A stretch of DNA of 64,000 nucleotides from a virus. The translations under genes and the position numbers were made by a program. Location of the stretch: positions 1 through 64,000 of IMG/VR virus record IMGVR_UViG_3300034068_000566, one strand, 5' to 3'. This document shows, one piece after another, positions 1 to 64,000 of the stretch; position 1 is the stretch's first letter; each line of letters begins with the position of its first letter. The notes beneath the pieces are model-generated. The model did no database searches and had not been told where the DNA came from. It was given only the letters and a program-made list of their open reading frames with translations.

Positions 1-349
1 TAATTTCATTAACAGAAATATTTGGATTTGACGCCACCATCTCTGAAAATTGGAAGGTAGTTCCATAAACATCTCTACCATATTCTTGTGAATCTAAACC
101 ACAAGTGATACCCTGTGACCACTTACCATGAGTAATTCCTGGACCGCAGTAGTCGTTAGTAGGAATGGCAATAACTTGGAAGTCATCTCCGCCATACTTA
201 TCTTGAAGCCACTGTAGGACTTCCATCTGATTAGCGTTACCGCAACCAACTGTAGTGTTTACTAATAGACCAACCTTGCCTTTAAATTGATCTAAAAAAT
301 TGGGGGCTTCTTCAGCCGATAGCAGCGGGATATCATAAATAGGTTTCAT
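1..349 (-). CDS. Glutathione peroxidase-like protein (C-terminus outside window)
   Basis: The first 116 residues are visible; the gene runs off the left edge. The N-terminal half has the thioredoxin-fold layout of glutathione peroxidases: a hydrophobic strand (GKVGLLVNTTVGCG) ending in the expected peroxidatic Cys, a helix (QMEVLQWLQDKYG), then a strand-loop (FQVIAIPTNDYCGPG) matching the family VLGFPCNQFGGQEPG segment. Such enzymes reduce peroxides in the cytoplasm. The hexamer TATAAT lies at 356-361, exactly 6 nt before the ATG, so the mRNA is probably leaderless. It is the last visible gene of a minus-strand run with a JmjC-like oxygenase and a methyltransferase. Substrate and reductant cannot be told. 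Confidence 0.72.
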   Translation of the reverse strand, partial: MKPIYDIPLLSAEEAPNFLDQFKGKVGLLVNTTVGCGNANQMEVLQWLQDKYGGDDFQVIAIPTNDYCGPGITHGKWSQGITCGLDSQEYGRDVYGTTFQFSEMVASNPNISVNEI

Positions 350-384
350 AACTACATTATACAGGCTTTTTAACTTAGCAAAGT

Positions 385-948
385 CTATTGATTAAAAAGC
401 GGGGATTTGGAAAGATCACAAGCAAATCCTATAGCAGCTCTAGGCATAGAGAAGTTAACCGCATGGTATGAATTAGCAGGAATATATACCATATCTCCTG
501 GATTTACACTATAGACCTTATCTTGACACATCCACTCTGTTGAACCTATACATTGCCAATAAAAATTATCTAAAGCATCTTTGTGGCTGGGGATATCTTT
601 TATGTTTGAAGAAAAATTAACATAAAAAGAGCTAAGACCTCCTGGAGCCTGAAGGTTTTTAACAAGAGAGCCTGCTATTTCTTCAGTTTTACCCATATGC
701 CCATGAGATGTTAGATAAAAGTAGAACGATTGCTTGATCATTACATTGCCTTTAATGACAGCATTTAATGATAGATCGTAATCATTTGGTTCGCTTGGCA
801 GATTGCTATTTTCTATTTTAGAACTTTCATCTATATAATCTATAAACTCTTGCCAAGATGGAGTATCAGTACAAAATCCTTTTAGTACAACTATTTCAGA
901 TGCTTTCTTGTGTTCTATAAGAGAACTTAGCATATCTTGAGTTATCAA
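385..948 (-). CDS. JmjC/cupin-type 2-oxoglutarate Fe(II) oxygenase
   Basis: 187 aa. The C-terminal half is a double-stranded beta-helix with a plausible iron triad: HxD at H122/D124, then a strand with NPGDMVYIPANSYH ending in H162. WQC-IGSTEW followed by PGDMVYIPA is typical of JmjC/cupin-like hydroxylases of proteins or tRNA. The start is TTG, overlapping the TGA of the upstream 31-aa gene, with AAAGGAG about 9 nt before it; the first ATG is five codons later. It differs in fold subtype from the prolyl-hydroxylase-like enzymes elsewhere in the window. Substrate unknown. Confidence 0.7.
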   Translation of the reverse strand: MITQDMLSSLIEHKKASEIVVLKGFCTDTPSWQEFIDYIDESSKIENSNLPSEPNDYDLSLNAVIKGNVMIKQSFYFYLTSHGHMGKTEEIAGSLVKNLQAPGGLSSFYVNFSSNIKDIPSHKDALDNFYWQCIGSTEWMCQDKVYSVNPGDMVYIPANSYHAVNFSMPRAAIGFACDLSKSPLFNQ

Positions 949-1040
949 TTATCCATCTCCTTTGACCATATGATAAAGCACTTATCACATTGTATTCCAT
1001 CTTTTCGCATATACCATTTATGATCACACTCTTTTGCCAT
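945..1040 (-). CDS. 31-aa zinc-knuckle-like microprotein
   Basis: MAKECDHKWYMRKDGIQCDKC... has a Cys-x-His pair near the N-terminus and a CxxC at residues 18-21, enough for one zinc site. The ATG overlaps the stop of the 38-aa gene upstream and its own TGA overlaps the TTG start of the JmjC-like gene, so it is translationally coupled on both sides. The function is unknown; short CDH...CxxC proteins are common in phage early regions. Confidence 0.55.
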   Translation of the reverse strand: MAKECDHKWYMRKDGIQCDKCFIIWSKEMDN

Positions 1041-1140
1041 AAGCACACCATATTCTACCGTCTGTCATGGTTTGATGAAGCTCCCAAAAAAGAGGATCTT
1101 TGTGGCTCATCTCACATTTTGAGCATTCGTTTTTATTCAT
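1024..1140 (-). CDS. 38-aa hypothetical protein with CxxC
   Basis: MNKNECSKCEMSHKDPLFWE... is a very small cytoplasmic protein with one CxxC motif at residues 6-9. TAAGAT lies exactly 6 nt before the ATG (1147-1152), predicting a leaderless transcript. It overlaps the next gene by 17 nt. Not recognised. Confidence 0.5.
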   Translation of the reverse strand: MNKNECSKCEMSHKDPLFWELHQTMTDGRIWCAYGKRV

Positions 1141-1149
1141 ATACTAATC

Positions 1150-1239
1150 TTACCCTATTTGTGGGTATAGAAAGAACACTCCTACTAAAGCAATAACTAA
1201 CATAAATGATAATACCGCTATAGCAATATAGTCTTTCAC
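1150..1239 (-). CDS. 29-aa single-TM microprotein
   Basis: GTG start overlapping the TGA of the 43-aa gene. The sequence KDYIAIAVLSFMLVIALVGVFFLYPQ.. is essentially one transmembrane helix with a short polar tail. One of about seven membrane microproteins in the window. Function unknown. Confidence 0.45.
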   Translation of the reverse strand: MKDYIAIAVLSFMLVIALVGVFFLYPQIG

Positions 1240-1367
1240 GCAGACAGCCCCATTCTTAGATGAGCCTTACATACACTTGACATAGAATAAACTAAGCCTA
1301 CTTTGACAAGGTCGTTATACTCTGCTGGTTTGTCGCAGTAGAAGCATTTTTCTTTTAATGTAGCCAT
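1236..1367 (-). CDS. 43-aa hypothetical protein with CxxC
   Basis: MATLKEKCFYCDKPAEYND... has a CxxC at 8-11 and a further Cys and His later (SVCKAHL), consistent with one zinc site. TACAAT lies exactly 6 nt upstream of the ATG (1374-1379), indicating a leaderless mRNA. First gene of a four-gene microprotein run leading into the JmjC-like oxygenase. Confidence 0.5.
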   Translation of the reverse strand: MATLKEKCFYCDKPAEYNDLVKVGLVYSMSSVCKAHLRMGLSA

Positions 1368-1400
1368 ACATCTATTGTAGCAGATCAAAAATATCTAGGT

Positions 1401-2075
1401 TTAAATCCCTAGATGTCCATGCCAGATGTTATAGGCCAGTGGGTCCCACTGATTTCCAAAAAGGCTAAGGTGTCTATTATCTATCCAGAAATCATCAGTA
1501 TATCCAGATCCAATAAGTGTGTACCCGTATCTGGCAAGAATTTCTCTTTGTGTCTTTTTAACTTTTTCATCAATATCTAATGCTTGGTTAGAGCTTTCTT
1601 TATTTTCTAGCACAATAGTAGAAAACCTATACCTTGATAGTGGCATATTTATCAATGATAGAAGATTTACTGTGTCTGTATCTATAGATAAATGATCTAT
1701 CTGTTTTGGAAAATTATTCTCTTCAAAGTATTTATCCCAATTAAATGTAGTGGCATCACCATGTACGCATGGGTTGGATCTATTTTTATTATACTCATCT
1801 ACATAATGTTGCTCAATTTCTATTCCAACACCTGTCCAGCCAAACTCTTTTTCAAGCATATAGGTATTATTTCCATCACGCCAGTGTGAGGAACCAACTT
1901 CAACATAGGTTCCATTTTCCTTATCGCCACAAAGCCTTAAGGCAAAGGCATTTATAAAGGTAGCATCCTCATGTTCTATATTTAAAGATGCCTGAGTAAA
2001 TGCTTTAATAGTACGAATACCCTGTTTATAGTCATCTATAGTTATTTCCTGTAACTCTGGTAGTATTGGCTTCAT
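1401..2075 (-). CDS. FkbM-like SAM-dependent methyltransferase
   Basis: 224 aa. The Rossmann motif GTYVEVGSSHW (about 55-65), the acidic end of strand 2 (TGVGIEIEQ) and FPKQIDHLSID with a following LENKE strand match FkbM-type methyltransferases, which usually O-methylate sugars or small metabolites. It is a clear paralogue of the protein at 18350-19012: both share TGVG(I/F), VDEYN, NPC and YFEENNFPKQID. In the expected SSIDTD segment this copy has SIDTDTVNLLS. TATGCT is exactly 6 nt before the ATG, so it is probably leaderless. The target could be a phage glycan or fibre decoration, but nothing in the sequence proves it. Confidence 0.72.
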   Translation of the reverse strand: MKPILPELQEITIDDYKQGIRTIKAFTQASLNIEHEDATFINAFALRLCGDKENGTYVEVGSSHWRDGNNTYMLEKEFGWTGVGIEIEQHYVDEYNKNRSNPCVHGDATTFNWDKYFEENNFPKQIDHLSIDTDTVNLLSLINMPLSRYRFSTIVLENKESSNQALDIDEKVKKTQREILARYGYTLIGSGYTDDFWIDNRHLSLFGNQWDPLAYNIWHGHLGI

Positions 2076-2092
2076 ATTACAAGCATACCATG

Positions 2093-2200
2093 CTAAAGTT
2101 TTATACCTTTGTTGTCTTTTAAGTTCGGCGCAAAATAGAGGTTAATAAACCTTCCCATGCCCTAAAAGGGCACTATCGGTTAGTATCCAGCGGTTTTCAT
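2093..2200 (-). ncRNA. Candidate structured transcript (or leader with tiny ORFs)
   Basis: A strong promoter at 2207-2235 fires into about 108 nt containing two small hairpins (GCCC-TTTTA-GGGC at 2159-2171 and AGGTT-TATT-AACCT near 2138-2151) and no normal gene. Two tiny reading frames are present: MKTAGY (2180-2200, ATG 6 nt from the -10) and a 21-codon frame at 2093-2158 (MGRFINLYFAPN..). It ends where the leaderless FkbM gene's own promoter begins. It may be a regulatory RNA, a leader peptide region, or both. Confidence 0.35.
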
Positions 2201-2206
2201 ATATAT

Positions 2207-2235
2207 ATTATCTCAGAAATTGCGGGGGATGTCAA
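2207..2235 (-). promoter_or_regulatory. Sigma70-type promoter TTGACA-N17-GATAAT
   Basis: -35 TTGACA (2230-2235), perfect 17-nt spacer, -10 GATAAT (2207-2212). Predicted start is near 2200, in front of the structured region. It is one of the best consensus promoters in the window. Confidence 0.7.
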
Positions 2236-2252
2236 GAAAGACCCAAATATCC

Positions 2253-2402
2253 CTATGGTAATTCCTTAAAGAAGTCTATACCTATATACCACTTAAAGAG
2301 ATATAGCCCAATCTCCCATTGACGTTTGATAGGGTATCCCCAGTTAGCAAGATAGATACCGATAGCGTAGTTAGAAGTCATCTTGCCATAGTGTAGCTTC
2401 AT
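2253..2402 (-). CDS. 49-aa hypothetical protein
   Basis: MKLHYGKMTSNYAIGIYLAN... is rich in aromatic residues (several W, Y, F) with no clear motif; residues 30-45 (WEIGLYLFKWYIGIDFF) could form an amphipathic or membrane-associated helix. Its ATG overlaps the TGA of the 47-aa gene upstream (ATGA), so the two are co-translated. Not recognised. Confidence 0.5.
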   Translation of the reverse strand: MKLHYGKMTSNYAIGIYLANWGYPIKRQWEIGLYLFKWYIGIDFFKELP

Positions 2403-2542
2403 GTTAGACGAATGACCTTCGTAATGTTCATATTAGGTTCTTCTCTTAATGCCATAGCTCTGGCTTCTTCTTCGTTATCGGCAAAGACCTCAAGATCAAA
2501 TGCTCTGGCATATTCTAGTAGTGAGATTTTATATATGTTCAT
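2399..2542 (-). CDS. 47-aa hypothetical protein
   Basis: MNIYKISLLEYARAFDLEVF.. followed by ADNEEEARAMA, a strand-helix pattern also seen in the 47-aa and 55-aa pair at 11038-11352. TATACT is 6 nt before the ATG with TTGACA further upstream, indicating a good leaderless promoter. Function unknown. Confidence 0.55.
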   Translation of the reverse strand: MNIYKISLLEYARAFDLEVFADNEEEARAMALREEPNMNITKVIRLT

Positions 2543-2609
2543 ACTTTAAGTATAGCGGAGATAGGATGGTTTGTCAATATAGGTTCCGTGCAAAAAGTTA
2601 TCCACAGGT

Positions 2610-2798
2610 TTAGACATAATCTGGATGATCTAATGGAGTAGGTGCTGTGATAAGACATTTACATTCCATGCACTGAGCATCATCTAACAAGTACCCAGAA
2701 ATCTCATAGGTCTCATGATCAAATTGGACTGTTACCCTTAATAATGTAGATCCACAACAAGGACAAACAGGTGTTGGGATACCTCTGAGATTTACCAT
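2610..2798 (-). CDS. Zinc-ribbon small protein, 62 aa
   Basis: Contains VCPCCGSTLLR (Cys 12, 14, 15) and DAQCMECKC (Cys 43, 46, 48), a four-Cys zinc ribbon with extra cysteines. TATTAT lies exactly 6 nt before the ATG (2805-2810): leaderless. It directly borders the candidate origin. Function unknown; a nucleic-acid-binding role is possible. Confidence 0.6.
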   Translation of the reverse strand: MVNLRGIPTPVCPCCGSTLLRVTVQFDHETYEISGYLLDDAQCMECKCLITAPTPLDHPDYV

Positions 2799-2910
2799 AT
2801 ATCTATAATATCAGAGAGTTATCCACATGTCAATAGGGTGGTTTGGTATAGTTATCCACAGGTTTATCCACAGAAATATGTTACTGATTATATTATTAGA
2901 CAAGGTTTAA

Positions 2911-2940
2911 GTGGAGCAAAGTGGAGGATAGTGGAGTATA
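2911..2940 (+). repeat. Three tandem 10-bp repeats GTGGAGNANA
   Basis: GTGGAGCAAA, GTGGAGGATA and GTGGAGTATA follow one another without gaps. One repeat per helical turn suggests an iteron-like protein-binding array beside the DnaA-box-like sites. Confidence 0.7.
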
Positions 2941-3250
2941 GAACATTTTTAAGAGGGGCGTCGTAATGTACCAAACCCCATAGCCCCATATCAAACACTT
3001 ATACCACATATCCCCAAACATGTCAAACCTTATATCCCCATAGCTCGATAGCGCATTATATACCAAACATTAGTGTTTGTCAAGTATATTTTGTACCAAA
3101 ATAGTATGACAATTTCCTGTGAATTTGGATCAATATCGTAATATAAATATATAAATGTTTTATAAAATTAAATAAAATAAAAGAAAGTTATTGTTTTATA
3201 TATAGTGTTTTATATAGGGGTGTTTGGGTATCAGATGGTGTTCTTTATCC

Positions 3251-3625
3251 CCTGGATTATTTGGCGGGGATCGTAATGTCTGACAGGATAAGAAAACACG
3301 CTGAGGCGGGGGACCTAAAGAAGTATAGATACTATAAGTAAAGAAACTGTCATAGTAATAAACCCTATAGCTATAAAGATAGAAACACAGTCTGGTTTTT
3401 TATCATTTGGTTCTTCATGGTCTTGATGCTTAGACAAACCATTATTAATAAAGCATGGTCCACCATATTTAGAGAAATAATTTCTACCCATAAAACCATT
3501 ATACATCTATTTGACAAACAAGGTTTGATATGCTAGAATCCTGGCGATTTTTTAGAGAGGTTCGTAATACCTTGGTTTGGAAAATGTTACTCGAAAACCT
3601 GGGCTATTTTTTAAGAGTTCGTAAT
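3251..3625 (+). repeat. Three copies of bipartite motif CCTGG-N16-18-CGTAAT
   Basis: CCTGG at 3251, 3540 and 3598 is followed by CGTAAT at 3272, 3563 and 3620, a start-to-start distance of 21-23 bases. The last two copies share TTTTTTA-AGAG between the boxes. The spacing resembles a promoter, but no plus-strand gene follows. Copies also occur at 7113-7140 and, with CGTAAA, at 13201-13227. Confidence 0.5.
3315..3491 (-). CDS. 58-aa C-terminal-TM membrane microprotein
   Basis: MGRNYFSKYGGPCFINNGLS.. is a polar N-terminal half followed by a C-terminal hydrophobic segment (VSIFIAIGFITMTVSLLIVS). I start it at 3491 rather than the upstream in-frame ATG because TATAAT at 3498-3503 lies exactly 6 nt before this ATG, as in the other leaderless genes here. 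Function unknown. Confidence 0.5.
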   Translation of the reverse strand: MGRNYFSKYGGPCFINNGLSKHQDHEEPNDKKPDCVSIFIAIGFITMTVSLLIVSILL

Positions 3626-3657
3626 AGATTGTTTTCAAAAATAAATTTCGAAAATCC

Positions 3658-3951
3658 CTATTCGGGATCGTCTAGCTTTTTCTCATAGGCAATGTCTAAT
3701 AAGGCTGTTAGATTGTCAACGCCTTCTAACTCTTCATCTGTTATATTCATTGCGGCAAGGAACAGGTCAAAGGTTTCCTCAATATACTTTTCAGACAAGG
3801 GTGTAGGAGTAACCAATTCATTAGCAATAAGATATGCCATAGGCAAGCCCAGGTCGTTATACTCCATGAACATGCTCATCTCTTCATCATCCCTGAAATC
3901 AATCCAAAGCTGGCCAAGGATAGCGCATTGATCCTCAAACTCTATATTCAT
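3658..3951 (-). CDS. Hypothetical acidic protein, 97 aa
   Basis: Acidic, mostly helical protein (MNIEFEDQCAILGQLWIDFR...) with no recognised motif. Its ATG overlaps the stop of the 95-aa gene upstream by 4 nt, so the two are probably co-translated. Last gene of a four-gene operon-like series starting at 4709. Confidence 0.6.
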   Translation of the reverse strand: MNIEFEDQCAILGQLWIDFRDDEEMSMFMEYNDLGLPMAYLIANELVTPTPLSEKYIEETFDLFLAAMNITDEELEGVDNLTALLDIAYEKKLDDPE

Positions 3952-4235
3952 TCTGCTACTTCCTGTATCTTGAAAAACGCTTCAATGTTTTCATATTCAT
4001 CTCTAGGATCAAGGTCACGCATTTCACAGAACACATTCCAAACATAGTCAATAATTTCTTGAGAGTTCTTAGTAGGCTTAGCCCAATCAACAGCAATCAT
4101 TTTACATAGTTCAAGGACATCTTCATATTGCTGAAAGAACTCAGGTGGTAAGTAAGCACTATCAATCTCTAAGTTGTGTTCCCATAAGAAGGCTAGGACT
4201 TGTACCTTGCCTATTTTTTTAGTCTTCCCAATCAT
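3948..4235 (-). CDS. Hypothetical protein, 95 aa
   Basis: Basic N-terminus (MIGKTKKIGK) then an acidic helical body with W and F residues. GGAGAAATC precedes the ATG. It overlaps the 3' end of the 85-aa gene by 17 nt. Not recognised. Confidence 0.6.
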   Translation of the reverse strand: MIGKTKKIGKVQVLAFLWEHNLEIDSAYLPPEFFQQYEDVLELCKMIAVDWAKPTKNSQEIIDYVWNVFCEMRDLDPRDEYENIEAFFKIQEVAE

Positions 4236-4476
4236 GATTTCTCCAGTCCCTGTAATCGTGGTGCATTCGTGGTTCGTTAATTATCTTTTCTCGTTCTGCT
4301 TGGGCACTCTCTAATACTACCATAACTCTACTAAAAGTTAAAGTAGGTAAGACTCGTGCTACCATTTTTCCTACCTGCTCTAAGTCAAGATTGAGGTCGC
4401 TGACAATGATATTTAATTTTTGTGCTATCTTCTCTTCACTTGTCGTACCGCTAGAATTGCGTATAGAAAATGTCAT
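4219..4476 (-). CDS. Hypothetical protein, 85 aa
   Basis: Helical protein with a conserved-looking LNLDLEQVGKMVARVLPTL segment and a C-terminal His/Trp/Asp-rich tail (HHDYRDWRNHDWED). Start supported by GAGAGAGGGG upstream. Function unknown. Confidence 0.6.
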   Translation of the reverse strand: MTFSIRNSSGTTSEEKIAQKLNIIVSDLNLDLEQVGKMVARVLPTLTFSRVMVVLESAQAEREKIINEPRMHHDYRDWRNHDWED

Positions 4477-4510
4477 GTTTCCCCTCTCTCTCTATTGTAC
4501 CGCAAAAAGG

Positions 4511-4537
4511 AAAGAAGGGCAAGCCCCACGCCTGCCC
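4511..4537 (-). terminator. Rho-independent terminator
   Basis: Read on the minus strand, GGGCA ... TGCCC (stem arms 4533-4537 and 4517-4521, GC-rich loop) is followed by TTCTTTCCTTTTT. It lies just after the stop of the 52-aa gene and before the 85-aa gene. Confidence 0.6.
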
Positions 4538-4550
4538 CCCTTGTCCTATG

Positions 4551-4709
4551 CTAGCGAGAGGTGACCCGTTCCCCTTGCTTGAGAGCGCTAAGACTGGTAT
4601 TGTCAACAAACTTACCATTCTTGCGAAGTACAATACGTTGAGACTTACCGTAACGGGTATCCCATGTTTCCAGGTACGGGACGGTCTTTGCTTTTGCTTT
4701 CTTGGCCAT
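4551..4709 (-). CDS. Small basic protein, 52 aa
   Basis: MAKKAKAKTVPYLETWDTRY.. is strongly basic with RIVLRKNGKFVDNTSLS, a likely small beta-strand nucleic-acid-binding protein. AAGGAGAAACAC gives a good ribosome-binding site. A terminator follows it immediately. Specific function unknown. Confidence 0.6.
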   Translation of the reverse strand: MAKKAKAKTVPYLETWDTRYGKSQRIVLRKNGKFVDNTSLSALKQGERVTSR

Positions 4710-4719
4710 GTGTTTCTCC

Positions 4720-5076
4720 TTAGTTAGTTAGTGATAGATGTGGTGCGTATGCATTAATAAATGCGTTAAATTCAACAGGGTGACTATCGGTAACAGTATT
4801 ATTAGTAAAGTCAACAACAATGCTTTGTTCGCCTAGGTCCCACGACTCATTGTTAATAGCATAGATACCAAAACCGTGCTCCTCTAGTAGGCTGTGTTGA
4901 ATAAGATAACTAATCATCATGCGGGTGGCATATGAAGAGTCTGACCAACGGACACGAGCATGTGTCAGCGCAGCAGCAATGTCAGGTTGCCAATCTGTTT
5001 GGCCCCAATGACTATAGAGTACTACACTGGGCCCTGACTCTGAGTCTTTAAATATAAAATTAATTCTTGCTCCCAT
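4720..5076 (-). CDS. Hypothetical protein, 118 aa
   Basis: MGARINFIFKDSESGPSVVL... looks like a mixed alpha/beta single domain; the segments VVLYSHWGQTDW and IAAALTHAR are notable. Ribosome-binding site GAAGGTGG is 8-9 nt upstream of the ATG. Phages of high-GC Actinobacteria carry similar small proteins starting MGARINF, but I cannot assign a function. Confidence 0.65.
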   Translation of the reverse strand: MGARINFIFKDSESGPSVVLYSHWGQTDWQPDIAAALTHARVRWSDSSYATRMMISYLIQHSLLEEHGFGIYAINNESWDLGEQSIVVDFTNNTVTDSHPVEFNAFINAYAPHLSLTN

Positions 5077-5273
5077 TATTGTCCACCTTCTTCGTCATAA
5101 CATCCGCAACATTCAACGCAGATCTGTTCATCATCCTTGTAGCAGTTAGGGCACATGTACTCTGACATATTCATCTCAGGGTCCTTGCACCATTCACATA
5201 TGGCAACGCATAGTTCATCAAAAGTGTATTCAGATAAACGCTTATCTAGTCTGTTAGTCTGTATCGTCATCAT
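5076..5273 (-). CDS. Cysteine-rich zinc-binding protein, 65 aa
   Basis: Ten cysteines in pairs: CVAICEWC, MCPNCYKD, ICVECCGC. This fits a two-zinc ribbon or rubredoxin-like fold. The start is uncertain: an ATG-ATG at 5273/5270 is chosen, although the frame stays open to a GTG at 5297; neither has a strong ribosome-binding site. It overlaps the 99-aa gene upstream and abuts the 118-aa gene downstream. Confidence 0.55.
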   Translation of the reverse strand: MMTIQTNRLDKRLSEYTFDELCVAICEWCKDPEMNMSEYMCPNCYKDDEQICVECCGCYDEEGGQ

Positions 5274-5553
5274 CGCTTGGGTCTGAGATGTATCCACGGT
5301 TGGCCATCCACTCTAATACATCTTCTTGGTGTTGTTCGGCACCGTATTCTAATGAGAAGCCTGCTCCATTGCTAACGGCGTCACATAAGTATAGCCACAT
5401 GTCATCCTTACTTACTGTGGCCTTCCATTCAGGGTCATCTAAAATATTATTAATAGTGCTCCATGTCCACAGCCACACTAGTGATAGGCCAAGGTCGGTT
5501 GAGTCTAGAATATCTAGACATTGGTTTAGTTTATCTTTATCATCGGGTTTCAT
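5254..5553 (-). CDS. Hypothetical acidic protein, 99 aa
   Basis: Helical protein with a Trp-rich middle (LSLVWLWTWSTINNIL) and a DDDDTD acidic end. TAAAAT (5560-5565) lies exactly 6 nt before the ATG, predicting a leaderless transcript starting inside the end of the preceding gene. Function unknown. Confidence 0.6.
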   Translation of the reverse strand: MKPDDKDKLNQCLDILDSTDLGLSLVWLWTWSTINNILDDPEWKATVSKDDMWLYLCDAVSNGAGFSLEYGAEQHQEDVLEWMANRGYISDPSDDDDTD

Positions 5554-5562
5554 ATTACTATT

Positions 5563-5904
5563 TTACTCCTCTTCCTCATCCTCGTCAAGTTCATCCTCAT
5601 AACGTTGGATAACTTCAACTTGAACATCTGTACCCTCTATCCAAGGCCTCTCAGTAATAAAATATCCAATACGATTAACAAAACTATAGCCAGCCCAGAT
5701 ATAGGTGCCTCCATCATCACCATCACCATAAGTCCAAACAATGTAATCATCTGCCTCCTGTATGAATTTGAGTTCGTCGCCATATGTTTCAAACATATAG
5801 CCATACTCTCCATCGCTAAATGAAGCATTAGTGTCTATATGATTAGGGATTGGTTTGTAGGTATCAAACCATTTGTCATAGTCCATTTCAATAAAATTAT
5901 TCAT
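5563..5904 (-). CDS. Hypothetical acidic protein, 113 aa
   Basis: MNNFIEMDYDKWFDTYKPIP... followed by a beta-rich middle (DDYIVWTYGDGDDGGTYIWAG) and a poly-acidic end (EDELDEDEEEE). Start at 5904 is chosen because GAAAGGA precedes it. The GDGDDGGTYIW pattern is common in phage-encoded small proteins of unknown function. Confidence 0.6.
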   Translation of the reverse strand: MNNFIEMDYDKWFDTYKPIPNHIDTNASFSDGEYGYMFETYGDELKFIQEADDYIVWTYGDGDDGGTYIWAGYSFVNRIGYFITERPWIEGTDVQVEVIQRYEDELDEDEEEE

Positions 5905-6139
5905 GTGGGGTCCTTTCAAGGTTAGTACGGTCTATACTTAAATTATACGTCAAGCAGTAGGCATTTGTCAAGGCCTCCATATATCCCTGCAAAAATCTGT
6001 CATCGTTATCTTCCATAGCTTCTTGACAGTCCAGCATTTCTACCTTAAGCCAGCCATGCATTAAATCAATTAGCGGTATAGAGACATCCTCTAAGGCTTT
6101 CGTTAAATGGTCGGGGATAAAAGGATACTTATCACTCAT
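5897..6139 (-). CDS. Hypothetical protein, 80 aa
   Basis: Helical, acidic protein (MSDKYPFIPDHLTKALEDVS..) with no recognised motif. A TTGACA-N18-TATAAT pair inside its 3' half could serve the next gene. It overlaps neighbours on both ends by 8 nt. Confidence 0.55.
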   Translation of the reverse strand: MSDKYPFIPDHLTKALEDVSIPLIDLMHGWLKVEMLDCQEAMEDNDDRFLQGYMEALTNAYCLTYNLSIDRTNLERTPHE

Positions 6140-6308
6140 TTATAATCCCCAATAGGTGATCACAGGTATCAATTGCTCCCATGTAAAATGAATCTGATTC
6201 AAAGTACTCATCATCGGGAATCTCAATACCCTCTTGTGCGTCTGCCATATCTTGTTCTAAAGAAATCCTGTGAATATTTATATACTCTCTTAATGTATTT
6301 AGGTCCAT
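6132..6308 (-). CDS. Hypothetical acidic protein, 58 aa
   Basis: MDLNTLREYINIHRISLEQD... helical, acidic; the pattern of an N-terminal helix, then EIPDDEYFESDSFYMGAID.. and a short C-terminal helix resembles the 80-aa protein downstream. TATAAT is exactly 6 nt before the ATG (6315-6320), and a perfect Crp-like palindrome is centred about 53 bp upstream. Confidence 0.6.
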   Translation of the reverse strand: MDLNTLREYINIHRISLEQDMADAQEGIEIPDDEYFESDSFYMGAIDTCDHLLGIINE

Positions 6309-6311
6309 ATA

Positions 6312-6554
6312 TTAATTATAGGGGTTTGAGTTGATTTTTACAAGCGGTGTGGGTGTGATACTGGTCACATCACTATGGGATGAGGCAAAGATTGTGCCTG
6401 GAAGTTTATGTGTACTTAATTTAACAATGGCCTGGTGAGGGCACGGACAAATCGGGGTAGCAATATATTCATCTTTCCAATAAGTAGTAAACTCCATAAG
6501 AGTATCACACTCAGTACAAAGAAACTCATGCTTAGTCCAGTGGTTTGAAAACAT
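6312..6554 (-). CDS. Zinc-ribbon-like protein, 80 aa
   Basis: HEFLCTECDTLMEF and ATPICPCPHQ supply CxxC and CxCxH zinc ligands in a short ribbon; the C-terminal third is low-complexity. Its start overlaps the TAA of the 41-aa gene. The 3' end contains a Crp-like palindrome (6354-6369). Confidence 0.55.
   Translation of the reverse strand: MFSNHWTKHEFLCTECDTLMEFTTYWKDEYIATPICPCPHQAIVKLSTHKLPGTIFASSHSDVTSITPTPLVKINSNPYN
6354..6369. promoter_or_regulatory. Crp-like palindrome TGTGA-N6-TCACA (perfect)
   Basis: TGTGA-TACTGG-TCACA inside the end of the 80-aa gene, about 53 bp upstream of the predicted leaderless start of the 58-aa gene. Confidence 0.5.
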
Positions 6555-6679
6555 TAGTCATCCTCATCTTCATCTAAGAAATCATTATAGGAACCAAAGG
6601 TAGGCGTAGCCCAGTCAGGAGCATCAATACCCCAATTATCGGGGGAGTAAACAACATCTCTTGTACCGTCAGGATTCAT
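6554..6679 (-). CDS. 41-aa hypothetical protein
   Basis: MNPDGTRDVVYSPDNWGIDA... with an acidic DEDEDD end; no motif recognised. It is stop-start coupled (TAATG) with both neighbours. Confidence 0.5.
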   Translation of the reverse strand: MNPDGTRDVVYSPDNWGIDAPDWATPTFGSYNDFLDEDEDD

Positions 6680-6837
6680 TAGTCAAAGTATCCTTCTGCC
6701 CATAGGCCTTGTAAGAATTCGTGAGCGGTAACTAAATAATTATGAATAGCAGGATTCTCATCAGCATTAATTAACAGATCAGCAGAGCCAACCCCATAAA
6801 TCATATTATCTAAATCTTCTTTAGTATAGCCCATCAT
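6679..6837 (-). CDS. 52-aa hypothetical protein
   Basis: MMGYTKEDLDNMIYGVGSAD..; helical with HEFLQGLWAEGYFD at the end. A tandem ATG-ATG overlaps the TGA of the gene upstream, so translation is coupled. Unknown function. Confidence 0.55.
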   Translation of the reverse strand: MMGYTKEDLDNMIYGVGSADLLINADENPAIHNYLVTAHEFLQGLWAEGYFD

Positions 6838-7058
6838 AGGTAAAAGTCATCTCCTTCTTTATATCCATAGTATTCGTTATATGATTGTTTTAGTGTATCA
6901 GGAGCGTATGACATAAATTGCCATTCAGCATACTCACTACCCTCATCTAAATTTCTATCATTCCATTGCTCAAAGAGTTCTTGCTCAATATCTACCTGAA
7001 TTGCTCCAAGGATGTGTTCGCCTACTGTATCTGTAAATGGTTCTATTGTTTGGGTCAT
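6834..7058 (-). CDS. Hypothetical protein, 74 aa
   Basis: Acidic helical protein (MTQTIEPFTDTVGEHILGAI..). Promoter TTGACA (7088-7093), 17-nt spacer and GATAAT (7065-7070) ends exactly 6 nt before the ATG, so this is a textbook leaderless gene and heads the 6132-7058 operon. Confidence 0.6.
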   Translation of the reverse strand: MTQTIEPFTDTVGEHILGAIQVDIEQELFEQWNDRNLDEGSEYAEWQFMSYAPDTLKQSYNEYYGYKEGDDFYL

Positions 7059-7112
7059 GTATTAATTATCGCACAAACCCTGCAAAATGTCAACTCCTTA
7101 CGTAATCCAATT

Positions 7113-7140
7113 CCTGGAAAAATATCATTGCTTACGTAAT
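7113..7140 (+). repeat. Bipartite motif CCTGG-N17-CGTAAT
   Basis: Fourth copy of the 3251-3625 motif, with the same 22-bp spacing. A second TTACGTAAT lies at 7098-7106. The intergenic 7059-7177 holds nothing else apart from the leaderless promoter and a TTCGAAAA word found in most gaps of this arm. Confidence 0.5.
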
Positions 7141-7177
7141 CATTGATTTTAAAAAATGTCAAATTCGAAAATCTTGC

Positions 7178-7250
7178 GATCTGTATCGGACTTGAACCGA
7201 CGACCTCTACCGTGACAGGGTAGCGCTCTAACCAACTGAGCTAACAGACC
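7178..7250 (-). tRNA. tRNA-Asp (anticodon GTC)
   Basis: Complete cloverleaf on the minus strand: acceptor GGTCTGT/ACAGATC (one G-U), D arm GCTC-AGTTGGTTA-GAGC, anticodon arm CTACC-CTGTCAC-GGTAG, T arm GTCGG-TTCAAGT-CCGAT. The 3' CCA is not encoded. Asp is abundant in the acidic microproteins of this arm. Confidence 0.93.
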
Positions 7251-7256
7251 TAATGG

Positions 7257-7279
7257 TGAGCAGTTTGAAATCTTGCTCA
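7257..7279. repeat. Hairpin repeat TGAGCA-N11-TGCTCA (copy 1)
   Basis: Six-bp stem with loop GTTTGAAATCT, followed on the plus strand by GGATTTTTTT. Lies between the DUF932 gene and the tRNA. Only the plus-strand reading has a T-run. Confidence 0.7.
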
Positions 7280-7290
7280 GGATTTTTTTG

Positions 7291-8307
7291 TTAGGCTAAC
7301 GCCATAACATTTTGAACAACTTTTAACAAGCGATTCTTTTCTGCGTTAATAGCAGGATCAAATCCACTTGCGCTTGCGAGAATAGATTCGTTAGAACCAC
7401 CACGAGCAGAACGATACCAGTCAAGGCGTTCGGTTAGCGCATTGAACGCACCCCAAGCAGAACCAGCAATCATTCCGTTAAACTCACCTGTGTAAATATC
7501 ATTGACCACGTCAATTTTATTTTCCCACTTTTTAAGTGAACCCTTAGAATCTTTTTCAGGCTTAGGGTAAGCAGCAAGAATGATGTTATTGAAATCAACA
7601 GCATTGACTTCTTTTTCAATCATAGCCTTAGCCATAATGTCAAATTCGTCCATATACTTATTAGCCATGCCAAGAGTTTCACGAGCAATTTGTACCTTGC
7701 CGTTAGCAGTTTGAGTATGGCGAATCTTGAAAGATTGCTTGATACCATTCTTTTTCTTGATTGAACCAAGAGCAAGATTGAGAGTGTTAGCGCATACAAC
7801 ACGAACAGGTGTGATACTTGCTTGAATAGCGATTGAGCCGTCATGTGATGTGTTGATGAGCAAATAAGTTTTAACCTTATCGGCAACACCAGTAGGGTCA
7901 AGAATTGTTTCACGTTCTAGTGCTAACGCACCGAATACAACACGACCACCCTTAATTGAGCCAGCAGTTTCCCAACGACCACCGCCGTCTAGGATATTGT
8001 CACCGAATGAGAATAGATCCTCATTCTGTAAAACATGGTAGCGTTCACCAACTACACCAAGAATATCTGTCTGAGTGTTATCGGTGGGATTAGTACGCAA
8101 GACATATTGGTACGCCTTGTCGCTTGTTAGATGTGTAGGGGTTTCTAAATCCTCTAAGCGAACATTCCACCCGTCAAGATTTGCTAATGAAAGCATTTCT
8201 GATGTGGTTTTTTCCTCTGAGAATACAGTACCCAATCCATGCCAAGCAGGTTCACGGAATGAAGCAAAACTTGCTACCCCATTTTGTGATTCTAGTTCAT
8301 GTGCCAT
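7291..8307 (-). CDS. DUF932 family phage/plasmid-like protein
   Basis: 338 aa, the usual length. N-terminal PAWHGLGTVF is the hallmark of the DUF932 (TIGR03299) family found in phages and plasmids; later features are GVVGERYHVLQNEDLFSF, a VVFGALAL strand, and ITPVRVVCANTLNLAL. The family has no proven biochemical role; links to recombination or replication have been proposed. Ribosome-binding site GAAAGGA upstream. Controlled by a TGTCAG-type promoter with a Crp-like site (8341-8424). Flanked downstream by a TGAGCA hairpin and tRNA-Asp. Confidence 0.88.
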   Translation of the reverse strand: MAHELESQNGVASFASFREPAWHGLGTVFSEEKTTSEMLSLANLDGWNVRLEDLETPTHLTSDKAYQYVLRTNPTDNTQTDILGVVGERYHVLQNEDLFSFGDNILDGGGRWETAGSIKGGRVVFGALALERETILDPTGVADKVKTYLLINTSHDGSIAIQASITPVRVVCANTLNLALGSIKKKNGIKQSFKIRHTQTANGKVQIARETLGMANKYMDEFDIMAKAMIEKEVNAVDFNNIILAAYPKPEKDSKGSLKKWENKIDVVNDIYTGEFNGMIAGSAWGAFNALTERLDWYRSARGGSNESILASASGFDPAINAEKNRLLKVVQNVMALA

Positions 8308-8340
8308 GAGTTTATTTCCTTTCGTTTGATTGTTAATTTA

Positions 8341-8424
8341 AGTATAACATTACGGACTGACAAAAGCAAATCGGGATAGTTAAACATGGACAATCTGGAC
8401 ATTTTTTCCGTGATCTTAATCACA
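8341..8424 (-). promoter_or_regulatory. TGTCAG-type promoter plus Crp-like site
   Basis: TGTCAG (8357-8362), N10, TATACT (8341-8346), with TGT just before the -10. CGTGA-TCTTAA-TCACA at 8409-8424 (one mismatch) is centred about 82 bp upstream of the predicted start. Drives the DUF932 gene. Confidence 0.6.
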
Positions 8425-8466
8425 TGATCGTAACTTGACTTTTAAGCTGGCCCGTTCGAAAATTTT

Positions 8467-8490
8467 GTGAAGCAGTTTTAGGACGTGCTC
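8467..8490. repeat. Hairpin repeat (copy 2, diverged)
   Basis: TGAAGCA ... TGCTCAGG, a one-base insertion relative to the other copies. Located 3' of the 134-aa gene, like every copy on this arm. Confidence 0.55.
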
Positions 8491-8515
8491 AGGTCCTTTG
8501 ATTAGTAGCCCCCTA

Positions 8516-8920
8516 CTAAACTTCTATTCGGTCAACACTTGATGAAAGATATTCAACACCTTCAGGATAATTAACAGAATCAAAATCAATATCGTGAATT
8601 AAATTTAGTGCTGACTCTTCATCACGAGCACGACATGTCACTGAATATTGAACTGTAACTTCTAATTCAAATTCTTTTGACAATTCAAATCCGCAAATGT
8701 TAGCGATCTGCTCCGCTTCTGCTTCATTGATTGAAGCCTCTTCCAAAGCATTCATAGTCCAGTCAAACATGTCATCACGCAAGCGCTGTAGGGTGCCTGC
8801 TGTTTCATAGTCACGCTGCGCTAAATTCTGGGAATGTAGAACTAAATCATTAATTCGTTCATCCTGCTTAGCAATAGTGGCCTTAAGAAAATCCTCTGTG
8901 GCATTTGTAGTTGTAATCAT
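8516..8920 (-). CDS. Hypothetical protein, 134 aa
   Basis: N-terminal helix (ATIAKQDERINDLVLHSQNL), a region with acidic helices, then a beta-rich C-terminus (LEVTVQYSVTCRARDEESAL) resembling ferredoxin-like alpha/beta domains. Start coupled to the stop of the 88-aa gene upstream (shared A). Function unknown. Confidence 0.65.
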   Translation of the reverse strand: MITTTNATEDFLKATIAKQDERINDLVLHSQNLAQRDYETAGTLQRLRDDMFDWTMNALEEASINEAEAEQIANICGFELSKEFELEVTVQYSVTCRARDEESALNLIHDIDFDSVNYPEGVEYLSSSVDRIEV

Positions 8921-9186
8921 TAGTTATCCAATCCTTCTGTTAGTTGATTCATTTCTTTCATTGTAGCAACCATGTCTGACATATCTGATTCTGATAAGCA
9001 AATAGACGAGACAAGTGTTGCTGTTAGTGCTGATAGTGAGGCACTGTATTTAAATAGCAACCGAGCAAACTCTTCATTTTCCATGTATTCACGGTTTTTA
9101 AACATAAATTGCGCTAAACCCATTAGTTCATGATCAAAGAGGGCTTCCTCTGTTGCTTCTTTAATTTGTAACATTGTGCTAATCAT
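8920..9186 (-). CDS. Hypothetical helical protein, 88 aa
   Basis: Predicted all-helical (MISTMLQIKEATEEALFDHE..) with a small-residue stretch SASLSALTATLVSSICL. Ribosome-binding site AAAGGTAG. First gene of a two-gene unit with the 134-aa protein. Not recognised. Confidence 0.6.
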   Translation of the reverse strand: MISTMLQIKEATEEALFDHELMGLAQFMFKNREYMENEEFARLLFKYSASLSALTATLVSSICLSESDMSDMVATMKEMNQLTEGLDN

Positions 9187-9212
9187 TGGGCTACCTTTCT
9201 AAAGTTTTGTGT

Positions 9213-9235
9213 TGAGCAGTTTATAGTCATGCTCA
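9213..9235. repeat. Hairpin repeat TGAGCA-N11-TGCTCA (copy 3)
   Basis: Same stem and GTTT-start loop as copy 1, followed by GGACATTTC. Between the 140-aa gene's stop and the next gene. Confidence 0.7.
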
Positions 9236-9254
9236 GGACATTTCCGTTAAGGAA

Positions 9255-9677
9255 TTATAGGTATTCTGATACAGCGTTGTAAGTGCTGGTATTGACAGTT
9301 TCCTCATCTGTCATTTTAAGAATACGAATTGCGTTTTCCAATTCCTTCTTTGACTCACGATAAGTGCTGGCATGAATAAACTCTACTTCACGCTCAGGCT
9401 CAGGTGGCATTTGTGCTTCTGATACTTTGAGGTCAAAGTCAATGTTTAGAGTGTCGTTATACGCACGATAGTTAGTGCGTAAGTTAAAGGCTTGCTTGAT
9501 GTTATCAAGTGCGAAAGTAAGAACTTCTGCTTTCCATGCTTCCATAGCCTTCTCAAACTTTAGTTCATTTTCTTTTTGTGTTGCGTAGTTAGTTTCTAAC
9601 TTAGCAAGTGATACCTCTAGTGCGTTGATGATTTTAGGTGTTGCGATTTTGACATTTATTGCTTTTGCTCTAGCCAT
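9255..9677 (-). CDS. Hypothetical coiled-coil protein, 140 aa
   Basis: Basic N-terminus (MARAKAINVKIATPKI) followed by long charged helices (LAKLETNYATQKENELKFEK; YRESKKELENAIRILKM). Similar proteins occur in actinobacteriophages without known role. Start preceded by GAAACGAGAAAACAC. Confidence 0.65.
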   Translation of the reverse strand: MARAKAINVKIATPKIINALEVSLAKLETNYATQKENELKFEKAMEAWKAEVLTFALDNIKQAFNLRTNYRAYNDTLNIDFDLKVSEAQMPPEPEREVEFIHASTYRESKKELENAIRILKMTDEETVNTSTYNAVSEYL

Positions 9678-9735
9678 GTGTTTTCTCGTTTCTGTTTGTG
9701 GGGTATTTCTATTATAGGGGGTGGGTGTGACATTT

Positions 9736-9758
9736 TGAGCAGTTTGTATTCATGCTCA
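9736..9758. repeat. Hairpin repeat TGAGCA-N11-TGCTCA (copy 4)
   Basis: Loop GTTTGTATTCA; followed by GGAATAAG. Directly downstream of the 54-aa gene. Confidence 0.7.
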
Positions 9759-9774
9759 GGAATAAGTAATTAGA

Positions 9775-9939
9775 TTACTTTGCTGTCCAAGTTGTGTAGC
9801 GGTGTGCGCCATTGACATCTAGTTTGACTCGGACATTACCATTTGATAGTGGAGTAATCTCTGCGATTGTTCCAGTTACCTTTGATTTTTGTGTGGTGTA
9901 GGTGTCGCCTACCTTGTAAGTTGCTGTATTAACTGACAT
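9775..9939 (-). CDS. Small beta-rich protein, 54 aa
   Basis: YKVGDTYTTQKSKVTGTIAE.. and NVRVKLDVNGAHRYTTW suggest a small SH3/KOW-like barrel. Such single-domain proteins are frequent in phage early arms. Preceded by a long regulatory gap with a TGTCAG promoter and two Crp-like sites. Confidence 0.6.
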   Translation of the reverse strand: MSVNTATYKVGDTYTTQKSKVTGTIAEITPLSNGNVRVKLDVNGAHRYTTWTAK

Positions 9940-9973
9940 TGTATTTCCTTTTCTGTTAGTTGGTTATAGATTA

Positions 9974-10145
9974 AGTATAACATTTCCTACTGACATTTAT
10001 CAAATTATTATCTGATAATCTCACTATGTGGAATTGTTATTTGGTTATACCTAAGTATGACAGAAAATGTCATAAATGTCAATTCTTAATCGTAAACCTG
10101 GGTGTGATAAATGTCACCTTAATCTGCTATGTGATAAATCTCACA
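9974..10145 (-). promoter_or_regulatory. TGTCAG-type promoter with two Crp-like sites
   Basis: TGTCAG (9990-9995), N10, TATACT (9974-9979). Palindromes at 10103-10118 (TGTGA-TAAATG-TCACC, one mismatch) and 10130-10145 (TGTGA-TAAATC-TCACA, perfect). The 250-bp gap 9940-10190 also has a CCTGG box and TCGAAAA; no gene is seen in it. Confidence 0.6.
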
Positions 10146-10190
10146 CGTGTCGAAAATTTCTGCGGGGAAGCACAGAAATTAACTTATTAC

Positions 10191-10433
10191 TTATTCATCA
10201 CTATCAACATACACATAGAGAGAGATCATCTCATCATGCTTGAAAGTGATAACATCTTTCTCACCAAACTCATCAGTGAACTCAACATGATAGTCATCGC
10301 CGTTATTGCTATCGCTAATACCTGTTACTTCAACAACCTCATCTGAGATACCGATTAGATCATTTAGCATTAGCTGGTTTGGTTGTAAGCGATCAGCAAA
10401 GATTAATTCCATAGTTTTTATTGTAGCAGACAT
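10191..10433 (-). CDS. Small beta-barrel-like protein, 80 aa
   Basis: ELIFADRLQPNQLMLNDLIG.. then DDYHVEFTDEFGEKDVITFKHDEMI: alternating strands as in the small barrels common in actinophages. Start set at 10433; an ATG three codons upstream is also in frame. Acidic. Function unknown. Confidence 0.6.
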   Translation of the reverse strand: MSATIKTMELIFADRLQPNQLMLNDLIGISDEVVEVTGISDSNNGDDYHVEFTDEFGEKDVITFKHDEMISLYVYVDSDE

Positions 10434-10434
10434 T

Positions 10435-10554
10435 TTATCCATCCATTTCTACGCAGTCCATAAAGCATTCCTCGCACATATACTCATCAATAGTGTAGTC
10501 ATCTTCATTAAGGCAATCGTGTTCAACGCAAGGGCATTTATTTATTGTCATCAT
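10435..10554 (-). CDS. Cys-rich microprotein, 39 aa
   Basis: CPCVEHDC and CEECFMDC give two pairs of zinc ligands. Tandem ATG-ATG overlapping the TGA upstream. Resembles the zinc-ribbon proteins at 5076 and 12791 in layout (DEYMC..C). Confidence 0.55.
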   Translation of the reverse strand: MMTINKCPCVEHDCLNEDDYTIDEYMCEECFMDCVEMDG

Positions 10555-10745
10555 GCGAACATCTCATCTAATTCTGAGTCTGACATTTCTACCCACTCGT
10601 TACTATTTATTAGAAATTCGGGCTCGCCAATAATAGACTCGCAATCAGAAAAATCGGGGAATTGGTAATTGGTCATTACTTCCTCGATATCAGTCGTTTC
10701 AAGATAAAACTCATGATACATGCTTACCTTATAAGTCTTAGACAT
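10551..10745 (-). CDS. Hypothetical acidic protein, 64 aa
   Basis: KTYKVSMYHEFYLETTDIEEV begins with a beta strand and an acidic helix, the same strand-plus-helix plan as the proteins at 11038 and 11185. Ends with MSDSELDEMFA. Stop-start coupled to both neighbours. Unknown role. Confidence 0.58.
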   Translation of the reverse strand: MSKTYKVSMYHEFYLETTDIEEVMTNYQFPDFSDCESIIGEPEFLINSNEWVEMSDSELDEMFA

Positions 10746-11038
10746 TATTCGTTATCCTCATCTACTGGGTCAATAAACCATGATAGGTTATGTCCTTCAA
10801 TAATAGCATAGGCTGGTGACTTTGCTTGCCCTCGCCAAGTAACCTGAAAGTTACCAATCATAGGCATATCAATAAGGCGATCATAGTCCTCATCATAGGC
10901 GGCATCAATAGCGGCAATACAAGTAGGTATCATTTCAACGGGTACTGGTGGATAATGATTACCCTGTAAGTGATAACGCAATTGCGTTTCAAGGTCTAAG
11001 GTTGTGTCTGCTAATCCAATTGCTGTTACTGATCCCAT
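10745..11038 (-). CDS. Hypothetical protein, 97 aa
   Basis: No known motif. Middle part PPVPVEMIPTCIAAIDAAYD, C-terminal beta-rich FQVTWRGQAKSPAYAIIEGH.. with acidic tail. Ribosome-binding site GGAGAAAATATA overlaps the end of the 47-aa gene upstream. Confidence 0.6.
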   Translation of the reverse strand: MGSVTAIGLADTTLDLETQLRYHLQGNHYPPVPVEMIPTCIAAIDAAYDEDYDRLIDMPMIGNFQVTWRGQAKSPAYAIIEGHNLSWFIDPVDEDNE

Positions 11039-11181
11039 TATATTTTCTCCTCAATGTCTGCGACATAAACATCACTTCTGCGAATTCCGCCATATTCTAA
11101 ATTAGAATCAAACATGCTGACGGCATCTTCTTCATTGTCTGCTTCAACGTTAATAAAACAAGTAAACTCATATAGTGCCAT
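11038..11181 (-). CDS. 47-aa protein, tandem paralogue A
   Basis: MALYEFTCFINVEADNEEDA.. NLEYGGIRRSDVYVADI. It is clearly related to the 55-aa protein immediately upstream (MARFEF..FIDVEAENHDEA..LKYGIDKDNVYVADI), the product of a tandem gene duplication. Plan: strand, acidic helix, strand. Function unknown. Confidence 0.6.
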   Translation of the reverse strand: MALYEFTCFINVEADNEEDAVSMFDSNLEYGGIRRSDVYVADIEEKI

Positions 11182-11184
11182 TAT

Positions 11185-11352
11185 TTATACCTCTACGCCT
11201 TCGTTGTTGTAAATAGTTAATTCTTTTATGTCTGCGACATAAACATTATCTTTATCTATTCCATATTTTAATTGAAATTGAAAAACATCAATAGCCTCAT
11301 CATGGTTTTCTGCTTCTACATCTATGAAAGTGTTAAACTCAAATCTTGCCAT
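11185..11352 (-). CDS. 55-aa protein, tandem paralogue B
   Basis: Paralogue of the adjacent 47-aa protein, aligned over its whole length without gaps except an 8-residue C-terminal extension (KELTIYNNEGVEV). Stop-start overlap with the 68-aa gene upstream. Confidence 0.6.
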   Translation of the reverse strand: MARFEFNTFIDVEAENHDEAIDVFQFQLKYGIDKDNVYVADIKELTIYNNEGVEV

Positions 11353-11558
11353 TACTTAGTTACCACCTTTCTACCTTCACGATAGAATACTTTTGTGTAG
11401 CAAACCAATTCGGGAGTGTAAATATTGACAGTTGAGTATTCGTTAGCCGTTCCCCAATCGGTAAACTGAAAAAATGCTTGCCACGCTTTCATTTCATCAG
11501 GGTAATCTTTCTGCCAGTGTGGGGCATTGCTATCATAGGCGACAGTTATTTTATACAT
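11352..11558 (-). CDS. Hypothetical protein, 68 aa
   Basis: MYKITVAYDSNAPHWQKDYP..DEMKAWQAFFQFTDWG: strand then an A/W/F helix, then NEYSTVNIYTPE and a basic end. Start set at 11558 because AAGAAGG precedes this ATG; a longer in-frame version is unsupported. Confidence 0.6.
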   Translation of the reverse strand: MYKITVAYDSNAPHWQKDYPDEMKAWQAFFQFTDWGTANEYSTVNIYTPELVCYTKVFYREGRKVVTK

Positions 11559-11764
11559 TAGTTTCCTTCTTTCGTTGTTGATATTTCTGATACTACCATG
11601 TCGTACTGACAATCGCAGGGTTCTGTGTAATCAAATGAGCAGAAATAGCAACCCATCATTTCATCGCATACACGGCACTGATAGCGGAATTGTACTTCAT
11701 CGCAGCAAATCTGAGATATATCCCAAATTAAATAGTGATCTGTCTTATCTATAACTGTAGCCAT
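11558..11764 (-). CDS. Cys-rich zinc-binding protein, 68 aa
   Basis: Eight cysteines: ICCDEV, YQCRVCDEMMGCYFCSFDYTEPCDCQ. The stretch GCYFCxFDYxxPCxC is shared with the plus-strand 55-aa protein at 16295, showing they are paralogues on opposite strands. Start at 11764 chosen for the GAAAGAAGG upstream. Function unknown. Confidence 0.62.
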   Translation of the reverse strand: MATVIDKTDHYLIWDISQICCDEVQFRYQCRVCDEMMGCYFCSFDYTEPCDCQYDMVVSEISTTKEGN

Positions 11765-11799
11765 AGGGGGCAACCTTCTTTCTTTTTCTTTATACTGTA

Positions 11800-11884
11800 A
11801 GCCTACCATTTATCACTGACATTTTCAATTTTTAATAGGCTTATCTTAAATAGTAAGACGGCGTGTCGTGTGATTAATCTCACA
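11800..11884 (-). promoter_or_regulatory. TGTCAG-type promoter plus perfect Crp-like site
   Basis: TGTCAG (11816-11821), N10, TAGGCT (11800-11805). TGTGA-TTAATC-TCACA at 11869-11884 is perfect and centred about 83 bp upstream of the predicted start. A CCTGGG box and a DnaA-like TTATCCACA (11896-11904) follow. Serves the 10191-11764 gene run. Confidence 0.6.
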
Positions 11885-11943
11885 ACCTGGGTAAGTTATC
11901 CACAGTTCTTAAATCACCCTGTGGACAACCTTTCGAAAAAAAT

Positions 11944-11971
11944 AAAGGACAGCCTGCAGTAGCTGCCCTTT
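11944..11971. terminator. Bidirectional rho-independent terminator
   Basis: AAAGGACAGC ... GCTGCCCTTT forms a long stem with one mismatch, with T-rich flanks on both strands. On the minus strand it ends the unit containing the 21-aa peptide, before the next promoter. Confidence 0.65.
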
Positions 11972-11984
11972 AAATTATTTTTTA

Positions 11985-12050
11985 TTATCCAGATCCAGCA
12001 ATCATTAAGATAGCAATAAAAATACCAGTTGCAATTATTAAGATTTCCAT
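11985..12050 (-). CDS. 21-aa membrane micropeptide
   Basis: A single hydrophobic helix, MEILIIATGIFIAILMIAGS.., supported by AAAGGAG 9-10 nt upstream, which is why I call it despite its size. A terminator follows at once. Function unknown. Confidence 0.45.
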   Translation of the reverse strand: MEILIIATGIFIAILMIAGSG

Positions 12051-12066
12051 TTTTATTATTCTCCTT

Positions 12067-12801
12067 TTATTTTTTAGTGGCAGAAAAAATTATGTCACTC
12101 TTTGAGTATACACACAATGAGCATGAAACGCAAGCCGAGCCAGCAGTGCTAATCAATGGAATTTGCTTATTATTTTCAGGACATTTAGCAGCAGGGCGCC
12201 CGATCATTTCTTTAACATCTGCTTGACCTATAGCAAAATTCTTAGCAAGGTATGCCATGCGTACGCCACTATTAATTTTTAGATCAACAGCAGTTTTAAC
12301 ATTCTCACTATCAGCAGAAAAATACAGTGAGAGGTTTTCAATATCTTTTAGAATAAGGGCAGCAGACTTAACACGAGTGTAAACCCAGAATTGTACATCC
12401 GCATTAAGTTTAATTACATCGGACCACGCAATGGCATAAGTATCATTAAAGAAGTCACCGTCCCAATGGATACGGAATAACATGGGCGCATTCTTTTTTA
12501 CACAATCAGCCTTAAAATCAGCAATCATCTCACTGATCAAATTAAGCATGGTTAAATAGTCTGCGTCTTTTAGCAGGGCCCAATTATGAAGTAGGTTAAC
12601 CTTTACGGAAGGGAAGACCTTTTCAAGTTTTCCTGCGTAGCATATGCTCTCACATACACTAGTGGCACCAGGGCACGAGAAAGCCTTTCCAGCAGGTAGG
12701 CCGAACGTGTTAGCAATTGCTGCTTGTTTTCCATTTTTTGTGACAAGGTTAGCCACCTTTCTATCGTTAGAACGTTTTAATTTTAGGGGATTAGTAGTCA
12801 A
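12067..12801 (-). CDS. GP88-like protein (actinophage gene product 88 family)
   Basis: 244 aa. FSCPGATSVCESICYAGK, then FRIHWDGDFFNDTYAIAWSD, QFWVYTR and a C-terminal Cys cluster (SACVSCSLCVYS) match the gene product 88 domain of mycobacteriophages. The Cys clusters at both ends suggest a metal or iron-sulfur site. The fold and activity are not established in what I know. The start is TTG at 12801, overlapping the 59-aa gene upstream by 11 nt. Confidence 0.75.
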   Translation of the reverse strand: MTTNPLKLKRSNDRKVANLVTKNGKQAAIANTFGLPAGKAFSCPGATSVCESICYAGKLEKVFPSVKVNLLHNWALLKDADYLTMLNLISEMIADFKADCVKKNAPMLFRIHWDGDFFNDTYAIAWSDVIKLNADVQFWVYTRVKSAALILKDIENLSLYFSADSENVKTAVDLKINSGVRMAYLAKNFAIGQADVKEMIGRPAAKCPENNKQIPLISTAGSACVSCSLCVYSKSDIIFSATKK

Positions 12802-12970
12802 GGCTAAGACTCATTTCTAATACACGATCTTCATGGGTAATAGAATCTGCTAATTCATTTAGCCAGCAATGATCACACATAGGCATATATTCATCAACAG
12901 CATTTTCATTACACTTAGGGCAGGTAGTAGAATAGAATTCATCAAAGAATTCATCGTTTTCAAATGTCAT
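12791..12970 (-). CDS. Zinc-ribbon protein, 59 aa
   Basis: TTCPKCNENAVDEYMPMCDHCW gives a CxxC...CxxC ribbon spaced by 12 residues. Ribosome-binding site AAGAAAGG. Probably in one operon with the GP88-like protein, whose TTG start lies inside its 3' end. Confidence 0.6.
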   Translation of the reverse strand: MTFENDEFFDEFYSTTCPKCNENAVDEYMPMCDHCWLNELADSITHEDRVLEMSLSLDY

Positions 12971-12986
12971 GGGGGCACGACCTTTC

Positions 12987-13136
12987 TTAGTTGTTGTTAT
13001 TTTTTAATTCTAGCATATCGGACTGACATTTATTCTTGCGAGAATAAACTTTCTTAGACTTAATAGGGGTCGCCGCATTTGACCTACGCAATTCCATAAG
13101 CCTGCGTAAATCCTCAGCGGTTTTCTTAGTTGACAT
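12987..13136 (-). CDS. Small basic protein, 49 aa
   Basis: MSTKKTAEDLRRLMELRRSN... IKSKKVYSRKNK is strongly basic, a likely nucleic-acid binder. It has an internal TGTCAG-type promoter (13007-13028) that would serve the 59-aa and GP88-like genes. The C-terminus ends in four Asn encoded by the promoter-proximal AAC repeats. Confidence 0.5.
   Translation of the reverse strand: MSTKKTAEDLRRLMELRRSNAATPIKSKKVYSRKNKCQSDMLELKNNNN
13007..13028 (-). promoter_or_regulatory. TGTCAG-type promoter
   Basis: TGTCAG (13023-13028), N10, TAGAAT (13007-13012), TGC before the -10. Drives 12791-12970 and the GP88-like gene. Confidence 0.6.
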
Positions 13137-13181
13137 ACAATAATCTTAGCATACTTAAAGTTAAAATACAAATTATAAAAT

Positions 13182-13197
13182 TGTGACAAATCTCACA
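13182..13197. promoter_or_regulatory. Crp-like palindrome TGTGA-N6-TCACA (perfect)
   Basis: TGTGA-CAAATC-TCACA, about 50 bp upstream of the 49-aa gene. Next to it, in order, are CCTGGG, CGTAAA, a DnaA-like TGTGGATAA (13230-13238) and TTCGAAAA: the composite module seen in several gaps. Confidence 0.55.
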
Positions 13198-13262
13198 AAA
13201 CCTGGGCCTGTGGACAAAGTACGTAAAGCTGTGGATAACTTTTCGTTTCGAAAAATTTTTAG

Positions 13263-13285
13263 TGAGCAGTTTAAAATCTTGCTCA
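13263..13285. repeat. Hairpin repeat TGAGCA-N11-TGCTCA (copy 5)
   Basis: Loop GTTTAAAATCT, almost identical to copy 1, followed on the plus strand by GGATTTTTATTTTT. Located just 3' of the 50-aa gene. Confidence 0.7.
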
Positions 13286-13297
13286 GGATTTTTATTT

Positions 13298-13450
13298 TTA
13301 TTTTTTAATTCGTTCACTTCGCAAAGCAACTTGCAATCTGCGAATTTCTTTTTCTAATTGGATGTTGCGTTGCCAAAAAGCAATCATCATTGTAAGTGAT
13401 CCAGCTAAAGCAATTACAATTGCGATTAGTGTTCCGTTATCTAAAATCAA
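13298..13450 (-). CDS. 50-aa TM plus basic-helix protein
   Basis: TTG start overlapping the TGA of the 66-aa gene (AATTGA). LIAIVIALAGSLTMMIAF forms a TM segment followed by a charged helix (QRNIQLEKEIRRLQVALRSE). The topology resembles small phage membrane-anchored coiled-coil proteins. Function unknown. Confidence 0.5.
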   Translation of the reverse strand: MILDNGTLIAIVIALAGSLTMMIAFWQRNIQLEKEIRRLQVALRSERIKK

Positions 13451-13647
13451 TTTGCCATCTCCAATTCTTTATAGCAAGCAATCGCAAATCTATTTGCGTC
13501 AAATCTTGGGTTATCAGTTTCAAACATTAGAGAAAATTCATCTACCAAATCAGCAAATAAAATTTCTCCTTGCTCATCAAAAACAGATGTAGCAAAATAA
13601 TTGCTAAGAATTTCAGCGGTTGCGACATAGTCTTTACGAGTCATCAT
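13447..13647 (-). CDS. MTRKDY-type conserved phage protein, 66 aa
   Basis: MMTRKDYVATAEILSNYF.. with MFETDNPRFDANRFAIAC. Small proteins with this MTRKDY...DNPRFD..RF signature are widespread in phages and metagenomes, always without known function. Tandem ATG-ATG at the start. Confidence 0.7.
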   Translation of the reverse strand: MMTRKDYVATAEILSNYFATSVFDEQGEILFADLVDEFSLMFETDNPRFDANRFAIACYKELEMAN

Positions 13648-13856
13648 TATTCGGCCACCTTTAGAATTGCGTAAGTGCCATTTGCGTTTATATTTTCAAG
13701 GACTGGCTTGATAGCAGGCGCAAGTAAATCTTTTAGCATTGATTCTAAAAGCATTATCTGACTTACTTCATCAAGTGCTAAAAATTGTTGAGCCACTGGA
13801 TGAGTTTCATCAAATTCGGTTACAAACTTTAGAGCGTGTTCTATTGATATTGTCAT
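13647..13856 (-). CDS. Hypothetical protein, 69 aa
   Basis: All-helical (MTISIEHALKFVTEFDETHP..), with a hydrophobic IMLLESMLKDLLAPAI helix. Stop overlaps the start of the 66-aa gene. A TGTCAG-type promoter lies upstream (13898-13919), inside the neighbouring gene. Confidence 0.6.
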   Translation of the reverse strand: MTISIEHALKFVTEFDETHPVAQQFLALDEVSQIMLLESMLKDLLAPAIKPVLENINANGTYAILKVAE

Positions 13857-13871
13857 TTTATTTCCTATTCG

Positions 13872-14012
13872 TTAGTTGGATTCGGGTGTATTAAATAATT
13901 GTATATCTTGGCACTGACAAGGCTCAACATGGTATTCCTCGCCTGTACCAAAAAAGATTAGGCCAGTTGAGTAGCAATCCTCGCAGGGTATTGTTAAAAC
14001 TGAGTTTATCAT
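13872..14012 (-). CDS. 46-aa protein with CxxC and CxC
   Basis: IPCEDCYSTGLIFFGTGEEY.. and EPCQCQD look like one DnaJ-type zinc repeat half (CxxC..G..F.G). Start coupled to the stop of the 69-aa gene upstream. Confidence 0.5.
   Translation of the reverse strand: MINSVLTIPCEDCYSTGLIFFGTGEEYHVEPCQCQDIQLFNTPESN
13898..13919 (-). promoter_or_regulatory. TGTCAG-type promoter
   Basis: TGTCAG (13914-13919), N10, TACAAT (13898-13903). Lies inside the 46-aa gene, upstream of the 13298-13856 run. Confidence 0.55.
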
Positions 14013-14221
14013 TAAGCACCTACCTTTATGGCAACAGTTGCCCAAAAGTTTTTGATTCCACGAGTTGAGCGAACCTCAATAGCGTATGCCTCAAACTCTG
14101 AGCCGTACCAAACATCAGGGCGGGGAGTTGCGTATTGGATAACGCCTTCATCATGGCGATTAGTTGAGCGATAAGTCTTGCCGATTAGCAAGTCCTCTAT
14201 TGTGTATGGTTTTGCTGACAT
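14012..14221 (-). CDS. Small beta-rich protein, 69 aa
   Basis: YTIEDLLIGKTYRSTNRHDE.. and VWYGSEFEAYAIEVRSTRG: alternating strands, a possible SH3-like barrel. Ribosome-binding site GAAAGGTGACA. Function unknown. Confidence 0.6.
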   Translation of the reverse strand: MSAKPYTIEDLLIGKTYRSTNRHDEGVIQYATPRPDVWYGSEFEAYAIEVRSTRGIKNFWATVAIKVGA

Positions 14222-14334
14222 TAGTTGTCACCTTTCTTTATTTCTTTAATTGTAGCGGATAGGACTGACAAAGCCTGAGCCTTGCTTGCGTTGCGTTGCG
14301 CCTGTATTAGCGCCTTATATTCCTCTAGTGTCAT
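14221..14334 (-). CDS. 37-aa helical peptide
   Basis: MTLEEYKALIQAQRNASKAQ.. is one amphipathic helix. A TGTCAG promoter (14249-14270) sits inside it. AACGAAAGGTCAAAA precedes the ATG, so it has a ribosome-binding site. Confidence 0.45.
   Translation of the reverse strand: MTLEEYKALIQAQRNASKAQALSVLSATIKEIKKGDN
14249..14270 (-). promoter_or_regulatory. TGTCAG-type promoter
   Basis: TGTCAG (14265-14270), N10, TACAAT (14249-14254). Internal to the 37-aa gene; serves the 69-aa gene. Confidence 0.55.
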
Positions 14335-14365
14335 TTTTGACCTTTCGTTAATTGCTTACTATGTA

Positions 14366-14451
14366 AGTTTAGCAGATTAGACTGACATTATCAAATTAGA
14401 AATGCTAACAATTCGGACATTTTGATATTTATTTTTGTGACTATTCTCACA
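14366..14451 (-). promoter_or_regulatory. TGTCAG-type promoter plus perfect Crp-like site
   Basis: TGTCAG (14382-14387), N10, TAAACT (14366-14371). TGTGA-CTATTC-TCACA at 14436-14451 is centred about 84 bp upstream of the predicted start. Drives the 14221-14334 gene. The gap 14335-14527 also has GGCGTGTCGG and TTCGAA; no gene seen. Confidence 0.6.
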
Positions 14452-14527
14452 CTGTAAATTTTTCTATAACTTTTGTATAACAATCTTAAACCTATCGGCG
14501 TGTCGGTTTGACTTTTCGAATTTTTTT

Positions 14528-14620
14528 TCACTCCTTAGAAAGTAAAAATAGAAAACGAAAAGCAAAAAATAAAGTTAAGAAAAATAAAGCTCTGCCGTCA
14601 GTGAAAAAAGTTAAGTCCAT
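14528..14620 (-). CDS. 30-aa Phe-rich membrane micropeptide
   Basis: MDLTFFTDGRALFFLTLFFA.. is nearly all Phe and Leu, one TM helix. GGAGAATAAAAA precedes the ATG and overlaps the end of the upstream gene. Function unknown. Confidence 0.45.
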   Translation of the reverse strand: MDLTFFTDGRALFFLTLFFAFRFLFLLSKE

Positions 14621-14623
14621 TTT

Positions 14624-14728
14624 TTATTCTCCAATTCCGTTAAGCATTTTTTCTAATTCTAAAAGTTGATCATTAGTTAAATGATCTAATTGTATTGCGT
14701 TAGCAAATCCGAATAAATCTATTTCCAT
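14624..14728 (-). CDS. 34-aa helical peptide
   Basis: MEIDLFGFANAIQLDHLTND.., acidic amphipathic helices. AGAGGTGTAAAA precedes the ATG. Not recognised. Confidence 0.45.
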   Translation of the reverse strand: MEIDLFGFANAIQLDHLTNDQLLELEKMLNGIGE

Positions 14729-14730
14729 TT

Positions 14731-14922
14731 TTACACCTCTTCATTTTCTCTAATGGCATCTTCAAAATCTAAAAGCGATTGGTGATAAGCGATTGGGTCG
14801 CACTCTCGCAAAATCTGTGAGGCAGAAAAACTTAGGTTGCCAATTTCAAAAGGCTTATACGATTCGTCTAGCATGTCATCAAACCAAGTTTTAATTTCAA
14901 AGGCTACATCAAAATCTAGCAT
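14731..14922 (-). CDS. Hypothetical acidic protein, 63 aa
   Basis: MLDFDVAFEIKTWFDDMLDE.. with SFSASQILRECDPIAYHQSL near the middle. Proteins with this ILRE(C)DP.AY pattern occur in many phages without a known role. Coupled to the 35-aa gene upstream. Confidence 0.6.
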   Translation of the reverse strand: MLDFDVAFEIKTWFDDMLDESYKPFEIGNLSFSASQILRECDPIAYHQSLLDFEDAIRENEEV

Positions 14923-15029
14923 TAGTTATTTTCCTTTTCTATTTTTTTTACATTTAGATAATCGGTTACATTTAAGTAAGTGACATAAGCAGCCCAAATA
15001 AATAAGGGAATAAGAATAAGGTTTATCAT
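14922..15029 (-). CDS. 35-aa single-TM microprotein
   Basis: MINLILIPLFIWAAYVTYL.. then a charged tail (KKIEKEN). One TM helix. Stop and start overlap both neighbours. Function unknown. Confidence 0.5.
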   Translation of the reverse strand: MINLILIPLFIWAAYVTYLNVTDYLNVKKIEKENN

Positions 15030-15206
15030 TTAGTTAGCCCCTCTAATAGTTCCGTTAATTGCTAATAAGTCACACTCTACTTTTAGAGATGTGTTTTTGT
15101 TAAGGCGTGAAGGCAGGGCAGAAATAAAATCAAGCACCTGTTGCTTAGAATAGAAAGGCATTTTTTTAGTGTTGCCGTTATATGAGGTTAGTGTAAGTGT
15201 TATCAT
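15030..15206 (-). CDS. 58-aa hypothetical protein, paralogue of 16971
   Basis: MITLTLTSYNGNTKKMPFYS.. LDFI..L...LNKNTSL..DLLAINGTIRG aligns along its length with the plus-strand 61-aa protein at 16971 (MINATLTTVGGSTKGMTFDS..). So this is a second gene duplicated onto both arms. Small beta-alpha-beta protein; function unknown. Confidence 0.6.
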   Translation of the reverse strand: MITLTLTSYNGNTKKMPFYSKQQVLDFISALPSRLNKNTSLKVECDLLAINGTIRGAN

Positions 15207-15361
15207 TATTTTTTCTCCATTACTTTAATTATGACATCTAAATCTTTTTCGGTAAGCAATACGCTTGCGCTACCCCATAGGGCAGCATAAGTGTGACCAG
15301 TATCGCCATATTTTTCTTTTGCTAAATCATAGGCTAATTGTCTTTTGTCATATGTATCCAT
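15206..15361 (-). CDS. 51-aa hypothetical protein
   Basis: MDTYDKRQLAYDLAKEKYGD..TYAALWGSASVLLTEKDLDVII: helical, similar in tone to small proteins that carry a YGxxx..ALWG..S..T.KDL pattern in other actinophages. Ends overlap both neighbours. Confidence 0.55.
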   Translation of the reverse strand: MDTYDKRQLAYDLAKEKYGDTGHTYAALWGSASVLLTEKDLDVIIKVMEKK

Positions 15362-15540
15362 TACTTACACCCCTCGCATGTGAACTTAGTGAACTTTTTA
15401 TCTTTAGCAAATACCTCTAAGTAATTATCATTACAGTTAGAGCATGCGATAAGTGCGGTAGAGGCTCTGCCGTATAGGTGAGGCTCTGATACGGATAATA
15501 GGGCGTTATCTATAACCTCTTGTGTTTTTAGTATAGTCAT
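15361..15540 (-). CDS. Zinc-ribbon protein, 59 aa
   Basis: ALIACSNCNDNYLEVF and FTCEGCK provide two CxxC pairs. The start at 15540 is preceded by GAAAGGTGG, the same ribosome-binding site as the 58-aa gene at 15966; the frame is open further upstream but not supported. Confidence 0.6.
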   Translation of the reverse strand: MTILKTQEVIDNALLSVSEPHLYGRASTALIACSNCNDNYLEVFAKDKKFTKFTCEGCK

Positions 15541-15572
15541 TTTTGACCACCTTTCGTTTTCGTTATATAGCA

Positions 15573-15594
15573 ATTTTAGCATTAGGGTCTGACA
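15573..15594 (-). promoter_or_regulatory. TGTCAG-type promoter
   Basis: TGTCAG (15589-15594), N10, TAAAAT (15573-15578), TGC before the -10. Drives the 13.9-15.5 kb run starting with the zinc-ribbon gene at 15540. Confidence 0.6.
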
Positions 15595-15601
15595 TTTTGC
15601 C

Positions 15602-15793
15602 TTATTTAGACAGCGTGTCGGAAATTTCTTTTTGTGATATAGCCCACAATTCTTTACACTTATCAGGGTTGTTCCACCATGGGAAACCCTCGTGATATTG
15701 GGCGGGGGCTAATACAACCTGACCGCAAGGGCATAAGTTCATCAACCCTTTAGGGTAATCGCTTACAGTAGCGAACTTAGTCCAAATACTCAT
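15602..15793 (-). CDS. Hypothetical protein, 63 aa
   Basis: MSIWTKFATVSDYPKGLMNL CPCG... then HEGFPWWNNPDKCKELWAIS. A CPCG and a later Cys suggest partial metal binding. Stop-start overlap with the 58-aa gene. Unknown function. Confidence 0.55.
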   Translation of the reverse strand: MSIWTKFATVSDYPKGLMNLCPCGQVVLAPAQYHEGFPWWNNPDKCKELWAISQKEISDTLSK

Positions 15794-15966
15794 TTAGTAG
15801 ACACATACCAATCTGTCCACATAGGGAATTGCTCAGGGTCACCATCATAGTAGTAACGCTCAATATTTTGCTCACAATCTTGGCAGAAAGTGAATTGCTC
15901 ATCTCCATAGTTAGAGATAGCGGAAAGCATAGGGTTATGCTCATGTGTTTTTGTTAATGTAGTCAT
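15790..15966 (-). CDS. Hypothetical protein with CxxC, 58 aa
   Basis: MTTLTKTHEHNPMLSAISNY.. FTFCQDCEQNIERYYYDGDP: one CxxC, His-rich N-terminus. The start at 15966 has GAAAGGTGG. It is the first gene of the leftward arm after the divergent promoter region. Confidence 0.58.
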   Translation of the reverse strand: MTTLTKTHEHNPMLSAISNYGDEQFTFCQDCEQNIERYYYDGDPEQFPMWTDWYVSTK

Positions 15967-16000
15967 TTTGACCACCTTTCTTTAATTTCTTTATACTGTA

Positions 16001-16087
16001 AGTTTAACACAGGGGTCTGACAAATTGAGGGGTACAAATAGGATAAAACGGACATTGTGAGGTAGGTCACATGTGTTTCATGTCACA
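16001..16087 (-). promoter_or_regulatory. Leftward TGTCAG-type promoter with two tandem Crp-like sites
   Basis: TGTCAG (16017-16022), N10, TAAACT (16001-16006). TGTGA-GGTAGG-TCACA (16056-16071, perfect) and TGTGT-TTCATG-TCACA (16072-16087, one mismatch) touch each other; the second is centred about 85 bp upstream of the start. Left half of the 328-bp divergent control region 15967-16294. Confidence 0.6.
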
Positions 16088-16187
16088 TGATTAGATCGTT
16101 ATCAAATTGTTATAATTATTAGGGCGTGTCGGCTTGACAAGGATATACACATCACCCTGTGGATAACTTTTTTTCGACATTTTTTTA

Positions 16188-16263
16188 TGTGGTGTATATC
16201 ACATATAAATATTACACAATTACGGCGTGTCGGGTTGTTTTTGTCAGTGCTACCTGCTATACT
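16188..16263 (+). promoter_or_regulatory. Rightward TGTCAG-type promoter with Crp-like site
   Basis: TGTCAG (16242-16247), N10, TATACT (16258-16263), TGC before the -10. TGTGG-TGTATA-TCACA at 16188-16203 has one mismatch. A DnaA-like TGTGGATAA (16158-16166) lies in the same gap. Drives the 16295-17156 operon. Confidence 0.6.
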
Positions 16264-16294
16264 TGCCATATAACAACAACGAAAGGACATAAAA

Positions 16295-16462
16295 ATGTCA
16301 CTTACCCTATACCCTGTGAATCAGTACTATTTAACTGATAACACTCAATTTATCCACTGTGGCGAGAGCCAATTCCGTCACTATTGCGACAAGCACTTTC
16401 AGGCTCAGGGGTGCTATTTCTGTGAGTTTGACTACGCTCAGCCTTGCGAGTGTGACGAGTAA
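16295..16462 (+). CDS. Cys-rich protein, 55 aa, paralogue of 11558
   Basis: QGCYFCEFDYAQPCECDE at the C-terminus matches MGCYFCSFDYTEPCDCQ in the minus-strand protein at 11558; CGESQFRHYCDKHF precedes it. Probably binds zinc. Ribosome-binding site CGAAAGGACAT. First gene of the short rightward operon. Confidence 0.62.
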   Translation: MSLTLYPVNQYYLTDNTQFIHCGESQFRHYCDKHFQAQGCYFCEFDYAQPCECDE

Positions 16463-16494
16463 CACATCAGACACACCCCCAAAAGGGGTCAAAA

Positions 16495-16516
16495 TGTCAG
16501 TTCCCCCTGCTATACT
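16495..16516 (+). promoter_or_regulatory. TGTCAG-type promoter
   Basis: TGTCAG (16495-16500), N10, TATACT (16511-16516), TGC before the -10. A CCCC-CAAAA-GGGG hairpin precedes it at about 16475-16489. Drives 16549-17156. Confidence 0.6.
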
Positions 16517-16548
16517 TCCATTATAACAACAACAAGAAAGGTTCAAAA

Positions 16549-16689
16549 ATGAACACTAACACAATCTACGCAACAGATGAAATCTGCTGGGCTATTGAAA
16601 ATGATGACATCTGTGACGGCTTCGGCTGTGCCCCTTGCTCAATAGAAATTGACGGAGAATACACTCCCCTATATCGCTCAACTAACTAA
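16549..16689 (+). CDS. 46-aa hypothetical protein
   Basis: MNTNTIYATDEICWAIENDD ICDGFGCAPC..: four cysteines in CDGFGCAPC arrangement. AAGAAAGG upstream. Unknown function. Confidence 0.5.
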   Translation: MNTNTIYATDEICWAIENDDICDGFGCAPCSIEIDGEYTPLYRSTN

Positions 16690-16700
16690 GGAGAATTGAA

Positions 16701-16823
16701 ATGAACCCATTCACATACGCAATAGACTGGTTAGATGATAACGCAGACTTCATGGCACCAGTAGGAGCCTTCATTGGCATAGCAATCGCAATCGGATTAT
16801 GTTTTATTAACGGGGGTAACTAA
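16701..16823 (+). CDS. 40-aa single-TM microprotein
   Basis: Short polar N-terminus, then FMAPVGAFIGIAIAIGLCFI as one TM helix. AAGGAG is 7 nt upstream. Stop directly abuts the next ATG. Confidence 0.5.
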   Translation: MNPFTYAIDWLDDNADFMAPVGAFIGIAIAIGLCFINGGN

Positions 16824-16970
16824 ATGAATACACTAGAACGCATTAGACAAGAACAACAAGAACGCTACGCATTACAGCGAGCAAAAGACAAGGCAAGAGG
16901 TGAGGCACTATACGCCCTCAACATTGCTCCACTCAATAACGATTACCTACTAGCGAAAGAAGAAAACTAA
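16824..16970 (+). CDS. 48-aa basic helical protein
   Basis: MNTLERIRQEQQERYALQRA.. one long charged helix. Adjacent stop/start with both neighbours (TAAATG). Not recognised. Confidence 0.5.
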   Translation: MNTLERIRQEQQERYALQRAKDKARGEALYALNIAPLNNDYLLAKEEN

Positions 16971-17156
16971 ATGATAAACGCAACACTAACAACAGTAGGC
17001 GGATCTACTAAGGGTATGACATTTGATAGCAAAGAAAACCTATTACAATTTATTGAATTGTTTGGTGATACGTTGCCATTAGGTACAGCGGTAAATATTG
17101 ACGCCCCACTAGCAGGTATTCACTCAGGCTGGATACAGGGCAAGGCTAAGAAATAA
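16971..17156 (+). CDS. 61-aa hypothetical protein, paralogue of 15030
   Basis: MINATLTTVGGSTKGMTFDS.. LLQFIELFGDTLPLGTAV..LAGIHSGWIQG. Aligns along its length with the 58-aa minus-strand protein at 15030. Last gene of the rightward microprotein operon; a hairpin follows. Confidence 0.6.
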   Translation: MINATLTTVGGSTKGMTFDSKENLLQFIELFGDTLPLGTAVNIDAPLAGIHSGWIQGKAKK

Positions 17157-17164
17157 TTTTTGGG

Positions 17165-17215
17165 GTAGTAGTGTCTAACTTTTACTAGGCACTACACCAA
17201 AAGTTTTTGCTGGTA
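17165..17215 (+). terminator. Likely terminator
   Basis: GTAGTG-T-C ... G-G-CACTAC forms a stem just after the operon, followed by CAAAAGTTTTTG. The rest of 17157-17366 holds two tandem TGAAATCTGAA repeats (about 17325-17346) immediately upstream of the -10 of the endonuclease gene. Confidence 0.45.
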
Positions 17216-17366
17216 CTACACTATTTATTTTTATTGTTTAGTTATGGGCGCACTAAAATTTGTTGTTTTATTTTCTAAAATCACGTATCATGCACAAGCT
17301 AGATGTTGTCAGAAAATCTCCAGTATGAAATCTGAATGAAATCTGAAGTTTATGATATACTTAAGT

Positions 17367-17972
17367 ATGAGAAAACAATACACAAAAGCCCAATATAACA
17401 AAGATGGTTTAAAACAATGTACAAGTTGCCAGGAATACAAAGAGACATCTGAATTTCATAAATTTTCCAAGGGTCCAGATGGATTAAAGCAATGGTGTAA
17501 GGTTTGTGTAAAACAATACGATTTAAAGGAAAATGACGCAACACGTATTTTTCCACGGAAGCTAGATGAGAATGGAAATATCCACTGTAGAAATTGTGGA
17601 GAATACTTTAAAGAAGATCAAATGAAACAATCTAAGACTGGAAAGTATAAGGGGTTATCCTATTGTACTGAATGTGCTCCATTACTATCTAGAACACGTA
17701 CACTTCAGAAATATCATTTGACTCTTGAGGATTATCACAATTTGTTACAAAGTCAAAACTTCTCATGTATGATTTGTAAGCAAAAAGATACAAGTTTCAG
17801 AAAACGACTATCTGTAGATCATGATCACGCTTGTTGTCCAGGAGAAGGCTCTTGTGGTAATTGTGTAAGAGGTTTGCTATGTCATCACTGTAATGCAGCT
17901 CTAGGAAATGTAAAAGATAATATTCAAACACTACAAATCATGATAGAATATTTAAATGGGAATCTTAGATAA
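17367..17972 (+). CDS. Endonuclease VII-like HNH nuclease
   Basis: 201 aa. C-terminal core LSVDHDHACCPGEGSCGNCVRG.. with LLCHHCNAALG is the zinc-bound beta-beta-alpha nuclease motif of recombination endonuclease VII, which resolves branched phage DNA before packaging. Two further zinc ribbons precede it (QCTSCQEY..WCKVCVKQ and IHCRNCGEYF..YCTECAP), probably for DNA binding. Start at 17367: TATACT (17356-17361) ends 5 nt before this ATG; the in-frame ATG at 17352 would lie upstream of the -10. Confidence 0.85.
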   Translation: MRKQYTKAQYNKDGLKQCTSCQEYKETSEFHKFSKGPDGLKQWCKVCVKQYDLKENDATRIFPRKLDENGNIHCRNCGEYFKEDQMKQSKTGKYKGLSYCTECAPLLSRTRTLQKYHLTLEDYHNLLQSQNFSCMICKQKDTSFRKRLSVDHDHACCPGEGSCGNCVRGLLCHHCNAALGNVKDNIQTLQIMIEYLNGNLR

Positions 17973-18150
17973 TCTAGAAAACGCATGGGATGAACTTGAT
18001 CCTAAATACGAAAGCCTTGCTCAAAAAATATTTTCAGAAACTGTTTGCTCTAACTGCTCTTGCGGACAAGAGTCTAAGCTCATGCCTATAACCGATAACA
18101 TGGGTAGAGAAATTTTCTGGGGAGACCTAGGAAGACCAACTGACGCCTAA
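17956..18150 (+). CDS. Hypothetical protein, 64 aa
   Basis: MGILDNLENAWDELDPKYES.. with CSNCSCGQE in the middle. Overlaps the end of the endonuclease gene by 17 nt, so probably co-translated. Converges on the minus-strand cassette with a 4-nt overlap of stops. Confidence 0.5.
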   Translation: MGILDNLENAWDELDPKYESLAQKIFSETVCSNCSCGQESKLMPITDNMGREIFWGDLGRPTDA

Positions 18151-18350
18151 TCCTCTATATGATCTAGATTCCACATTCTAATATCGGTAGCTGCAATACG
18201 TATTTTTTCAGATTCAATTTCATTTGTCGCTTCAACAACTAGCGTCATACTCAAAGGATAATATCCATCTGCAAATAAATCTTTTTTTGCGTGGAACTTA
18301 TAAGTCTCAGCACAAATCTTTTCATCTACTTTATAATAATATTTTGGCAT
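18147..18350 (-). CDS. Hypothetical protein, 67 aa
   Basis: MPKYYYKVDEKICAETYKFH.. mixed alpha/beta; LSMTLVVEATNEIESEKIRI reads as strand-helix. Last gene of the DUF6171-oxygenase-methyltransferase cassette; start coupled to the methyltransferase stop. Unknown function. Confidence 0.55.
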   Translation of the reverse strand: MPKYYYKVDEKICAETYKFHAKKDLFADGYYPLSMTLVVEATNEIESEKIRIAATDIRMWNLDHIED

Positions 18351-19012
18351 TATGGTGCTTCGTATCTTCCATAATATTTGTAGATCTCATATGGAATAAC
18401 AGTAGAGTCAACCCACCAGTCTTCATGACCTATCTTTGCAACTAGGGAATAGCCTAGGTTATTTAGAATTTCTCGCTGAGCATCACGCAAGGAAGCATTC
18501 TTGTAGTTGATAATATATTCGTGTTCAAAAGAAATAACGGTAAAGCGATATCTGGATAATGGCAGGGCAATTAAACCATTCAATGGTGTTCCAATAGGAG
18601 CAATAGGTCTTCCACCTTTATCCATAGGAGATTCAATATCAATTTGAAGGTAATCAATTTGTTTTGGAAAGTTGTTCTCTTCAAAGTATTTTAAATAATC
18701 AAAGGTTGTGGCATCTTGCATTAAACAAGGGTTTTTACGAACAGAGTTATATTCATCGACATTTCTTTGATCTAAATCAAAACCAACACCTGTCCAGTCA
18801 TATTCATTTTCCATTTTATAGGTTGTGTTTCCACTAATAGGACCTGCTGATCCCATTTCTACATAATATCCATTTTTCTTATATTCTAAGATATCTAAAG
18901 CAAACATATCTGAAGCTCGCATAACATCTCGTTTATCTCGCATATGTTTTTCAAAATCTGGTCGAGTCATATTATTTATTTCATTGATACGTTCAGTTAT
19001 ACGTTGATCCAT
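18350..19012 (-). CDS. FkbM-like SAM-dependent methyltransferase
   Basis: 220 aa. SAM-binding motif YYVEMGSAGPISG at about 50-61, TGVGFDLDQ, then IDYLQIDIESP and a FEHEY strand. This copy keeps the canonical QIDIE motif, which its paralogue at 1401 has changed to SIDTD. Start overlaps the 2OG-oxygenase gene by 20 nt. The tight coupling suggests that the oxygenase and methyltransferase act on one target, possibly hydroxylation followed by O-methylation. Confidence 0.75.
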   Translation of the reverse strand: MDQRITERINEINNMTRPDFEKHMRDKRDVMRASDMFALDILEYKKNGYYVEMGSAGPISGNTTYKMENEYDWTGVGFDLDQRNVDEYNSVRKNPCLMQDATTFDYLKYFEENNFPKQIDYLQIDIESPMDKGGRPIAPIGTPLNGLIALPLSRYRFTVISFEHEYIINYKNASLRDAQREILNNLGYSLVAKIGHEDWWVDSTVIPYEIYKYYGRYEAP

Positions 19013-19583
19013 CGTGTTCCTCTATTTCGCTAAAGAGTTCTTTATTGAAAAGAACTGGACTTTCTTTTGATCCTCTTACAAAGCATGTTGAAAAATATCG
19101 GGGGAGATCATCAAGAACCGCTAATGACTTATGCAGGATATTCCCACCATGTAATACCAAAGACCTAGCTTTAGGCTTATGTACAATACCTAACTCTGAG
19201 TACTCTAATTCTCCTCCAGCATACTCGTCATTATAATATAAACATACACCATACCTGATGTGATATGGCTCATCCTTTAACCAATAGTCTCTATGTTCCT
19301 GAATAGCTGCTCCTTCTCTATACCGTTGAAGTGCAACTGAGCCTACATACAATAATGATTCAAATAGGTTTTGTATTTGATTATCTATATCTTTAAATAC
19401 CTGTGGTTTGTCACCGTTATATTGCTTACCGTAGAAAAATCCATTTTTATAATCATCATCAGGTGATAGCCACCATTGCTCTTCATCTAAGCCTGATGCA
19501 AAATCTAAAACCTCTTTTTGTTGATCTACTGTAATAAAGTCCTCAATCTCATATAGATCTGGGGATAACCTGTTAATTTTCAT
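18993..19583 (-). CDS. 2OG-Fe(II) oxygenase, prolyl 4-hydroxylase-like
   Basis: 196 aa. Iron ligands H97-x-D99 (QEHRDYW) and H151 (GGNILHKS), 2OG-binding R162 (PRYFSTCF); the strand NDEYAGGELEYSELG with KPKARSLVL is the standard P4H core. These enzymes hydroxylate proline or related side chains while decarboxylating 2-oxoglutarate. Its start overlaps the stop of the DUF6171 gene (TAATATG). Substrate unknown; see the oxygenase cluster at 36-42.7 kb. Confidence 0.85.
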   Translation of the reverse strand: MKINRLSPDLYEIEDFITVDQQKEVLDFASGLDEEQWWLSPDDDYKNGFFYGKQYNGDKPQVFKDIDNQIQNLFESLLYVGSVALQRYREGAAIQEHRDYWLKDEPYHIRYGVCLYYNDEYAGGELEYSELGIVHKPKARSLVLHGGNILHKSLAVLDDLPRYFSTCFVRGSKESPVLFNKELFSEIEEHDGSTYN

Positions 19584-19584
19584 A

Positions 19585-19785
19585 TTACCATTTCCCTAAT
19601 GGACACTTAGCTTGTCGTAGCGTAGATTTTAATGCCATAAAACATCCACACTCTCTACACTTAATTAATCGTTTGTTAAAAGATGGACATTCATTACAAA
19701 TTGCCAACCTTTGTTCAATTAGCTCTTTATCACTCCTTGGTTGCGAAGGATCAAATAAGTCACTAAATTTTACATCATCAGACAT
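19585..19785 (-). CDS. DUF6171-like zinc ribbon, 66 aa
   Basis: CNECPSFNKRLIKCRECGCF..K..L..AKCPLGKW: the Cys pattern and the CPL-KW ending match the DUF6171-type small ribbon at 35780. TATAAT is 6 nt before the ATG, so it is leaderless and heads the cassette. In both places the ribbon is directly followed by 2OG oxygenases. Confidence 0.7.
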   Translation of the reverse strand: MSDDVKFSDLFDPSQPRSDKELIEQRLAICNECPSFNKRLIKCRECGCFMALKSTLRQAKCPLGKW

Positions 19786-19952
19786 ACTTCTATTATAGCG
19801 TATAAGGCTATAGGAACCAATCTAAGACATGTTTGGGGATGTTCCCCATAGATTGTCTATAGATGGTTTGGATATCCTCTATTTCGGCGAATTTAAATCG
19901 GCGAACTCTATATCCCGCCGTATTTTAATAAACTAATAGTATAATAAAACTT

Positions 19953-20225
19953 ATGAGCGTACAAGACTGGGCAGCATTAATTTTGAGCGTACTGACCATA
20001 GTTGGTATTATGGCGGGTGGAATTAAATTTCTCGTAAAACATTATCTCAGCGAACTTAAACCCAATTCAGGCTCGTCAATGAAAGACCAAATTTCAAGGT
20101 TAGAACATAAAATTTATGATGCTGATGTTAGTCGTAAGCAGATGAAAGAAGATCATAAAGTTATGAAAGACAAGTTAGACCGTATGTACGATATACTTTT
20201 AGACTATATTGCAAAATCTAAATAA
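19953..20225 (+). CDS. Holin-like membrane protein, 90 aa
   Basis: N-terminal TM segment (WAALILSVLTIVGIMAGGIKFLV), short linker, then a charged coiled coil (SRLEHKIYDADVSRKQMKED). This is the usual plan of actinophage holin or lysis-accessory proteins. TATAAT lies 7 nt upstream: leaderless. The lysozyme is 7 kb away, so the holin role is only a guess. Confidence 0.5.
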   Translation: MSVQDWAALILSVLTIVGIMAGGIKFLVKHYLSELKPNSGSSMKDQISRLEHKIYDADVSRKQMKEDHKVMKDKLDRMYDILLDYIAKSK

Positions 20226-20433
20226 CTACTATATATAATATATAAGATATATAAATATAAACCTTTAAAGATAGTTCTTTTTTCTTATATATATTTAGTA
20301 TACACTATTACAGTCTTGATTTCTTAATTTTTATACCCTGACAAATAACAATCTTATAACAATTTACTTTATAACTTTTTGTTATCTATTATTATAACGT
20401 TTTGTTACTTTAATATACATGATGTCCGATATG

Positions 20434-20499
20434 ATATAATTTAGATTGACTAATACCTTGGTTGTCTTATACCCACCACCTTGGTATTAGTCATTTTTT
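20434..20499 (+). terminator. Strong terminator, directly behind a promoter
   Basis: TGACTAATACC (20447-20457) pairs perfectly with GGTATTAGTCA (20483-20493), followed by TTTTTT. A TATAAT at 20434-20439 would start transcription at about 20446, at the base of the hairpin, giving a 50-nt RNA. The rest of 20226-20516 is very AT-rich with no gene seen. Confidence 0.7.
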
Positions 20500-20516
20500 A
20501 TGGTATAATCAAGATT

Positions 20517-20897
20517 ATGAGTACATGTGGTCCTGAGATTTTTGGTGCTGATCCCGTTAGAATTAAGTGGAACGTGGTTAGAGGAGATACTGCGCCTTTG
20601 CGTATTGAATTCTTAGAAGATGATGAGACTACTTATTTTGATATTTCTGATTGGGAATTTACAGCCTCAAGTTATGATCCTAAAGGTGACATTATAGATG
20701 AGCTTGAAGTCGTCTCATATAATGGATACGTTGATGTTACAGCTCCTGCTTCAATTACAGAATATTGGGGAACTGGTTACAAAACAGCGGTAGCTGAATT
20801 AATTTTTGATCTACAAGTAATTATTGATGGCGATACTACATGGACTCCAGTTATTGGAACTATTCATGTTATCGGAGATGTCTCAGGTACTTTGTAA
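20517..20897 (+). CDS. BppU-N-like baseplate/fibre protein, 126 aa
   Basis: KWNVVRGDTAPLRIEFLEDD..FDISDWEFTAS: the W.VVRGDT...F motif starts an all-beta domain like the N-terminal domain of siphovirus upper baseplate proteins. Related copies lie at 23147 and 28426. TATAAT lies 7 nt before the ATG, so 20517 is preferred over an in-frame upstream codon. Confidence 0.6.
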   Translation: MSTCGPEIFGADPVRIKWNVVRGDTAPLRIEFLEDDETTYFDISDWEFTASSYDPKGDIIDELEVVSYNGYVDVTAPASITEYWGTGYKTAVAELIFDLQVIIDGDTTWTPVIGTIHVIGDVSGTL

Positions 20898-20983
20898 TGG
20901 CTGTTATTAAAGTTACAACTCCAAGACCTGAGTTGCCACCAGTCATTAGAATTAAGAATAAAGTATTTAAAGTAAATAAGTGA
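20897..20983 (+). CDS. 28-aa basic peptide
   Basis: MAVIKVTTPRPELPPVIRIK.. is coupled by TAATG to the 126-aa gene and has a PxPPV core. It might be a short fibre-anchoring peptide or a leader. Low support beyond coupling. Confidence 0.35.
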   Translation: MAVIKVTTPRPELPPVIRIKNKVFKVNK

Positions 20984-20995
20984 TATAATCTAGGT

Positions 20996-21277
20996 ATGAC
21001 TTTACATGCCCACACAACCCTTAGCAATACAACTGCTACTCGCTTAACTCCAAACGGAATTCATTCTGGAATGGATATTACAATTCAGAATATACATGAA
21101 TCTGCTTATGTCTATATTGGTGGAGAAGATGTATCTGCCTCTGTTTATGGATATCGTATTGCTCCAGATGCAGCATTTTCTATTGAGCTACCTGGATTAG
21201 ATGCACTTTACGCAATATCATCTGTTAACAATTCAAAGGTCGCAATTCTACAAACTGGCTTAGAAACAGGCAACTAA
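20996..21277 (+). CDS. Small beta-sandwich structural protein, 93 aa
   Basis: All-beta with MDITIQNIHESAYVYIGGED..; proteins of this type are found as minor fibre/decorating subunits in phages. TATAAT exactly 6 nt upstream (leaderless). Stop overlaps the next ATG. Confidence 0.5.
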   Translation: MTLHAHTTLSNTTATRLTPNGIHSGMDITIQNIHESAYVYIGGEDVSASVYGYRIAPDAAFSIELPGLDALYAISSVNNSKVAILQTGLETGN

Positions 21278-22353
21278 TGGCACGGTTTACTACAACAGGT
21301 GGTAGCGGAGATGGTACTCCAGGCGCACCAGGAGCAGATGGTGCTGACGGAGCAGATGGAGCGGATGCTCTTTGGGATTTTACTGGTGAATGGGTAAACG
21401 GAATTGACTATGCTGCTGGATCTGTAGTTGAATTTCAAGGATCTACTTACTATCATCCTACTGGTCAATTTTCATCATACTCTCCACCAACAAATGGTTG
21501 GCTTTTAGTATCCGCTAAAGGTGCAGATGGTGCAGATGGTGCAGATGGTGCAGATGGATCTGACGGTACTAATGGAACAGATTTTGGAATTTATTATTTA
21601 GGAAACTATAATGCATCAAGTGGATATTCACCAAACATTGCAGTAGTAAGAGGATCAGATGGACAACTCTATCTTGCTAAAGCAAGTGGACAACTTGGTG
21701 ATCCAGTTGGTAACTCTTCAGAATGGGAAGTTTGGATTCCAAAGGGTGCAGACGGCTCTGATGCAAATACAGGAGATATAACTTTTGACGGATCACGAAT
21801 TATTGGTGCAGGAACAGGAGCAGGTGATGGATCTGGAAACGGAACAATAGAACTAGTTCCAGATGGAGATATTACATCAAATCAATATTTAATTATTGAT
21901 CCAACAGCACCAAACCATATTCATATTCGTGCAGGTGGAAACCAGGATGCTTCTACTGCAGATCTAATCTTTGGTGGAGAAAGAAATAAAGTTCTTGTTT
22001 CTGATACTGAAAGATTAGTATTGGTAAGCACAAGACCGCCTGGAGAAGAAGTATCTGAAAACCAATGGGTATTTGGATCTGATGGATTATTAACTGGCCC
22101 AGCACCAGACAGTTTAATAAAAGTTAATGGACTTTATGGTAAAGATGCAGATCCTTTATTTTTACTTGCTCCTGACACTGTTGTTATATCTGGAGATGGT
22201 GGAGAATTCTTAGATGATCCAACTGTTGCTGATAATCAAATTGCAACTATTGGTGATTTACCAACGGGAGCAACAGGAACATTCCAAACCTCAGATAGCA
22301 AGATAGTTACAGTTACTAATGGAATCATTACATCTATAGATCCACTGACTTAA
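21277..22353 (+). CDS. Collagen-like tail fibre protein, 358 aa
   Basis: Two short Gly-Ala-Asp collagen-like runs (about residues 13-30 and 81-101) flank a carbohydrate-binding-type module (WDFTGEWVNGIDYAAGSVVE, with the typical Y..G..V...G..Y pattern). Repeats of the same module follow (YNASSGYSPNIAVVRGSDGQ). The C-terminal half is a beta-rich shaft. Likely a trimeric receptor-binding fibre. G-A-D repeats lack proline here. Confidence 0.72.
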   Translation: MARFTTTGGSGDGTPGAPGADGADGADGADALWDFTGEWVNGIDYAAGSVVEFQGSTYYHPTGQFSSYSPPTNGWLLVSAKGADGADGADGADGSDGTNGTDFGIYYLGNYNASSGYSPNIAVVRGSDGQLYLAKASGQLGDPVGNSSEWEVWIPKGADGSDANTGDITFDGSRIIGAGTGAGDGSGNGTIELVPDGDITSNQYLIIDPTAPNHIHIRAGGNQDASTADLIFGGERNKVLVSDTERLVLVSTRPPGEEVSENQWVFGSDGLLTGPAPDSLIKVNGLYGKDADPLFLLAPDTVVISGDGGEFLDDPTVADNQIATIGDLPTGATGTFQTSDSKIVTVTNGIITSIDPLT

Positions 22354-22373
22354 TATCGTGAGATAATGGCTAA

Positions 22374-23129
22374 ATGGCTACTTCTAAATCTATGGATTTT
22401 CCTGCTTCAAAATCCTCTAGCTATGCCGATAAAGTAAAGCAAGAAAATGGCCAAGTAGATAATAGTATTTATATTCCAGTTCCTGGACCACAAGGCGAAA
22501 AAGGATATCCAGGAAAAGATGGTTTGCCTGGCCCAGAGGGACCCGCAGGACCAAGAGGTGAACGTGGACTTCAGGGCAAAGACGGAAAAGACGGCAAACC
22601 AGGTCCTCAAGGCCCTAAAGGGGAACCTGGAGAGTTAGATCCAACAACTAATCCATATGCACAACACACTGGTTGGGCTATTTATGATAATTTAAATAAT
22701 AAGGGCCTAAGAATTGGAGCAAATAGAGGAACAGATGGTTGGGTAGATCTTTCAGTTGATGGTTTGGGTTCAAATACAAATGAAGTGTACCTTCCAGGAA
22801 ATAAAATTCCTTTATACAACATAGAATCTCAAAAGCTTAATTTTAAGCATATTAAGCTGGGATCTAGAGTAGACATAACCTATAATCTAAGCATAGAAAC
22901 TCTTAATAATAATACAGAAATATGGCTAAAATCACTCTTCCCAGATGATGACAACAGTATTATAAGTTTTGTAGCTTCTCTAAAATATCAACATACATAC
23001 AATCTATCTACTACTCATAGCTTTGTTATAGATACCGAAAAAGTTAAAAGGCTTGGTATTTCACCACAAATAATGTCAGATTTAGAAGGCACGGCTATCT
23101 TAAACTCTATCTACATTTCAATATCCTAG
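22374..23129 (+). CDS. Collagen-like fibre protein with Gly-X-Pro triplets, 251 aa
   Basis: Residues about 37-84 are an uninterrupted collagen-type Gly-X-Y stretch with Y-position prolines (GYP, GLP, GKP, GEP), the positions hydroxylated by collagen prolyl 4-hydroxylases. The N-terminus is polar and the C-terminal 160 residues are a globular head. GATAAT exactly 6 nt before the ATG: leaderless. A plausible substrate for the phage's oxygenases. Confidence 0.75.
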
Positions 23130-23146
23130 CATGGTATAATAAAACT

Positions 23147-23503
23147 ATGGCATTTCCAAGCGAATTAAATATTACCTACTACAAGGGTGACACCTATGAA
23201 TTTAACATATACCCGAAAAAAAATGGTTCAACTGTTTTTAGTTTAGAAGGATATTCAATAAAATTTACTATAGCATTAACAAGAGGAGCCACATCAATCA
23301 TTGAAGGTTATGCAGCTATCTCTTCAGATAACACGTATGCTACCTGTGCAATCACTCCAGGTGCAGGAGCTTCTATGACAGCTGGAACTCAGTATGTATA
23401 TGACGTTGAAGTTAAAAAATCTGCGACACCTTACAATTTAGTTCATACTTTGTTGACTGGCAACGTTACTGTAACTGAACAAGTAACTCCAGCAGGAGCG
23501 TAG
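23147..23503 (+). CDS. BppU-N-like fibre protein, 118 aa
   Basis: YYKGDTYEFNIYPKKNGSTV FSLEGYSIKF.. is the same all-beta type as at 20517 and 28426. TATAAT exactly 6 nt upstream: leaderless. Stop is followed at once by the 194-aa gene. Confidence 0.58.
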   Translation: MAFPSELNITYYKGDTYEFNIYPKKNGSTVFSLEGYSIKFTIALTRGATSIIEGYAAISSDNTYATCAITPGAGASMTAGTQYVYDVEVKKSATPYNLVHTLLTGNVTVTEQVTPAGA

Positions 23504-23504
23504 T

Positions 23505-24089
23505 ATGGCTGAAGTATTAGTAACTGCAGATGATATTACAGTTTTAGGTGGTCCAAGTTCAATTACTGTAGATTTAGATTTTGGTCCACAAGGGCAAAGA
23601 GGAAGTCAGATATTTACTGGATCTGGACAACCAAATAATCCTAATAATGATATTTATGATCAAAGCTTAGAGATTTTTGATCTATACATTAATACACTTG
23701 TTGGAGATTCAGAATATCTTTATATGTATCAATACATTAATAGTAATGGAAGCAATACTTGGGTTCCTGTAGTAAAATTAATTCCAAACATTTATAGTAA
23801 AAATATTGAAAAAGTTTTTGTTGATGGATCTACAACAATTAATGTAAAACTTGTAGATATTGTTTCTGGAAGCTTAGTCTCTTCTTTAGAATCAACAAAC
23901 TTTAATGTTCAAGCCTCTATTAATAATCTAGGAAATCCAGTAGCAACAACCATTTCTTTAGGAACAGTTGCAATAGTTGCAGGATTTAGATCTTTACCTA
24001 TAACCATTACTGCTGTTGAGTATGATGGCACCAGTTGGGCAAATCTAGACGGGACAAGGGTAGTCAATTTATTGATTACTGTGGTATAA
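23505..24089 (+). CDS. Putative fibre protein, 194 aa
   Basis: MAEVLVTADDITVLGGPSSI.. begins like the attachment segments of fibres and includes one collagen-like fragment (GPQGQRGSQ); the rest is beta-rich. Placed after the 118-aa gene with one base between, probably one operon. No enzymatic motifs. Confidence 0.5.
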   Translation: MAEVLVTADDITVLGGPSSITVDLDFGPQGQRGSQIFTGSGQPNNPNNDIYDQSLEIFDLYINTLVGDSEYLYMYQYINSNGSNTWVPVVKLIPNIYSKNIEKVFVDGSTTINVKLVDIVSGSLVSSLESTNFNVQASINNLGNPVATTISLGTVAIVAGFRSLPITITAVEYDGTSWANLDGTRVVNLLITVV

Positions 24090-24108
24090 TCTAAAGTGGT
24101 GATATATT

Positions 24109-24564
24109 ATGGCTGAAAATATTGATGGTACCGTTGGCGGGACTGGTTTATTCAATACCAAAATTCCTGCACTTTCAGAGGCAGCTGACATTCAAGCAGC
24201 CCTTAGACTATATCACTATGGTGAAGACTATGATGGATCAAATACTGATGTTACAGAATTAAAGACTCCATCACTGGCTCAACATTTACAAGATTTGACA
24301 GAAGCAATTGACACGGTTGACGCAAAAGGTATTGGTTCAATTTATTCAGCTACCGAGCCAGCCACACCACAAGACGGCTTTGTTTGGATGGATTCAACAA
24401 CATCTAGCGCTTCTTCAATTGGTATTCCAACAGCAGTATATACAAACTCAGAACCAACTACAGGATTAACTGATGGATTACTTTGGGTAGATAAAGATTC
24501 TTCACCACTTAAGATGTATATCTATGATTCTACTTTAACTACATTTAGAGAGATAGGTGCGTAA
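24109..24564 (+). CDS. Putative minor tail/fibre protein, 151 aa
   Basis: A repeated SIYSATEPATPQDGFVWMDS.. / AVYTNSEPTTGLTDGLLWVD motif (about residues 77-95 and 107-127) is typical of small phage-fibre beta-repeat units. TATAAT at 24085 with short leader. Stop overlaps the 37-aa gene. Confidence 0.55.
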   Translation: MAENIDGTVGGTGLFNTKIPALSEAADIQAALRLYHYGEDYDGSNTDVTELKTPSLAQHLQDLTEAIDTVDAKGIGSIYSATEPATPQDGFVWMDSTTSSASSIGIPTAVYTNSEPTTGLTDGLLWVDKDSSPLKMYIYDSTLTTFREIGA

Positions 24565-24677
24565 TGGCTAAGCTATCAGATCAAGAATTAAAAGAACTTG
24601 GCATTGGAAAATTAGTTGCACTTGGTTTGACTGAGGCAGAATTAAGAGCATTGGGGTTGAGATCAGATGACAATTAA
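24564..24677 (+). CDS. 37-aa helical peptide
   Basis: MAKLSDQELKELGIGKLVAL.. contains two similar L-E-L-x-x-L-G helices, SDQELKELG and TEAELRALG. Overlaps both flanking fibre genes (TAATG in front, 11 nt behind). Might be a small adaptor; unknown. Confidence 0.45.
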   Translation: MAKLSDQELKELGIGKLVALGLTEAELRALGLRSDDN

Positions 24678-25293
24678 TTCTAATGGAAAAGTAGCATATG
24701 TTTATCAAGATTCAACAGATACTTGGCATCCAGTAGCGGGAACAACATCAACTGGAGCAAACTACGCTTGGACTGGAACTCACAGTTTTGGTTCAGCAGT
24801 AAGCCTTACTGAAGTTTTAACTGCTAAAGCAGGAGTCAATAACTTTTTAAATACTGCTACTCGTGACGCAGCACTTCCGTCTCCAACAAATGGTATTGTT
24901 TGTTTTGTTCGTCAAAACTCAAACGGTAATGAAATTAACGAACTTCAATATTATGATAATGCTTGGAGATCATTAAATGATGCTACAACACTATTACCTA
25001 AAACAGCAAGCTATACTGCTGCATTGACTGATGCTGGAAAAACTATTACCATGGATGTTGCAAGTGGAAATTCTGTAACTATTCCAACAAATGCTAGTGT
25101 TGCTTTTCCAATAGGTTCTAGATTTGATATTGTTCAAATTGGAGCAGGCCAAACACAAATAGATCCAGTATCAGTAGCTGTTACAATTTATAGCAAAAAT
25201 TTAAATAAGAAAATTGCTGCAAGATACTCAGGTTGTACAATTATTAAAATAGATACCAATGCCTGGGTTCTTATTGGCGATTTGACAGCGTAG
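24667..25293 (+). CDS. Tail fibre protein with shared C-terminal domain, 208 aa
   Basis: Its C-terminal domain (about 110-208: TASYTAALTDAGKTITMD.. FPIGSRFDIVQIGAGQTQI.. NAWVLIGDLTA) is homologous to the C-terminus of the 737-aa fibre at 32018 (FPIGTSIDILQTGAGQVTI.. NTWVVFGDLTA). Such reuse marks a modular fibre-tip domain. Starts inside the 37-aa gene. Confidence 0.65.
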   Translation: MTINSNGKVAYVYQDSTDTWHPVAGTTSTGANYAWTGTHSFGSAVSLTEVLTAKAGVNNFLNTATRDAALPSPTNGIVCFVRQNSNGNEINELQYYDNAWRSLNDATTLLPKTASYTAALTDAGKTITMDVASGNSVTIPTNASVAFPIGSRFDIVQIGAGQTQIDPVSVAVTIYSKNLNKKIAARYSGCTIIKIDTNAWVLIGDLTA

Positions 25294-25300
25294 GCTTTAC

Positions 25301-26722
25301 ATGCTGGGGTTTATAGGCCGTTGGGCAGCATCCAAAGGAATGGTAGCAGTACCAAACCTAGTTGGTCTATTAAACACAGCAGCACAAACAGCAATTACAA
25401 ATAGTGGTTTAACTTTTTCTTCAAGCTCCACAACAAACACTGGAGACTCTAATTTAGCAAATAAAGTTCAATCACAAACTCCAACTTCAGGAACCCTTGC
25501 TGACTATGAGTCTTCTGTTAGTTTTGTTTCTTATTCTTATGTAGCACCACCATTCTTTCCATTCTTCCCACCATTCTTCCCACCTTACTTTGCTCCAACG
25601 CCAAGTGCAACAATTTCAAACCTTACATATACAGCTAATGGCCCACACGATGGAACCTTATCTTGGACTGGATCAAATATAGTTAATTATCTATATACAT
25701 CCACTAATGGCGCTACAAATTATCCATCAGAATACAACTACGGAGCATATACTGCATCATGGCCTGGCAATTTAGTTAACATGGCTAATGGCCAGTCTTA
25801 TACCGTCACAATTACGGTTAATCCTGGAGGAGCAAGTCAAACAATAACATTCACCCATAGTTATGCAAACGCCTTCCCTTCATTTACTACACCTCTTGCT
25901 TTATCTTCAAAAACATCTACATCTTTAACATATTCATGGGATGGTTTTGATGCACTTTCTTGGCAGTTAAAAGATGGAGCAACAATTTTAGCATCAGGAA
26001 ATGGTTTTGGTCCACAGACAGCGACGAGAACTGGTCTAACTCCAAATACTTCTTATACTTCATATGTTAGAATATGGAGTGGATCTGGACAAACAGGAAA
26101 TTCTGCAGACTCACCAGGTGTTAGCGCAACAACACATTATAGCATCTGGTCAGGTTGTTATAACGGAGTCACACAAGGTGCAGGATACGGTTCAGGACCT
26201 ACAGCAGTAGGGTGGAGTATTGTTAACGGAACAACAGAAAGTTCCTCACTTACAGAATCTGAAATCCGTGCATTAATTGGTGGAGGATGCCCAGCAGCAC
26301 CGTTCTTCCCACCATACTTTGCTCCAGCACCGTTCTTCCCACCATACTTTGCTCCAGCACCAACATATACAATCTGGTCAGGTTGCTACAATGGTGTAAC
26401 GCAAGGTGCAGGATACGGCTCAGGATCTACAGCAGTAGGGTGGAGTATTGTTAACGGAACAACAGAAAGTTCCTCACTTACAGAATCTGAAATCCGTGCA
26501 TTAATTGGTGGAGGATGCCCAGCAGCACCGTTCTTCCCACCATACTTTGCACCAGCACCGTTCTTCCCACCATACTTTGCTCCAGCACCGTTCTTCCCAC
26601 CATACTTTGCACCTTCCGAACCATCAAATCTCTGTACGGGATATGATGTTTTCGGCCAGTCTAGTTCAAGCTGCGTTGTTGTAGGTGAATGTAATCCAAC
26701 CGCATCAGGTGATCCATGTTGA
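25301..26722 (+). CDS. FFPP-repeat fibre protein with PASTA-like and Fn3-like domains, 473 aa
   Basis: N-terminal PASTA-like domain (VAVPNLVGLLNTAAQTAI.., about 15-75), then a PFFPFFPPFFPPYFAP segment, two Fn3-like beta domains (about 100-280), and two nearly identical 76-residue units (WSGCYNGVTQGAGYGSG..SEIRALIGGGCPA) each followed by repeated PFFPPYFAP blocks. Cys in each unit may be disulfide-linked. PASTA domains bind peptidoglycan, consistent with cell-surface contact. It is paired with the 141-aa gene after it, as the gene at 34262 is with its neighbour. Confidence 0.65.
   Translation: MLGFIGRWAASKGMVAVPNLVGLLNTAAQTAITNSGLTFSSSSTTNTGDSNLANKVQSQTPTSGTLADYESSVSFVSYSYVAPPFFPFFPPFFPPYFAPTPSATISNLTYTANGPHDGTLSWTGSNIVNYLYTSTNGATNYPSEYNYGAYTASWPGNLVNMANGQSYTVTITVNPGGASQTITFTHSYANAFPSFTTPLALSSKTSTSLTYSWDGFDALSWQLKDGATILASGNGFGPQTATRTGLTPNTSYTSYVRIWSGSGQTGNSADSPGVSATTHYSIWSGCYNGVTQGAGYGSGPTAVGWSIVNGTTESSSLTESEIRALIGGGCPAAPFFPPYFAPAPFFPPYFAPAPTYTIWSGCYNGVTQGAGYGSGSTAVGWSIVNGTTESSSLTESEIRALIGGGCPAAPFFPPYFAPAPFFPPYFAPAPFFPPYFAPSEPSNLCTGYDVFGQSSSSCVVVGECNPTASGDPC
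26144..26600 (+). repeat. 228-bp in-frame duplication in FFPP protein
   Basis: ATCTGGTCAGG begins the unit at 26144 and again at 26372, 228 bp later; about 150 bp of the two copies are almost identical. Downstream, TTCTTCCCACCATACTTTGC repeats several times. Confidence 0.85.
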
Positions 26723-26750
26723 TAGTATATAAAATAAGAAAAGAGGAAAT

Positions 26751-27176
26751 ATGATTAATGATTTAGACATTACCTATAGCTCTGAAAGAGATAGGTTGAA
26801 AGGTGCTCCATTAACTTTTGTAATTGAGGGGGAATGCCTTTATGACTTTGTAGTTACAGAAGAGGGTGTTGATTTATTTACAAAAAATAAAGGTATGAAT
26901 GATATTTCTAATAATTATCCAGATTATGATGGCATAACTCTTGAGATTATTAAAGAAAACGATGAAATTGAAATATATCAAACTAATGAGTACTTTGGTT
27001 CAATTTTATTAAGCAACCCCACGATAGTAAATGTTATTGATTATCCTTATGGACACTACGTTCTTTCCCCAGAAGCATCTTTTGATGGCGAAAAGTTTAT
27101 TATTAATAATAGACTACTTTCTGAATTAACTGAGTGGCATATTACTAATCCAAACCATCCCAACAATATAAAATAA
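26751..27176 (+). CDS. FFPP-module partner protein, 141 aa
   Basis: About 60% similar by eye to the 148-aa protein at 35297 (GAPLxFVIxGECLYxF, LFTKNKG, KENDEIExYQTNEYFGS, YPYGHxVxSPxASFDGEKFII). Both directly follow an FFPP-tract protein. GAGG ribosome-binding site. May be a chaperone, chain partner or modifying factor of the preceding fibre; no known motif. Confidence 0.6.
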   Translation: MINDLDITYSSERDRLKGAPLTFVIEGECLYDFVVTEEGVDLFTKNKGMNDISNNYPDYDGITLEIIKENDEIEIYQTNEYFGSILLSNPTIVNVIDYPYGHYVLSPEASFDGEKFIINNRLLSELTEWHITNPNHPNNIK

Positions 27177-27178
27177 AA

Positions 27179-27204
27179 AACCCCTACTTTTTACAGTAGA
27201 GGTT
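27179..27204. terminator. Bidirectional terminator between convergent genes
   Basis: AACC-C-CTACT ... AGTAG-A-GGTT stem with T-rich flanks on both sides, between the 141-aa gene and the oppositely oriented lysozyme. Confidence 0.7.
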
Positions 27205-27222
27205 GTTTATTTGGTAAATTTT

Positions 27223-27771
27223 TTATTCAGGAAACTTTTGCATCCAAGACTTTGTCTTAGGAGTAATTCCCTTCCAGGCAGACCAATTTTTACCACCGTC
27301 TGACATATGAAATGCTATTTTTGCATTTACGACGGGATTTAGAAGGTCTGAGTTAGCATCAAGATTAAACTTATCTCGACGATCAGGACCTAATTGCCCA
27401 ATCATATTAATCTGAAACATACCATAAGAACTGTCTCCAGTCTCAGTGTTTCCATTAAATCTGATTGGTTGACCATTAGACTCTTTTTTGGCTACTGCCC
27501 AAGCCTCCTTTAGATCGTTGCCCCTAAAGCCAACGAGATATAAAAGTTCCTTGAGTTCACCATCGGTTAGAGAACCCTTGTTTTCAAACTTTTGTAATTT
27601 TTTCTCCTTAGAAACACTTAAAGCCTCTTGCGAGGCTGAATCTGCGGATACTACAATTTCCGTACTTAAGTTATTGCGTTCACTAGCATTAGCAACATTT
27701 AAACCTTGTGCTGCCATTACTATAATCGTGAGTATTCCGATGAGTTTTTGTTTATCTTTTGCTATATTCAT
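27223..27771 (-). CDS. Secreted lysozyme-like (transglycosylase-fold) endolysin, 182 aa
   Basis: N-terminal signal-peptide-like region (KLIGILTIIVMAAQGLNVANA, about 9-29), linker, then a lysozyme-like domain: AWAVAKKESNG with the probable catalytic Glu at 97, SSYGMFQIN, NPVVNAKIAFHMSDGGKNWSAW. Likely cleaves peptidoglycan at lysis or is a virion-associated muralytic enzyme; the signal peptide suggests Sec export or a SAR-type lysin. AAGGAGGAAACAG is a strong ribosome-binding site. It is the only minus-strand gene in the fibre region, with its own promoter. Confidence 0.78.
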   Translation of the reverse strand: MNIAKDKQKLIGILTIIVMAAQGLNVANASERNNLSTEIVVSADSASQEALSVSKEKKLQKFENKGSLTDGELKELLYLVGFRGNDLKEAWAVAKKESNGQPIRFNGNTETGDSSYGMFQINMIGQLGPDRRDKFNLDANSDLLNPVVNAKIAFHMSDGGKNWSAWKGITPKTKSWMQKFPE

Positions 27772-27789
27772 CTGTTTCCTCCTTAGAAA

Positions 27790-27850
27790 CGAAAAACCCT
27801 TTTCAGGGTTGTTACTACCAAGTATAACATAATTTTATCACTATAGTCAA
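27790..27850 (-). promoter_or_regulatory. Lysin promoter with attenuator-like hairpin
   Basis: TTGACT (27845-27850), 18-nt spacer, TATACT (27821-27826). The leader then contains AACCCT-GAAA-AGGGTT (27795-27810), a tetraloop hairpin followed by TTTTTC, before the ribosome-binding site. This looks like a small terminator between promoter and gene. Confidence 0.6.
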
Positions 27851-27885
27851 ATCCCCAGTTCAGAAGGTGGTATAATAAATATACT

Positions 27886-28407
27886 ATGGCTACTGGAAAT
27901 ACAGATGATGGTTTATTTAATTTACCTTACCCGCTTGCAGAAGATCCTGTAAATGTACACGGAGATATTGAAGCATTAGCTGATAGATTAAAGATTATTT
28001 TACCTCCACTTGGATTATCTCAATTTCAAATTCAAGTAAAAAATACTGGGGGATCAACACTTGCAGCAGGAACACCCGTATATGCAACAGGATATACCAC
28101 AGTTACAACTGTGTCAAAAGCAATCCCAACAACTACATCTCCTATTTTGGGATTATTAAAAACTAGTTTAGCAAACAATGCAGAAGGTATTGCAGTTGTT
28201 GCTGGAGTTATGGAAGATATTAATACTTCTGGTTTTTCTAATGGAGATGTTTTATATGTTGCAGAATCAGGCGGATTAACAGCAACACGACCAACATCTG
28301 GCTCAGGGGCAGTTGGAATTGTAGCTCATGCAGCCTCATCTGGAATTATTATTGTTGAGGCAAAAGGCAACGGGACATGGGGGGCACTAAAGGCTGGACT
28401 AGCCTAA
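27886..28407 (+). CDS. Putative fibre/tail protein, 173 aa
   Basis: C-terminal part (QIQVKNTGGSTLAAGTPVYATG..VLYVAESGGLTATRP) is the beta-helical domain often found in DUF2190-like and fibre-associated capsid decoration proteins. TATAAT lies 9 nt upstream of the ATG, leaving almost no leader. Role in virion structure inferred from location. Confidence 0.55.
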   Translation: MATGNTDDGLFNLPYPLAEDPVNVHGDIEALADRLKIILPPLGLSQFQIQVKNTGGSTLAAGTPVYATGYTTVTTVSKAIPTTTSPILGLLKTSLANNAEGIAVVAGVMEDINTSGFSNGDVLYVAESGGLTATRPTSGSGAVGIVAHAASSGIIIVEAKGNGTWGALKAGLA

Positions 28408-28425
28408 TAGTGATATAATAAACAA

Positions 28426-28830
28426 ATGGCAACTACTCGTGGATCAGCAAACTCTTATGACATTGGAAATAAACCTCCAACAGTTCTTTGGACTGTAGTT
28501 CGTGGAGATACTTCAGGTTTTAGAGTCTATGCCACAGATGATGCAAAGGTTCCATTAGTAATTGATGATTGGACAATCTCAATGAAAATTAAAAGACCAA
28601 ACAGCGTTTCTAATCTTGGAATAATTACAGATGATGCTACAACTGTTATGATTTTAACTCCCGCTCCAGATGCAGATGATGGCCTAGGAGAATTTACAGT
28701 TTGGCTTGAAGCAGCACAATCTCAAAATCTTCAAACAGGAGACATCTTTGACATTCAATTATCAGACCCTTCACGAGTTTGGACAGTAGCTCAGGGCTCA
28801 ATGAAGATCCTTGAAGATGTAACAGATTAA
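28426..28830 (+). CDS. BppU-N-like fibre protein, 134 aa
   Basis: VLWTVVRGDTSGFRVYATDD..LVIDDWTISMKIKRP: the same WxVVRGDT...F domain as at 20517. TATAAT exactly 6 nt before the ATG: leaderless. Coupled by TAATGG to the following 73-aa gene, as the 20517 copy is to its 28-aa gene. Confidence 0.6.
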   Translation: MATTRGSANSYDIGNKPPTVLWTVVRGDTSGFRVYATDDAKVPLVIDDWTISMKIKRPNSVSNLGIITDDATTVMILTPAPDADDGLGEFTVWLEAAQSQNLQTGDIFDIQLSDPSRVWTVAQGSMKILEDVTD

Positions 28831-29051
28831 TGGCCACAGCATTAATACTTGATGAATTAAATAATAAAACAAAAAGTATTTATTCAATAAATTATTCAGT
28901 TATAAAAATAGAAGATAAAAATCGTCAAACAGTAGTCAATGATATACTTCCCTTTAGAGTCAAGTTTATTCCTATACAGATAGAATCTTTGTTTGGTAAT
29001 CCACCAGGAATTGGACTTCAAGTAATTGGCTATAGCAACTATATTCTCTAA
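28830..29051 (+). CDS. Hypothetical protein, 73 aa
   Basis: MATALILDELNNKTKSIYSI.. beta-rich, basic; overlaps the stop of the 134-aa gene. Likely a small virion component; no motif recognised. Confidence 0.5.
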   Translation: MATALILDELNNKTKSIYSINYSVIKIEDKNRQTVVNDILPFRVKFIPIQIESLFGNPPGIGLQVIGYSNYIL

Positions 29052-29085
29052 TTAAATAACTATAAATAGGGGTTATAATTACAGC

Positions 29086-29532
29086 ATGGCTAAAATATCA
29101 ATTGCAAGCGTAAAGGCCCTGTTTCAAACAGGAGACAGACCTACTCAAGAAAATTATGAAGATTTAATTGATACCTCTTCAGCACAGGCAACAGATCTGG
29201 GCACTGCGGGTAATAATGAGAGCACAATCAATGGTATTGAAAATGCTACAACCGTAGATAGCTTTGATGCAACAGCATGGCGTTCAGTTACCTATGCTGT
29301 TTCAATTTCAAAAACTTCTGCGGGAGCCAACAAGTTCTACGCAACCAAATTAGATATTCTTGTTGACGGTACCGATGTATCTGTTAACGAGTATGGCACA
29401 ATCGACAATGATGGGAATATTGGCACCATTAATGTTTCTCGCACTGGAAATACCGTGGCCTTAACAGTCACTCCAGACCCTGCGATAAAGCCAGTCACTG
29501 TACGATTTTCTCGTATGGGACTTAAGGCATAA
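29086..29532 (+). CDS. Fibre protein with shared C-terminal domain, 148 aa
   Basis: Residues about 58-148 (VDSFDATAWRSVTYAVSISK..ILVDGTDVSVNEYGTI) are homologous to the last 90 residues of the 642-aa fibre that follows (VDTWSATTYSSAKYLVQMKK..ILVTVDGANNVYITEY). So the tip domain is present in short and long form side by side. TATAAT exactly 6 nt upstream. Confidence 0.6.
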   Translation: MAKISIASVKALFQTGDRPTQENYEDLIDTSSAQATDLGTAGNNESTINGIENATTVDSFDATAWRSVTYAVSISKTSAGANKFYATKLDILVDGTDVSVNEYGTIDNDGNIGTINVSRTGNTVALTVTPDPAIKPVTVRFSRMGLKA

Positions 29533-29548
29533 CTAAGGAGATATAAAA

Positions 29549-31477
29549 ATGGCAACAGTAAATAAAGATTTTAGAATTAAGCACGGTCTCGTCGTTGAAG
29601 GTTCAACTGCAACAGTTAACGGCAAGAATATTATCACAGCAGGCGTCGTTGATGCTAAGGGTGATTTAATTGTAGGTAGTGCAGATGATGCAGTAGCTCG
29701 TTTAGGCGTTGGCTCAAATGGTCAAGTCCTTACAGCAGCATCAGGTGCAACATACGGAGTTCAGTGGTCTGATCCAGCAGCCGTTGGCATCTTCCAAACA
29801 GAAATTACTTTTGAGGGTTCAACAGCAAATGATTTTGAAACTACTCTTACACTTGTAGATCCAACAGCAGATCGTACAATAACATTTCCAGACGCAACAG
29901 GAACTGTAGCACTTACTTCAGATATTACTACAGCGGTAGATGCAATTACAACAACTGTTATTGAAGAAGGAACAAACCTTTACTTCACAGATGAAAGAGC
30001 ACAAGATGCCATTGGAGACAATGTCGGAACTGGTCTTTCATATAATGATACAACAGGTGCAATATCTGTAACAGCAAATACCTATGATGCATATGGCGCA
30101 GCTGCTTCAGCACAAACTGCTGCAGAATCAACTGCTTCAGGATATGTATCAACACACGCCAACCTAACAGAAGCACATGGCGCAAGTGGTGCGGTAGTTG
30201 GAACAACTAACACACAAACTCTTACAAACAAAACACTTACTTCACCAAAAATTAATGAAGATGTAGTTCTTACATCTACAGCTACAGAGCTTAACGTTCT
30301 TGACGGAATCACAGCCTCTACTGCTGAACTTAACCTTCTTGATGGAGTAACAGCTACAACTGCTGAACTTAACATCCTTGACGGAGTAACTGCTACAGCA
30401 GCAGAGATTAACCTTCTTGATGGAGTGACTGCTACTACAACTGAACTTAACTATGTAGACGGAGTAACTTCAGAAATTCAAGGTCAGATTGACCTAAAGG
30501 CTCCTCTTGCATCACCAGCACTTACTGGAGTACCTACTGCTCCAACTGCAGTAGCAAGTACTGATACAACTCAGATTGCTACAACAGCATTCGTAAAAGC
30601 AGCAGTAGCAGGACTTGTAGATGGTGCACCAGCACTTCTTGACACTCTTAATGAGTTGGCAGCAGCAATTAACGATGATGCTTCATTTGCTACAACACTT
30701 ACTACATCAGTAGGAACAAAGGTTTCAAAGGCTGGCGATACAATGACTGGACTTCTTGTCCTTTCAGCAGATCCATCAGAAAACCTTGGTGCAGCAACAA
30801 AGCAGTACGTTGATACAGCAGAATCAGATGCAAACACTACAGCATCAGGATATGTTTCAACACACTCAGGCCTTACAACTGGTGTTCACGGTGTAGCTGG
30901 TAATGTTGTTGGTACAACTGATACACAAACATTAACAAACAAGACAATTGATGGCGCAAGCAATACTCTTACAGTACGAATTGCAAATGATGTTTCTGGT
31001 CTTGGAACTGGCGTAGCCACATTCCTTGCCACACCATCTTCTTCAAACCTTGCAGCAGCATTAACTGATGAAGCAGGGTCTGGAACAGTAGCATTTACTA
31101 CTAGCCCAACTTTTGTTACACCAACTCTTGGTGCAGCATCTGGTACAAGCCTTGCTCTACCAGATTCTCTTGTTGGATCTTCAACAGGAACTGCTGGAAC
31201 TTCAGCAACTACAGTTGACACATGGTCAGCAACAACTTATTCAAGCGCTAAATACTTAGTTCAGATGAAAAAATCTGGGGATATTGAAACAAGCGAAATT
31301 CTTGTAACAGTAGACGGAGCAAACAATGTATATATTACAGAGTATGCCAATGTAATTAGTAATGCTGCCCTTGGAACAATTACTGCAGCCTATAGCGCTG
31401 GAAATGTTGTTCTTACAGTTGCTGCAACAGCAGCAGATACTTCAGTTAAGTTACACAAGACTTACGTTGAAGCATAA
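29549..31477 (+). CDS. Long tail fibre with ELNxLDG repeats, 642 aa
   Basis: MATVNKDFRIKHGLVVEG is a common attachment start of phage fibres. About residues 245-310 carry five 13-residue repeats (TAELNxLDGVTAT), a shaft motif well known in marine cyanophage and pelagiphage fibres; then LASPALTGVPTAPTA.. and a tip domain shared with 29086. Likely trimeric. Ribosome-binding site AAGGAG. Confidence 0.78.
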   Translation: MATVNKDFRIKHGLVVEGSTATVNGKNIITAGVVDAKGDLIVGSADDAVARLGVGSNGQVLTAASGATYGVQWSDPAAVGIFQTEITFEGSTANDFETTLTLVDPTADRTITFPDATGTVALTSDITTAVDAITTTVIEEGTNLYFTDERAQDAIGDNVGTGLSYNDTTGAISVTANTYDAYGAAASAQTAAESTASGYVSTHANLTEAHGASGAVVGTTNTQTLTNKTLTSPKINEDVVLTSTATELNVLDGITASTAELNLLDGVTATTAELNILDGVTATAAEINLLDGVTATTTELNYVDGVTSEIQGQIDLKAPLASPALTGVPTAPTAVASTDTTQIATTAFVKAAVAGLVDGAPALLDTLNELAAAINDDASFATTLTTSVGTKVSKAGDTMTGLLVLSADPSENLGAATKQYVDTAESDANTTASGYVSTHSGLTTGVHGVAGNVVGTTDTQTLTNKTIDGASNTLTVRIANDVSGLGTGVATFLATPSSSNLAAALTDEAGSGTVAFTTSPTFVTPTLGAASGTSLALPDSLVGSSTGTAGTSATTVDTWSATTYSSAKYLVQMKKSGDIETSEILVTVDGANNVYITEYANVISNAALGTITAAYSAGNVVLTVAATAADTSVKLHKTYVEA

Positions 31478-31511
31478 TTTAAAAATACAGTAAAAAGAAA
31501 AGAGGACGGGA

Positions 31512-31964
31512 ATGGCAACTACTACTAAAGACTTTAAAGTTAAACACGGTTTATCCGTAGTCAATGGAGGTTCCTTTGGTGGAACGGTAGTAGTTGCTAC
31601 CCCAACCGAAAATACACATGCAACAACAAAAGCATATGTTGATGGTCTTGCTGGGATAACAATAGCAACAACAGCACCAGCAATAACAAGAAATGGACAG
31701 TTCTACTTTAATCCAGATACCTACCACTTATCAGTCTCTTATGACAGTGAGTGGTTAGTTTTGGCAAATTATATGGACACTGTAAATCTTCCACAGCACA
31801 TCCACGACACCTCTATTGGTGGAAATGGCTTACTAACTACAATTTTCCAGGATGCAGGATTCTATTATGAAGTCCCACTATCATTTAATGATGCTAGTTT
31901 TTATAATAATGCTATCTGGGAAATTCTTTTTGACGGCGGTATGGCAGTAGATAACTTCAACTAA
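31512..31964 (+). CDS. Short fibre-type protein, 150 aa
   Basis: Begins MATTTKDFKVKHGLSVVNGG, the same attachment segment as the 642-aa fibre, then THATTKAYVDGL, a fibre trimerisation-type motif, and a unique C-terminus. Perhaps a shortened fibre or an adaptor. AGAGGA upstream. Confidence 0.6.
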   Translation: MATTTKDFKVKHGLSVVNGGSFGGTVVVATPTENTHATTKAYVDGLAGITIATTAPAITRNGQFYFNPDTYHLSVSYDSEWLVLANYMDTVNLPQHIHDTSIGGNGLLTTIFQDAGFYYEVPLSFNDASFYNNAIWEILFDGGMAVDNFN

Positions 31965-32017
31965 ATTGATGTTATAATAATATAAGTAATGGGTAGCACC
32001 CAAAAGGAGAACTAAAT

Positions 32018-34231
32018 ATGGCAACTAGAATGCAACAGCGCAGAGGAACTGCAGCTCAGTGGATATCTTTAAATGATGGAGATGGCCCAATTCTTGCTGC
32101 TGGCGAAATTGGTTTTGAGAGCGATACTGGTCAGTTTAAGATCGGTAATGGAGTCAGCCATTGGACAGATCTTTCATATTTTAAAGACTTTGGCGATCTA
32201 GGCGGATCATTAGACGACTATATTGAACTTACAGCTAAAGGAGCAGCATCTGGAGTTGCAGAACTCGATGCTACATTTAATGTTTTAACAAAGACTGGCG
32301 TTGTTTTTGAAGGCGCTACAGCAAATGATTTTGAGACAACTTTACAGGTAACAGAGCCAACAGCTGATCGGGCTATCACACTTCCAAATGCTACAGGAAC
32401 AGTTGTTCTTGCAGATGGCAGCGGTAACGTAACAGTATCAGGAGACTTAACAGTATCAGGTACAACTACTATCATTGACAGCACAACAATTAATGTTCAA
32501 AATAACATTAGATTTGAAGGAACAACACCAAATGATTTTGAGACAAGCTTAACAGCAGCAGATCCAACTGCAGACAGAACTATCACACTTCCAGATGCCA
32601 CAGGAACAGTTGTTCTTGAAGATGGAACTCAAACACTATCTAATAAGACAATTAATTTAAATGCAAACACTTTAAACACTACTCTTGCTCAATTAAATAC
32701 AGCAGTATCTGATGCCGATGTTGCTTCACTTGCTGGATCAGAAACATTAACTAATAAAACTTTAACATCTCCAAATGTTAATGAAGCAGTTGCTCTTACA
32801 GCAACATCTACAGAGTTAAATATTCTTGACGGAGCAACCGTAAGTGCTGCAGAACTAAATATTCTTGATGGCGTAACATCTTCAACCGCAGAACTAAATA
32901 TTCTTGACGGTGTTACATCAACAGCTGCAGAATTAAACGTACTTGATGGAATTACTTCATCTACTGCAGAACTAAATATCCTTGACGGAGTAACAGCAAC
33001 CGCAGCACAAATAAATGTTCTTGGAAGCCTAACTGCTACTGCAGCAGAATTAAACATTCTTGACGGTGTTACATCTACTACAGCAGAGATAAACAAACTT
33101 TCTGGAGTAACCGCTACATCGGCTGAAATTAATACTTTGTCTGGAATTACTTCCACTGTTGCAGAATTAAATATTCTAGATGGTGCACTTTTATCTGTAA
33201 CAGAATTAAACTATCTAGATGGTGTTACTTCTGCAATTCAAACACAGATTGATGCTAAAGCAGATACTGCTGCCCCTACATTTACAGGAACAGTTGTTCT
33301 TCCATCTACAACATCAATTGGAACAGTAACCTCAACAGAATTAGGATATATTAGTGGAGTAACCTCAGCAATTCAAACTCAGATATCTGGAAAGCAATCA
33401 GTTGTTGCTAATGTTTCAGATGTTGAGATTGGATATTTAGATGGCGTTACTTCTCCAATTCAAACTCAATTAGGAAATAAGCAAGCAGTTGTTGCCAATG
33501 TTTCAGATACTGAAATAGGATACCTTGATGGAGTTACATCCGCAATTCAGACCCAACTTGACGCTAAACTAGCATCTGCAACAGCAGCATCAACTTATGC
33601 CCCTCTAGTATCTCCAGCACTTACTGGAACACCTACAGCACCATTGGCAGTAACTGGAACTAATACAACGCAGGTTGCTACAACAAGTTTTGTACAGCAA
33701 GAACTTGCCGTATTAACAACTGGCGCACCAGCAGCACTAAATACGCTTGATGAACTGGCAGCAGCCCTAGGTGATGATGCTAACTATGCAGCTACAATTA
33801 CAACAGCACTTGGAAATAAGGCTCCACTTGCCTCTCCTACATTTACAGGAACAGTTACTCTTCCTGCAGCAGGAATTGTATTTACAGATGGCACACAAGC
33901 AAAAGAAGGTGTTCCTTCTCGTACACCAATTATTGCAAAGACAGATTCTTACACACTGTCAGCATTAACTGAAAGAGATTCATTGATTGAAGTTGCAAAA
34001 GCAACAGCAACAACAGTTACAATCCCAACAGATGCAACTCTAAACTTCCCAATTGGAACATCTATTGATATTCTTCAAACTGGAGCGGGACAAGTAACGA
34101 TTGCCCCAGTATCAGGAACAGTTACAGTCAATGCTACACCTGGATTAAAGCTTCGTACAACTTGGTCATCTGCAACTCTTCTTAAAAGAGCAGCAAATAC
34201 TTGGGTTGTATTTGGCGATCTAACAGCGTAA
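32018..34231 (+). CDS. Long tail fibre with Mtd_N-like start and ELNILDG repeats, 737 aa
   Basis: N-terminal MATRMQQRRGTAAQWISLND..LAAGEIGFESDTGQFKIGNG matches the N-terminal domain of major tropism determinant-like fibres. The shaft has about eleven 13-residue TAELNILDGVTST repeats (about 265-410), then a LVSPALTGTPTAP knob region and the tip domain shared with 24667. AAAGGAG ribosome-binding site. Receptor-binding role inferred. Confidence 0.8.
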   Translation: MATRMQQRRGTAAQWISLNDGDGPILAAGEIGFESDTGQFKIGNGVSHWTDLSYFKDFGDLGGSLDDYIELTAKGAASGVAELDATFNVLTKTGVVFEGATANDFETTLQVTEPTADRAITLPNATGTVVLADGSGNVTVSGDLTVSGTTTIIDSTTINVQNNIRFEGTTPNDFETSLTAADPTADRTITLPDATGTVVLEDGTQTLSNKTINLNANTLNTTLAQLNTAVSDADVASLAGSETLTNKTLTSPNVNEAVALTATSTELNILDGATVSAAELNILDGVTSSTAELNILDGVTSTAAELNVLDGITSSTAELNILDGVTATAAQINVLGSLTATAAELNILDGVTSTTAEINKLSGVTATSAEINTLSGITSTVAELNILDGALLSVTELNYLDGVTSAIQTQIDAKADTAAPTFTGTVVLPSTTSIGTVTSTELGYISGVTSAIQTQISGKQSVVANVSDVEIGYLDGVTSPIQTQLGNKQAVVANVSDTEIGYLDGVTSAIQTQLDAKLASATAASTYAPLVSPALTGTPTAPLAVTGTNTTQVATTSFVQQELAVLTTGAPAALNTLDELAAALGDDANYAATITTALGNKAPLASPTFTGTVTLPAAGIVFTDGTQAKEGVPSRTPIIAKTDSYTLSALTERDSLIEVAKATATTVTIPTDATLNFPIGTSIDILQTGAGQVTIAPVSGTVTVNATPGLKLRTTWSSATLLKRAANTWVVFGDLTA

Positions 34232-34261
34232 TAAAAATTCAATAAAAAATAGGAGATATAA

Positions 34262-35248
34262 ATGGCATCAGGTAAAAAAATAGGCAAGAAGTCTCAAGCG
34301 TCAAATGACTTCTTAGAGCCAATGGCTCCTACTGGTGTAACAGCAACAAATGTTGGAACTGGAAGAGCCTTTAATAATGGAGCAGCTACAGTTACATTTT
34401 CTTTGCCTGCACTATCTCCTGCTGCTTCATCATTTACTGTAACCTCATCACCTGGCGGATATACTGGCACTGGAGCATCTTCTCCAATTACAGTAGCTGG
34501 ACTTCAATCTGCCACAGCCTATACATTTACCGCAACAGCTACTAATGCTGCAGGAACATCTGTAGCCTCTTCTGCTTCAGCTTCTATTACCGCAACAACA
34601 GTTCCAGCAACTATGTCTGCTCCAACCCCAACTGCTGGAGTTAATCAAAACTCAATTGCTTTTTCAGCACCAGCAACTGGTGGATCTACAATTACAGGAT
34701 TTACCGTAACAGGCTCTGATGGTACATCTGGAACTGGAGCATCTTCTCCAATTGTTATTGCAGACACTGGTGGAACTTCTCAGACATATACAGTTAGGGC
34801 AACTAATGCTAACGGTACTGGTTCAGCTTCATCTGCATCTGGATCTATTACCACTACCCCGCCATTTTTCCCACCATTCTTCCCACCTTTCTTCCCGTTC
34901 TTCCCACCATTCTTCCCTCCGTTCTTCCCTCCGTTCTTCCCACCATTCTTCCCATTCTTCCCGTTCTTCCCACCATTCTTCCCTCCGTTCTTCCCACCTT
35001 TCTTCCCACCATTCTTCCCATTCTTCCCACCATTCTTCCCACCTTTCTTCCCTCCATTCTTCCCACCGTTCTTCCCATTCTTCCCATTCTTCCCATTCTT
35101 CCCACCATTCTTCCCACCTTTCTTCCCACCTTCATTCCCATTCTTCCCTCCATTCTTCACAGCACCTTCTTGCCACACTTGCAATGGCTCTGATGCCTAC
35201 TGGGGCTACTATGGCTGTGGTTACCCAGGAGAAGTTGTTTGCAACTAA
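34262..35248 (+). CDS. Fn3-like protein with 95-residue Phe-Pro tract, 328 aa
   Basis: Two Fn3-like domains (about 20-110 and 115-198; SPGGYTGTGASSPITVAGLQ, TVRATNANGTGSAS), then from about residue 200 to 299 an almost pure FFPP/FFP tract, ending in a Cys-rich domain (SCHTCNGSDAYWGYYGCGYP). The tract could form a rigid polyproline-type rod with aromatic ridges. Related to the shorter tracts in the protein at 25301. AGGAGATATAA upstream. Confidence 0.62.
   Translation: MASGKKIGKKSQASNDFLEPMAPTGVTATNVGTGRAFNNGAATVTFSLPALSPAASSFTVTSSPGGYTGTGASSPITVAGLQSATAYTFTATATNAAGTSVASSASASITATTVPATMSAPTPTAGVNQNSIAFSAPATGGSTITGFTVTGSDGTSGTGASSPIVIADTGGTSQTYTVRATNANGTGSASSASGSITTTPPFFPPFFPPFFPFFPPFFPPFFPPFFPPFFPFFPFFPPFFPPFFPPFFPPFFPFFPPFFPPFFPPFFPPFFPFFPFFPFFPPFFPPFFPPSFPFFPPFFTAPSCHTCNGSDAYWGYYGCGYPGEVVCN
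34858..35158 (+). repeat. 300-bp pyrimidine tract encoding FFPP repeats
   Basis: Units of CCATTCTTCC / CCTTTCTTCC repeat about 25 times. The plus strand has almost no G except as CCG or CCGTTC. Because the period is three-fold, reverse frames stay open as Lys-Asn-Gly-Gly repeats, which are artefacts. Confidence 0.9.
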
Positions 35249-35296
35249 GCAGATATCAATGATTATGATATACTTGTATAAAGAAAAGGAGAACTA

Positions 35297-35743
35297 ATGA
35301 TTAAAGATATTGATATTCAACATAGTTTTAGTAGAGATAAGTTAGCAGGAGCACCATTAGTATTTGTTATTGATGGGGAGTGTCTTTATAATTTTAATGC
35401 AACACTTCCTGGCATTGACCTATTTACAAAAAATAAAGGCATTACAGATATATCTGCTGACTACCCAGAGCACGATGGGGCTACACTTCAAATTGTTAAA
35501 GAAAATGATGAAATTGAAGTCTATCAAACTAACGAATACTTTGGTTCAGTTTTACTAAGCAATCCAACAGTTCTTGATTTAAATGATTATCCTTATGGAC
35601 ATCATGTTATGTCTCCAGATGCCTCATTTGATGGAGAAAAGTTTATTATTAAAAATAAAACGGTTGCTGAACATGTACGATTAACGGAATGGCATATTCA
35701 CAATCCTAAAAATCCAAATTATGTACCCCATCCAAACGTTTAA
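35297..35743 (+). CDS. FFPP-module partner protein, 148 aa
   Basis: Paralogue of the 141-aa protein at 26751, again directly after an FFPP protein. Conserved core: INVDGECLYNF-like, DLFTKNKGITDIS, KENDEIEVYQTNEYFGS, YPYGHHVMSPDASFDGEKF. The C-terminus is 7 residues longer. AAAGGAG ribosome-binding site. Function unknown; co-conservation suggests it acts on or with the FFPP protein. Confidence 0.62.
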   Translation: MIKDIDIQHSFSRDKLAGAPLVFVIDGECLYNFNATLPGIDLFTKNKGITDISADYPEHDGATLQIVKENDEIEVYQTNEYFGSVLLSNPTVLDLNDYPYGHHVMSPDASFDGEKFIIKNKTVAEHVRLTEWHIHNPKNPNYVPHPNV

Positions 35744-35779
35744 TTTTTTTATTATATAATTACAACAAAGGAGTTTGTT

Positions 35780-36013
35780 TTGTCAGAAAAAAGCGCATGG
35801 GAAAAATATAAAGAAAAAAATGGGGTAACTCCACTAGATATGCTTAATCCACATACAAAGCGTATACCACATGAATCTGCTCAAAAAAGATTTGATATTT
35901 GTAAGGAGTGTCCAGAATTAATAAAACTTACTTCTCAGTGTAAAAAATGTGGTTGTTTCATGAAAGTTAAGACTACTCTTGAGATTGCTAAATGCCCACT
36001 AAATAAGTGGTAA
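35780..36013 (+). CDS. DUF6171-like zinc ribbon, 77 aa
   Basis: CKECPELIKLTSQCKKCGCF..K..LEIAKCPLNKW, homologous to the ribbon at 19585. Start is TTG at 35780, since AAAGGAG lies 6-7 nt before it and no ATG is in position. It opens the oxygenase cluster. A role as adaptor or metallochaperone for the oxygenases is speculation based on repeated adjacency. Confidence 0.7.
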   Translation: MSEKSAWEKYKEKNGVTPLDMLNPHTKRIPHESAQKRFDICKECPELIKLTSQCKKCGCFMKVKTTLEIAKCPLNKW

Positions 36014-36086
36014 CACTCGCTATATATTGCTTTAAATAGCACTTTTATGCTATAATAAAACTATACCATTAAAAGATAGGAATCAC

Positions 36087-36806
36087 ATGCAAGCATATGA
36101 TGAAAACGATAATCACTGGTTTACTAAAGATAGATCAGAAACAGCCTCAACAAGAATTTCCCGATTGATGCCTCAAAGTAATATCCCGATTAGCAATCCA
36201 GGATTAGGTTTAAATATTTATCATAATGTTTTTTCAAAAGATGATTCAGATAGATATATCAATACTCTTGAGCACAATCTTTCAGGGGATAATAAGTATA
36301 AGTGGTCTGAAGCACAGGTAACAAACTCTACTGTTCCAATCAAAAAAGCAAGAGATGCTGTAGACTTTAAATATAAGCAAGAAAATCTTGGTCCAAGAGA
36401 TGAACATAATGCTGATCTGATTGATTTGCATGAAGAGATATATCAAAAACTAAAATTGTGCATAGATGATTATGCACACTACTGGGGAATAAATGTTACA
36501 TATTATGAAGCATTTAACTTTGTAAAGTATGAAGGTGAAGGAACTCACTTTAATATACATGCTGATCATGGTCCAGCTTATAATTGTACTGTTTCTGCAG
36601 TAATTTATATTAATGATGATTACGAAGGTGGAGAAATTAAGTTTCCAAGATTAGATAATTTTGTTCATACCCCAAAGGTTGGAGATATAGCAATCTTTCC
36701 TTCAAACTATATATATGAGCATGCTTCTTTGCCAATGAAAACAGGAACAAAATATTGTGTTGTCATTATGACAGACATTAATCTTTTAGGTCACACAGGA
36801 AATTAA
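36087..36806 (+). CDS. 2OG-Fe(II) oxygenase A, 239 aa
   Basis: Iron ligands H158-x-D160 (NIHADHG) and H212 (YEHASLP); NDDYEGGEIKFPRLDN and TPKVGDIAIFPS are the core strands; a Lys (TGTKYCVV) stands where Arg usually binds 2OG. First of seven oxygenases. Closest relative by eye is oxygenase B next to it (VDFKYK / VDFKFK, YxEAFNFVKYE / YWEAFNYIKYE). A promoter-like TATAAT and a short leader precede it. Confidence 0.85.
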   Translation: MQAYDENDNHWFTKDRSETASTRISRLMPQSNIPISNPGLGLNIYHNVFSKDDSDRYINTLEHNLSGDNKYKWSEAQVTNSTVPIKKARDAVDFKYKQENLGPRDEHNADLIDLHEEIYQKLKLCIDDYAHYWGINVTYYEAFNFVKYEGEGTHFNIHADHGPAYNCTVSAVIYINDDYEGGEIKFPRLDNFVHTPKVGDIAIFPSNYIYEHASLPMKTGTKYCVVIMTDINLLGHTGN

Positions 36807-36819
36807 CATAGGAGAAAAT

Positions 36820-37491
36820 ATGAATACAGAAAATACAACATCAGCACCTTGGAGCAGCTATGAAGAGATTGCTCCAGGAATTTTTGTTTACCACGACGTT
36901 CTGCCAACAGAATTAAACATTATTGATAGGCTGGAAGAGGTTTTGAATAATGACAGACCAAACTATAATTGGCAACCAGCCTATGTTGGTTATCAACAAA
37001 GAATGCCAGAGTATAGAGATTGCGTTGATTTTAAATTTAAGAAAACAGACATTGAAAGAGATGTATCTCCAGACTCCTTAAAACTTCAGGGCATTTGGCA
37101 AGACTGTTATGATAGACAAAAGTTAGCAGTAGAAGATTACTGCAGACGCTTTAATATTAATAACCTAAGATACTGGGAAGCTTTTAATTACATTAAGTAT
37201 GAGCCTGGTCAACACTTTATGGAACATCATGATCATGGATTTTCATATAACTGTACATTGTCTCTAGTTGCTTATATTAATGATAATTTTGAAGGCGGAG
37301 AATTATTCTTTAGACTTCAAGGAATTACGTATATTCCAAAAGCTGGGGATGTTGTATTGTTCCCATCTAACTTTATGTATCCACATCAAGCTAAGGTTGT
37401 TCATTCTGGGACAAAGTATTCTTTAGTAACAATGCTTGACTATAGCGATAAGTATCACACTCCAGAGATGTATCAAGAGACTGGATCATAA
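36820..37491 (+). CDS. 2OG-Fe(II) oxygenase B, 223 aa
   Basis: H136-x-D138 (MEHHDHG), H189 (YPHQAKV), core NDNFEGGELFFRLQG and IPKAGDVVLFPS, 2OG-binding position TKYSLV. Paralogue of A, 13 nt downstream with AGGAGAAAAT. Stop overlaps the start of the DUF6065-like gene. Substrate unknown. Confidence 0.85.
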   Translation: MNTENTTSAPWSSYEEIAPGIFVYHDVLPTELNIIDRLEEVLNNDRPNYNWQPAYVGYQQRMPEYRDCVDFKFKKTDIERDVSPDSLKLQGIWQDCYDRQKLAVEDYCRRFNINNLRYWEAFNYIKYEPGQHFMEHHDHGFSYNCTLSLVAYINDNFEGGELFFRLQGITYIPKAGDVVLFPSNFMYPHQAKVVHSGTKYSLVTMLDYSDKYHTPEMYQETGS

Positions 37492-38204
37492 TGTCAATTA
37501 TCACTGCTTATAGAAAAACACCAATGGCATTGAATATAGAGCCAATGTCTATAAAAAGAGATTGGATGGATGAAACTCCACAGGGTCATGCCTATAGATG
37601 TCATCCAGTCACATCTGCCAATGTTATTGGCTGGAGTATATCTTCACCAGTAGACATAAAGTTCATCTGGAATGGTGTTAATGATACAAGCGGAGATAAT
37701 GTTACTATACTTGAAGGAAAAGAGTATGTTTATACTGGAAGAGGACAGTCAACAGTTAGTTTTAATACTGGATTTATTTTAAGAACAGATGAAAAAACTA
37801 GCGTATTGACAATAACTCCACAAAACTATTTTAATGAAGATGTTGAGGTTATGTCCTCTCTCATATCTACTTCTTTTTTAAATACAGATTTTCCCTTAGC
37901 AATTAAATGCAAGGTAGCAAATAAAGAAATTACTATTAAGGCAGGTTCACCCATAGCAACCATAATTCCTATCTCTTTAACTTCTTTAAAAGATGAGTCT
38001 GTAGAGATAGTCAACTTTGTACACACACAAGAATATTCTGATGCTTTAAACTCATATGGTAAAGCAGCTCAAGAAGTAAACCAGAGTGGAGAGTGGACTG
38101 ACTGGTATAGAAATGCTGTAAATGAAAAAGGCGAGTCTATTGGATCACACGAAGTTAAAAATTTAAAATTAAACGTTATTGATAATACAGGAGGCAAACA
38201 GTGA
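37491..38204 (+). CDS. DUF6065-like protein 1, 237 aa
   Basis: ITAYRKTPMALNIEPM.. WMDETPQGHAYRCHPVTSAN.. SPVDIKFIWNG..; middle part SVLTITPQNYFNEDVEVMSS. It resembles the DUF6065 family, which is found next to oxygenases in phages and bacteria; family assignment is from memory. Related to the next protein over its length (SPVDI / TPCDI, VLTITPQN / VLYVAPFN, AGSPIATIIP / AGTPYAQLLP). Probably a beta-sandwich. Overlaps both neighbours by 1-4 nt. Confidence 0.55.
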   Translation: MSIITAYRKTPMALNIEPMSIKRDWMDETPQGHAYRCHPVTSANVIGWSISSPVDIKFIWNGVNDTSGDNVTILEGKEYVYTGRGQSTVSFNTGFILRTDEKTSVLTITPQNYFNEDVEVMSSLISTSFLNTDFPLAIKCKVANKEITIKAGSPIATIIPISLTSLKDESVEIVNFVHTQEYSDALNSYGKAAQEVNQSGEWTDWYRNAVNEKGESIGSHEVKNLKLNVIDNTGGKQ

Positions 38205-38926
38205 AGATCATTGAGTTTATAACTAATAGGCCTTGGCTAAATAAAGATAGTAAATCAAAGCCAATACCAATTTCAAGATCAATGCCACAGTGGTATAAAG
38301 AAGCTGATAGGTTTGCTAAAAAACCAGATGGAGAATATTGGATAGGACCAGACAAAGGAAAGATCCCTACATGGAAAGCCTGTCCTGCAATTCTTGATAT
38401 TTTAACAACTGGGTATAGCCTTGTAACCCCCTGTGATATAGAATTTTTCCTTGATGGCGCAGGGCAAATTGATGTTAAAACTGAAGATCCAATGTATAAA
38501 GATTTTGCTACAAGAAGAACTCCCATGCCACAATTTCGTCATCCAGAAGGATATTATAATTATCACTTTGCATGGATGCCAGATTGGGCAGTAAAGGTTC
38601 CAGATGGCTATAGCGTTTTATATGTTGCTCCATTTAATAGATACGATCTTCCAATTATGACAGTTTCTGGAATTATTGATAATGACAAAGTTAACTTGCC
38701 TGGATCTTTTCCATTTTTTGTACAAAAAGGTTGGACTGGAGTTCTTCCAGCAGGAACTCCTTATGCTCAGTTGCTTCCATTTTTGAGGGAAGATTGGAAA
38801 TCCGAAATAACTGTTCCAACTGCTTCTGAAATGATGAATCATAATATAGAAAATAGTAAAAAATATCGTGTCCCAGATGGCGGAGTTTATCAAAAAGAAG
38901 TCTGGACTAAGAGATTCTACGAATAG
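38201..38926 (+). CDS. DUF6065-like protein 2, 241 aa
   Basis: Paralogue of protein 1: SMPQWYKEADRF, ILTTGYSLVTPCDIEFFLDG, FAWMPDWAVKVPDGYSVLYV, GVLPAGTPYAQLLPF. Same alpha/beta plan; no catalytic motif that I recognise. GTG start overlapping protein 1's stop. Its place between oxygenases implies it belongs to the same pathway. Confidence 0.55.
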   Translation: MKIIEFITNRPWLNKDSKSKPIPISRSMPQWYKEADRFAKKPDGEYWIGPDKGKIPTWKACPAILDILTTGYSLVTPCDIEFFLDGAGQIDVKTEDPMYKDFATRRTPMPQFRHPEGYYNYHFAWMPDWAVKVPDGYSVLYVAPFNRYDLPIMTVSGIIDNDKVNLPGSFPFFVQKGWTGVLPAGTPYAQLLPFLREDWKSEITVPTASEMMNHNIENSKKYRVPDGGVYQKEVWTKRFYE

Positions 38927-38944
38927 GAAATGGTATAATAAAAC

Positions 38945-39625
38945 ATGAAACAAAATAACGAGTCGTACACAGTAGTTAAAAGAACACCATCTATAACTCC
39001 ATCTGGTTGGTTTGGAGATAGCAAAGACATGATTGTCGAGCTAGAAAATTTTATGACCCCAGAAGAGATTGAGTTTTTAGAAAAAGCTGCTAAGTCTTTG
39101 ACAATTTGGGATGTAACTGAAAGCCATATGAATGAAAATGGGACTGTTACATATGACTCAAACTATTGGAAAGACAGAGTTGCTACTAGCCCAACATTAA
39201 ATAAAAATGATCCAACCATCGCACCAGTAATTGCTGGATTATTTCAAAGATTAAAACCAATTGTTGAAGAATTTTATAAGGTAGAAGTCGTTCCAACTGG
39301 AACAACTATTGTTAAATGGCTTCCTGGACAATTTCAAAAACCTCATGCGGATAAAGAGTTACATGAAGGTCCTGATGCTGGAACTCCTAATGACTTTCCA
39401 AATTATGACCTATCTAGTCTATTTTATTTAAATGATGACTATGAGGGTGGAGAATTATACTTTCCTATACAAGGTGTACAGTTTAAGCCTAAAAAAGGAG
39501 CTGCATACTTCTTCCCAGGAGATAAAAACTATATTCATGGAGTTACTGAAATCAAAAGTGGCCTAAGATTTACATGTCCATTTTTTTGGGAAATTACTAA
39601 GCATACAGGAGATAGGCAACCATAA
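38945..39625 (+). CDS. 2OG-Fe(II) oxygenase C, 226 aa
   Basis: H134-x-D136 (KPHADKE), H198 (YIHGVTE), R nearby (SGLRFTCPFFW), core NDDYEGGELYFPIQG and KPKKGAAYFFPG. TATAAT lies 5 nt before the ATG, so transcription can restart here without a leader. Different subgroup from A/B. Confidence 0.87.
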   Translation: MKQNNESYTVVKRTPSITPSGWFGDSKDMIVELENFMTPEEIEFLEKAAKSLTIWDVTESHMNENGTVTYDSNYWKDRVATSPTLNKNDPTIAPVIAGLFQRLKPIVEEFYKVEVVPTGTTIVKWLPGQFQKPHADKELHEGPDAGTPNDFPNYDLSSLFYLNDDYEGGELYFPIQGVQFKPKKGAAYFFPGDKNYIHGVTEIKSGLRFTCPFFWEITKHTGDRQP

Positions 39626-40512
39626 TGACATATCCTTGGCCAAACAATAATAAACTTGAGTCAATAGAAATATATCCAAATATTGTTGTGTACAAAAATC
39701 TTTTTAAAGATATTGAAAAATCTTATAAAATTTTAACAGATTCTTTATCAGAAACAGAAGATGGTTTGTTTAATCCTTGGACCACTTGGTCTGTTTTTGG
39801 GGAATACTTAAATCCAATAACTCCTCAATTTTCAATGAATGATAGATATGGAAATATGAAAGATGTAGAAACATCAACAGAAACGCAAGAAAATCATAAA
39901 AACTTTGTAATTGAAATGATGGACAATTTTTATTTAGCTACAGAAGACTATATCAAGAGCCATAATTTAGACGTAGATTTAGATGCAATGTCTATAAATG
40001 ATGATGGGAATCCTATTCCAACATGGAGATGGGCTGGTGGAACTATAGGTAAATATCATGTAAGTAATGAAGACAGTAGAGTTGGAATGAACTATCATTC
40101 AGACTATATAAGAGAGCAAGGTCATACCCCAGGTTATAAGTTTGTAATAACATCTACAATATATTTTAATGATAACTATGAGGGTGGAGAAATTGATTTT
40201 GCAATGGGAGACAAGCTTGTAAAGTATAAACCAGAAGCAGGAGATGTTTTAGTTTTTCCATCAGGGCACCCAGACTATCTGACAGAAGAAGGAAAACCAT
40301 ATTTACATGGAGTTATGCCATCATATAAAAATAATAAGTTTTTGTCAAGAATGTATTGGCAAAAATATCAAAAAGGAACTGATGATTGGTATGAAAAAGA
40401 AAAAGAGTTTGGAAAAGATGTTTGGGCGGAAATGCAAAAAGATTTAGACGAACAGTTTAGACTAAAGCACCCGCAAAGAGCTGTAATAGAAAATGGAGTA
40501 AGAATACAATGA
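39625..40512 (+). CDS. 2OG-Fe(II) oxygenase D, 295 aa
   Basis: H158-x-D160 (NYHSDYI), H228 (YLHGVMP), R (NKFLSRMYW), core NDNYEGGEIDFAMGD. Longest of the set, with a C-terminal helical extension (WYEKEKEFGKDVWAEMQKDL). Overlaps neighbours by 1 and 4 nt. Confidence 0.87.
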   Translation: MTYPWPNNNKLESIEIYPNIVVYKNLFKDIEKSYKILTDSLSETEDGLFNPWTTWSVFGEYLNPITPQFSMNDRYGNMKDVETSTETQENHKNFVIEMMDNFYLATEDYIKSHNLDVDLDAMSINDDGNPIPTWRWAGGTIGKYHVSNEDSRVGMNYHSDYIREQGHTPGYKFVITSTIYFNDNYEGGEIDFAMGDKLVKYKPEAGDVLVFPSGHPDYLTEEGKPYLHGVMPSYKNNKFLSRMYWQKYQKGTDDWYEKEKEFGKDVWAEMQKDLDEQFRLKHPQRAVIENGVRIQ

Positions 40513-41267
40513 ACCTAGAGAATAAAGTTAGGCTAACAAAAGACATAGTTGTTTATAAAAATTTTATAAGCAAAGAGGATTGTCAAAAGATGATTCAAGC
40601 ATTAGATGCTCAGGCAGATAATGGTGCACTCTCTTGGATGCCTATTTCATTTTATGAATCATACTCTTCTGTCCTTCCACAAGACAATGATCAAGAGTTG
40701 CTTGATGCTGAACTATCTCCAACTATTTTTTCAGACATTGAAAAAACAATGCCAGAGGCAATTGCTTCAGTTCATGACTTAGATCCAAAGACAATTTCTA
40801 AGATTGGATACCATACACAAAAGTGGGAGCCAGGAGCATACGCAAGAATTCACTCTGATAATACAGATGCTCAAGGAAATTCAGGAGCATTTACAAGAAG
40901 TCGTTATGCAGGGTTCCTATATCTAAACGATGACTTTGAAGGGGGACTGCTTAAGTTTCCAAGTCATAACATAGAGATTAAACCAGAAGTTGGAATGCTT
41001 GCTGTTTTTGACGGGGGATTTAGCAACATGCACGAAGTCTCCCTAATAGAAAGTGGAGTAAGATATACCATTGGATCTTTTTGGGATGACAGAGAAGAAG
41101 ATGCTTACCCACAAGAATTAAGAGATGCCTGGGCTGCAGAAATGAAAGAGACTAGAGCAAAACAAGAAATTGAAAGAGCCGAATGGCAAGATCTTTTAAA
41201 AGAAGGATGGAAGTTGGATGCTGCTGGAAATAAATATAAGGTAGAAGATTTAGGGAATAATGTCTAA
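40509..41267 (+). CDS. 2OG-Fe(II) oxygenase E, 252 aa
   Basis: H115-x-D117 (RIHSDNT), H175 (NMHEVSL), R (SGVRYTIGSFW), core NDDFEGGLLKFPSHN. C-terminal coiled coil (AAEMKETRAKQEIERAEW). ATG overlaps the stop of D (ATGA). Strongly predicted as active from its triad. Confidence 0.87.
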   Translation: MNLENKVRLTKDIVVYKNFISKEDCQKMIQALDAQADNGALSWMPISFYESYSSVLPQDNDQELLDAELSPTIFSDIEKTMPEAIASVHDLDPKTISKIGYHTQKWEPGAYARIHSDNTDAQGNSGAFTRSRYAGFLYLNDDFEGGLLKFPSHNIEIKPEVGMLAVFDGGFSNMHEVSLIESGVRYTIGSFWDDREEDAYPQELRDAWAAEMKETRAKQEIERAEWQDLLKEGWKLDAAGNKYKVEDLGNNV

Positions 41268-41919
41268 TTTTCTAACAAGCATACTAAAAGAAAATAATTT
41301 TCAGGTTGAAGAAGTTACTGATGATATTGTTTTAGTTAAAGATTTTTTTTCTAAAGATGATCTAGATCAAGTTTTTAATATTATAGACTCAACTCCAAAT
41401 GAAGAGTGGTTTATAGAATATCATGCTAACTTAAAAAACTTTTGTATGCAAAAATTTGGCAGAGATGATGTTGATAATTTAGTTGCAGAAGGTAAATTTG
41501 AAATAACTCAAAACTGGCAAGATAAAAATTTAAATATAGGACAACACCCATTTCAAAAAACCTTGTTCGATAGACTAAATAATTTAGTTCAAAATGTTGA
41601 CAACACAATAGAGTTAAGTGGTTTTGCAACTATTCAAAGGATGCAAGAGGGTGTCGAGTTAAAAGCTCACACAGATCAAGATACAGATCCATCGATTAGG
41701 TACGCTGCCATTCTGTATTTAAATAATGATTATGTTGACGGAGAGTTGTTTTTTCCAAACAATGGCTTAGAGTTTAAGCCTGATCCTGGGTCAATGCTTA
41801 TTTTTCCAGGCACAGCAGAATATAATCATGGAGTAAAGCATGTAGGTCCAGGACCAATTAGATATGTTTTGGTTGGATTTATTAAGGTTAAAAATTTTTA
41901 TGATAACAATAAATACTAA
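41260..41919 (+). CDS. 2OG-Fe(II) oxygenase F, 219 aa
   Basis: H137-x-D139 (KAHTDQD), H190 (YNHGVKH), R (GPIRYVLVGF), core NNDYVDGELFFPNNG, in which the usual EGGE is VDGE. Overlaps E by 8 nt. No extra domains. Confidence 0.86.
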   Translation: MSNFLTSILKENNFQVEEVTDDIVLVKDFFSKDDLDQVFNIIDSTPNEEWFIEYHANLKNFCMQKFGRDDVDNLVAEGKFEITQNWQDKNLNIGQHPFQKTLFDRLNNLVQNVDNTIELSGFATIQRMQEGVELKAHTDQDTDPSIRYAAILYLNNDYVDGELFFPNNGLEFKPDPGSMLIFPGTAEYNHGVKHVGPGPIRYVLVGFIKVKNFYDNNKY

Positions 41920-41930
41920 AGGAGAAATAA

Positions 41931-42662
41931 ATGAATAAAGAACTACTAGACCCAAAGGTATACTATTATACTGACGCAATTGAAAATTTTGACAAATTTA
42001 AACAAGTTTGGAAAGAGTTAGACACTCTTGAGCAATATGATGAGTTAGGGGTAAATGTTTGGAACCCTTGGACATCTTCTAACGATAAAACTTTTATCTA
42101 CGGAGAAACAAAAACTTTTGATGCTAATGCAATAAGCAATCTTAGTGGAGATGTAGCAGAAAAAAGTAAATATATTTATGATGCCGTTATGACTACAATG
42201 TATAATGTTTGTAAAGACTATGCATCCTCTATGGGAGACTTTGATGAGCCAAGACTTTTTCCAACATTTAACATAAAAAAGTACAATACTGGAATGGCTA
42301 TGGGGGCGCACTTTGATCAACTCGATGGCGATAAGACATTGAGATATTCTTTGGTAATGTATTTAAACGATGACTGTGAAGGCGGAGAAATTTCTTTTCA
42401 GTTAAAGGACTATGATGGTGGATGGACTAGCTCAGAAGGTTGGGTAAGTGGCGCACCAGCAGTAGAGTTAGACTATGATCTTGCAGTTGCAAACAAAGCT
42501 ATTAGTTTTGGTGTAAAACCTAAAGAAAATAGCGTTGTAATATTTCCAGCATATGCTCCATATTTTCACACGGCACACACAGTTAAGTCTGGCGTAAAGT
42601 ATATGATTCCTGGACATTGGATCCATAACAATATGGAGCTTAATCAAAGCCAGAGCATGTAA
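41931..42662 (+). CDS. 2OG-Fe(II) oxygenase G, 243 aa
   Basis: H127-x-D129 (GAHFDQL), H213/H216 (YFHTAHTV), Lys at the 2OG position (SGVKYMIPGHW), core NDDCEGGEISFQLKD with an inserted loop (about 160-190) before the last strands. AAAGGAGAAATAA upstream. Stop joins the TTG start of the dehydrogenase. Confidence 0.86.
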   Translation: MNKELLDPKVYYYTDAIENFDKFKQVWKELDTLEQYDELGVNVWNPWTSSNDKTFIYGETKTFDANAISNLSGDVAEKSKYIYDAVMTTMYNVCKDYASSMGDFDEPRLFPTFNIKKYNTGMAMGAHFDQLDGDKTLRYSLVMYLNDDCEGGEISFQLKDYDGGWTSSEGWVSGAPAVELDYDLAVANKAISFGVKPKENSVVIFPAYAPYFHTAHTVKSGVKYMIPGHWIHNNMELNQSQSM

Positions 42663-43331
42663 TTGAAAACAGCAATTGTAACTGGAGCAAGTAAGGGTGT
42701 TGGATTAGCAACAGTTAAGCGCTTGTCTGAAAATGGGTATAAAGTAATTGCTGTTTCAAGAAACCTTTCAAAAGTCTCTGAACTAATATCTGATAATGTT
42801 GAGGTATATAATCTAGACATTACAGACTCTAAAGCAATAGAAGTGTTCTTTGAAAAATACAAAGACATTACTTTAGACCTTTTAGTTAATAATGCTGGAG
42901 GAGGGTCAGGCCCAACTCATATTATTAATGAGACTCCAGAAAACTTTAGAAAAGCTTATGATATAAATGTAACTGGCCCTATGTACCTATCTCAACTATT
43001 TGCTCCATGTATGGAAAAGTCAGAGTCTCCAACAATTATCTTTATTACTTCTTTTGGAGGAAAGGTACCATATCGTGGTGGAGGAAACTATACAAATGCG
43101 AAGAGAGGTGAACGTGGTCTTATTGATACAATGAGACTTGAGTTTCCTCAATTTGGGATTAAGATTACAGAAATCTGTCCAGCAACTATTGATACCCAAG
43201 AACAAAAACGGGATCAAGCATTAACCGCAGAAGATTTAGCAGAAGCAATTTACTGGGTAGGATCATTACCAAGTCATGTTAATATAAATGAAATTGAAAT
43301 CTGTCATATTCACAGCAGCAAGTATGGTTAA
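42663..43331 (+). CDS. Short-chain dehydrogenase/reductase, 222 aa
   Basis: NAD(P)-binding TGASKGVG at 8-15, NNAGG at about 78, catalytic Ser (ITSFGG) and YxxxK (NYTNAK). Acts as an oxidoreductase on alcohols or sugars. TTG start overlapping the upstream stop (TAATTG), so it is part of the oxygenase operon, suggesting oxidation of a hydroxylated product or synthesis of a sugar for it. Substrate unknown. Confidence 0.88.
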   Translation: MKTAIVTGASKGVGLATVKRLSENGYKVIAVSRNLSKVSELISDNVEVYNLDITDSKAIEVFFEKYKDITLDLLVNNAGGGSGPTHIINETPENFRKAYDINVTGPMYLSQLFAPCMEKSESPTIIFITSFGGKVPYRGGGNYTNAKRGERGLIDTMRLEFPQFGIKITEICPATIDTQEQKRDQALTAEDLAEAIYWVGSLPSHVNINEIEICHIHSSKYG

Positions 43332-43375
43332 CTATTTCTTTATAACACTTTTGTTATATAAAAGTGCTAACCATA
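43323..43375 (+). terminator. Nested inverted repeat at cluster end
   Basis: TATGGTTA ... TAACCATA encloses CACTTTT-N7-AAAAGTG. It overlaps the dehydrogenase stop codon. No T-run follows, so termination is uncertain. Confidence 0.45.
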
Positions 43376-43404
43376 AACAATAACTTTATAGATTGAAATC
43401 AAGC

Positions 43405-43463
43405 GTAGAATTGTTTTAAATTACCTGCTATACTTAGGAGTACTTTCAATTCTACAAAGTACT
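43405..43463 (+). promoter_or_regulatory. Promoter with two interlocking inverted repeats
   Basis: TATACT (43429-43434) with TGC before it. GTAGAATTG (43405-43413) pairs with CAATTCTAC (43447-43455), and AGTACTTT (43439-43446) pairs with AAAGTACT (43456-43463) around it. The arrangement brackets the start site, as an operator or a leader hairpin for the reductase gene would. No NrdR box or cobalamin riboswitch was recognised. Confidence 0.55.
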
Positions 43464-43493
43464 AATACAATAATAGAAAGGTGGCATACTTAA

Positions 43494-45479
43494 ATGTCAG
43501 ATGTTTTTTCATTTCGTTTATCAGAGGATTTTGTAACAAAATATAGTAATACTCCAGCACCGTTTGGATTTGCAGATGCGGGGGAAAACTCTTTAGGAGA
43601 AATTACTTTTATTCGTACCTATTCTCGTGTAAAAGAAGACGGAACAAAAGAACGTTGGCACGAAGTTTGTCGTCGTGTTATTGAAGGCATGTATTCAGTT
43701 CAAAAAAATCATGCTAAAGATAATCGTCTAGGCTGGAATGACAATAAAGCTCAGAAGTCTGCACAAGAAGCATTCCAAAGAATGTTTGAATTAAAGTGGA
43801 CCCCTCCAGGTCGTGGTATGTGGACATTTGGAACAGCCATGACTATGGAAAAGAAAAACTCAGCAGCGCTACAAAACTGTGCAATGGTTTCTACAAAAGA
43901 CCTTGACAAGAATGATCCAGGGGCTTTGTTTGCTTGGGTTATGGATGCCTTAATGCTTGGTATTGGTGTAGGGTTTGACACAATAGGACAAGAGAAGAAT
44001 TTTTCTATTTATGCTCCAACAGAACCAGCAGTTATCTTTGAAATTCCAGATACTCGTGAGGGCTGGGTAGAATCAGTACGTATACTATTAAACTCTTACC
44101 TAAGATCAAATCAACCTATCCAAAAGTTTAATTATGACCTTATCAGACCTCTAGGAGCACCAATTAAGGGCTTTGGAGGGGTCGCTAGCGGTCCAGCACC
44201 ACTCATTGCATTACACGATAAGATCAATCATGTCATAGGCTCTAGAGCAGGGGAAATCCTAGATTCTCGTGCTATTACAGACATCGTCAACCTTATTGGA
44301 ACATGTGTTGTTTCAGGAAATGTCCGTCGTTCTGCAACCTTAGCTTTAGGTGCTCCAGGAGATGAAGATTTTATTAATTTAAAAAACCCAGAAGTATTCC
44401 CAGAACGTAACTCCTATGATTCAGATAATCCAGGATGGGCATGGATGTCTAATAATTCTATTGCAGCAACAGTTGGAATGGATTATGAAAAATATACAGA
44501 TTTAATTGTAAACAATGGAGAGCCAGGTTTTATTTGGCTTGATGTTGCTCGTAACTATGGTCGTCTTGCAGATCCAGCGGATGGAAAAGACTATCGTGTT
44601 ATGGGCTTTAATCCTTGTGCGGAGCAGCCATTAGAATCATACGAACTTTGTACACTTGTAGAAGTGCACTTAAACCGTCATGATTCCAAGACTGTAACTC
44701 TTCTTCCAACACATTGGCAGCAAACAAACGGTATTATGCAACGCAACCGTCGTATTGGTACATCTCTTACTGGTATTGCATCATTTGCAGATCAAAATGG
44801 ATTACCAATTGTTCGTGAATGGATGGACGAAGGTTATAACAAGATACGTTATTATGATAAAAAATATTCAGAGTGGTTGTGTGTTCGTGAATCAATTCGT
44901 GTAACAACTGTTAAGCCATCTGGATCAGTTTCAATTCTTTCTGGTGCAACCCCTGGGGTTCACTGGGGACCTGGAGGAAACTTCTTCCTTCGTGCTATTC
45001 GTTTTGGAAACACAGATCCAATGCTTCATTTGTTTAAAGCAGCAGGGTATAAAATTGAAGACGATCTAGTATCAGCAAACACATCAGTAGTTTATTTCCC
45101 AGTTAAATCAGGTCATCCAAGATCTGAAAAGGATGTAACCCTGTTTGAAAAGATAAACCTTGCTGCAACAGCTCAAAAGTATTGGTCTGACAATGGAGTA
45201 TCTGTAACTCTATCCTTTGATAAGGAGACAGAGTCAAAGCATGTTCCAACAGTTTTGCATATGTACGAGGGACAACTAAAGGCAGTATCATTCCTTCCAA
45301 TGGGAAATCATACTTATCCACAACAGCCATATACTCAGATCACAGAAGAAGAATATGATTACTATGTTGGTCGTATCGGTCATATTGATTTCTCTGCTAT
45401 TTATGACGGGGTAGATAATCTTGAGGCACTTGGCGAAAGCTATTGCACTACAGACTACTGTGAGATTAAAATTAAATAG
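43494..45479 (+). CDS. nrdJ: Adenosylcobalamin-dependent ribonucleoside-triphosphate reductase (class II, monomeric)
   Basis: 661 aa. Makes dNTPs from NTPs using adenosylcobalamin. Landmarks: C129 (LQNCAMVS), active-site C375 and E377 (NPCAEQPLE), C386 (YELCTLVEV), VTTVKPSGSVSILSGATPGVHW, and a C-terminal CTTDYC pair for reduction. Monomeric RTPR type. Odd point: after LVEVHLNRHDSK the chain goes straight to TVTLLPTHW, where family members as I recall have about 16 more residues. Ribosome-binding site AAAGGTGG. Supplies DNA precursors for replication. Confidence 0.9.
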   Translation: MSDVFSFRLSEDFVTKYSNTPAPFGFADAGENSLGEITFIRTYSRVKEDGTKERWHEVCRRVIEGMYSVQKNHAKDNRLGWNDNKAQKSAQEAFQRMFELKWTPPGRGMWTFGTAMTMEKKNSAALQNCAMVSTKDLDKNDPGALFAWVMDALMLGIGVGFDTIGQEKNFSIYAPTEPAVIFEIPDTREGWVESVRILLNSYLRSNQPIQKFNYDLIRPLGAPIKGFGGVASGPAPLIALHDKINHVIGSRAGEILDSRAITDIVNLIGTCVVSGNVRRSATLALGAPGDEDFINLKNPEVFPERNSYDSDNPGWAWMSNNSIAATVGMDYEKYTDLIVNNGEPGFIWLDVARNYGRLADPADGKDYRVMGFNPCAEQPLESYELCTLVEVHLNRHDSKTVTLLPTHWQQTNGIMQRNRRIGTSLTGIASFADQNGLPIVREWMDEGYNKIRYYDKKYSEWLCVRESIRVTTVKPSGSVSILSGATPGVHWGPGGNFFLRAIRFGNTDPMLHLFKAAGYKIEDDLVSANTSVVYFPVKSGHPRSEKDVTLFEKINLAATAQKYWSDNGVSVTLSFDKETESKHVPTVLHMYEGQLKAVSFLPMGNHTYPQQPYTQITEEEYDYYVGRIGHIDFSAIYDGVDNLEALGESYCTTDYCEIKIK

Positions 45480-45510
45480 GTCTTCTGTGGTAAAATAGGT
45501 TAGGAGAACT

Positions 45511-48500
45511 ATGACTAACCCATCTAACTTATATGCTGAAAAGATTTTTGCGGAACATCCATTGGCTTTGTGGGCACTGGATGATAAGGTTGACTATATA
45601 TCTTTAATCACTGAGTCTCAAAGAAATCTATCAAACTGGACAATAACTAATGGGTCTTCAGAGTCATTCACCTTTGATTATCCAGTGTTTGATCAGCCCT
45701 TTCCAGAAAGTTATATTGGTTTATTTTCTGCCGATGTACCCTCTAACCCTATAGAGCAAATAGTTGCAATAAGCGATGACATCTTAAACTTTAACGACTT
45801 CAGCTCTGAACTGTCAACATTTTCTGTAGGAGCTTGCTTATATTCTTTAAGTCCATATATTAATAGCGTTGAAATTGGATATGAGTATTACGATACAACA
45901 ACCTCTTCTACTGTACAACACTTAAAAAGTTTTGACATATCGTTAACAGATCAGTGGTTTTTTATTTCTGAAACCTTTGGTATTCTTCCAGAAAGCGCAA
46001 CAGTTAGAATTGTTGTTAAAATAAACTATTTGTCTGGATCGTTATCTGCAGAAGACTACTTGTTTTTAATTAATGGAATTTCTTTGGGTCAATGGAGTGA
46101 AGAGTTTCAGTCGTATTCTTTAGGAATCAACCCTCAAACCTTGCCTGCTGGAATTTTTTCATCTACAACAAAAGGAATTAAAGCATATTCTTATGGATTA
46201 GAAGAAGAGTTTGGATACTACTTAACTGAGAATGAAACACTTTTATCTAAAAATTCAGGACTGCCAATTGTTTATGGATCTTCTAATGTTACGGCCTTAT
46301 CGCCAAGTTCTAATGGTATGCCATCTTTAATAATTCCAGGCAAAGGCTTTTTAAATAAAATTGGTCAATACAAAGACTATACTTTTGAGATGTGGTTAAA
46401 AGTAGCCGTAGACTCTACAGAACCTAAAAAAATATTTGGAAATCTTAGGGGAGACAACGGTCTATGGGTTGATGGTTCTTTCCTTATCCTTAAAATAGGA
46501 TCAAGTCTTGGGTCTTATTTTGTTGGCGAGTGGGACAGGCCCATGCTAATCCACATAACTGTTTCAGAGAATAACTCTTCTTTATTGGTTAATGGAGAAG
46601 AAGTAATCTCTCTAACTTATCTAAGCACAGATCTAGAATTTCCAGAAATTTATTCCGACACCCTAAGTAATGACTGGCTTGGCTTTTGGTCTTATGACGA
46701 CGTCTATCCTTTTCAAATTGATTGTGTTGCAATTTATCCTTACAGAGTTTCTTCTATTGTTGCAACAAGAAGGTTTGTATATGGACAAGGAGTTGAGTTT
46801 CCAGAAGGGATAAATCAGTCTTATAGCGGAACGTCTGTTTTTATTGACTATCCTTTTGCAGACTATACAAACAACTACTCTTATCCTAATATGGCTAGTT
46901 GGAATCAAGGATCTGTTGATAACCTTACAACTAATAATGGAATTTTATCAACCCCAGAATACTTCCTGCCAGACATTGTTGTAAGTAATAAGACTGATCA
47001 AGATTTTTATTCAGATAATGCGTCTAGTCAAAATGAATCTGACCTATTCTTTTCTTTATATCCTGGAGGTCTAGATTCTTGGGACTACTCAGAAGGATAT
47101 CTTTTATTTAATAATTTAAGTTTTTTACAAGAAGAAATTAAATGTTTCTATGGAATATTTAAATCTAAGTCTCCAGCAATTAATGAAATTCTTATTTACA
47201 TTGACTCAGCAGACTCAAATGACTATTTTGAAATTTCTTTAAATGGCAGTGTAATTTCTTATAAGTTGAATTATAATGGAATCTTAGAAACAGTATATCA
47301 ATCGTATGGATATTCAACGGGAGAAACATTTGTTTCTGGAATTCATATAGACTCCTTTGTAAGTCATTTTGGTGGAAACGTAGCCTCATTTTTTGGTAAT
47401 CGTGGGAGTTTAAGACCTTATGTCGGTGGCAAAAAAGAACTAGAGAATACTTTTAAAGGAAATATCTATAATGTAGGATTCTCTAATAATAAAAACTATC
47501 AGCAAATTAAAGATTTTTTTAACGACATTGGCGTTCCAGTAAACTATGAGAATGTTTTTAATTTATACGGTAGCCTTGTAGACTATGATGCTGGAGAAAC
47601 TTACTTTGGCAATCAGGCGTCTTATTGGCAGTTTTTATTAAACGGAGGGACTCCTTCAGGGTTTTCAACTTATATGCTTATTAACCATACAGCAAGCTAC
47701 ACCCTGTCTCCAGTATTATACTTTGGCGAATATAGTTTAGATATTGATATTAATGGTTCCTGGAAAGACTATCTTCCACTTTCTTATTTTGCTCAATACG
47801 TAAAGAATGCAAAAGACGATTTTTATTACGATTTAGATTTTTTGCAATTTAATATTAACTACCCAGAACCTTCAAAGTTTGTTGAAGATCAATCTTCTGG
47901 CACTTGGACATATCAAGAACTTAAAGAGCAATACGCAATTCCTGTACAAAGAACATATGAGTCACTAGATAATCAACTTTATACAGGGTACAACGATTAT
48001 TCAGATTTGCAAAACAAGTCAATAAAAAACTATAAGTATGACACCTCTACATCAATGGTAAAGACCCATATATCATTTGAGTACTTATCTTCTGGAGCCA
48101 ATGCAATAGATGAATTTTTTACCTATGCTGAGCTAGCTCCTAAAGAAGGAGTTATTGAACCAGGGACCAATTGGATAAACACAAAGTATGAAGTAGTTAA
48201 TAATACAATCTTGTATCCTCCAAAAACTTCAGACATTTTAGATATTGCTGTAGTAACGCATGTTGACTTTACTGTTAAATCCTCTTTAAAGAAAAGGGTT
48301 AATATTAAAAGTTTACAACTTTGCTCTCAAGCCTTTAATGATGTTTCTCCAAATCCTATTGGTACAAGATTTGGAACTTCTATTTATCCATACAAAAAGA
48401 CAGGGATTTACTATGACTATAAAAGTCCAAACCCTTTTACCATATACAAAGGAAGCTCTCCATATTTATACACAACAAGGCATAGCGGTATAGAGTTAAA

Positions 48501-49224
48501 AGGAACTTATGACCCAATAGTTAATCGTGGAGTATCAATTCCAATAAATCAAAACGCAGTAAGCTCGTTTAAGGTTATTGCAATTCAGGCAGCAATTAGA
48601 TATACTCAAGACTTTTTCCCTTTTGCAGCAACAGAAATATTTGAGATTGAGTCACGGGATAAGGTAATTAAAATTTATATGGTCGCCAATGATCCACAGG
48701 GTAGAAGAGCAAAACTCTATGCTGTTGATTCCTACAGTGGACAGATTTCAAATGATATTGGATTTTACTGGAATGGTAAGGTTGTTAAAGAGCCTATAAT
48801 TACCACCAAGGATTGGGGCTTCTTAGGTCTTTCATTTATTAATGCTCTTAATTTTTCAAATATTGTGGGATCAATTAAAATAACTGGACCAATTTTAACT
48901 AATACTATTTCTTATTATCAATCAACAAATTTACAAGAAAAGCAAAAGGTAGTAAATAGGCCATGGTTTAAAGTCAAGACAGATATATCTACTGAGCTTG
49001 ACTGGAATTACTGGGATTCACCAAGCGTAACTTGGAATAATGTTTTGATTCTTGCCTCTAGCAGTTATTATGGGGTAGATCCATCAATTATTTATAAGAT
49101 TTACACAGGAACCAACAAGATCATTGTGGGAGACGGTCCAGATAAGATTTTAAAGTTTGGGTCTTACCAATATCTATTCTATCAAGATGTTTTATGGACA
49201 AGCAACACAGAGAATGCTATCTAA
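45511..49224 (+). CDS. Giant minor tail protein with LamG/ConA-like domains, 1237 aa
   Basis: Starts MTNPSNLYAEKIFAEHPLAL WALDD, the usual start of actinophage minor tail proteins of this type. Several concanavalin-like segments (YTFEMWLKVAVDS, GSSLGSYFVGEWDRPMLIHI, at about residues 290-420), the rest beta-rich. Most likely a virion tail/baseplate component that touches the host surface. TAGGAGAA upstream. Confidence 0.68.
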   Translation: MTNPSNLYAEKIFAEHPLALWALDDKVDYISLITESQRNLSNWTITNGSSESFTFDYPVFDQPFPESYIGLFSADVPSNPIEQIVAISDDILNFNDFSSELSTFSVGACLYSLSPYINSVEIGYEYYDTTTSSTVQHLKSFDISLTDQWFFISETFGILPESATVRIVVKINYLSGSLSAEDYLFLINGISLGQWSEEFQSYSLGINPQTLPAGIFSSTTKGIKAYSYGLEEEFGYYLTENETLLSKNSGLPIVYGSSNVTALSPSSNGMPSLIIPGKGFLNKIGQYKDYTFEMWLKVAVDSTEPKKIFGNLRGDNGLWVDGSFLILKIGSSLGSYFVGEWDRPMLIHITVSENNSSLLVNGEEVISLTYLSTDLEFPEIYSDTLSNDWLGFWSYDDVYPFQIDCVAIYPYRVSSIVATRRFVYGQGVEFPEGINQSYSGTSVFIDYPFADYTNNYSYPNMASWNQGSVDNLTTNNGILSTPEYFLPDIVVSNKTDQDFYSDNASSQNESDLFFSLYPGGLDSWDYSEGYLLFNNLSFLQEEIKCFYGIFKSKSPAINEILIYIDSADSNDYFEISLNGSVISYKLNYNGILETVYQSYGYSTGETFVSGIHIDSFVSHFGGNVASFFGNRGSLRPYVGGKKELENTFKGNIYNVGFSNNKNYQQIKDFFNDIGVPVNYENVFNLYGSLVDYDAGETYFGNQASYWQFLLNGGTPSGFSTYMLINHTASYTLSPVLYFGEYSLDIDINGSWKDYLPLSYFAQYVKNAKDDFYYDLDFLQFNINYPEPSKFVEDQSSGTWTYQELKEQYAIPVQRTYESLDNQLYTGYNDYSDLQNKSIKNYKYDTSTSMVKTHISFEYLSSGANAIDEFFTYAELAPKEGVIEPGTNWINTKYEVVNNTILYPPKTSDILDIAVVTHVDFTVKSSLKKRVNIKSLQLCSQAFNDVSPNPIGTRFGTSIYPYKKTGIYYDYKSPNPFTIYKGSSPYLYTTRHSGIELKGTYDPIVNRGVSIPINQNAVSSFKVIAIQAAIRYTQDFFPFAATEIFEIESRDKVIKIYMVANDPQGRRAKLYAVDSYSGQISNDIGFYWNGKVVKEPIITTKDWGFLGLSFINALNFSNIVGSIKITGPILTNTISYYQSTNLQEKQKVVNRPWFKVKTDISTELDWNYWDSPSVTWNNVLILASSSYYGVDPSIIYKIYTGTNKIIVGDGPDKILKFGSYQYLFYQDVLWTSNTENAI

Positions 49225-49242
49225 TATGGTATACTTATGGTT

Positions 49243-49647
49243 ATGAATATTGAAAATCAAAAGAAAAAGCGTAAACCAGCCCCTAAGATGAAGGGACAAG
49301 TTGGTGAGTCCAAGGTAAAAGTTATTGAAAAGCATTACGATTGGGGCTTGTATGTCTACAAAAAGGCTAGCGGTAAATGGTTTACAGACGGAAATGGCTC
49401 AGTTCTAAACATCCCCTCAATGAAGGGTGACCTTTCTAAAATTTCTGAACTCAAAACAGCAGCAAAGCATTATGGTGATGAAGGAGATGGAACGTGTGTA
49501 TTTGTTCCAGGACTTACTAGAATTTCAGAAGAAGAGTATTCTGAGCAAAAGCAAAGAATGTCAGAAGGCTTAATTCCTTCTTTAAACGATCTTGGTGCAG
49601 TCCAGGCAGCAAAAGATACAATTGCAAAATATGGAAGTGATGACTAA
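49243..49647 (+). CDS. Hypothetical protein, 134 aa
   Basis: Basic N-terminus (NQKKKRKPAPKMKG) then a folded part (EKHYDWGLYVYKKASGKWFT). Start at 49243 because TATACT (49230-49235) ends 7 nt before it; the in-frame ATG at 49237 is 1 nt from the -10. Adjacent to portal (TAATG). May be a head-associated protein. Confidence 0.6.
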   Translation: MNIENQKKKRKPAPKMKGQVGESKVKVIEKHYDWGLYVYKKASGKWFTDGNGSVLNIPSMKGDLSKISELKTAAKHYGDEGDGTCVFVPGLTRISEEEYSEQKQRMSEGLIPSLNDLGAVQAAKDTIAKYGSDD

Positions 49648-51263
49648 TGTCAGATACAAACGATTATGTGATTGGTGCAAGAATTGATAAGGCAATTGCA
49701 GCCGACGACACATTTGAAAAACAAGATCCATTTAATAAATCTTGGGATGATTTAAAAAACCTTAGCGGTTTAGATAATAACTTTAAACGTCGAAGCTCTC
49801 GTGTAGTCAAATCATTAGAGACAGATTTATCTAAAGTTGACGCATCACAAGGATATATTGATGCAGCTCGTGCTGTTAGCTCTGGTATTAACGGGGCACA
49901 ATCAAAAGAGATAAATCCTGGATTAATTTATCGCAATGGATACGGACTATTTGATGTAATTACTCCACCTTGGAATATGTATGAGCTTGCTAATTTTTAT
50001 GATACTTCATTTGCCAATCATGCTGCTATAGACGCAAAGGTAGAAAATATAGTTGGTCTAGGATATGACTTTGAAGTATCCCCAAGAACAATGTTAAAGC
50101 TTGAGTCTTCTTCAGATGCAGCCTCAATAGATCGTGCAAGAAAACGAATTGAAAGAGCAAAGATTGAAGTTAGAGACTGGTTAGAAAGTCTAAATAGCGA
50201 TGACTCTTTTACAACATCTATGGAAAAGGTTGAGACAGATCTACAAGCAACGGGTAATGGTTACCTTGAAGTCGGCAGAACCGTAAAAGGAGAAATTGGC
50301 TACATTGGTCACATTCCTTCTACAACGGTTCGAGTTCGCAGACTGCGTGATGGTTTTGTTCAGGTAATTGCAAACAAGGTTGTCTACTTCCGTAACTTTG
50401 GAGCAACAAATCCAAACCCATTAGGCACTGACGCTAGACCAAATGAGATTATTCACTTTAAACAATACTCACCGCTAAACACTTTTTATGGTGTTCCAGA
50501 TATTATTTCGGCTATCAATTCTTTATATGGTGATAGCCTTGCTTCTCAATACAACATTGACTACTTCCAAAACAAAGCTGTTCCAAGATATGTCGTGACT
50601 CTAAAAGGTGCAAAGCTTTCCTCAGATGCAGAAGACAAAATGTTTAGATTCCTTCAAACTGGGCTTAAGGGTCAATCACATAGAACCCTTTACATTCCAC
50701 TTCCAGGAGATTCAGAAACCAACAAGGTTGAGTTCAAAATGGAGCCAATTGAAAACGGCGTTCAAGAAGGATCATTTGAAAAGTATCGCAAACAAAACCG
50801 TGATGATATTCTAATAGCTCATCAAGTTCCTTTGTCTAAGTTAGGTGGCAGCGACGCCTCTGGCATTGCAGCAGCACTTTCTCAAGACAGAACATTTAAA
50901 GAGCAGGTAGCAAGACCAGCACAAGATAAATTAAACAAAATGATTAGCAAGATTATTCGTGAAAAAACAGACATCCTAGACTTTAAGTTTAACGAGCTTA
51001 CTCTAACTGATGAGATCACACAGTCTCAAATTCTTGAGAGATATGTTAAGACTCAAATTATGGTTCCAAATGAAGCTCGTACAATTTTGGGTATGCCACA
51101 AAGAGATGGTGGAGACGAACCTTTAGAGATGAAGCCAGAACAAGCAGCAGATGCTACTGCCAATAGAGCAAGAGATTCACAAAGAACCAACAATAATTCT
51201 GACAGCCCGTCAACTGTTGCTGGAAGAAACCCAAAAGGCGAAGGCCGTAAATTTGATGAATAA
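49647..51263 (+). CDS. Portal protein, 538 aa
   Basis: Core IDAKVENIVGLGYDFEV, IPSTTVRVRRLRDGFVQVIA, NEIIHFKQYSPLNTFYGVPD.., DYFQNKAVPRYVV, and the long helix region (FEKYRKQNRDDILIAHQVPL) match PBSX/HK97-like portals. Forms the dodecameric packaging channel at one capsid vertex. The C-terminal tail (ERANRARDSQRTNNN..) is disordered. Start overlaps the preceding stop. No terminase is in the window upstream. Confidence 0.9.
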   Translation: MSDTNDYVIGARIDKAIAADDTFEKQDPFNKSWDDLKNLSGLDNNFKRRSSRVVKSLETDLSKVDASQGYIDAARAVSSGINGAQSKEINPGLIYRNGYGLFDVITPPWNMYELANFYDTSFANHAAIDAKVENIVGLGYDFEVSPRTMLKLESSSDAASIDRARKRIERAKIEVRDWLESLNSDDSFTTSMEKVETDLQATGNGYLEVGRTVKGEIGYIGHIPSTTVRVRRLRDGFVQVIANKVVYFRNFGATNPNPLGTDARPNEIIHFKQYSPLNTFYGVPDIISAINSLYGDSLASQYNIDYFQNKAVPRYVVTLKGAKLSSDAEDKMFRFLQTGLKGQSHRTLYIPLPGDSETNKVEFKMEPIENGVQEGSFEKYRKQNRDDILIAHQVPLSKLGGSDASGIAAALSQDRTFKEQVARPAQDKLNKMISKIIREKTDILDFKFNELTLTDEITQSQILERYVKTQIMVPNEARTILGMPQRDGGDEPLEMKPEQAADATANRARDSQRTNNNSDSPSTVAGRNPKGEGRKFDE

Positions 51264-51308
51264 GCATGGTTTTTAAATAAACGAATAAAAAGGGATTATA
51301 ATATAATA

Positions 51309-52694
51309 GTGAATAGTATATCAAAAGCCCACTGGGATACAGATGGGGAAAATGTTCGTCTATCAATGCCACTTACTAAGGTTGATAAGGAACGACGCAT
51401 CGTTTCAGGCTTTGCATCACTAGATAATGTTGATAAACAAGATGACATCGTAACAGCAGAAGCATCAATGGATGCCTTTGCAAAGTTTCGTGGGAATATT
51501 AGAGAAATGCATCAACCTTTAGCAGTAGGCAAAATGGTATCCTTTAAATCAGATAAGTACTTCGATCCAGAAACAAAGAAATTCTATAATGGAGTTTTTG
51601 TCTCTGCCTATGTTTCTAAGGGCGCACAAGATACTTGGGAAAAGGTTCTTGACGGAACCCTACAAGGTTTTTCAATTGGCGGAAGAATGAACAAGTGGGA
51701 TGACGCATATGATGAGAAAGCAGATAAGACAATTAGAGTTATTAAGCAATATGATTTGGTAGAGTTGAGCCTTGTTGATTCCCCTGCTAATCAGTTTGCA
51801 AACATTGTATCTGTTGAAAAAGTAGATGGCGTAGATGTTATTAAGGGCGATGAGACATTGCTCGAAAATGTATTTTGGGACAAAGAGTCTGGCCTTGTAA
51901 TGGTTTCAGAAAATGAATCTGAGACAAGCCCAGTCAATGGCAATGAGATGTCAAATATAGGTTTCGTTGAAAAAACGGATAATGAAAAAACAAACATGAT
52001 AAAGTTCTTAGTTGATAGTGCTAAAGGCATTAATACTTCTAAGATTAACAAGGAGGCAAATCCTATGGCAAAAACAACAAAAAACGTAACAGAAGAAATC
52101 GTTGAGAAATCAGAAGTTGCAGTTGAAGCAGTAGAGGTCGCTCCAGAGGCAGTTGCAGTTGCGGAAGCAACAGAAGCAGTCGAAGCAGCAGTAGCAAAAT
52201 CTGATACAGAGAAGGCAGTAATGCCATCTAATGGTAAAGAAGATGCTGAAGAAGATGCAGAAGAATCAACAGAAAAAGCTGAAAAGCCAATGACTGATGA
52301 AGAAATTGCAGCTGCTAAAGAGGCTGAGGCAATGAAGCCAATGGCTCCTAAGTCAGATGAAGTTGCTGCAGATGCAGACAACTCTGTCGATCTTAACCAA
52401 GCCTTTAGCGATCTAGTATCAACAGTCAAATCTTTACAAGCAGAAGTAGAACTTCTTAAGTCTTCAAAGGTAGATGTAGATGAAGTAAAAAACTCATTTG
52501 AAGCGGTAGCAAAAGATATTGCAGCAGCATCAAATGTATTCAATGAATTTGGTAAGAGAGTAGATGCTGTAGAAGCAGATACTGCTTTCCGAAAGTCTGG
52601 CGATCTCGGCGAGATAGTACAGAATCAACCTGAAACGGTTGAAAAATCCCTATGGGGCGGTAGTTTCCTCAAAACAGCCGACTTATTCAATTAA
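51309..52694 (+). CDS. Prohead protease fused to scaffold, 461 aa
   Basis: Residues 1-170: XkdF/HK97-like capsid protease with SGFASLDNVDKQDDIV, probable catalytic H68 (REMHQPLAVG) and S154 (VELSLVDSPAN). Residues about 255-440: acidic, Ala/Val/Glu-rich coiled coil typical of scaffolds. The protease likely processes capsid and scaffold. Start is GTG exactly 6 nt after TATAAT (51297-51302), a leaderless GTG start. Confidence 0.85.
   Translation: MNSISKAHWDTDGENVRLSMPLTKVDKERRIVSGFASLDNVDKQDDIVTAEASMDAFAKFRGNIREMHQPLAVGKMVSFKSDKYFDPETKKFYNGVFVSAYVSKGAQDTWEKVLDGTLQGFSIGGRMNKWDDAYDEKADKTIRVIKQYDLVELSLVDSPANQFANIVSVEKVDGVDVIKGDETLLENVFWDKESGLVMVSENESETSPVNGNEMSNIGFVEKTDNEKTNMIKFLVDSAKGINTSKINKEANPMAKTTKNVTEEIVEKSEVAVEAVEVAPEAVAVAEATEAVEAAVAKSDTEKAVMPSNGKEDAEEDAEESTEKAEKPMTDEEIAAAKEAEAMKPMAPKSDEVAADADNSVDLNQAFSDLVSTVKSLQAEVELLKSSKVDVDEVKNSFEAVAKDIAAASNVFNEFGKRVDAVEADTAFRKSGDLGEIVQNQPETVEKSLWGGSFLKTADLFN
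52065..52694 (+). CDS. Internal in-frame start: free scaffold protein, 209 aa
   Basis: AAGGAGG (52050-52056) lies 8 nt before the in-frame ATG at 52065 (MAKTTKNVTEEIVEKSEVAV). This is the strongest ribosome-binding site near and stands in mid-gene, so the scaffold portion is probably also made alone, as in lambda C/Nu3. Inferred from sequence, not proven. Confidence 0.6.
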   Translation: MAKTTKNVTEEIVEKSEVAVEAVEVAPEAVAVAEATEAVEAAVAKSDTEKAVMPSNGKEDAEEDAEESTEKAEKPMTDEEIAAAKEAEAMKPMAPKSDEVAADADNSVDLNQAFSDLVSTVKSLQAEVELLKSSKVDVDEVKNSFEAVAKDIAAASNVFNEFGKRVDAVEADTAFRKSGDLGEIVQNQPETVEKSLWGGSFLKTADLFN

Positions 52695-52730
52695 AAAATC
52701 GATAAGTAAAAATCACTAGGAGGTGACAAT

Positions 52731-53879
52731 ATGTCGGAACAAAATATAGAAAAGAACCAGCCAGGTACTTCAGGTAACATTGGCGGAACAACTCCAGGAC
52801 TCTATCAGGGTCAGGGAGCATTTGCATCAGGTTCAGATGCAGCAGTTAACACACCAGGCAATTACACTGATGGCGGAGTATTAAACAATATCCCAACAGC
52901 ACTATCAGGTATTACATCAGGTGCCAACGCAGTAAACCCTTCAGGTGAGGCTGGATCAGGTATCCTACGCCCAGAGCAAGCACGTCGTTTTATTGACTAC
53001 GTGTGGGATGCAACCATTCTCGCCCAAGATGGCCGTCGTGTTACTATGAGAGCCAACACAATGGAACTCGAAAAGGTAAACGTCGGAGAGCGTGTAATTC
53101 GTTCTGCAACACAATCACTCGGAGAGTACACAAACGCTGGAGCAACTTTTACAAAGGTTGAATTGACTACAAAGAAGATTCGTCTTGACTGGGAAGTAAC
53201 TTCAGAAGCACTAGAAGATAACATCGAAGGTGCAGCACTTGAAGATCACATCGTTCGTCTTATGACAAACGCATTCGGTAATGACATTGAAGACCTTGCC
53301 ATTAATGGTGTAGGTTCAGGCAGCGATGCTTTCCTTGGAATTATGGAAGGCTTTGTTAATAAGGTCAAAACAGAGGGTGATGCTCATGAGTCAGTTGTAA
53401 CAGTCGCTAATAACGCCTGGACAACAGATGTAATGCAAGACATCATTCTAGCAATGCCACGCAAGTATCGTGCTATCAAGTCTAACTTGAAGTTCTATGC
53501 TGGTACAGATGCATTCCAGGGAATCGTTAAGAATAACGGTACTCTAGCAGACGCAGTTGCTGAAGCATTTGCTTCACAAGCTGGCGGAACTCCAACTAAT
53601 CGTCAAGCATACCTTGATGGTGGAGCACAGACATTCGGCGGAGCACGTACAACACGTGTTCTTGGAATTGACGTACAAGAAGTTCCTTACTACCCTGCAG
53701 GATATATCGACTTGACATTCCCACAGAACCGTGTATGGGGATTCCAGCGTGACATCACTGTTAACCGTGAATACAAGCCAAAGAAGGACACTGTAGAATA
53801 CACAGTCTTCGTTCGCTTCGGTATTACATGGGAAGAGCAAGATGCTATCGCATATGCTGATGCTGCATCAGATTCATAA
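52731..53879 (+). CDS. Major capsid protein, HK97 fold, 382 aa
   Basis: After a Gly/Thr-rich N-terminus: RPEQARRFIDYVWDATILAQ (N-arm/E-loop), TKKIRLDWEVTSEALEDNIE, LMTNAFGNDIEDLAINGVGS, KFYAGTDAFQGIVKNN, VLGIDVQEVPYYPAGYIDLT, then the C-terminal strand WGFQRDITVNREYKPKKDTV. This is the standard order of HK97-type capsids. GGAGGTGACAAT is an excellent ribosome-binding site, fitting high expression. Confidence 0.9.
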   Translation: MSEQNIEKNQPGTSGNIGGTTPGLYQGQGAFASGSDAAVNTPGNYTDGGVLNNIPTALSGITSGANAVNPSGEAGSGILRPEQARRFIDYVWDATILAQDGRRVTMRANTMELEKVNVGERVIRSATQSLGEYTNAGATFTKVELTTKKIRLDWEVTSEALEDNIEGAALEDHIVRLMTNAFGNDIEDLAINGVGSGSDAFLGIMEGFVNKVKTEGDAHESVVTVANNAWTTDVMQDIILAMPRKYRAIKSNLKFYAGTDAFQGIVKNNGTLADAVAEAFASQAGGTPTNRQAYLDGGAQTFGGARTTRVLGIDVQEVPYYPAGYIDLTFPQNRVWGFQRDITVNREYKPKKDTVEYTVFVRFGITWEEQDAIAYADAASDS

Positions 53880-53901
53880 TCTGTAAACAGTAAAATTTTA
53901 G

Positions 53902-53931
53902 GGGGAGTAGGAGTTAATTCTCTTACTCCCC
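53902..53931 (+). terminator. Hairpin after capsid gene
   Basis: GGGGAGTA-G-GAG ... CTC-T-TACTCCCC, 11 of 12 paired, followed by TTATTAACTT. It probably ends or trims the capsid transcript; a new TATAAT lies at about 53950. Confidence 0.65.
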
Positions 53932-53972
53932 TTATTAACTTATAATGATATAATACTATTTAGGAGGAAATA

Positions 53973-54395
53973 ATGGAAAATATAAATGAAAACTCAACTG
54001 TAGAAGAAAATATTGAAACTCCAGTTGTTGAAGAAACACCAGAGGTTGCTGAAACCCCTGTAGTAGAAGCACCAGTTGTTGAACAAGAACCAACAGCAAT
54101 TGATACATCAGATTTTGGGAAATCAACTTCTGAGGTACAAGCAGTTGGTCAAGTAGATAATGGTGCAATTGGAGTTACAGCAGCACCAGTAGCACCTAAG
54201 CAATCCAAGAAGTCAAAGATGGATGCAGAAGAAAAAGTTGCTATTAGATCAACAAAAAATGTTTCTTGGTCAGAAGTTGGTAAAGTCTATGTTGGTATCA
54301 ACATTGTGCCAGCATCTGCAGCTGAAAAATGGCTAACTAGATCACACATTTCACTTGCTACACCAGAAGAAGTTGCCAAGGAATTTGGTAAGTAA
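53973..54395 (+). CDS. Hypothetical head protein, 140 aa
   Basis: Acidic Val/Glu/Thr/Pro-rich N-terminus (residues 1-45, VVEETPEVAETPVVEAPVVE), then KKSKMDAEEKVAIRSTKNVSWSEVGKVYVG.. a small folded C-terminus. Resembles capsid-decoration or head-completion proteins with disordered N-termini. TATAAT and AGGAGG upstream. Confidence 0.55.
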   Translation: MENINENSTVEENIETPVVEETPEVAETPVVEAPVVEQEPTAIDTSDFGKSTSEVQAVGQVDNGAIGVTAAPVAPKQSKKSKMDAEEKVAIRSTKNVSWSEVGKVYVGINIVPASAAEKWLTRSHISLATPEEVAKEFGK

Positions 54396-54398
54396 TTC

Positions 54399-55313
54399 AT
54401 GGAAATATTGAGGGTTCCGCCATATGATGATATTCTTGTAAATTTTGTTGTCCCAGCAGGGTATACCGATGCAGACATCTACGCAAGAGTAACAGATATG
54501 GCGGATCTTTCAGTCCAAGATTTAGAGTTTTTAGAATGGTCTACAGGAGATAATATAAATATATATCTCCCTGGAAGATACGACAACGACTATAGAGTTG
54601 AAATTTTTACAATTGGTGAGGGTGAAGAATTAATTCACGAAGAATATTATGAACTAATAAGACCATATGTAAACCCAAACACATTAGGAACAACAGCATC
54701 TGAGATTACTGAGTATACAACATTAGAATTAGTAGCCAGATCAATTATTGATACTTTTGTCACAGAAGGTTTTTATAATAAAAAAATAACAGTGGTAGGT
54801 ACTGGAAATGGAACAGACTACTTTCCTTTGTGGAACAGAGTTTATAGAGTATTTAAAGTATATGAGAATAACGAACTATCTTATGACAAATCAACTCCAG
54901 ATACTAATGAATATGAATACATAATTACAGCAGATAAAACAGCTATACAAAAAGTAGTATCTGGTGGATTAAATAGATATGAATCTACTGGTCCAAATCT
55001 TATTTCTGCAAGAGGAGATCTTGGATACTACGGGTATGACGGTGTTGGATTTCCACAAGGGTATGATTATACTTTTGTTGTTGACCAAGGATATTTAACA
55101 GTTCCAGCGGACATTGAGTATGCCTCAAAACTTTTGATTGAAGATTTAAAGTGTGGCAAGTTAGATTACTATAAGAGATACGTCACAGCATACAACACAG
55201 ACCAATTTAGAATTCAATTTGATAAAACAATGTTTGATGGTACTGGTAACTTCTTGGTAGATAGGATACTGGATAAATATATTAAAACCATTACCAAACC
55301 AGGGATAATTTAA
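54399..55313 (+). CDS. Head-tail connector-like protein, 304 aa
   Basis: VPPYDDILVNFVVPAGYTDA at the start, middle domain with YDKSTPDTNEYEYIITADKT, C-terminal helices (VPADIEYASKLLIEDLKCGK). Order after the capsid gene suggests a head-tail adaptor; no family identified with certainty. Confidence 0.55.
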   Translation: MEILRVPPYDDILVNFVVPAGYTDADIYARVTDMADLSVQDLEFLEWSTGDNINIYLPGRYDNDYRVEIFTIGEGEELIHEEYYELIRPYVNPNTLGTTASEITEYTTLELVARSIIDTFVTEGFYNKKITVVGTGNGTDYFPLWNRVYRVFKVYENNELSYDKSTPDTNEYEYIITADKTAIQKVVSGGLNRYESTGPNLISARGDLGYYGYDGVGFPQGYDYTFVVDQGYLTVPADIEYASKLLIEDLKCGKLDYYKRYVTAYNTDQFRIQFDKTMFDGTGNFLVDRILDKYIKTITKPGII

Positions 55314-55759
55314 TGATATGCGAAGAGCCAGATTTTATATTCCCCATGCAAGCAGATGTCTACTATCCAATTGTTGAGCAAGGCGCATATGGTAATGTTA
55401 AGAAGCAGTGGATTTTAGATAAAACAATTGCAGGTAGCTTTGCCTCAGCTGGTTCTGCATTTAAAGAAGAAGTAACTCCTAATGTAAATATAACCCAAGA
55501 ATCACTATTGCTTGGAAGAGTAAAAACTGATATTAGAGTTTCAAGCAAAGATTCTAGAAACTCAATTACAAACATAGTTGTTACAAATATTCGTGATAAA
55601 AACTGTAATGAAATTTACACCGAAACCTCTGGTCCAAGATCTGGAAAGCCAACAATATTTGAAGTAGCCACAGTAGAGCCTTTTGTAGGTCCATTTGGTG
55701 GAGTAGAGTATTATAAAATTGTTATACGCCGTTCTGAGAATCAGGCGGTAGACCTATGA
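55313..55759 (+). CDS. Putative head closure protein, 148 aa
   Basis: FIFPMQADVYYPIVEQGAYG.. WILDKTIAGSFA.. and PTIFEVATVEPFVGPFGGVE. Beta-barrel layout and position fit head-closure (stopper) proteins of siphophages. Overlaps the next gene by 4 nt. Confidence 0.5.
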   Translation: MICEEPDFIFPMQADVYYPIVEQGAYGNVKKQWILDKTIAGSFASAGSAFKEEVTPNVNITQESLLLGRVKTDIRVSSKDSRNSITNIVVTNIRDKNCNEIYTETSGPRSGKPTIFEVATVEPFVGPFGGVEYYKIVIRRSENQAVDL

Positions 55760-56427
55760 AAATGAACATAGACTCTAGAGCATTTAGAAAAGACATGAAC
55801 AACATTGTTCAATATTCTTTTGGTTTTTTAGAAGGAGCACAAAAAGGTAAAACAGTTATGTACAGAACCCTTGGAGCAGGGGTATCAAAAATAATGTATG
55901 AGTATATTGATAGTAATGCCAGAGTAAGTCCAGCTACGCTACACCATGTATATGAGTGGTCAGAAATTGGAACACCACAAGGCCGTCTATTTGACATAGA
56001 TTTTACTATTAGCAATCTAGGCCTTACCTTTAAAACCAATCTACAGCAGTCTACATCTATTAAAAATGGTTCTAGAGTTCCATTCTATGACAAAGCAAAG
56101 ATTATGGAAAACGGAATTGCTGTAACTATTACTCCTAAAAAAGCAGAAGCCTTAAGGTTTGAAATAGGTGGAGAAGAAATTTTTACTAAAGAGCCAGTAA
56201 CAGTTTTAAATCCTGGAGGAGAAACACAGGGTAAGTTTGAGCAGGTTATTGATACATTCTTTAATTTATATTTTAGACAATCATTTTTAAGAATAAGTGG
56301 GCTAGAGTCACACTTTAATAATCCATCCGTATATAGAAAAAATTTACAGAGTGGAAAAAAGCAAGGAAGATCTGCTGGAATTAAAACAGGGTTTCAGTGG
56401 GTCGCTAGTGCGGGAGTTGGTATGTAA
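55756..56427 (+). CDS. Neck protein, HK97 gp10-like, 223 aa
   Basis: DSRAFRKDMNNIVQYSFGFL then HVYEWSEIGTPQGRLFDIDF and a later SLRF-type strand; H-x-Y-x-W followed by G-x-x-x-G-R-L-F is typical of gp10-like neck proteins. Operon position agrees. Moderate confidence. Confidence 0.55.
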   Translation: MKMNIDSRAFRKDMNNIVQYSFGFLEGAQKGKTVMYRTLGAGVSKIMYEYIDSNARVSPATLHHVYEWSEIGTPQGRLFDIDFTISNLGLTFKTNLQQSTSIKNGSRVPFYDKAKIMENGIAVTITPKKAEALRFEIGGEEIFTKEPVTVLNPGGETQGKFEQVIDTFFNLYFRQSFLRISGLESHFNNPSVYRKNLQSGKKQGRSAGIKTGFQWVASAGVGM

Positions 56428-57008
56428 TGGCAAACGATAGTTTATTAAATACTCCAGTTTTATGGATTAACAAATATCTACAAAGTAAGATTGAGTTACT
56501 TACTGACATAGAAACGCCATTTTTCCCATCAACCCCATCAACAATAAATGATTTAACTCAATACTTTCCTGATGGTGGAGTCATGGCTACATGGGACAGA
56601 TTAATTAAAATGAATAAAAAAGGCTTTCCTCATATTAAGTGTGAGCAGCTGCTTTATTATTTTTATGCTACTGCAGAGAACAGTGTAGAGAATATGATAC
56701 AAATTCAAGAGTCAGTATTAAGACTAATGGACAGGTTTGATGAAACTGCAGAAGAGATTAACGCATGGTGTGCAAATAGAAGCATAAACATTGGAACAAC
56801 ACAATCTCCAGAGATAATTGACAACCAATTCTATTTCCACAACTTTAAAGTCTATCAGCTGGAAGAAACCAGAGACATCATTGATTTTGGAACAGCTCGT
56901 ACATACGGTGGAAATAAGATAATCATTGATTTTGATTATCATCAAATGCCAGATTTAATTAACACAGAAGGACCCGAAAGCCGTTTGGCTACTAAAATAA
57001 TTATATAA
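56427..57008 (+). CDS. Putative tail terminator protein, 193 aa
   Basis: IETPFFPSTPSTINDLTQYF at the start, CEQLLYYFYATAENSVENMI helix, then VYQLEETRDIIDFGTARTYG and a strand IIIDFDYHQ. Position just before the major tail protein fits a tail terminator/completion role. Confidence 0.55.
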   Translation: MANDSLLNTPVLWINKYLQSKIELLTDIETPFFPSTPSTINDLTQYFPDGGVMATWDRLIKMNKKGFPHIKCEQLLYYFYATAENSVENMIQIQESVLRLMDRFDETAEEINAWCANRSINIGTTQSPEIIDNQFYFHNFKVYQLEETRDIIDFGTARTYGGNKIIIDFDYHQMPDLINTEGPESRLATKIII

Positions 57009-57076
57009 AACCCGTGTTATACTTTATATGAGGAAACACGCCCACAATTTAATACAATCGAAAGAGGTGGAAAATT

Positions 57077-57748
57077 ATGGCATATTCAAGAGGCGACAGT
57101 ACTAACATTATCGTTGGTGCAGCAGCACTTTTTACATACAATGACGGCATCCTAACTGATGCTGATCTTCCAGCGTATGCAGATGGAAAATCTTTTAAGG
57201 ATTCTCTATCTGGTTATTCAGGCCAAGTTGCAGGAGATGCTGCAAAAGCAGCAAACTTCCGTAACGTTGGTTACACAATGAATGGTTTGGAAATTCAATT
57301 CCAGCCAGATTTCGGCGAAGTTGCCGTAGATCAGGTTCTTGACGTAGCAAAGTTGTTCAAGCAAGGTATGCAGGTTAACCTAAATACCACATTTGCTGAG
57401 TCAACATTAGAAAATCTTTTGTTTGCAATCGCAGGCAAGGGTGACGAATCAGCTAACCCAGATCTAACAACAGTTTCAGGAAATCCAACACTCAACCTTT
57501 CAGCAGGAGACATCGGAGAATGTCCAGTTGAGCGTGGTTTGGTAGCAGTAGGTCCAGGTACAGGTGACTGTGCAATTGGTTCAGAGTTGGAAAGAATTTA
57601 TGTTGCATACCGTGCACTCTCAATTGAGAATGTTTCAGTATCAGCAAAGCGTGATGAAGCAACAATGTTTGAGGTTTCATTCCGTCTACTTCCAAATGAT
57701 GATGCATCATACGGTAAAATCGTAGATCGCACTATTCCAGAAGCATAA
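57077..57748 (+). CDS. Major tail protein, 223 aa
   Basis: MAYSRGDSTNIIVGAAALFT.. GYTMNGLEIQFQPDFGEVAV.. LNTTFAESTLENLLFAIAGK.. VYRALSIENVSVSAKRDEAT is the beta-sandwich tube protein pattern. AGAGGTGG upstream. TATACT at 57018 sits within an inverted repeat (CGTGTT...AACACG), so it likely has its own regulated promoter. Confidence 0.8.
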   Translation: MAYSRGDSTNIIVGAAALFTYNDGILTDADLPAYADGKSFKDSLSGYSGQVAGDAAKAANFRNVGYTMNGLEIQFQPDFGEVAVDQVLDVAKLFKQGMQVNLNTTFAESTLENLLFAIAGKGDESANPDLTTVSGNPTLNLSAGDIGECPVERGLVAVGPGTGDCAIGSELERIYVAYRALSIENVSVSAKRDEATMFEVSFRLLPNDDASYGKIVDRTIPEA

Positions 57749-57768
57749 TACAACTTAATAATACAGGG

Positions 57769-57806
57769 TTGCCCTTCATCTTCGGATGCGGGGCAATTTT
57801 GTTTTT
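57769..57806 (+). terminator. UUCG-tetraloop terminator
   Basis: TTGCCC-TT-CATC-TTCG-GATG-CG-GGGCAA followed by TTTTGTTTTT. Strong intrinsic terminator after the major tail protein gene. Confidence 0.85.
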
Positions 57807-57820
57807 GGTATACTGTATTA

Positions 57821-58507
57821 ATGGCTACAAGAATATATAATAGTGAGTTGCTCTATTTAGTTGATGGAACACCCCTTTATATTACCCCATTAAAAATAAA
57901 ATATTTAAGACAATTTATGGTTGCTTTTGAAATTGTTAGAAAGTCTCAAGGGGATCAAGACACTATTGAAAATCTAGTAGAGTGTGCCAGAATTGCTATG
58001 CAACAATATATGCCAGAAATAAAGACGGTAGAGGATCTAGAAGACAACTTTGACCTTCCCACAATATATAAACTAATAGATATTGCAGCAGGGATTAAAG
58101 TAGATAAAGATTCAGAGCAAAGCGTTAAAGAGCAAGCAGTAGAAAGTGGATCTTCTTGGGAAACATTAGATTTAGCAAAGCTAGAGTCTGAGTTATTTTT
58201 GCTGGGTATCTGGAAAGACTACAATCAACTAGAAGAATCTTTGTCGATGCCAGAATTAATAGCAACCCTTGAAAGCAAAAGAGAGTCAAGATACGATGAA
58301 CAGAAATTTTTAGCAGCAATGCAAGGTGTTGATCTTGACAAAGCAAGTAATAAGAGTACAGGCAATGCTTGGGAAGAATTAAAGGCTAGAGTTTATAGTG
58401 GCGGATCAGCAGCAAACTCAAAGGATGTTTTAGCGTTACAAGGAGCAAATGCACAAAAGGCTGGCTTTGGTATTGGTATGGGATTATCTTACGAAAGAAT
58501 AGACTAA
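57821..58507 (+). CDS. Tail assembly chaperone, long form, 228 aa
   Basis: N-terminal half is homologous to the 108-aa protein downstream (GTPLYITPLKIKYLRQFM.., ARIAMQQYMPEIKTVEDLED, LPTIYKLIDIAAGIKVD); the C-terminal half is extra. Position between tube and tape-measure genes identifies the pair as chaperones for tape measure. TATACT exactly 6 nt upstream: leaderless. Confidence 0.72.
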   Translation: MATRIYNSELLYLVDGTPLYITPLKIKYLRQFMVAFEIVRKSQGDQDTIENLVECARIAMQQYMPEIKTVEDLEDNFDLPTIYKLIDIAAGIKVDKDSEQSVKEQAVESGSSWETLDLAKLESELFLLGIWKDYNQLEESLSMPELIATLESKRESRYDEQKFLAAMQGVDLDKASNKSTGNAWEELKARVYSGGSAANSKDVLALQGANAQKAGFGIGMGLSYERID

Positions 58508-58557
58508 AAATAAGCCTGCCTATGGTATAATTAATCTACAACCACAGGAGGTTATAC

Positions 58558-58884
58558 ATGGCCACTAAGCCAATTGAAAAGAATGAGATCGTCTTTATCG
58601 ACGGAACAAAAATTGACGCACAGCCACTTAAGATTTCTCTACTTAGACCGTTTATGAAATCTTTTGAAGGACTAACAGCAGTAGCAACAGATAATGAAAA
58701 ATCAATGGACATCTTAATTAATTGTGTCCACATTGCAATGAAACAATATAAAGCAGACGCAGACTACTCTGTTGCTGATTTGGAAGATCTAATTGATCTG
58801 CCAACAGTATACAAGATCATTGAAGCAGCATCAGGAATCAATCTAAACGATTCAGCATTACTTGCACTTGCTTCACAAGAATAA
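58558..58884 (+). CDS. Tail assembly chaperone, short form, 108 aa
   Basis: FIDGTKIDAQPLKISLLRPF MKSF.. LPTVYKIIEAASGINLNDS aligns with residues 8-106 of the long form. In lambda the two forms come from one gene by frameshifting; here they are separate genes. GGAGG upstream, with TATAAT at 58522. Confidence 0.72.
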   Translation: MATKPIEKNEIVFIDGTKIDAQPLKISLLRPFMKSFEGLTAVATDNEKSMDILINCVHIAMKQYKADADYSVADLEDLIDLPTVYKIIEAASGINLNDSALLALASQE

Positions 58885-58914
58885 AAAAATAAAATAGGGG
58901 GTCATGGCGGTTAA

Positions 58915-61900
58915 ATGGCAGATATAAATAGCAATATTTTAATTAATATTGATACAACGCAGGCTATGTCCGCACTACGTGGGCTAGACAAGCAGATATC
59001 TGCACTTAACCGCTCCATGATCGTCGGCACTAAGGCTGCTTCATTAGCTCAAGCTGACTTTGCAAAATCACTACTTCATAATGTTAATGCCACGGGCATG
59101 TTTAATGCCTCAATGGGCAAGATGTCTACTTCTACGGATCAGTTTTCAAAACGTTTAGAAGCTGGCAAACTATCTCTTCGTGAATACTACCGATATGGAA
59201 TGGCATCAACTAAAACATTTGGAAAAAATTACGGTAGAGAATTTCAAACAATTAGCAACCTTGCTGAAAAAAGAGTTAAGGCTCTTCAAAGCCAGTATGT
59301 CCAACTAGGTAAAGACGCACAGGGCGCAATACGCTCAATGCGAATTACACCAAAAGCACTAAATTATAACGACGCACTAACAAGAATGTCAATGACTATT
59401 CAACGTCAACAGATAATGAATAAGCTGCTTGACGATGGTGCTACAAAACTTCTTAACTTTGGTAAAAATACACAGTGGGCTGGTCGTCAGCTTATGGTTG
59501 GTTTTACAATTCCATTGGCCATGTTTGCAGGATCAGCAATAAAAGCATTTAAAGAAATTGAAACTCAGGCAGTTAGATTTAAAAAGGTTTATGGCGACAT
59601 CTTTACAACACAAGATGACACTGATAAAGCTCTTAAAAACATGAAGGATATTGCTAAAGAATATACAAAGTATGGACTTAAAGTTTCTGAAACAATCAAG
59701 ATGGCTGCAGATGCAGCAGCAGCAGGTAACTCAGGCCAACAGCTTGAAACTGTAGTAAAGCAAGCAAGCAAGCTAGCAGTTCTTGGTGGAGTAGCACAGG
59801 ACAAAGCCTTAGAAACAACAATTGCTTTACAGAACGCATTTCAAATTGGCAGTGGTGAACTTGGTAAAACGATGGACTTTCTCAACTCTGTTGAAAACCA
59901 AACTGTTTTAAGTCTTGAGGATTTATCTAATGCAATTCCAAGAGTTGCTCCAGTTATTAAACAGCTTGGCGGAGATGTAAAAGATTTAGCATTCTTCCTT
60001 ACAGCAATGAAAGAAGGTGGTATCAGTGCAGAGCAAGGAGCTAACGCACTTAAGTCTGGTCTTGCATCTTTAATTAATCCATCAAAAGCAGCAACTGAAG
60101 CAACTTCAAAGCTAGGCATTAACCTTAAGGGAATTATTGAAAGCAATCAGGGTAACTTAAAAAATACTGTTGTTTCTTTTGCTCAAGCATTACAACCACT
60201 AACAGACCTACAAAGAGCACAAACAATTGAAAAAGTTTTTGGCAAGTATCAGTTTTCAAGAATCTCAGCACTTTTAAATAACGTAACAAAAGAAGGAAAC
60301 CAAGCAAGCAGAGTTTTAAAATTGGCATCTGCATCTGCAGAAGAGTTAGCGCTGTTATCTGAACGAGAATTAAAAACACAGGAATCATCTCCTATGTATA
60401 AAATGCAGGCAGCAATTGAGAAACTAAAAGCATCTATTGCTCCAATTGGTGAATTGTTTGCAAAGGTGTTAACTCCAGTTATTAATTTCTTTGTTAACCT
60501 GTTTGATAAATTTAACAATGCTCCAGAAGGCATTAAAAAAGCAGTAGCAATTATCGTAGCAGCTGTAGCTGGTATTGGTCCAGTTCTTCTTATGACTGTT
60601 GGTCTTGTTGCTAATGGTTTAGCCAACCTAATGAAAATGTTTAACCTTATTCGTAAAGGTTTTCAAGGCTTAGCTTATGGATCAAAAGATGCAGCCCTTG
60701 GAACACAGTACCTCAGCAATGAGGAGCTAGAAAATATTGCTGTATCAAACAGTCTTGCAACAGCTCACAAATCTTTGTCTTCCGCATATGTCCTTGAGTC
60801 GGCAAGCCTTGTTGCCTTAACTAATGCTTACAGAGAAGCAAAAGTTGCAATGTCTAGTTTTGCTAGTACAAACCCTGGAATGTTTATGCCAAGCAGGGGC
60901 AGAGTTACCCCTCCAAGACGTTTTGCTAAGGGTGTAACAAGTGTTCCTGGAACAGGTAATAAAGATACTACCCCAGCCCTTCTAACCCCTGGAGAAGCCG
61001 TTATTCCTGCTGACATGGCTAAAAAGTATGCACCATTTATTGGACAGATGATTGACGGAACCCTTCCAGGCCACATGGCTGGAAGAATGCCATTATTTTT
61101 GGGTATGCCAAAAACTATTAAAGCAGTAACAGATCAACGTAAAGCAAGAATGACAATGGAAGAGATTGCAAAAGCAACAGAAGCAAGTAGATTTGGAAAG
61201 ATGGACCCTACTGATTTTGGTGTACAACTTGAGGCAACCACAGGTCGTTCATTCCCAGTACGAGGAGTTGGCGGTTTATATCAAAAGCCAGATGGGACAA
61301 AGGTATTCGTTAAACCAATGCTCGATGAGACTGCTGCTTTAGCAGAACTAAGAGCAACTACTATTGCAAGAGAAGCACACGGACTAAATGCACCTCAACA
61401 AACAATTCGCACAATGATTGATCCGACTGATCCATTAAAGAAAAGAAAACTTATTGCATTAGAAGCACCGTACAATCCTGAGTTTGCTAAGCCAACTGGA
61501 AAGTTTTCAAAAGACGAATACTTTAGACAACTAGTTGCCTCTGGATTAAGAGGAGATAAAGATTTGCAGGTGGCCAATCTATCAGGAAATAACCTAGTAG
61601 ATGTTGGACCAGCAGGTGTATTTAGTGCAGCATCTGGTCTAAGATCATATGCAAAAACTATGCCATCTGTTGAAGATCAGGTTCGTATAAACTTACTTGG
61701 TGTAAAGGGTTCAAATACAAGAAGATTCTTTGCTGAAGAAACAACCAATATTCCAAAGGGAATGACTCCTCAAGCATACAACCAAGCAATGGTAGACGAA
61801 ATAGATTTGGTTTTGCCTAAACTTAGAAAGACAATAAAAGGCTTTGGTGATTTAAATCCAGAAGAACAAGGTATTTATCAAAACATGATTAAGCGTCTAG

Positions 61901-64000
61901 AAGATTCTAGAGGCGCTAACTGGAGAGAACTACATGGTGTTCACTCATCAGTAATTAAAAGCACAAAGAAGCCACTAACCCCTGCAGCAATAAAGAAAAT
62001 AGAAGATGAAATTACATTAAGAGCAAGACAAAAAGGACATGGTGCATCTTTATCTGACAAAGACTTTATGGATGGCTTTGCTAAATGGGCACAAGGAAAT
62101 GGTTTTGCTAAGGGTGGAGTAGTTCCAGGATACATGGCTGGAAGAACTGGCTTAACCTATGGCGCAGCAGCAGCAACGAAAGTTTCAGGGGCAAAAGAAG
62201 CAGCAACAGTTGCCAGTCTAGAATCTAGAACAAGATTACCACTAACTCCACTGCCTCCTGGCATGCCATTTAAAATTAGTAGACTTGAATCTGGAATGTC
62301 ACAAATTCAAATAGGTGGTCAATCTATGACCGCAAAAACGTCAGAAGTTTCTAAGTTTGAAGAAAGATGGAAAGAGTTTGCAGCAGCCTATCCAGATAAA
62401 ACAATTTATGCCCAAAAAGTAAAAGATTTAGAAGCAAGAATTTTAGATTATAAACTTAATCCTAGAATAGACTCTAAAACTGGTCTCGAAAAGCCATTAA
62501 GATTATCTGGAACTGGCAATAATGGTTTATTTGCTAATGTCAATCCTTGGTCAGGATCAAGAACTAGAAAAACTCCACCAGAAGTAAAAAGTAGATGGCA
62601 AAAGGTTCTTGCTGACCCTAGTAAAAATAAGCCAGCCCAAAAACTATTAAATTATTATGCAGAAGAGCTTGCTTCTGTAAAGAAGAATCTTGTTGGCAAA
62701 GGTCCTGGAAAAATTTCAGAAGCAGATGCGCTTGCTGTATTAAAAGCACCAGACTTTAAAACTGCAATAGAGAGAGTCAGATCTGGCGAAGGCGGAATCG
62801 CAGCAAGTCATATAAAAGCTACTGGTAAAAATAGAGATTTAGAGTTTTGGCCAGCAGACAATGTTGTGAGAGATCAAACAGTTGTAAACTCTGGAATGAA
62901 TGCACTTTCAAAAAGGATGGGCGCAATTCACGTAACAACTGAAAAAGAAGCATTGAGAGCAATTAGTAAATTAGAAAGTAAAAAACATCAATATAAAGGT
63001 TGGGGTGCAAAAAATAAAACAGACACTTGGACAACTACAGATATAATTACTGAACACCTGCTAAGGAAAAGAATTCGTGATGGTTATTATAGAGATCAGA
63101 AGTTTAAAGATTCAGACTATATGCCAGCAGATACTCTTGCATTATCAAAAGGAATTTTTTCAGTTCCAGGGCCAAAGGGTGCGGGAGATATTCAACCAGC
63201 AATGCTATCTCCTGGAGAAGCAGTTATCCCAGCAAAGGCTGCATCTAAATATTCTTCATTAGTTTCAGGAATGATTAATGGAACAATTCCAGAACATGGA
63301 AAAGGCAAGGGTGGAGTTCCAAGACCTCTTCCTGGATACACCATGGTCGATAAGGGTGATGGTTGGGGAGCAACTCCAGTAGCAAATACACCAGCACCTT
63401 CAAGGGGAGCAGATGTTCTTGGAAAAGCCACAGCTCAAGTTAGCAAGTTTGGAACGGCGGTAGTAACTGGAACTAAAGCAGTTGCTAATAATGCTAGGGT
63501 TCAATCAGCAAGTGCAAAAGCAATGGATAGAGTTAGAAAGATTGATGCTCGCCTGTCATCTATGGGTGGTCCTTCTGGTCCTGGTGGTCCAGGTGGTCCT
63601 AGCGGTCCTAAACCACATGGTGGTTATTGGACAGGGTACGGAAAAGTTGCAACCCATGATCAAGATGGTAAGGCATTAACTAAGGAACAAAGAATTAATG
63701 CAAGACAAGATTATAGAATGAAGTCATCTCAAACCATGATGGGTGTAGGAATGGCAGCCATGATGATTCCTATGCTTGCTCAAGGAATTGCACAAGGATC
63801 ACCTGATTCAACATTAGGAAAAGCTGCAGCCAATAACATGCCAGCAATTATAGGAGCATCTATGCTTCCAATGATATTGCCACTTCTTAATTCACCGCTA
63901 AAGAAATTAATTGCCACAGTAGTAGCATTAGGCGCTGCATTTAAGATGCAGAGTATGGCAATTAGAAAATCTATTTCTGATGGAGTTAAACAGGGACAAT
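58915..64000 (+). CDS. Tape measure protein (5' part, runs off the window)
   Basis: At least 1695 aa, frame open to the end. N-terminal helices, then the tape-measure domain (about 175-440; QWAGRQLMVGFTIPLAM.., KMAADAAAAGNSGQQLETVV), a hydrophobic stretch (542-570), and two FxxGVTSVPG-type motifs with PALLTPGEAVIP (about 675-705) and PAMLSPGEAVIP (about 1415-1445). Residues about 770-1050 form an inserted domain with kinase-like features. Several further hydrophobic segments at 1608-1680. Sets tail length and probably helps DNA entry. The ribosome-binding site is weak. Confidence 0.88.
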   Translation, partial: MADINSNILINIDTTQAMSALRGLDKQISALNRSMIVGTKAASLAQADFAKSLLHNVNATGMFNASMGKMSTSTDQFSKRLEAGKLSLREYYRYGMASTKTFGKNYGREFQTISNLAEKRVKALQSQYVQLGKDAQGAIRSMRITPKALNYNDALTRMSMTIQRQQIMNKLLDDGATKLLNFGKNTQWAGRQLMVGFTIPLAMFAGSAIKAFKEIETQAVRFKKVYGDIFTTQDDTDKALKNMKDIAKEYTKYGLKVSETIKMAADAAAAGNSGQQLETVVKQASKLAVLGGVAQDKALETTIALQNAFQIGSGELGKTMDFLNSVENQTVLSLEDLSNAIPRVAPVIKQLGGDVKDLAFFLTAMKEGGISAEQGANALKSGLASLINPSKAATEATSKLGINLKGIIESNQGNLKNTVVSFAQALQPLTDLQRAQTIEKVFGKYQFSRISALLNNVTKEGNQASRVLKLASASAEELALLSERELKTQESSPMYKMQAAIEKLKASIAPIGELFAKVLTPVINFFVNLFDKFNNAPEGIKKAVAIIVAAVAGIGPVLLMTVGLVANGLANLMKMFNLIRKGFQGLAYGSKDAALGTQYLSNEELENIAVSNSLATAHKSLSSAYVLESASLVALTNAYREAKVAMSSFASTNPGMFMPSRGRVTPPRRFAKGVTSVPGTGNKDTTPALLTPGEAVIPADMAKKYAPFIGQMIDGTLPGHMAGRMPLFLGMPKTIKAVTDQRKARMTMEEIAKATEASRFGKMDPTDFGVQLEATTGRSFPVRGVGGLYQKPDGTKVFVKPMLDETAALAELRATTIAREAHGLNAPQQTIRTMIDPTDPLKKRKLIALEAPYNPEFAKPTGKFSKDEYFRQLVASGLRGDKDLQVANLSGNNLVDVGPAGVFSAASGLRSYAKTMPSVEDQVRINLLGVKGSNTRRFFAEETTNIPKGMTPQAYNQAMVDEIDLVLPKLRKTIKGFGDLNPEEQGIYQNMIKRLEDSRGANWRELHGVHSSVIKSTKKPLTPAAIKKIEDEITLRARQKGHGASLSDKDFMDGFAKWAQGNGFAKGGVVPGYMAGRTGLTYGAAAATKVSGAKEAATVASLESRTRLPLTPLPPGMPFKISRLESGMSQIQIGGQSMTAKTSEVSKFEERWKEFAAAYPDKTIYAQKVKDLEARILDYKLNPRIDSKTGLEKPLRLSGTGNNGLFANVNPWSGSRTRKTPPEVKSRWQKVLADPSKNKPAQKLLNYYAEELASVKKNLVGKGPGKISEADALAVLKAPDFKTAIERVRSGEGGIAASHIKATGKNRDLEFWPADNVVRDQTVVNSGMNALSKRMGAIHVTTEKEALRAISKLESKKHQYKGWGAKNKTDTWTTTDIITEHLLRKRIRDGYYRDQKFKDSDYMPADTLALSKGIFSVPGPKGAGDIQPAMLSPGEAVIPAKAASKYSSLVSGMINGTIPEHGKGKGGVPRPLPGYTMVDKGDGWGATPVANTPAPSRGADVLGKATAQVSKFGTAVVTGTKAVANNARVQSASAKAMDRVRKIDARLSSMGGPSGPGGPGGPSGPKPHGGYWTGYGKVATHDQDGKALTKEQRINARQDYRMKSSQTMMGVGMAAMMIPMLAQGIAQGSPDSTLGKAAANNMPAIIGASMLPMILPLLNSPLKKLIATVVALGAAFKMQSMAIRKSISDGVKQGQ
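61228..62090 (+). other. Kinase-fold-like domain inserted in tape measure
   Basis: Within the tape measure, GVGGLYQKPDGTKVFVKPM resembles a glycine-rich loop followed by the conserved Lys strand, ELRATTIAREAHG a helix with the paired Glu, and NNLVDVGPAGVF a possible metal-binding DxG segment. Unusual for a tape measure. Resemblance is by eye only. Confidence 0.35.

Follow-up and report, generated by a model that had tools for sequence, protein, structure and literature searches.

The locus described here raises the question of which protein reads a palindrome, TGTGA-N6-TCACA, that recurs in the control regions of a large phage, and what its binding would do to phage transcription. The window, i.e. 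the whole stretch of DNA that was analysed, comprises 64,000 nucleotides of the 95,289-bp IMG/VR record IMGVR_UViG_3300034068_000566. Its genes include those for a portal, a capsid protease and a terminase, a minor tail protein of the tape-measure type, RecA, primase and helicase, a DNA polymerase III alpha-type polymerase, an exonuclease of the Cas4 type and a ribonucleotide reductase dependent on B12. At the left edge (approx. 145-337, minus strand) there is a weak glutathione-peroxidase-like match (PF00255, 26.7 bits, cut-off 27). The closest cultured-phage matches of the capsid protease and the DUF932 proteins come from Streptomyces phages of the Stanwilliamsviridae, and close relatives are present in hundreds of IMG/VR contigs.

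In the window the palindrome occurs in six exact copies, against 0.10 expected in shuffles, and allowing one mismatch raises the number to 13, against 2.8 expected. A scan of the full record, suggested as a check in the earlier note, revealed N6 as the only enriched spacer, with 6 exact and 14 near sites, whereas all other spacers from N0 to N16 gave no exact and at most six near sites each. The exact copies are confined to 6.3–16.1 kb, where leftward and rightward short genes diverge, with none in the rest of the 95,289 bp. Chance or base composition as the origin of the palindromes was ruled out by the controls with other spacers and with permuted half-sites. The six perfect positions named before (6354, 10130, 11869, 13182, 14436 and 16056) all matched exactly on rescan, the one-mismatch positions 8409, 10103, 16072 and 16188 came out the same, and further one-mismatch sites were found at 1101, 15633 and 16451. 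The 'twelve' palindromes announced in the title of the earlier note fit the 12 of 13 window sites that lie within 6354-16466. This part of the genome (6.3–16.5 kb) can be regarded as the early control region of the phage, presumably transcribed early in infection.

By hand reading, small upstream ORFs reach with their last codons into three of the clustered sites, 6354, 15633 and 16451; the remaining nine are located between ORFs. The codon-usage gene caller is crude and misses many short early genes, and this statement was made without it; by its gene calls, the near site at 81831 is the only one well within a gene. The clustered sites and their promoters are as follows, partly by hand reading where indicated:

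6315..6343, minus strand: promoter TTGTAA-N17-TATAAT, predicted start at the A of the ATG at 6308 (partly hand reading)
6354..6369: exact Crp-like site TGTGATACTGGTCACA, centre at -53.5 from the predicted start of the leaderless minus-strand ORF 6132-6308
8341..8362, minus strand: promoter TGTCAG-N10-TATACT, driving the DUF932 gene (7291-8307)
8409..8424: Crp-like site with one mismatch, centre at -82.5 relative to the promoter of the DUF932 gene; orthologous upstream regions retain this position
10054..10082, minus strand: promoter TTGACA-N17-CATACT with extended -10 TG, partner of sites 10103 and 10130 (partly hand reading)
10103..10118: Crp-like site with one mismatch, centre at -63.5 of the TTGACA-N17-CATACT promoter (partly hand reading)
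10130..10145: exact Crp-like site, the upstream one of a tandem pair, centre at -90.5
11800..11821, minus strand: promoter TGTCAG-N10-TAGGCT
11869..11884: exact Crp-like site, centre at -83.5
12987..13136, minus strand: leaderless gene of 49 aa (MSTKKTAEDLRRLMELRRSNAAT...), highly conserved and linked to a Crp-like site in relatives
13143..13148, minus strand: extended -10 hexamer TAAGAT (TGCTAAGAT), predicted start at the A of the ATG at 13136
13182..13197: exact Crp-like site, centre at -53.5, leaderless promoter
14366..14387, minus strand: promoter TGTCAG-N10-TAAACT
14436..14451: exact Crp-like site, centre at -84.5
15573..15594, minus strand: promoter TGTCAG-N10-TAAAAT
15633..15648: Crp-like site with one mismatch, centre at -74.5, overlapping the 3' end of ORF 15602-15793
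16001..16022, minus strand: promoter TGTCAG-N10-TAAACT
16056..16071: exact Crp-like site, the inner one of two tandem sites 16 bp apart, centre at -69.5
16072..16087: Crp-like site with one mismatch, centre at -85.5
16188..16203: Crp-like site with one mismatch, centre at -74.5 of the first rightward gene
16242..16263, plus strand: promoter TGTCAG-N10-TATACT
16451..16466: Crp-like site with one mismatch, centre at -64.5, overlapping the stop codon of the upstream gene
16495..16516, plus strand: promoter TGTCAG-N10-TATACT

The promoter shared by the early genes reads TGTCAG-N10-TAnnnT; its -10 is extended by TG, and the predicted start is an A. At least 13 copies were found in the window (8341-16516), the relatives contain 839 at spacing 10, and the non-redundant ones number 213. 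Since 121 of these 213 promoters have no site within one mismatch, Crp is not required at all of them. In a second promoter class, a -35 and a -10 element are followed by the ATG at the predicted start, so that the transcript would be leaderless. Middle promoters of phage T4 that depend on MotA likewise combine an extended -10 with a phage-specific box replacing the -35, the MotA box being located at about -30. The likeness concerns the promoter and not the Crp site, and the TGTCAG core at -28 to -23 lies closer to the -10 than the MotA box. The TGTCAG element may be read by some further factor, following a MotA-like logic, or may be an operator. A phage sigma factor was considered and rejected, as no Sigma70_r4 domain was found in the record.

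Some further features of these promoters can be noted. At -28 to -23, TGTCAG is not a normal -35, and the fuller form of the promoter is TGTCAG[T/A][C/G][C/G] followed by TGnTAnnnT. The class is also present in the two contigs L167 and L168, the DUF932 proteins of which are 51-54% identical. CGTGTCG (reverse CGACACG) occurs in six copies in a single orientation close to Crp-like sites (10146, 11862, 14499, 15614, 16125 and 16226) and is found at -54 in relatives, and TGTCCG is a further recurrent motif, located at about -60 and -50 of the promoters. The 49-aa leaderless gene at 12987-13136 has a near-invariant core, EELRRLMELRRSNAAS, and many relatives have a Crp-like site in front of it, at about -53.

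The sites are not placed at random, most of them lying upstream of an extended -10 promoter. Starts were set seven bases past the -10 and are thus predicted from -10 elements, not mapped. A -10 lies downstream in range for 111 of 137 non-redundant sites, and the site centres cluster with a period of 10.3–10.5 bp, at about -53.5 (leaderless class), -64, -74.5 and -84.5; the valleys that separate these positions are nearly empty. The resultant at 10.5 bp is R=0.72, compared to a largest value of 0.335 among 5000 random sets; related sequences being only partly independent, R is to be read as descriptive and not as a formal probability. The same registers are, however, seen where the surrounding sequences are unrelated. 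Scanning IMG/VR for the pattern with no relatedness seed delivered at least 120 stretches with a site and a TGTCAG promoter, against 2 with an N7 spacer, and the gaps of 28, 38 and 48, with few at 18, 59 and 70, reproduced the comb; gaps of 33–34 stem from tandem pairs. A corresponding scan with TTGACA promoters gave at least 120 hits against 4 in the control, with a peak at -54. In a more distant phage contig (DUF932 protein 54% identical), the assignable sites are located at -63.5, -84.5 and -94.5.

The distance of 82-85 bp that the earlier note had given for four promoters holds for 8409 (-82.5), 11869 (-83.5), 14436 (-84.5) and 16072 (-85.5); however, the set of registers is broader and includes -53.5, -64 and -74.5. 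Two window sites do not follow the comb, 16056 (-69.5) and 10130 (-90.5), and both belong to tandem pairs. A 16-bp tandem pair of the 16056/16072 type recurs in relatives, and the arrangement in the window might serve both directions. On the plus strand, an extended -10 (TGTTATAAT, 16072-16123) would set site 16072 at -43.5, which is class II-like.

Almost no site overlaps a core promoter, the placement being -53 or further upstream. The sites lie on one face of the helix, at one-turn intervals and upstream of the -35 region, as is characteristic for class I activation. A comb on one face is the signature of an activator that touches RNA polymerase, which argues for a class I, Crp-like reading. 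In E. coli, the optima for class I activation are -61.5, -72 and -82.5, and -53.5 is no classical class I position. The phage sites do not coincide with the E. coli registers (-61.5, -72, -82.5 and -92.5): the period is equal, but the phase is 2-3 bp further out, so that the promoters would act in the manner of class I with a geometry other than that of E. coli. This shift may reflect the unusual core promoter. Class I Crp promoters of bacteria, i.e. the E. coli lac type and the actinobacterial Crp/GlxR regulons, share with the phage the palindrome, the site upstream of the core at one-turn intervals and an often weak or missing -35. The phage promoters differ in registers shifted away from the -10 by about 2-3 bp relative to E. 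coli, in the frequent -53.5 before leaderless genes, in TGTCAG at -28 to -23 and in being phage-borne.

The comparison with 98 de-duplicated related viral loci (1.6 Mb) revealed 479 exact sites, with at least one in 98 of 98 loci, whereas control spacers gave 0–7 exact sites and the commonest permuted half-site 19. All 14 near-complete relatives of 98–119 kb carry between 3 and 9 exact sites, mostly in one region per genome among the relatives with positions listed. No exact site was detected in five Streptomyces phage relatives of about 130 kb each. Compared with control spacers, single-mismatch variants avoid the inner GTG/CAC and hit mainly the outer T and the spacer-adjacent A, as would be expected for Crp/GlxR, and the inner GTG...CAC comprises the bases least tolerant of change in the orthologous sites upstream of DUF932 genes as well. 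Among 57 distinct DUF932-upstream regions, 43 keep a site with at most two mismatches before the TGTCAG promoter, and 35 a site with at most one. At the spacer centre A and T prevail, with 84% at each of the central positions, AA/TT being commoner than the TA of the GlxR consensus.

For GlxR, the consensus reads TGTGANNTANNTCACA (PMC4254451). A phage-borne Crp beyond the window, considered in the earlier note, was not found: a search for cNMP_binding and HTH_Crp_2 domains in the record and in the 14 relatives of 98-119 kb was empty for both. As the palindrome corresponds to the Crp/GlxR consensus and no phage Crp domain was found, Crp/GlxR of the host is the simplest and most likely binder. 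The Crp/GlxR class I reading proposed before is strongly supported by site specificity, conservation and the helical comb; its alternative, a Crp of the phage's own, is not supported. The host itself is probably an actinobacterium. This is indicated by whiB, taken here as an actinobacterial marker (PMC10202952, PMC6802176) and carried by all 14 near-complete relatives, and by the kinship with Streptomyces phages. No whiB was found in the record itself, perhaps because it is shorter than most relatives. Only two genome bins with phage-like contigs emerged from the one scan of genome contigs, one of an uncultured cyanobacterium and one of Methylophilaceae; these are probably co-binned phage, and the organisms were not taken as hosts.

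A phage-encoded activator of another fold could also recognise TGTGA-N6-TCACA, as no domain is recognised in most of the small early proteins and the sites are common to the whole clade. We regard this as rather unlikely. The motif agrees with the consensus known for actinobacterial Crp/GlxR (PMC4254451, PMC4117774), and no recognised regulator was found in the early region or elsewhere in the parts scanned, with 24-53.9 kb and 64-75 kb only partly covered. Such an activator would also come too late for promoters used at the start of infection, unless it is carried in the virion.

The best explanation, which we hold with good though not full confidence, is one in which the phage borrows the Crp of its host and brings none. 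The Crp/GlxR dimer of the actinobacterial host would sit at one of four helical registers upstream of a phage promoter and contact RNA polymerase, probably at the alpha C-terminal domain. Polymerase would thereby be recruited to promoters which mostly offer only an extended -10 and the phage-specific TGTCAG element, and the phage early genes would be switched on by class I activation. It is an inference that host Crp binds the sites, that it activates and does not repress, that it depends on cAMP and that the timing is early.

That host Crp binds the sites and yet represses, or merely shapes phage DNA, appears improbable to us. In its favour, cAMP-CRP represses three promoters of phage T1, those of pir, dam and recE (PMC6737242), and the abundant CRP of Mycobacterium tuberculosis occupies many sites without an effect on expression (PMC4117774). 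However, the phage sites lie at -53 and beyond, in helical register, and almost never overlap the core promoter, and in M. tuberculosis it is binding near the start that is associated with repression, upstream binding being associated with activation (PMC4117774). T1 resembles our phage in that host Crp is tied to phage gene control, but there it represses promoters in the lysogeny-lysis switch, whereas activator-type placement is observed here at many promoters of a large actinophage with no evidence of lysogeny.

Activation by host Crp would have a known counterpart in the CtrA sites of phages of Alphaproteobacteria, where use of a host master regulator has been described (Mascolo et al. 2022, PMC9437464). 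In both cases the sites are concentrated in promoter regions, and they are kept across the phage lineage here, so that the sequences would match the pattern of a host master regulator of the CtrA type. The differences are the regulator family (Crp, metabolic and not cell-cycle), the host phylum, the fixed helical phase and the fact that binding of the host regulator is predicted here from sequence. After CtrA, it would be the second host master regulator read by a lineage of phages. In the literature searched, we found no precedent for Crp/GlxR sites in actinophages, nor for Crp sites that are set in helical phase at early promoters throughout an actinophage clade.

Little is known so far about early-gene control in uncultured actinophages. 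The concrete prediction is that most early promoters are activated by host Crp, which would tie phage take-over to the second-messenger state of the cell. The helical-phase rule is precise enough to find such promoters by sequence alone and might aid host prediction. A more far-reaching and tentative reading, towards which we do not lean, is that early transcription of this actinophage clade is mostly wired to host Crp-cAMP, so that infection follows carbon status in a nutrient-gated 'lytic deferment'. If true, Crp site, TGTCAG and extended -10 would form a previously undescribed composite promoter. C. glutamicum has more cAMP when grown on glucose than when grown on acetate (PMC4254451), so that the sense of the signal is not predictable from E. 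coli.

A role of the sites in a replication origin or in packaging, instead of in promoters, is hardly credible: DnaA-box-like sequences do occur near 11896-11920, 13209-13230 and 16158, but the sites span 10 kb, each before a promoter in helical phase, and no Crp-like site is located where DnaA-like boxes are densest (2598-2864). Origin iterons were rejected as well, since the sites track promoters. Four copies of the DnaA-box-like TTATCCACA lie within 270 bp at window positions 2598-2872, a possible origin, and further such sequences are located beside Crp-like sites at 11896, 11920, 13209, 13230 and 16158. Finally, a 27-nt stem-loop (GAGCA...TGCTC) is present in five copies (7256, 8468, 9212, 9735 and 13262) near the ends of leftward genes; these are perhaps terminators or RNA processing sites.

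Follow-up and report, generated by a model that had tools for sequence, protein, structure and literature searches.

A probable mobile tail-fibre modification cassette of 2OG-Fe(II) oxygenases beside a Phe-Phe-Pro-Pro fibre tract in a freshwater phage

Gene content of the locus

The window analysed here, the whole stretch of 64,000 nucleotides taken from IMG/VR virus record IMGVR_UViG_3300034068_000566, comes from a freshwater phage whose hosts are probably actinobacteria. Its plus strand carries a tight operon (36087-42662) of seven intact 2OG-Fe(II) oxygenase genes and two DUF6065-type genes, closed by a short-chain dehydrogenase (SDR) gene, in the order two oxygenases, two DUF6065-type genes, five oxygenases and SDR, and with neighbouring genes overlapping by 1-8 bases or separated by at most 18. 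The preliminary description had called the oxygenases consecutive; they do share one operon, but not strictly in a row, since the two DUF6065-type genes separate the second from the third. Against PF13640 (2OG-FeII_Oxy_3, curated Pfam cut-off 27 bits) all seven score 33-48 bits: ox1 (36087-36806, 2e-10), ox2 (36820-37491, 4e-12), ox3 (38945-39625, 8e-9), ox4 (39625-40512, 4e-8), ox5 (40509-41267, 1e-7), ox6 (41260-41919, 2.5e-10) and ox7 (41931-42662, 1e-9). The first DUF6065 protein (37491-38204) matches PF19541 at 2e-32, above the curated cut-off, while the second (38201-38926) has no Pfam match and is assigned to this type by phrog_7084 only (2e-33). The SDR gene (42663-43331; PF00106, 1e-40) is followed directly by a ribonucleotide reductase (RNR) gene.

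An eighth oxygenase, ox8 (18993-19583, minus strand), likewise exceeds the PF13640 cut-off and is paired with a methyltransferase-like gene of FkbM type (18350-19012, minus strand), whose 20.4 bits against PF05050 fall below the curated cut-off of 22.7. A gene at 385 previously described as JmjC-like is below the Pfam cut-off, and that at 1401 lacks any Pfam match. Alignment of ox1-ox8 bears out the intact HxD...H motifs first noted in the sequence, the H-x-D, the distal histidine and a subsequent Lys/Arg (the basic 2OG-binding residue) being kept in all eight. The paralogues are diverged, with 40% identity in the closest pair and 21-36% in most, and their orthologues hold position across phages; recent tandem duplication of a single oxygenase was therefore rejected. 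The member commonest across cassette classes is ox2, with orthologues 60-68% identical in class A and about 40-48% in the others.

The predicted structure of ox5 (AF2, pLDDT 87.5) is closest, among solved structures, to protein prolyl hydroxylases, which make up nearly all of its top 50 Foldseek matches in the PDB and include P3H1, bacterial and algal P4H, PBCV-1 vCPH and PHD2, making peptidyl-proline hydroxylation its putative activity. Sequence profiles of ox2, ox3 and ox5 also match P4H/P3H (against P3H1, 2.5e-5 for ox3 and 3e-7 for ox5). Membership of the TET/JBP base oxygenases was considered and set aside, ox3 being the sole cassette protein to match Tet_JBP (PF12851), at 22.2 bits against a curated cut-off of 34.9.

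Just upstream of the cassette lies the gene of an Fn3-domain tail-fibre protein (34262-35248, plus strand; PF00041), in which the Fn3 domain is followed by a 96-residue FFP/FFPP tract (34865-35152) of 25 FFP units and the C-terminus is Cys-rich. A single small gene intervenes (35297-35743, plus strand; 148 aa, no Pfam match); its orthologues occupy the same position in five related loci (L011, L012, L013, L107, L108), and its paralogue at 26751 comes after a second FFPP-containing, fibre-like gene (25301-26722, plus strand) encoding 8 FFP units and an N-terminal PASTA-like domain just below threshold (PF03793, 21.4 bits, cut-off 23.2). The statement that the fibre genes lie immediately upstream thus holds for 34262, but not for the collagen gene at 22374 (17 Gly-X-Y triplets), which is about 13 kb from the cassette. 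Across 171 tracts the residue preceding proline is Phe in 2670 of 2678 blocks. Tract grammar varies with cassette class, single-P units occurring in 58/63 against 6/37, a difference that may stem from common descent alone.

Association of the tract with the oxygenases

A search of viral contigs with an FFPP DNA pattern yielded 109 loci with an FFP open reading frame. Oxygenases were present within the fetched stretch in 81, and in 71 the nearest is a downstream gene of the same strand; at least one was found on the whole contig in 96; the 13 contigs lacking a PF13640 match are mostly short. Loci retrieved by a collagen pattern served as a control, and only 2/119 had oxygenases (Fisher 1e-34 against FFPP loci). 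Restricted to 8 kb downstream, the counts were 68/83 for FFPP-pattern and 2/70 for collagen-pattern loci. In a matched control of N-terminally homologous fibres carrying (FGA)n in place of FFPP, none of 50 had an oxygenase within that distance (Fisher 2e-23). Since these oxygenase-free FGA fibres also contain valine-proline-rich stretches, richness in proline is not by itself a predictor of the cassette. The association runs both ways: searches anchored on ox2 recovered an FFPP tract in 60/61 loci (one of them within a frameshifted gene), and those anchored on ox4 an FFP open reading frame in every locus extending upstream of ox1. The co-occurrence anticipated in the preliminary description is thus borne out for FFPP fibres and fails for Gly-X-Pro fibres, and on the control scan the collagen fibre was rejected as an oxygenase target.

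Gene order and adjacency are maintained in cassettes of differing composition, where genes for sulfotransferases, SDRs and FkbM-type proteins are found repeatedly; in three loci (L034, L077, L108) relatives of ox8 and of its FkbM-type partner lie inside the cassette itself. The case named beforehand as contrary, an oxygenase cluster without a proline-rich fibre, does occur at least once, in two sister contigs (L502/L503), both incomplete, that carry relatives of ox2, ox3, ox5, ox7 and SDR without FFPP. In bacterial genome contigs FFPP matches were mostly due to chance, with one real cassette (L229) on a contig that binning had placed in a Verrucomicrobiales MAG. Among isolate phages a DNA-level search gave no match to the cassette, and tblastn against the isolate collection reached three distant marine single-cell viruses with ox3 and distant cyanophage genes with ox2; no cassette-bearing isolate was therefore seen there.

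A further comparison took in phages whose portals are 76-84% identical and whose sequence reaches 12 kb or more upstream (27 rows, the window included). FFPP and cassette coincide in 27/27 rows with six changes on the portal tree, and independent pairs are concordant in 5/5, a number with which a sign test cannot reach 0.05. In two near-isogenic pairs (L552/L553 and L554/L555; portals 98-99% and RNR 97-99% identical) the FFPP end of the fibre and the entire oxygenase cassette are exchanged together. L013 and L016 share ox1 and ox3 at 88-91% and the fibre N-terminus at 87% identity, yet their portals are 49% and their major capsid proteins (MCP) 38% identical. That tract and oxygenases are gained and lost jointly suggests chemical modification of the fibre by the phage itself, and we think it likely that a mobile cassette for tail-fibre modification is present in the window.

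Accessory genes and competing explanations

The AF2 model of the DUF6065-like 38201 product (pLDDT 88.6) suggests a dUTPase-like beta-clip fold, nearly all of its listed top 50 Foldseek matches being dUTPases or dCTP deaminases, and these matches are weak (best E 2e-3, TM about 0.6 by target). Such a fold would also fit a nucleotide role. However, a DUF6065-type gene follows the homologous, oxygenase-free FGA fibres in 45/50 loci, and for this reason the probable function of the DUF6065 proteins is in binding or assembling the repetitive aromatic fibre rather than in oxidation. A role for the cassette in making or using modified nucleotides is hard to credit as a whole: the fold resemblance, the position of DUF6065 beside thymidylate synthase in halovirus HSTV-2, the RNR gene directly after the cassette, the action of some 2OG oxygenases on bases and the weak Tet_JBP match of ox3 would all accord with it, but RNR is retained in near-isogenic phages devoid of the oxygenases and is not adjacent in two loci (L014, L017), no C5-methyltransferase was found in the phage record, DUF6065-type genes follow FGA fibres that lack oxygenases, and the dependence on the tract would be left unexplained. 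We consider this reading very improbable.

Somewhat greater weight, though still that of an unlikely explanation, attaches to the proposal that the oxygenases have another target required in the same host interaction, for instance a protein or the surface glycans of the host, and accompany the FFPP fibre since host range depends on both. Host-range cassettes naturally sit in the fibre region, FkbM-type, SDR and sulfotransferase genes are found in glycan pathways too, and distant 2OG relatives of ox2 adjoin tail genes in cyanophages lacking FFPP. Yet the link is to the tract and not to the fibre family, as the homologous FGA-tract fibres demonstrate, and the predicted ox5 fold is of the protein prolyl hydroxylase type. 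It is also highly doubtful that FFPP fibres and oxygenases merely share one hypervariable cargo region with no functional link, for although the region plainly moves and varies and two cassette contigs (L502/L503) are free of FFPP, order and adjacency persist across cassettes of different make-up, neither the collagen nor the FGA control displays the association, and several joint changes are independent.

Proposed mechanism and known systems

Fibre modification is thus the favoured reading: in its own tail fibre the phage likely hydroxylates the Phe-Pro tract and may decorate it further. That the oxygenases have the phage's own fibres as their target had been put forward for both fibre types; tract association, joint gain and loss and the ox5 fold speak for the FFPP tract, and the collagen fibre has dropped out. 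Gene 34262 would supply an Fn3 protein with a terminal tract of Phe-Phe-Pro and Phe-Phe-Pro-Pro units, upon which several prolyl-hydroxylase-type oxygenases from the downstream operon would act, most likely at proline and possibly at phenylalanine, perhaps with a division of labour among the seven enzymes by position or order. The SDR might then oxidise the new hydroxyls, or the FkbM-type methyltransferase (in related cassettes, sulfotransferases) might cap them; further tailoring beyond hydroxylation is plausible given the recurrence of these genes. The benefit may lie in solubility, adhesion or host range. We see an even chance for a more specific version, a tract-specific post-translational modification system in which at least five enzymes of prolyl-hydroxylase type, joined by SDR and O-methyl- or sulfotransferases, would turn a C-terminal (Phe-Phe-Pro-Pro)n tract into a polyhydroxylated and further decorated polymer. 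Phages of freshwater actinobacteria would, on this version, switch their fibre chemistry through joint exchange of tract and enzymes, between FFPP accompanied by oxygenases and FGA without them.

Several known systems offer partial parallels. Like the present enzymes, PBCV-1 vCPH (PDB 5c5t), one of the ox5 fold matches, is a virus-encoded 2OG prolyl-hydroxylase fold with the virus's own proteins as proposed target, but it is a single enzyme of an algal virus, whereas the phage cassette comprises several enzymes and is linked to a Phe-Pro tract in a tail fibre. A passage of PMC7019647 citing Eriksson 1999 describes viral peptide substrates for it; another relays a personal communication (reference 162) of no hydroxyproline in purified PBCV-1 virions, which counts against fibre hydroxylation. 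P3H1 and the prolyl 4-hydroxylases are the best sequence-profile and fold matches of ox3 and ox5, yet identity over the fold alignments is about 13-19%, here FF-P-P is the proposed substrate, and the oxygenases are not associated with the gene of the collagen-like fibre. The 2OG-Fe(II) oxygenases of T4-like cyanomyoviruses (phrog_61) belong to the same superfamily and some stand beside tail genes, but they share 25-36% identity with ox2 among the matches listed; two cyanophage genomes that were checked have neither the FFPP tract nor such a cassette. A Baltic Sea survey counts prolyl 4-hydroxylase among abundant viral accessory genes whose viral use 'remains cryptic' (PMC9301287). In the papers searched we found no description of such a fibre-modification system, no paper on DUF6065 or FFPPFFPP, and none that fully matched phage virion hydroxylation.

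Genome comparison with matched controls here provides a specific, testable candidate substrate. If the proposal is true, such genes should be classed as host-metabolism genes only with caution, the cassettes would supply enzymes for Phe-Pro polymers, and the phage would encode a system that hydroxylates its fibre and so offers a new way of varying receptor-binding chemistry.

The oxygenase cassette and its surroundings

The record holding the window comprises 95,289 bases, of which the window represents 1–64000. Its 2OG-Fe(II) oxygenase genes ox1–ox7 (36087–42662, plus strand) belong to a compact ten-gene operon in the order ox1, ox2, DUF6065-1, DUF6065-2, ox3, ox4, ox5, ox6, ox7 and SDR, flanked on one side by a run of tail-fibre genes and on the other by a ribonucleotide reductase (RNR), portal and major capsid block. 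The coordinates and motifs of the preliminary description proved correct. In a profile search each of the seven oxygenases scored above the PF13640 cut-off, and upon alignment each retained the iron triad and a basic 2OG-binding residue. The run is not strictly consecutive, because two DUF6065-type genes are interposed. Directly upstream is the gene of an Fn3 fibre protein (34262) ending in a 96-residue Phe/Pro tract of the Phe-Phe-Pro-Pro type (FFPP). It is followed by a small gene (35297–35743), whose product had no match in a Pfam profile search and shares its small protein family with 26751–27176, so that one family member follows each of the two FFPP genes in the window. The product of the second FFPP gene (25301–26722) is PASTA-like at its N-terminus and contains repeats of the unit WSGCYNGVTQGAGYGSG, and the fibre block also includes a lone reverse-strand gene (27223–27771, minus) with a lytic-transglycosylase-like sequence and no PHROG match. 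An eighth oxygenase, ox8 (18993, minus), is partnered by an FkbM-type gene, and a cupin/JmjC-like gene lies near an unassigned gene (1401; both within 385–2075) that is apparently a relative of the FkbM-type gene at 18350. The earlier JmjC and FkbM assignments both fall under curated Pfam cut-offs.

Profiles of ox2, ox3 and ox5 match prolyl 4- and 3-hydroxylases of solved structure. Of the seven enzymes ox5 alone was modelled with AlphaFold (pLDDT 87.5), and its structural matches are almost exclusively protein prolyl hydroxylases, including P3H1, a bacterial P4H, an algal P4H with a Ser-Pro peptide, PBCV-1 vCPH and PHD2. The DUF6065 model (38201–38926, pLDDT 88.6) bears a remote likeness to dUTPases and dCTP deaminases (best E 2e-3), and a DUF6065 relative in halovirus HSTV-2 (NC_020159.1 gene 40) adjoins a thymidylate synthase. 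Cassettes related to this one further contain TauD-type oxygenases, a glutathione-peroxidase-like protein, a Sulfotransfer_2 protein and ox8/FkbM-type genes. FFPP genes with ox2/ox3-like, DUF6065 and TauD-type genes also occur on L229 (DUCD01000215.1), a contig of low coverage that was assigned to Verrucomicrobiales by binning and probably comes from a phage.

Association of oxygenases with the Phe-Pro tract

Gene order is largely kept across 23 ox4-anchored loci on other viral contigs, and an FFP-repeat ORF lies upstream of ox1 in every contig extending that far. In one of these, L016, ox1 and ox3 are 88–91% identical to those of the window, against 49% for the portal and 38% for the capsid, and L013, carrying the same cassette, has a fibre N-terminus 87% identical to the window's; judging from these sequences, fibre and cassette therefore appear to move jointly between phages with different heads. 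An ox2 profile gave 61 loci with at least 3 kb upstream, 58 of them with an FFP ORF, among the matches listed; L485 has a tyrosine-rich version of the tract, and in L531 it is present but visibly frameshifted. A cassette devoid of a proline-rich fibre, named in the preliminary description as the refuting case, was encountered among the matches listed only in L503 and its sister L502, incomplete contigs in which a search of the remaining sequence also found no FFPP, and which so far stand as a real exception.

The reverse search looked for a DNA pattern encoding FFPPFFPPFFP and yielded, among the matches listed, 109 loci that include an FFP ORF (like the collagen, portal and ox2 sets, this FFPP set is a sample of mostly fragmentary records). 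Oxygenases were found within the fetched stretch in 81 of these, the nearest being downstream on the same strand in 71 and often less than 100 bases away, and on the whole contig in 96. By comparison, a Gly-X-Y pattern of similar length had oxygenases at 2 of 119 loci among the matches listed (Fisher 1e-34), so that the anticipated co-occurrence with FFPP or Gly-X-Pro fibres is borne out for the former but not the latter. A rare collagen-like fibre gene (L460:3–4512) does have a 2OG oxygenase directly after it, then a second oxygenase-domain protein. Since the collagen loci probably sample other habitats and phage groups, a closer control was required.

This was provided by a scan for fibres with an (FGA)n tract, 52 of 53 of which share an N-terminal homology group with 66 FFPP fibres. 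Of 50 FGA loci whose downstream sequence extends for at least 1.5 kb, none had an oxygenase within 8 kb of the fibre on that side, while 45 had DUF6065; the same test gave oxygenases at 68/83 and DUF6065 at 58/83 FFPP loci, and 2/70 and 0/70, respectively, at collagen loci (both among the matches listed). When the homologous N-termini were grouped at 90% identity, 47 of 57 FFPP clusters (matches listed) and 2 of 33 FGA clusters had an oxygenase somewhere in the stretch. Some FGA fibres contain valine-proline-rich stretches and still lack oxygenases. Oxygenases therefore track the Phe-Phe-Pro tract, and DUF6065 tracks aromatic-tract fibres generally.

Relatives were also chosen by portal protein, blind to FFPP and cassette. 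Among 34 listed contigs longer than 20 kb, all eight bearing FFPP have at least four PF13640 matches adjoining it, and none of the 26 listed without FFPP has such a cluster; in the FFPP-free group, G069 and G073 look like cassettes truncated by the contig edge, and G041 groups three short, distantly related genes (L466). Once eight records lacking sufficient upstream sequence are removed, presence of FFPP matches presence of the cassette in all remaining rows, window included, and the portal tree implies six changes, with five of five independent pairs concordant (matches listed), a number at which a sign test cannot reach 0.05. Two near-identical pairs, L552/L553 (portal 99%, RNR 97%) and L554/L555 (portal 98%, RNR 99%), each share an Fn3 fibre gene at the same position. 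In the FFPP member the fibre terminates in a Phe-Pro tract and Cys-rich tail, and five or six oxygenase genes come next. Its counterpart in the second phage (L553:5763–7094; L555:9135–10649) terminates in an (FGA)n tract and longer C-terminal domain, oxygenases are absent, and one DUF6065-like gene is left ahead of RNR. Homologous Fn3 fibres with the FGA tract and longer C-terminal domain (L556–L620) usually have a DUF6065 gene next. As for the host, WhiB, taken as an actinophage marker (PMC10202952), occurs in 19 of the 24 large records related to the window, different cassette classes among them, and was not found in the record that holds the window; among isolates, Streptomyces phages have the nearest portals.

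Tract composition and proposed hydroxylation

In 171 distinct tracts the residue directly preceding proline is phenylalanine in 2670 of 2678 two-residue blocks, while the one before it varies (Phe, Tyr, Ser or His), an asymmetry of the kind expected if the tract were constrained by an enzyme that reads sequence or by a tight structure. Window-class tracts mix FFP and FFPP (58/63), and tracts in the remaining classes consist almost wholly of [F/Y]FPP, with no single-proline unit in 31/37. The window tract (34865–35152) uses TTC for 50 of 51 phenylalanines, against 30/189 (TTT 159/189) in eight other genes, and its codons are therefore atypical of the genome; this bias may guard against poly-T slippage or make translation faster. 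Some FFPP fibres (L111:8063–9304, L137:3566–6481) end in intein/Hint-like domains that directly follow the tract; these matches, weak in Pfam, suggest self-cleavage or ligation at the fibre end.

A search of open-licence full text found no description of a comparable system. The closest precedent, PBCV-1, is itself a caution, as its virions contain no hydroxyproline according to a personal communication cited in PMC7019647. Sequence, association and one predicted fold make hydroxylation of the fibre's own Phe-Pro tract, as originally proposed, the best reading. Cassette oxygenases would act on the tract of fibre 34262; with 51 phenylalanines and 44 prolines, this tract would be very hydrophobic when unmodified. 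Hydroxylation would render it more polar, and the new hydroxyls may provide sites where methyl, sulfate or keto groups are introduced in an optional later tailoring step.
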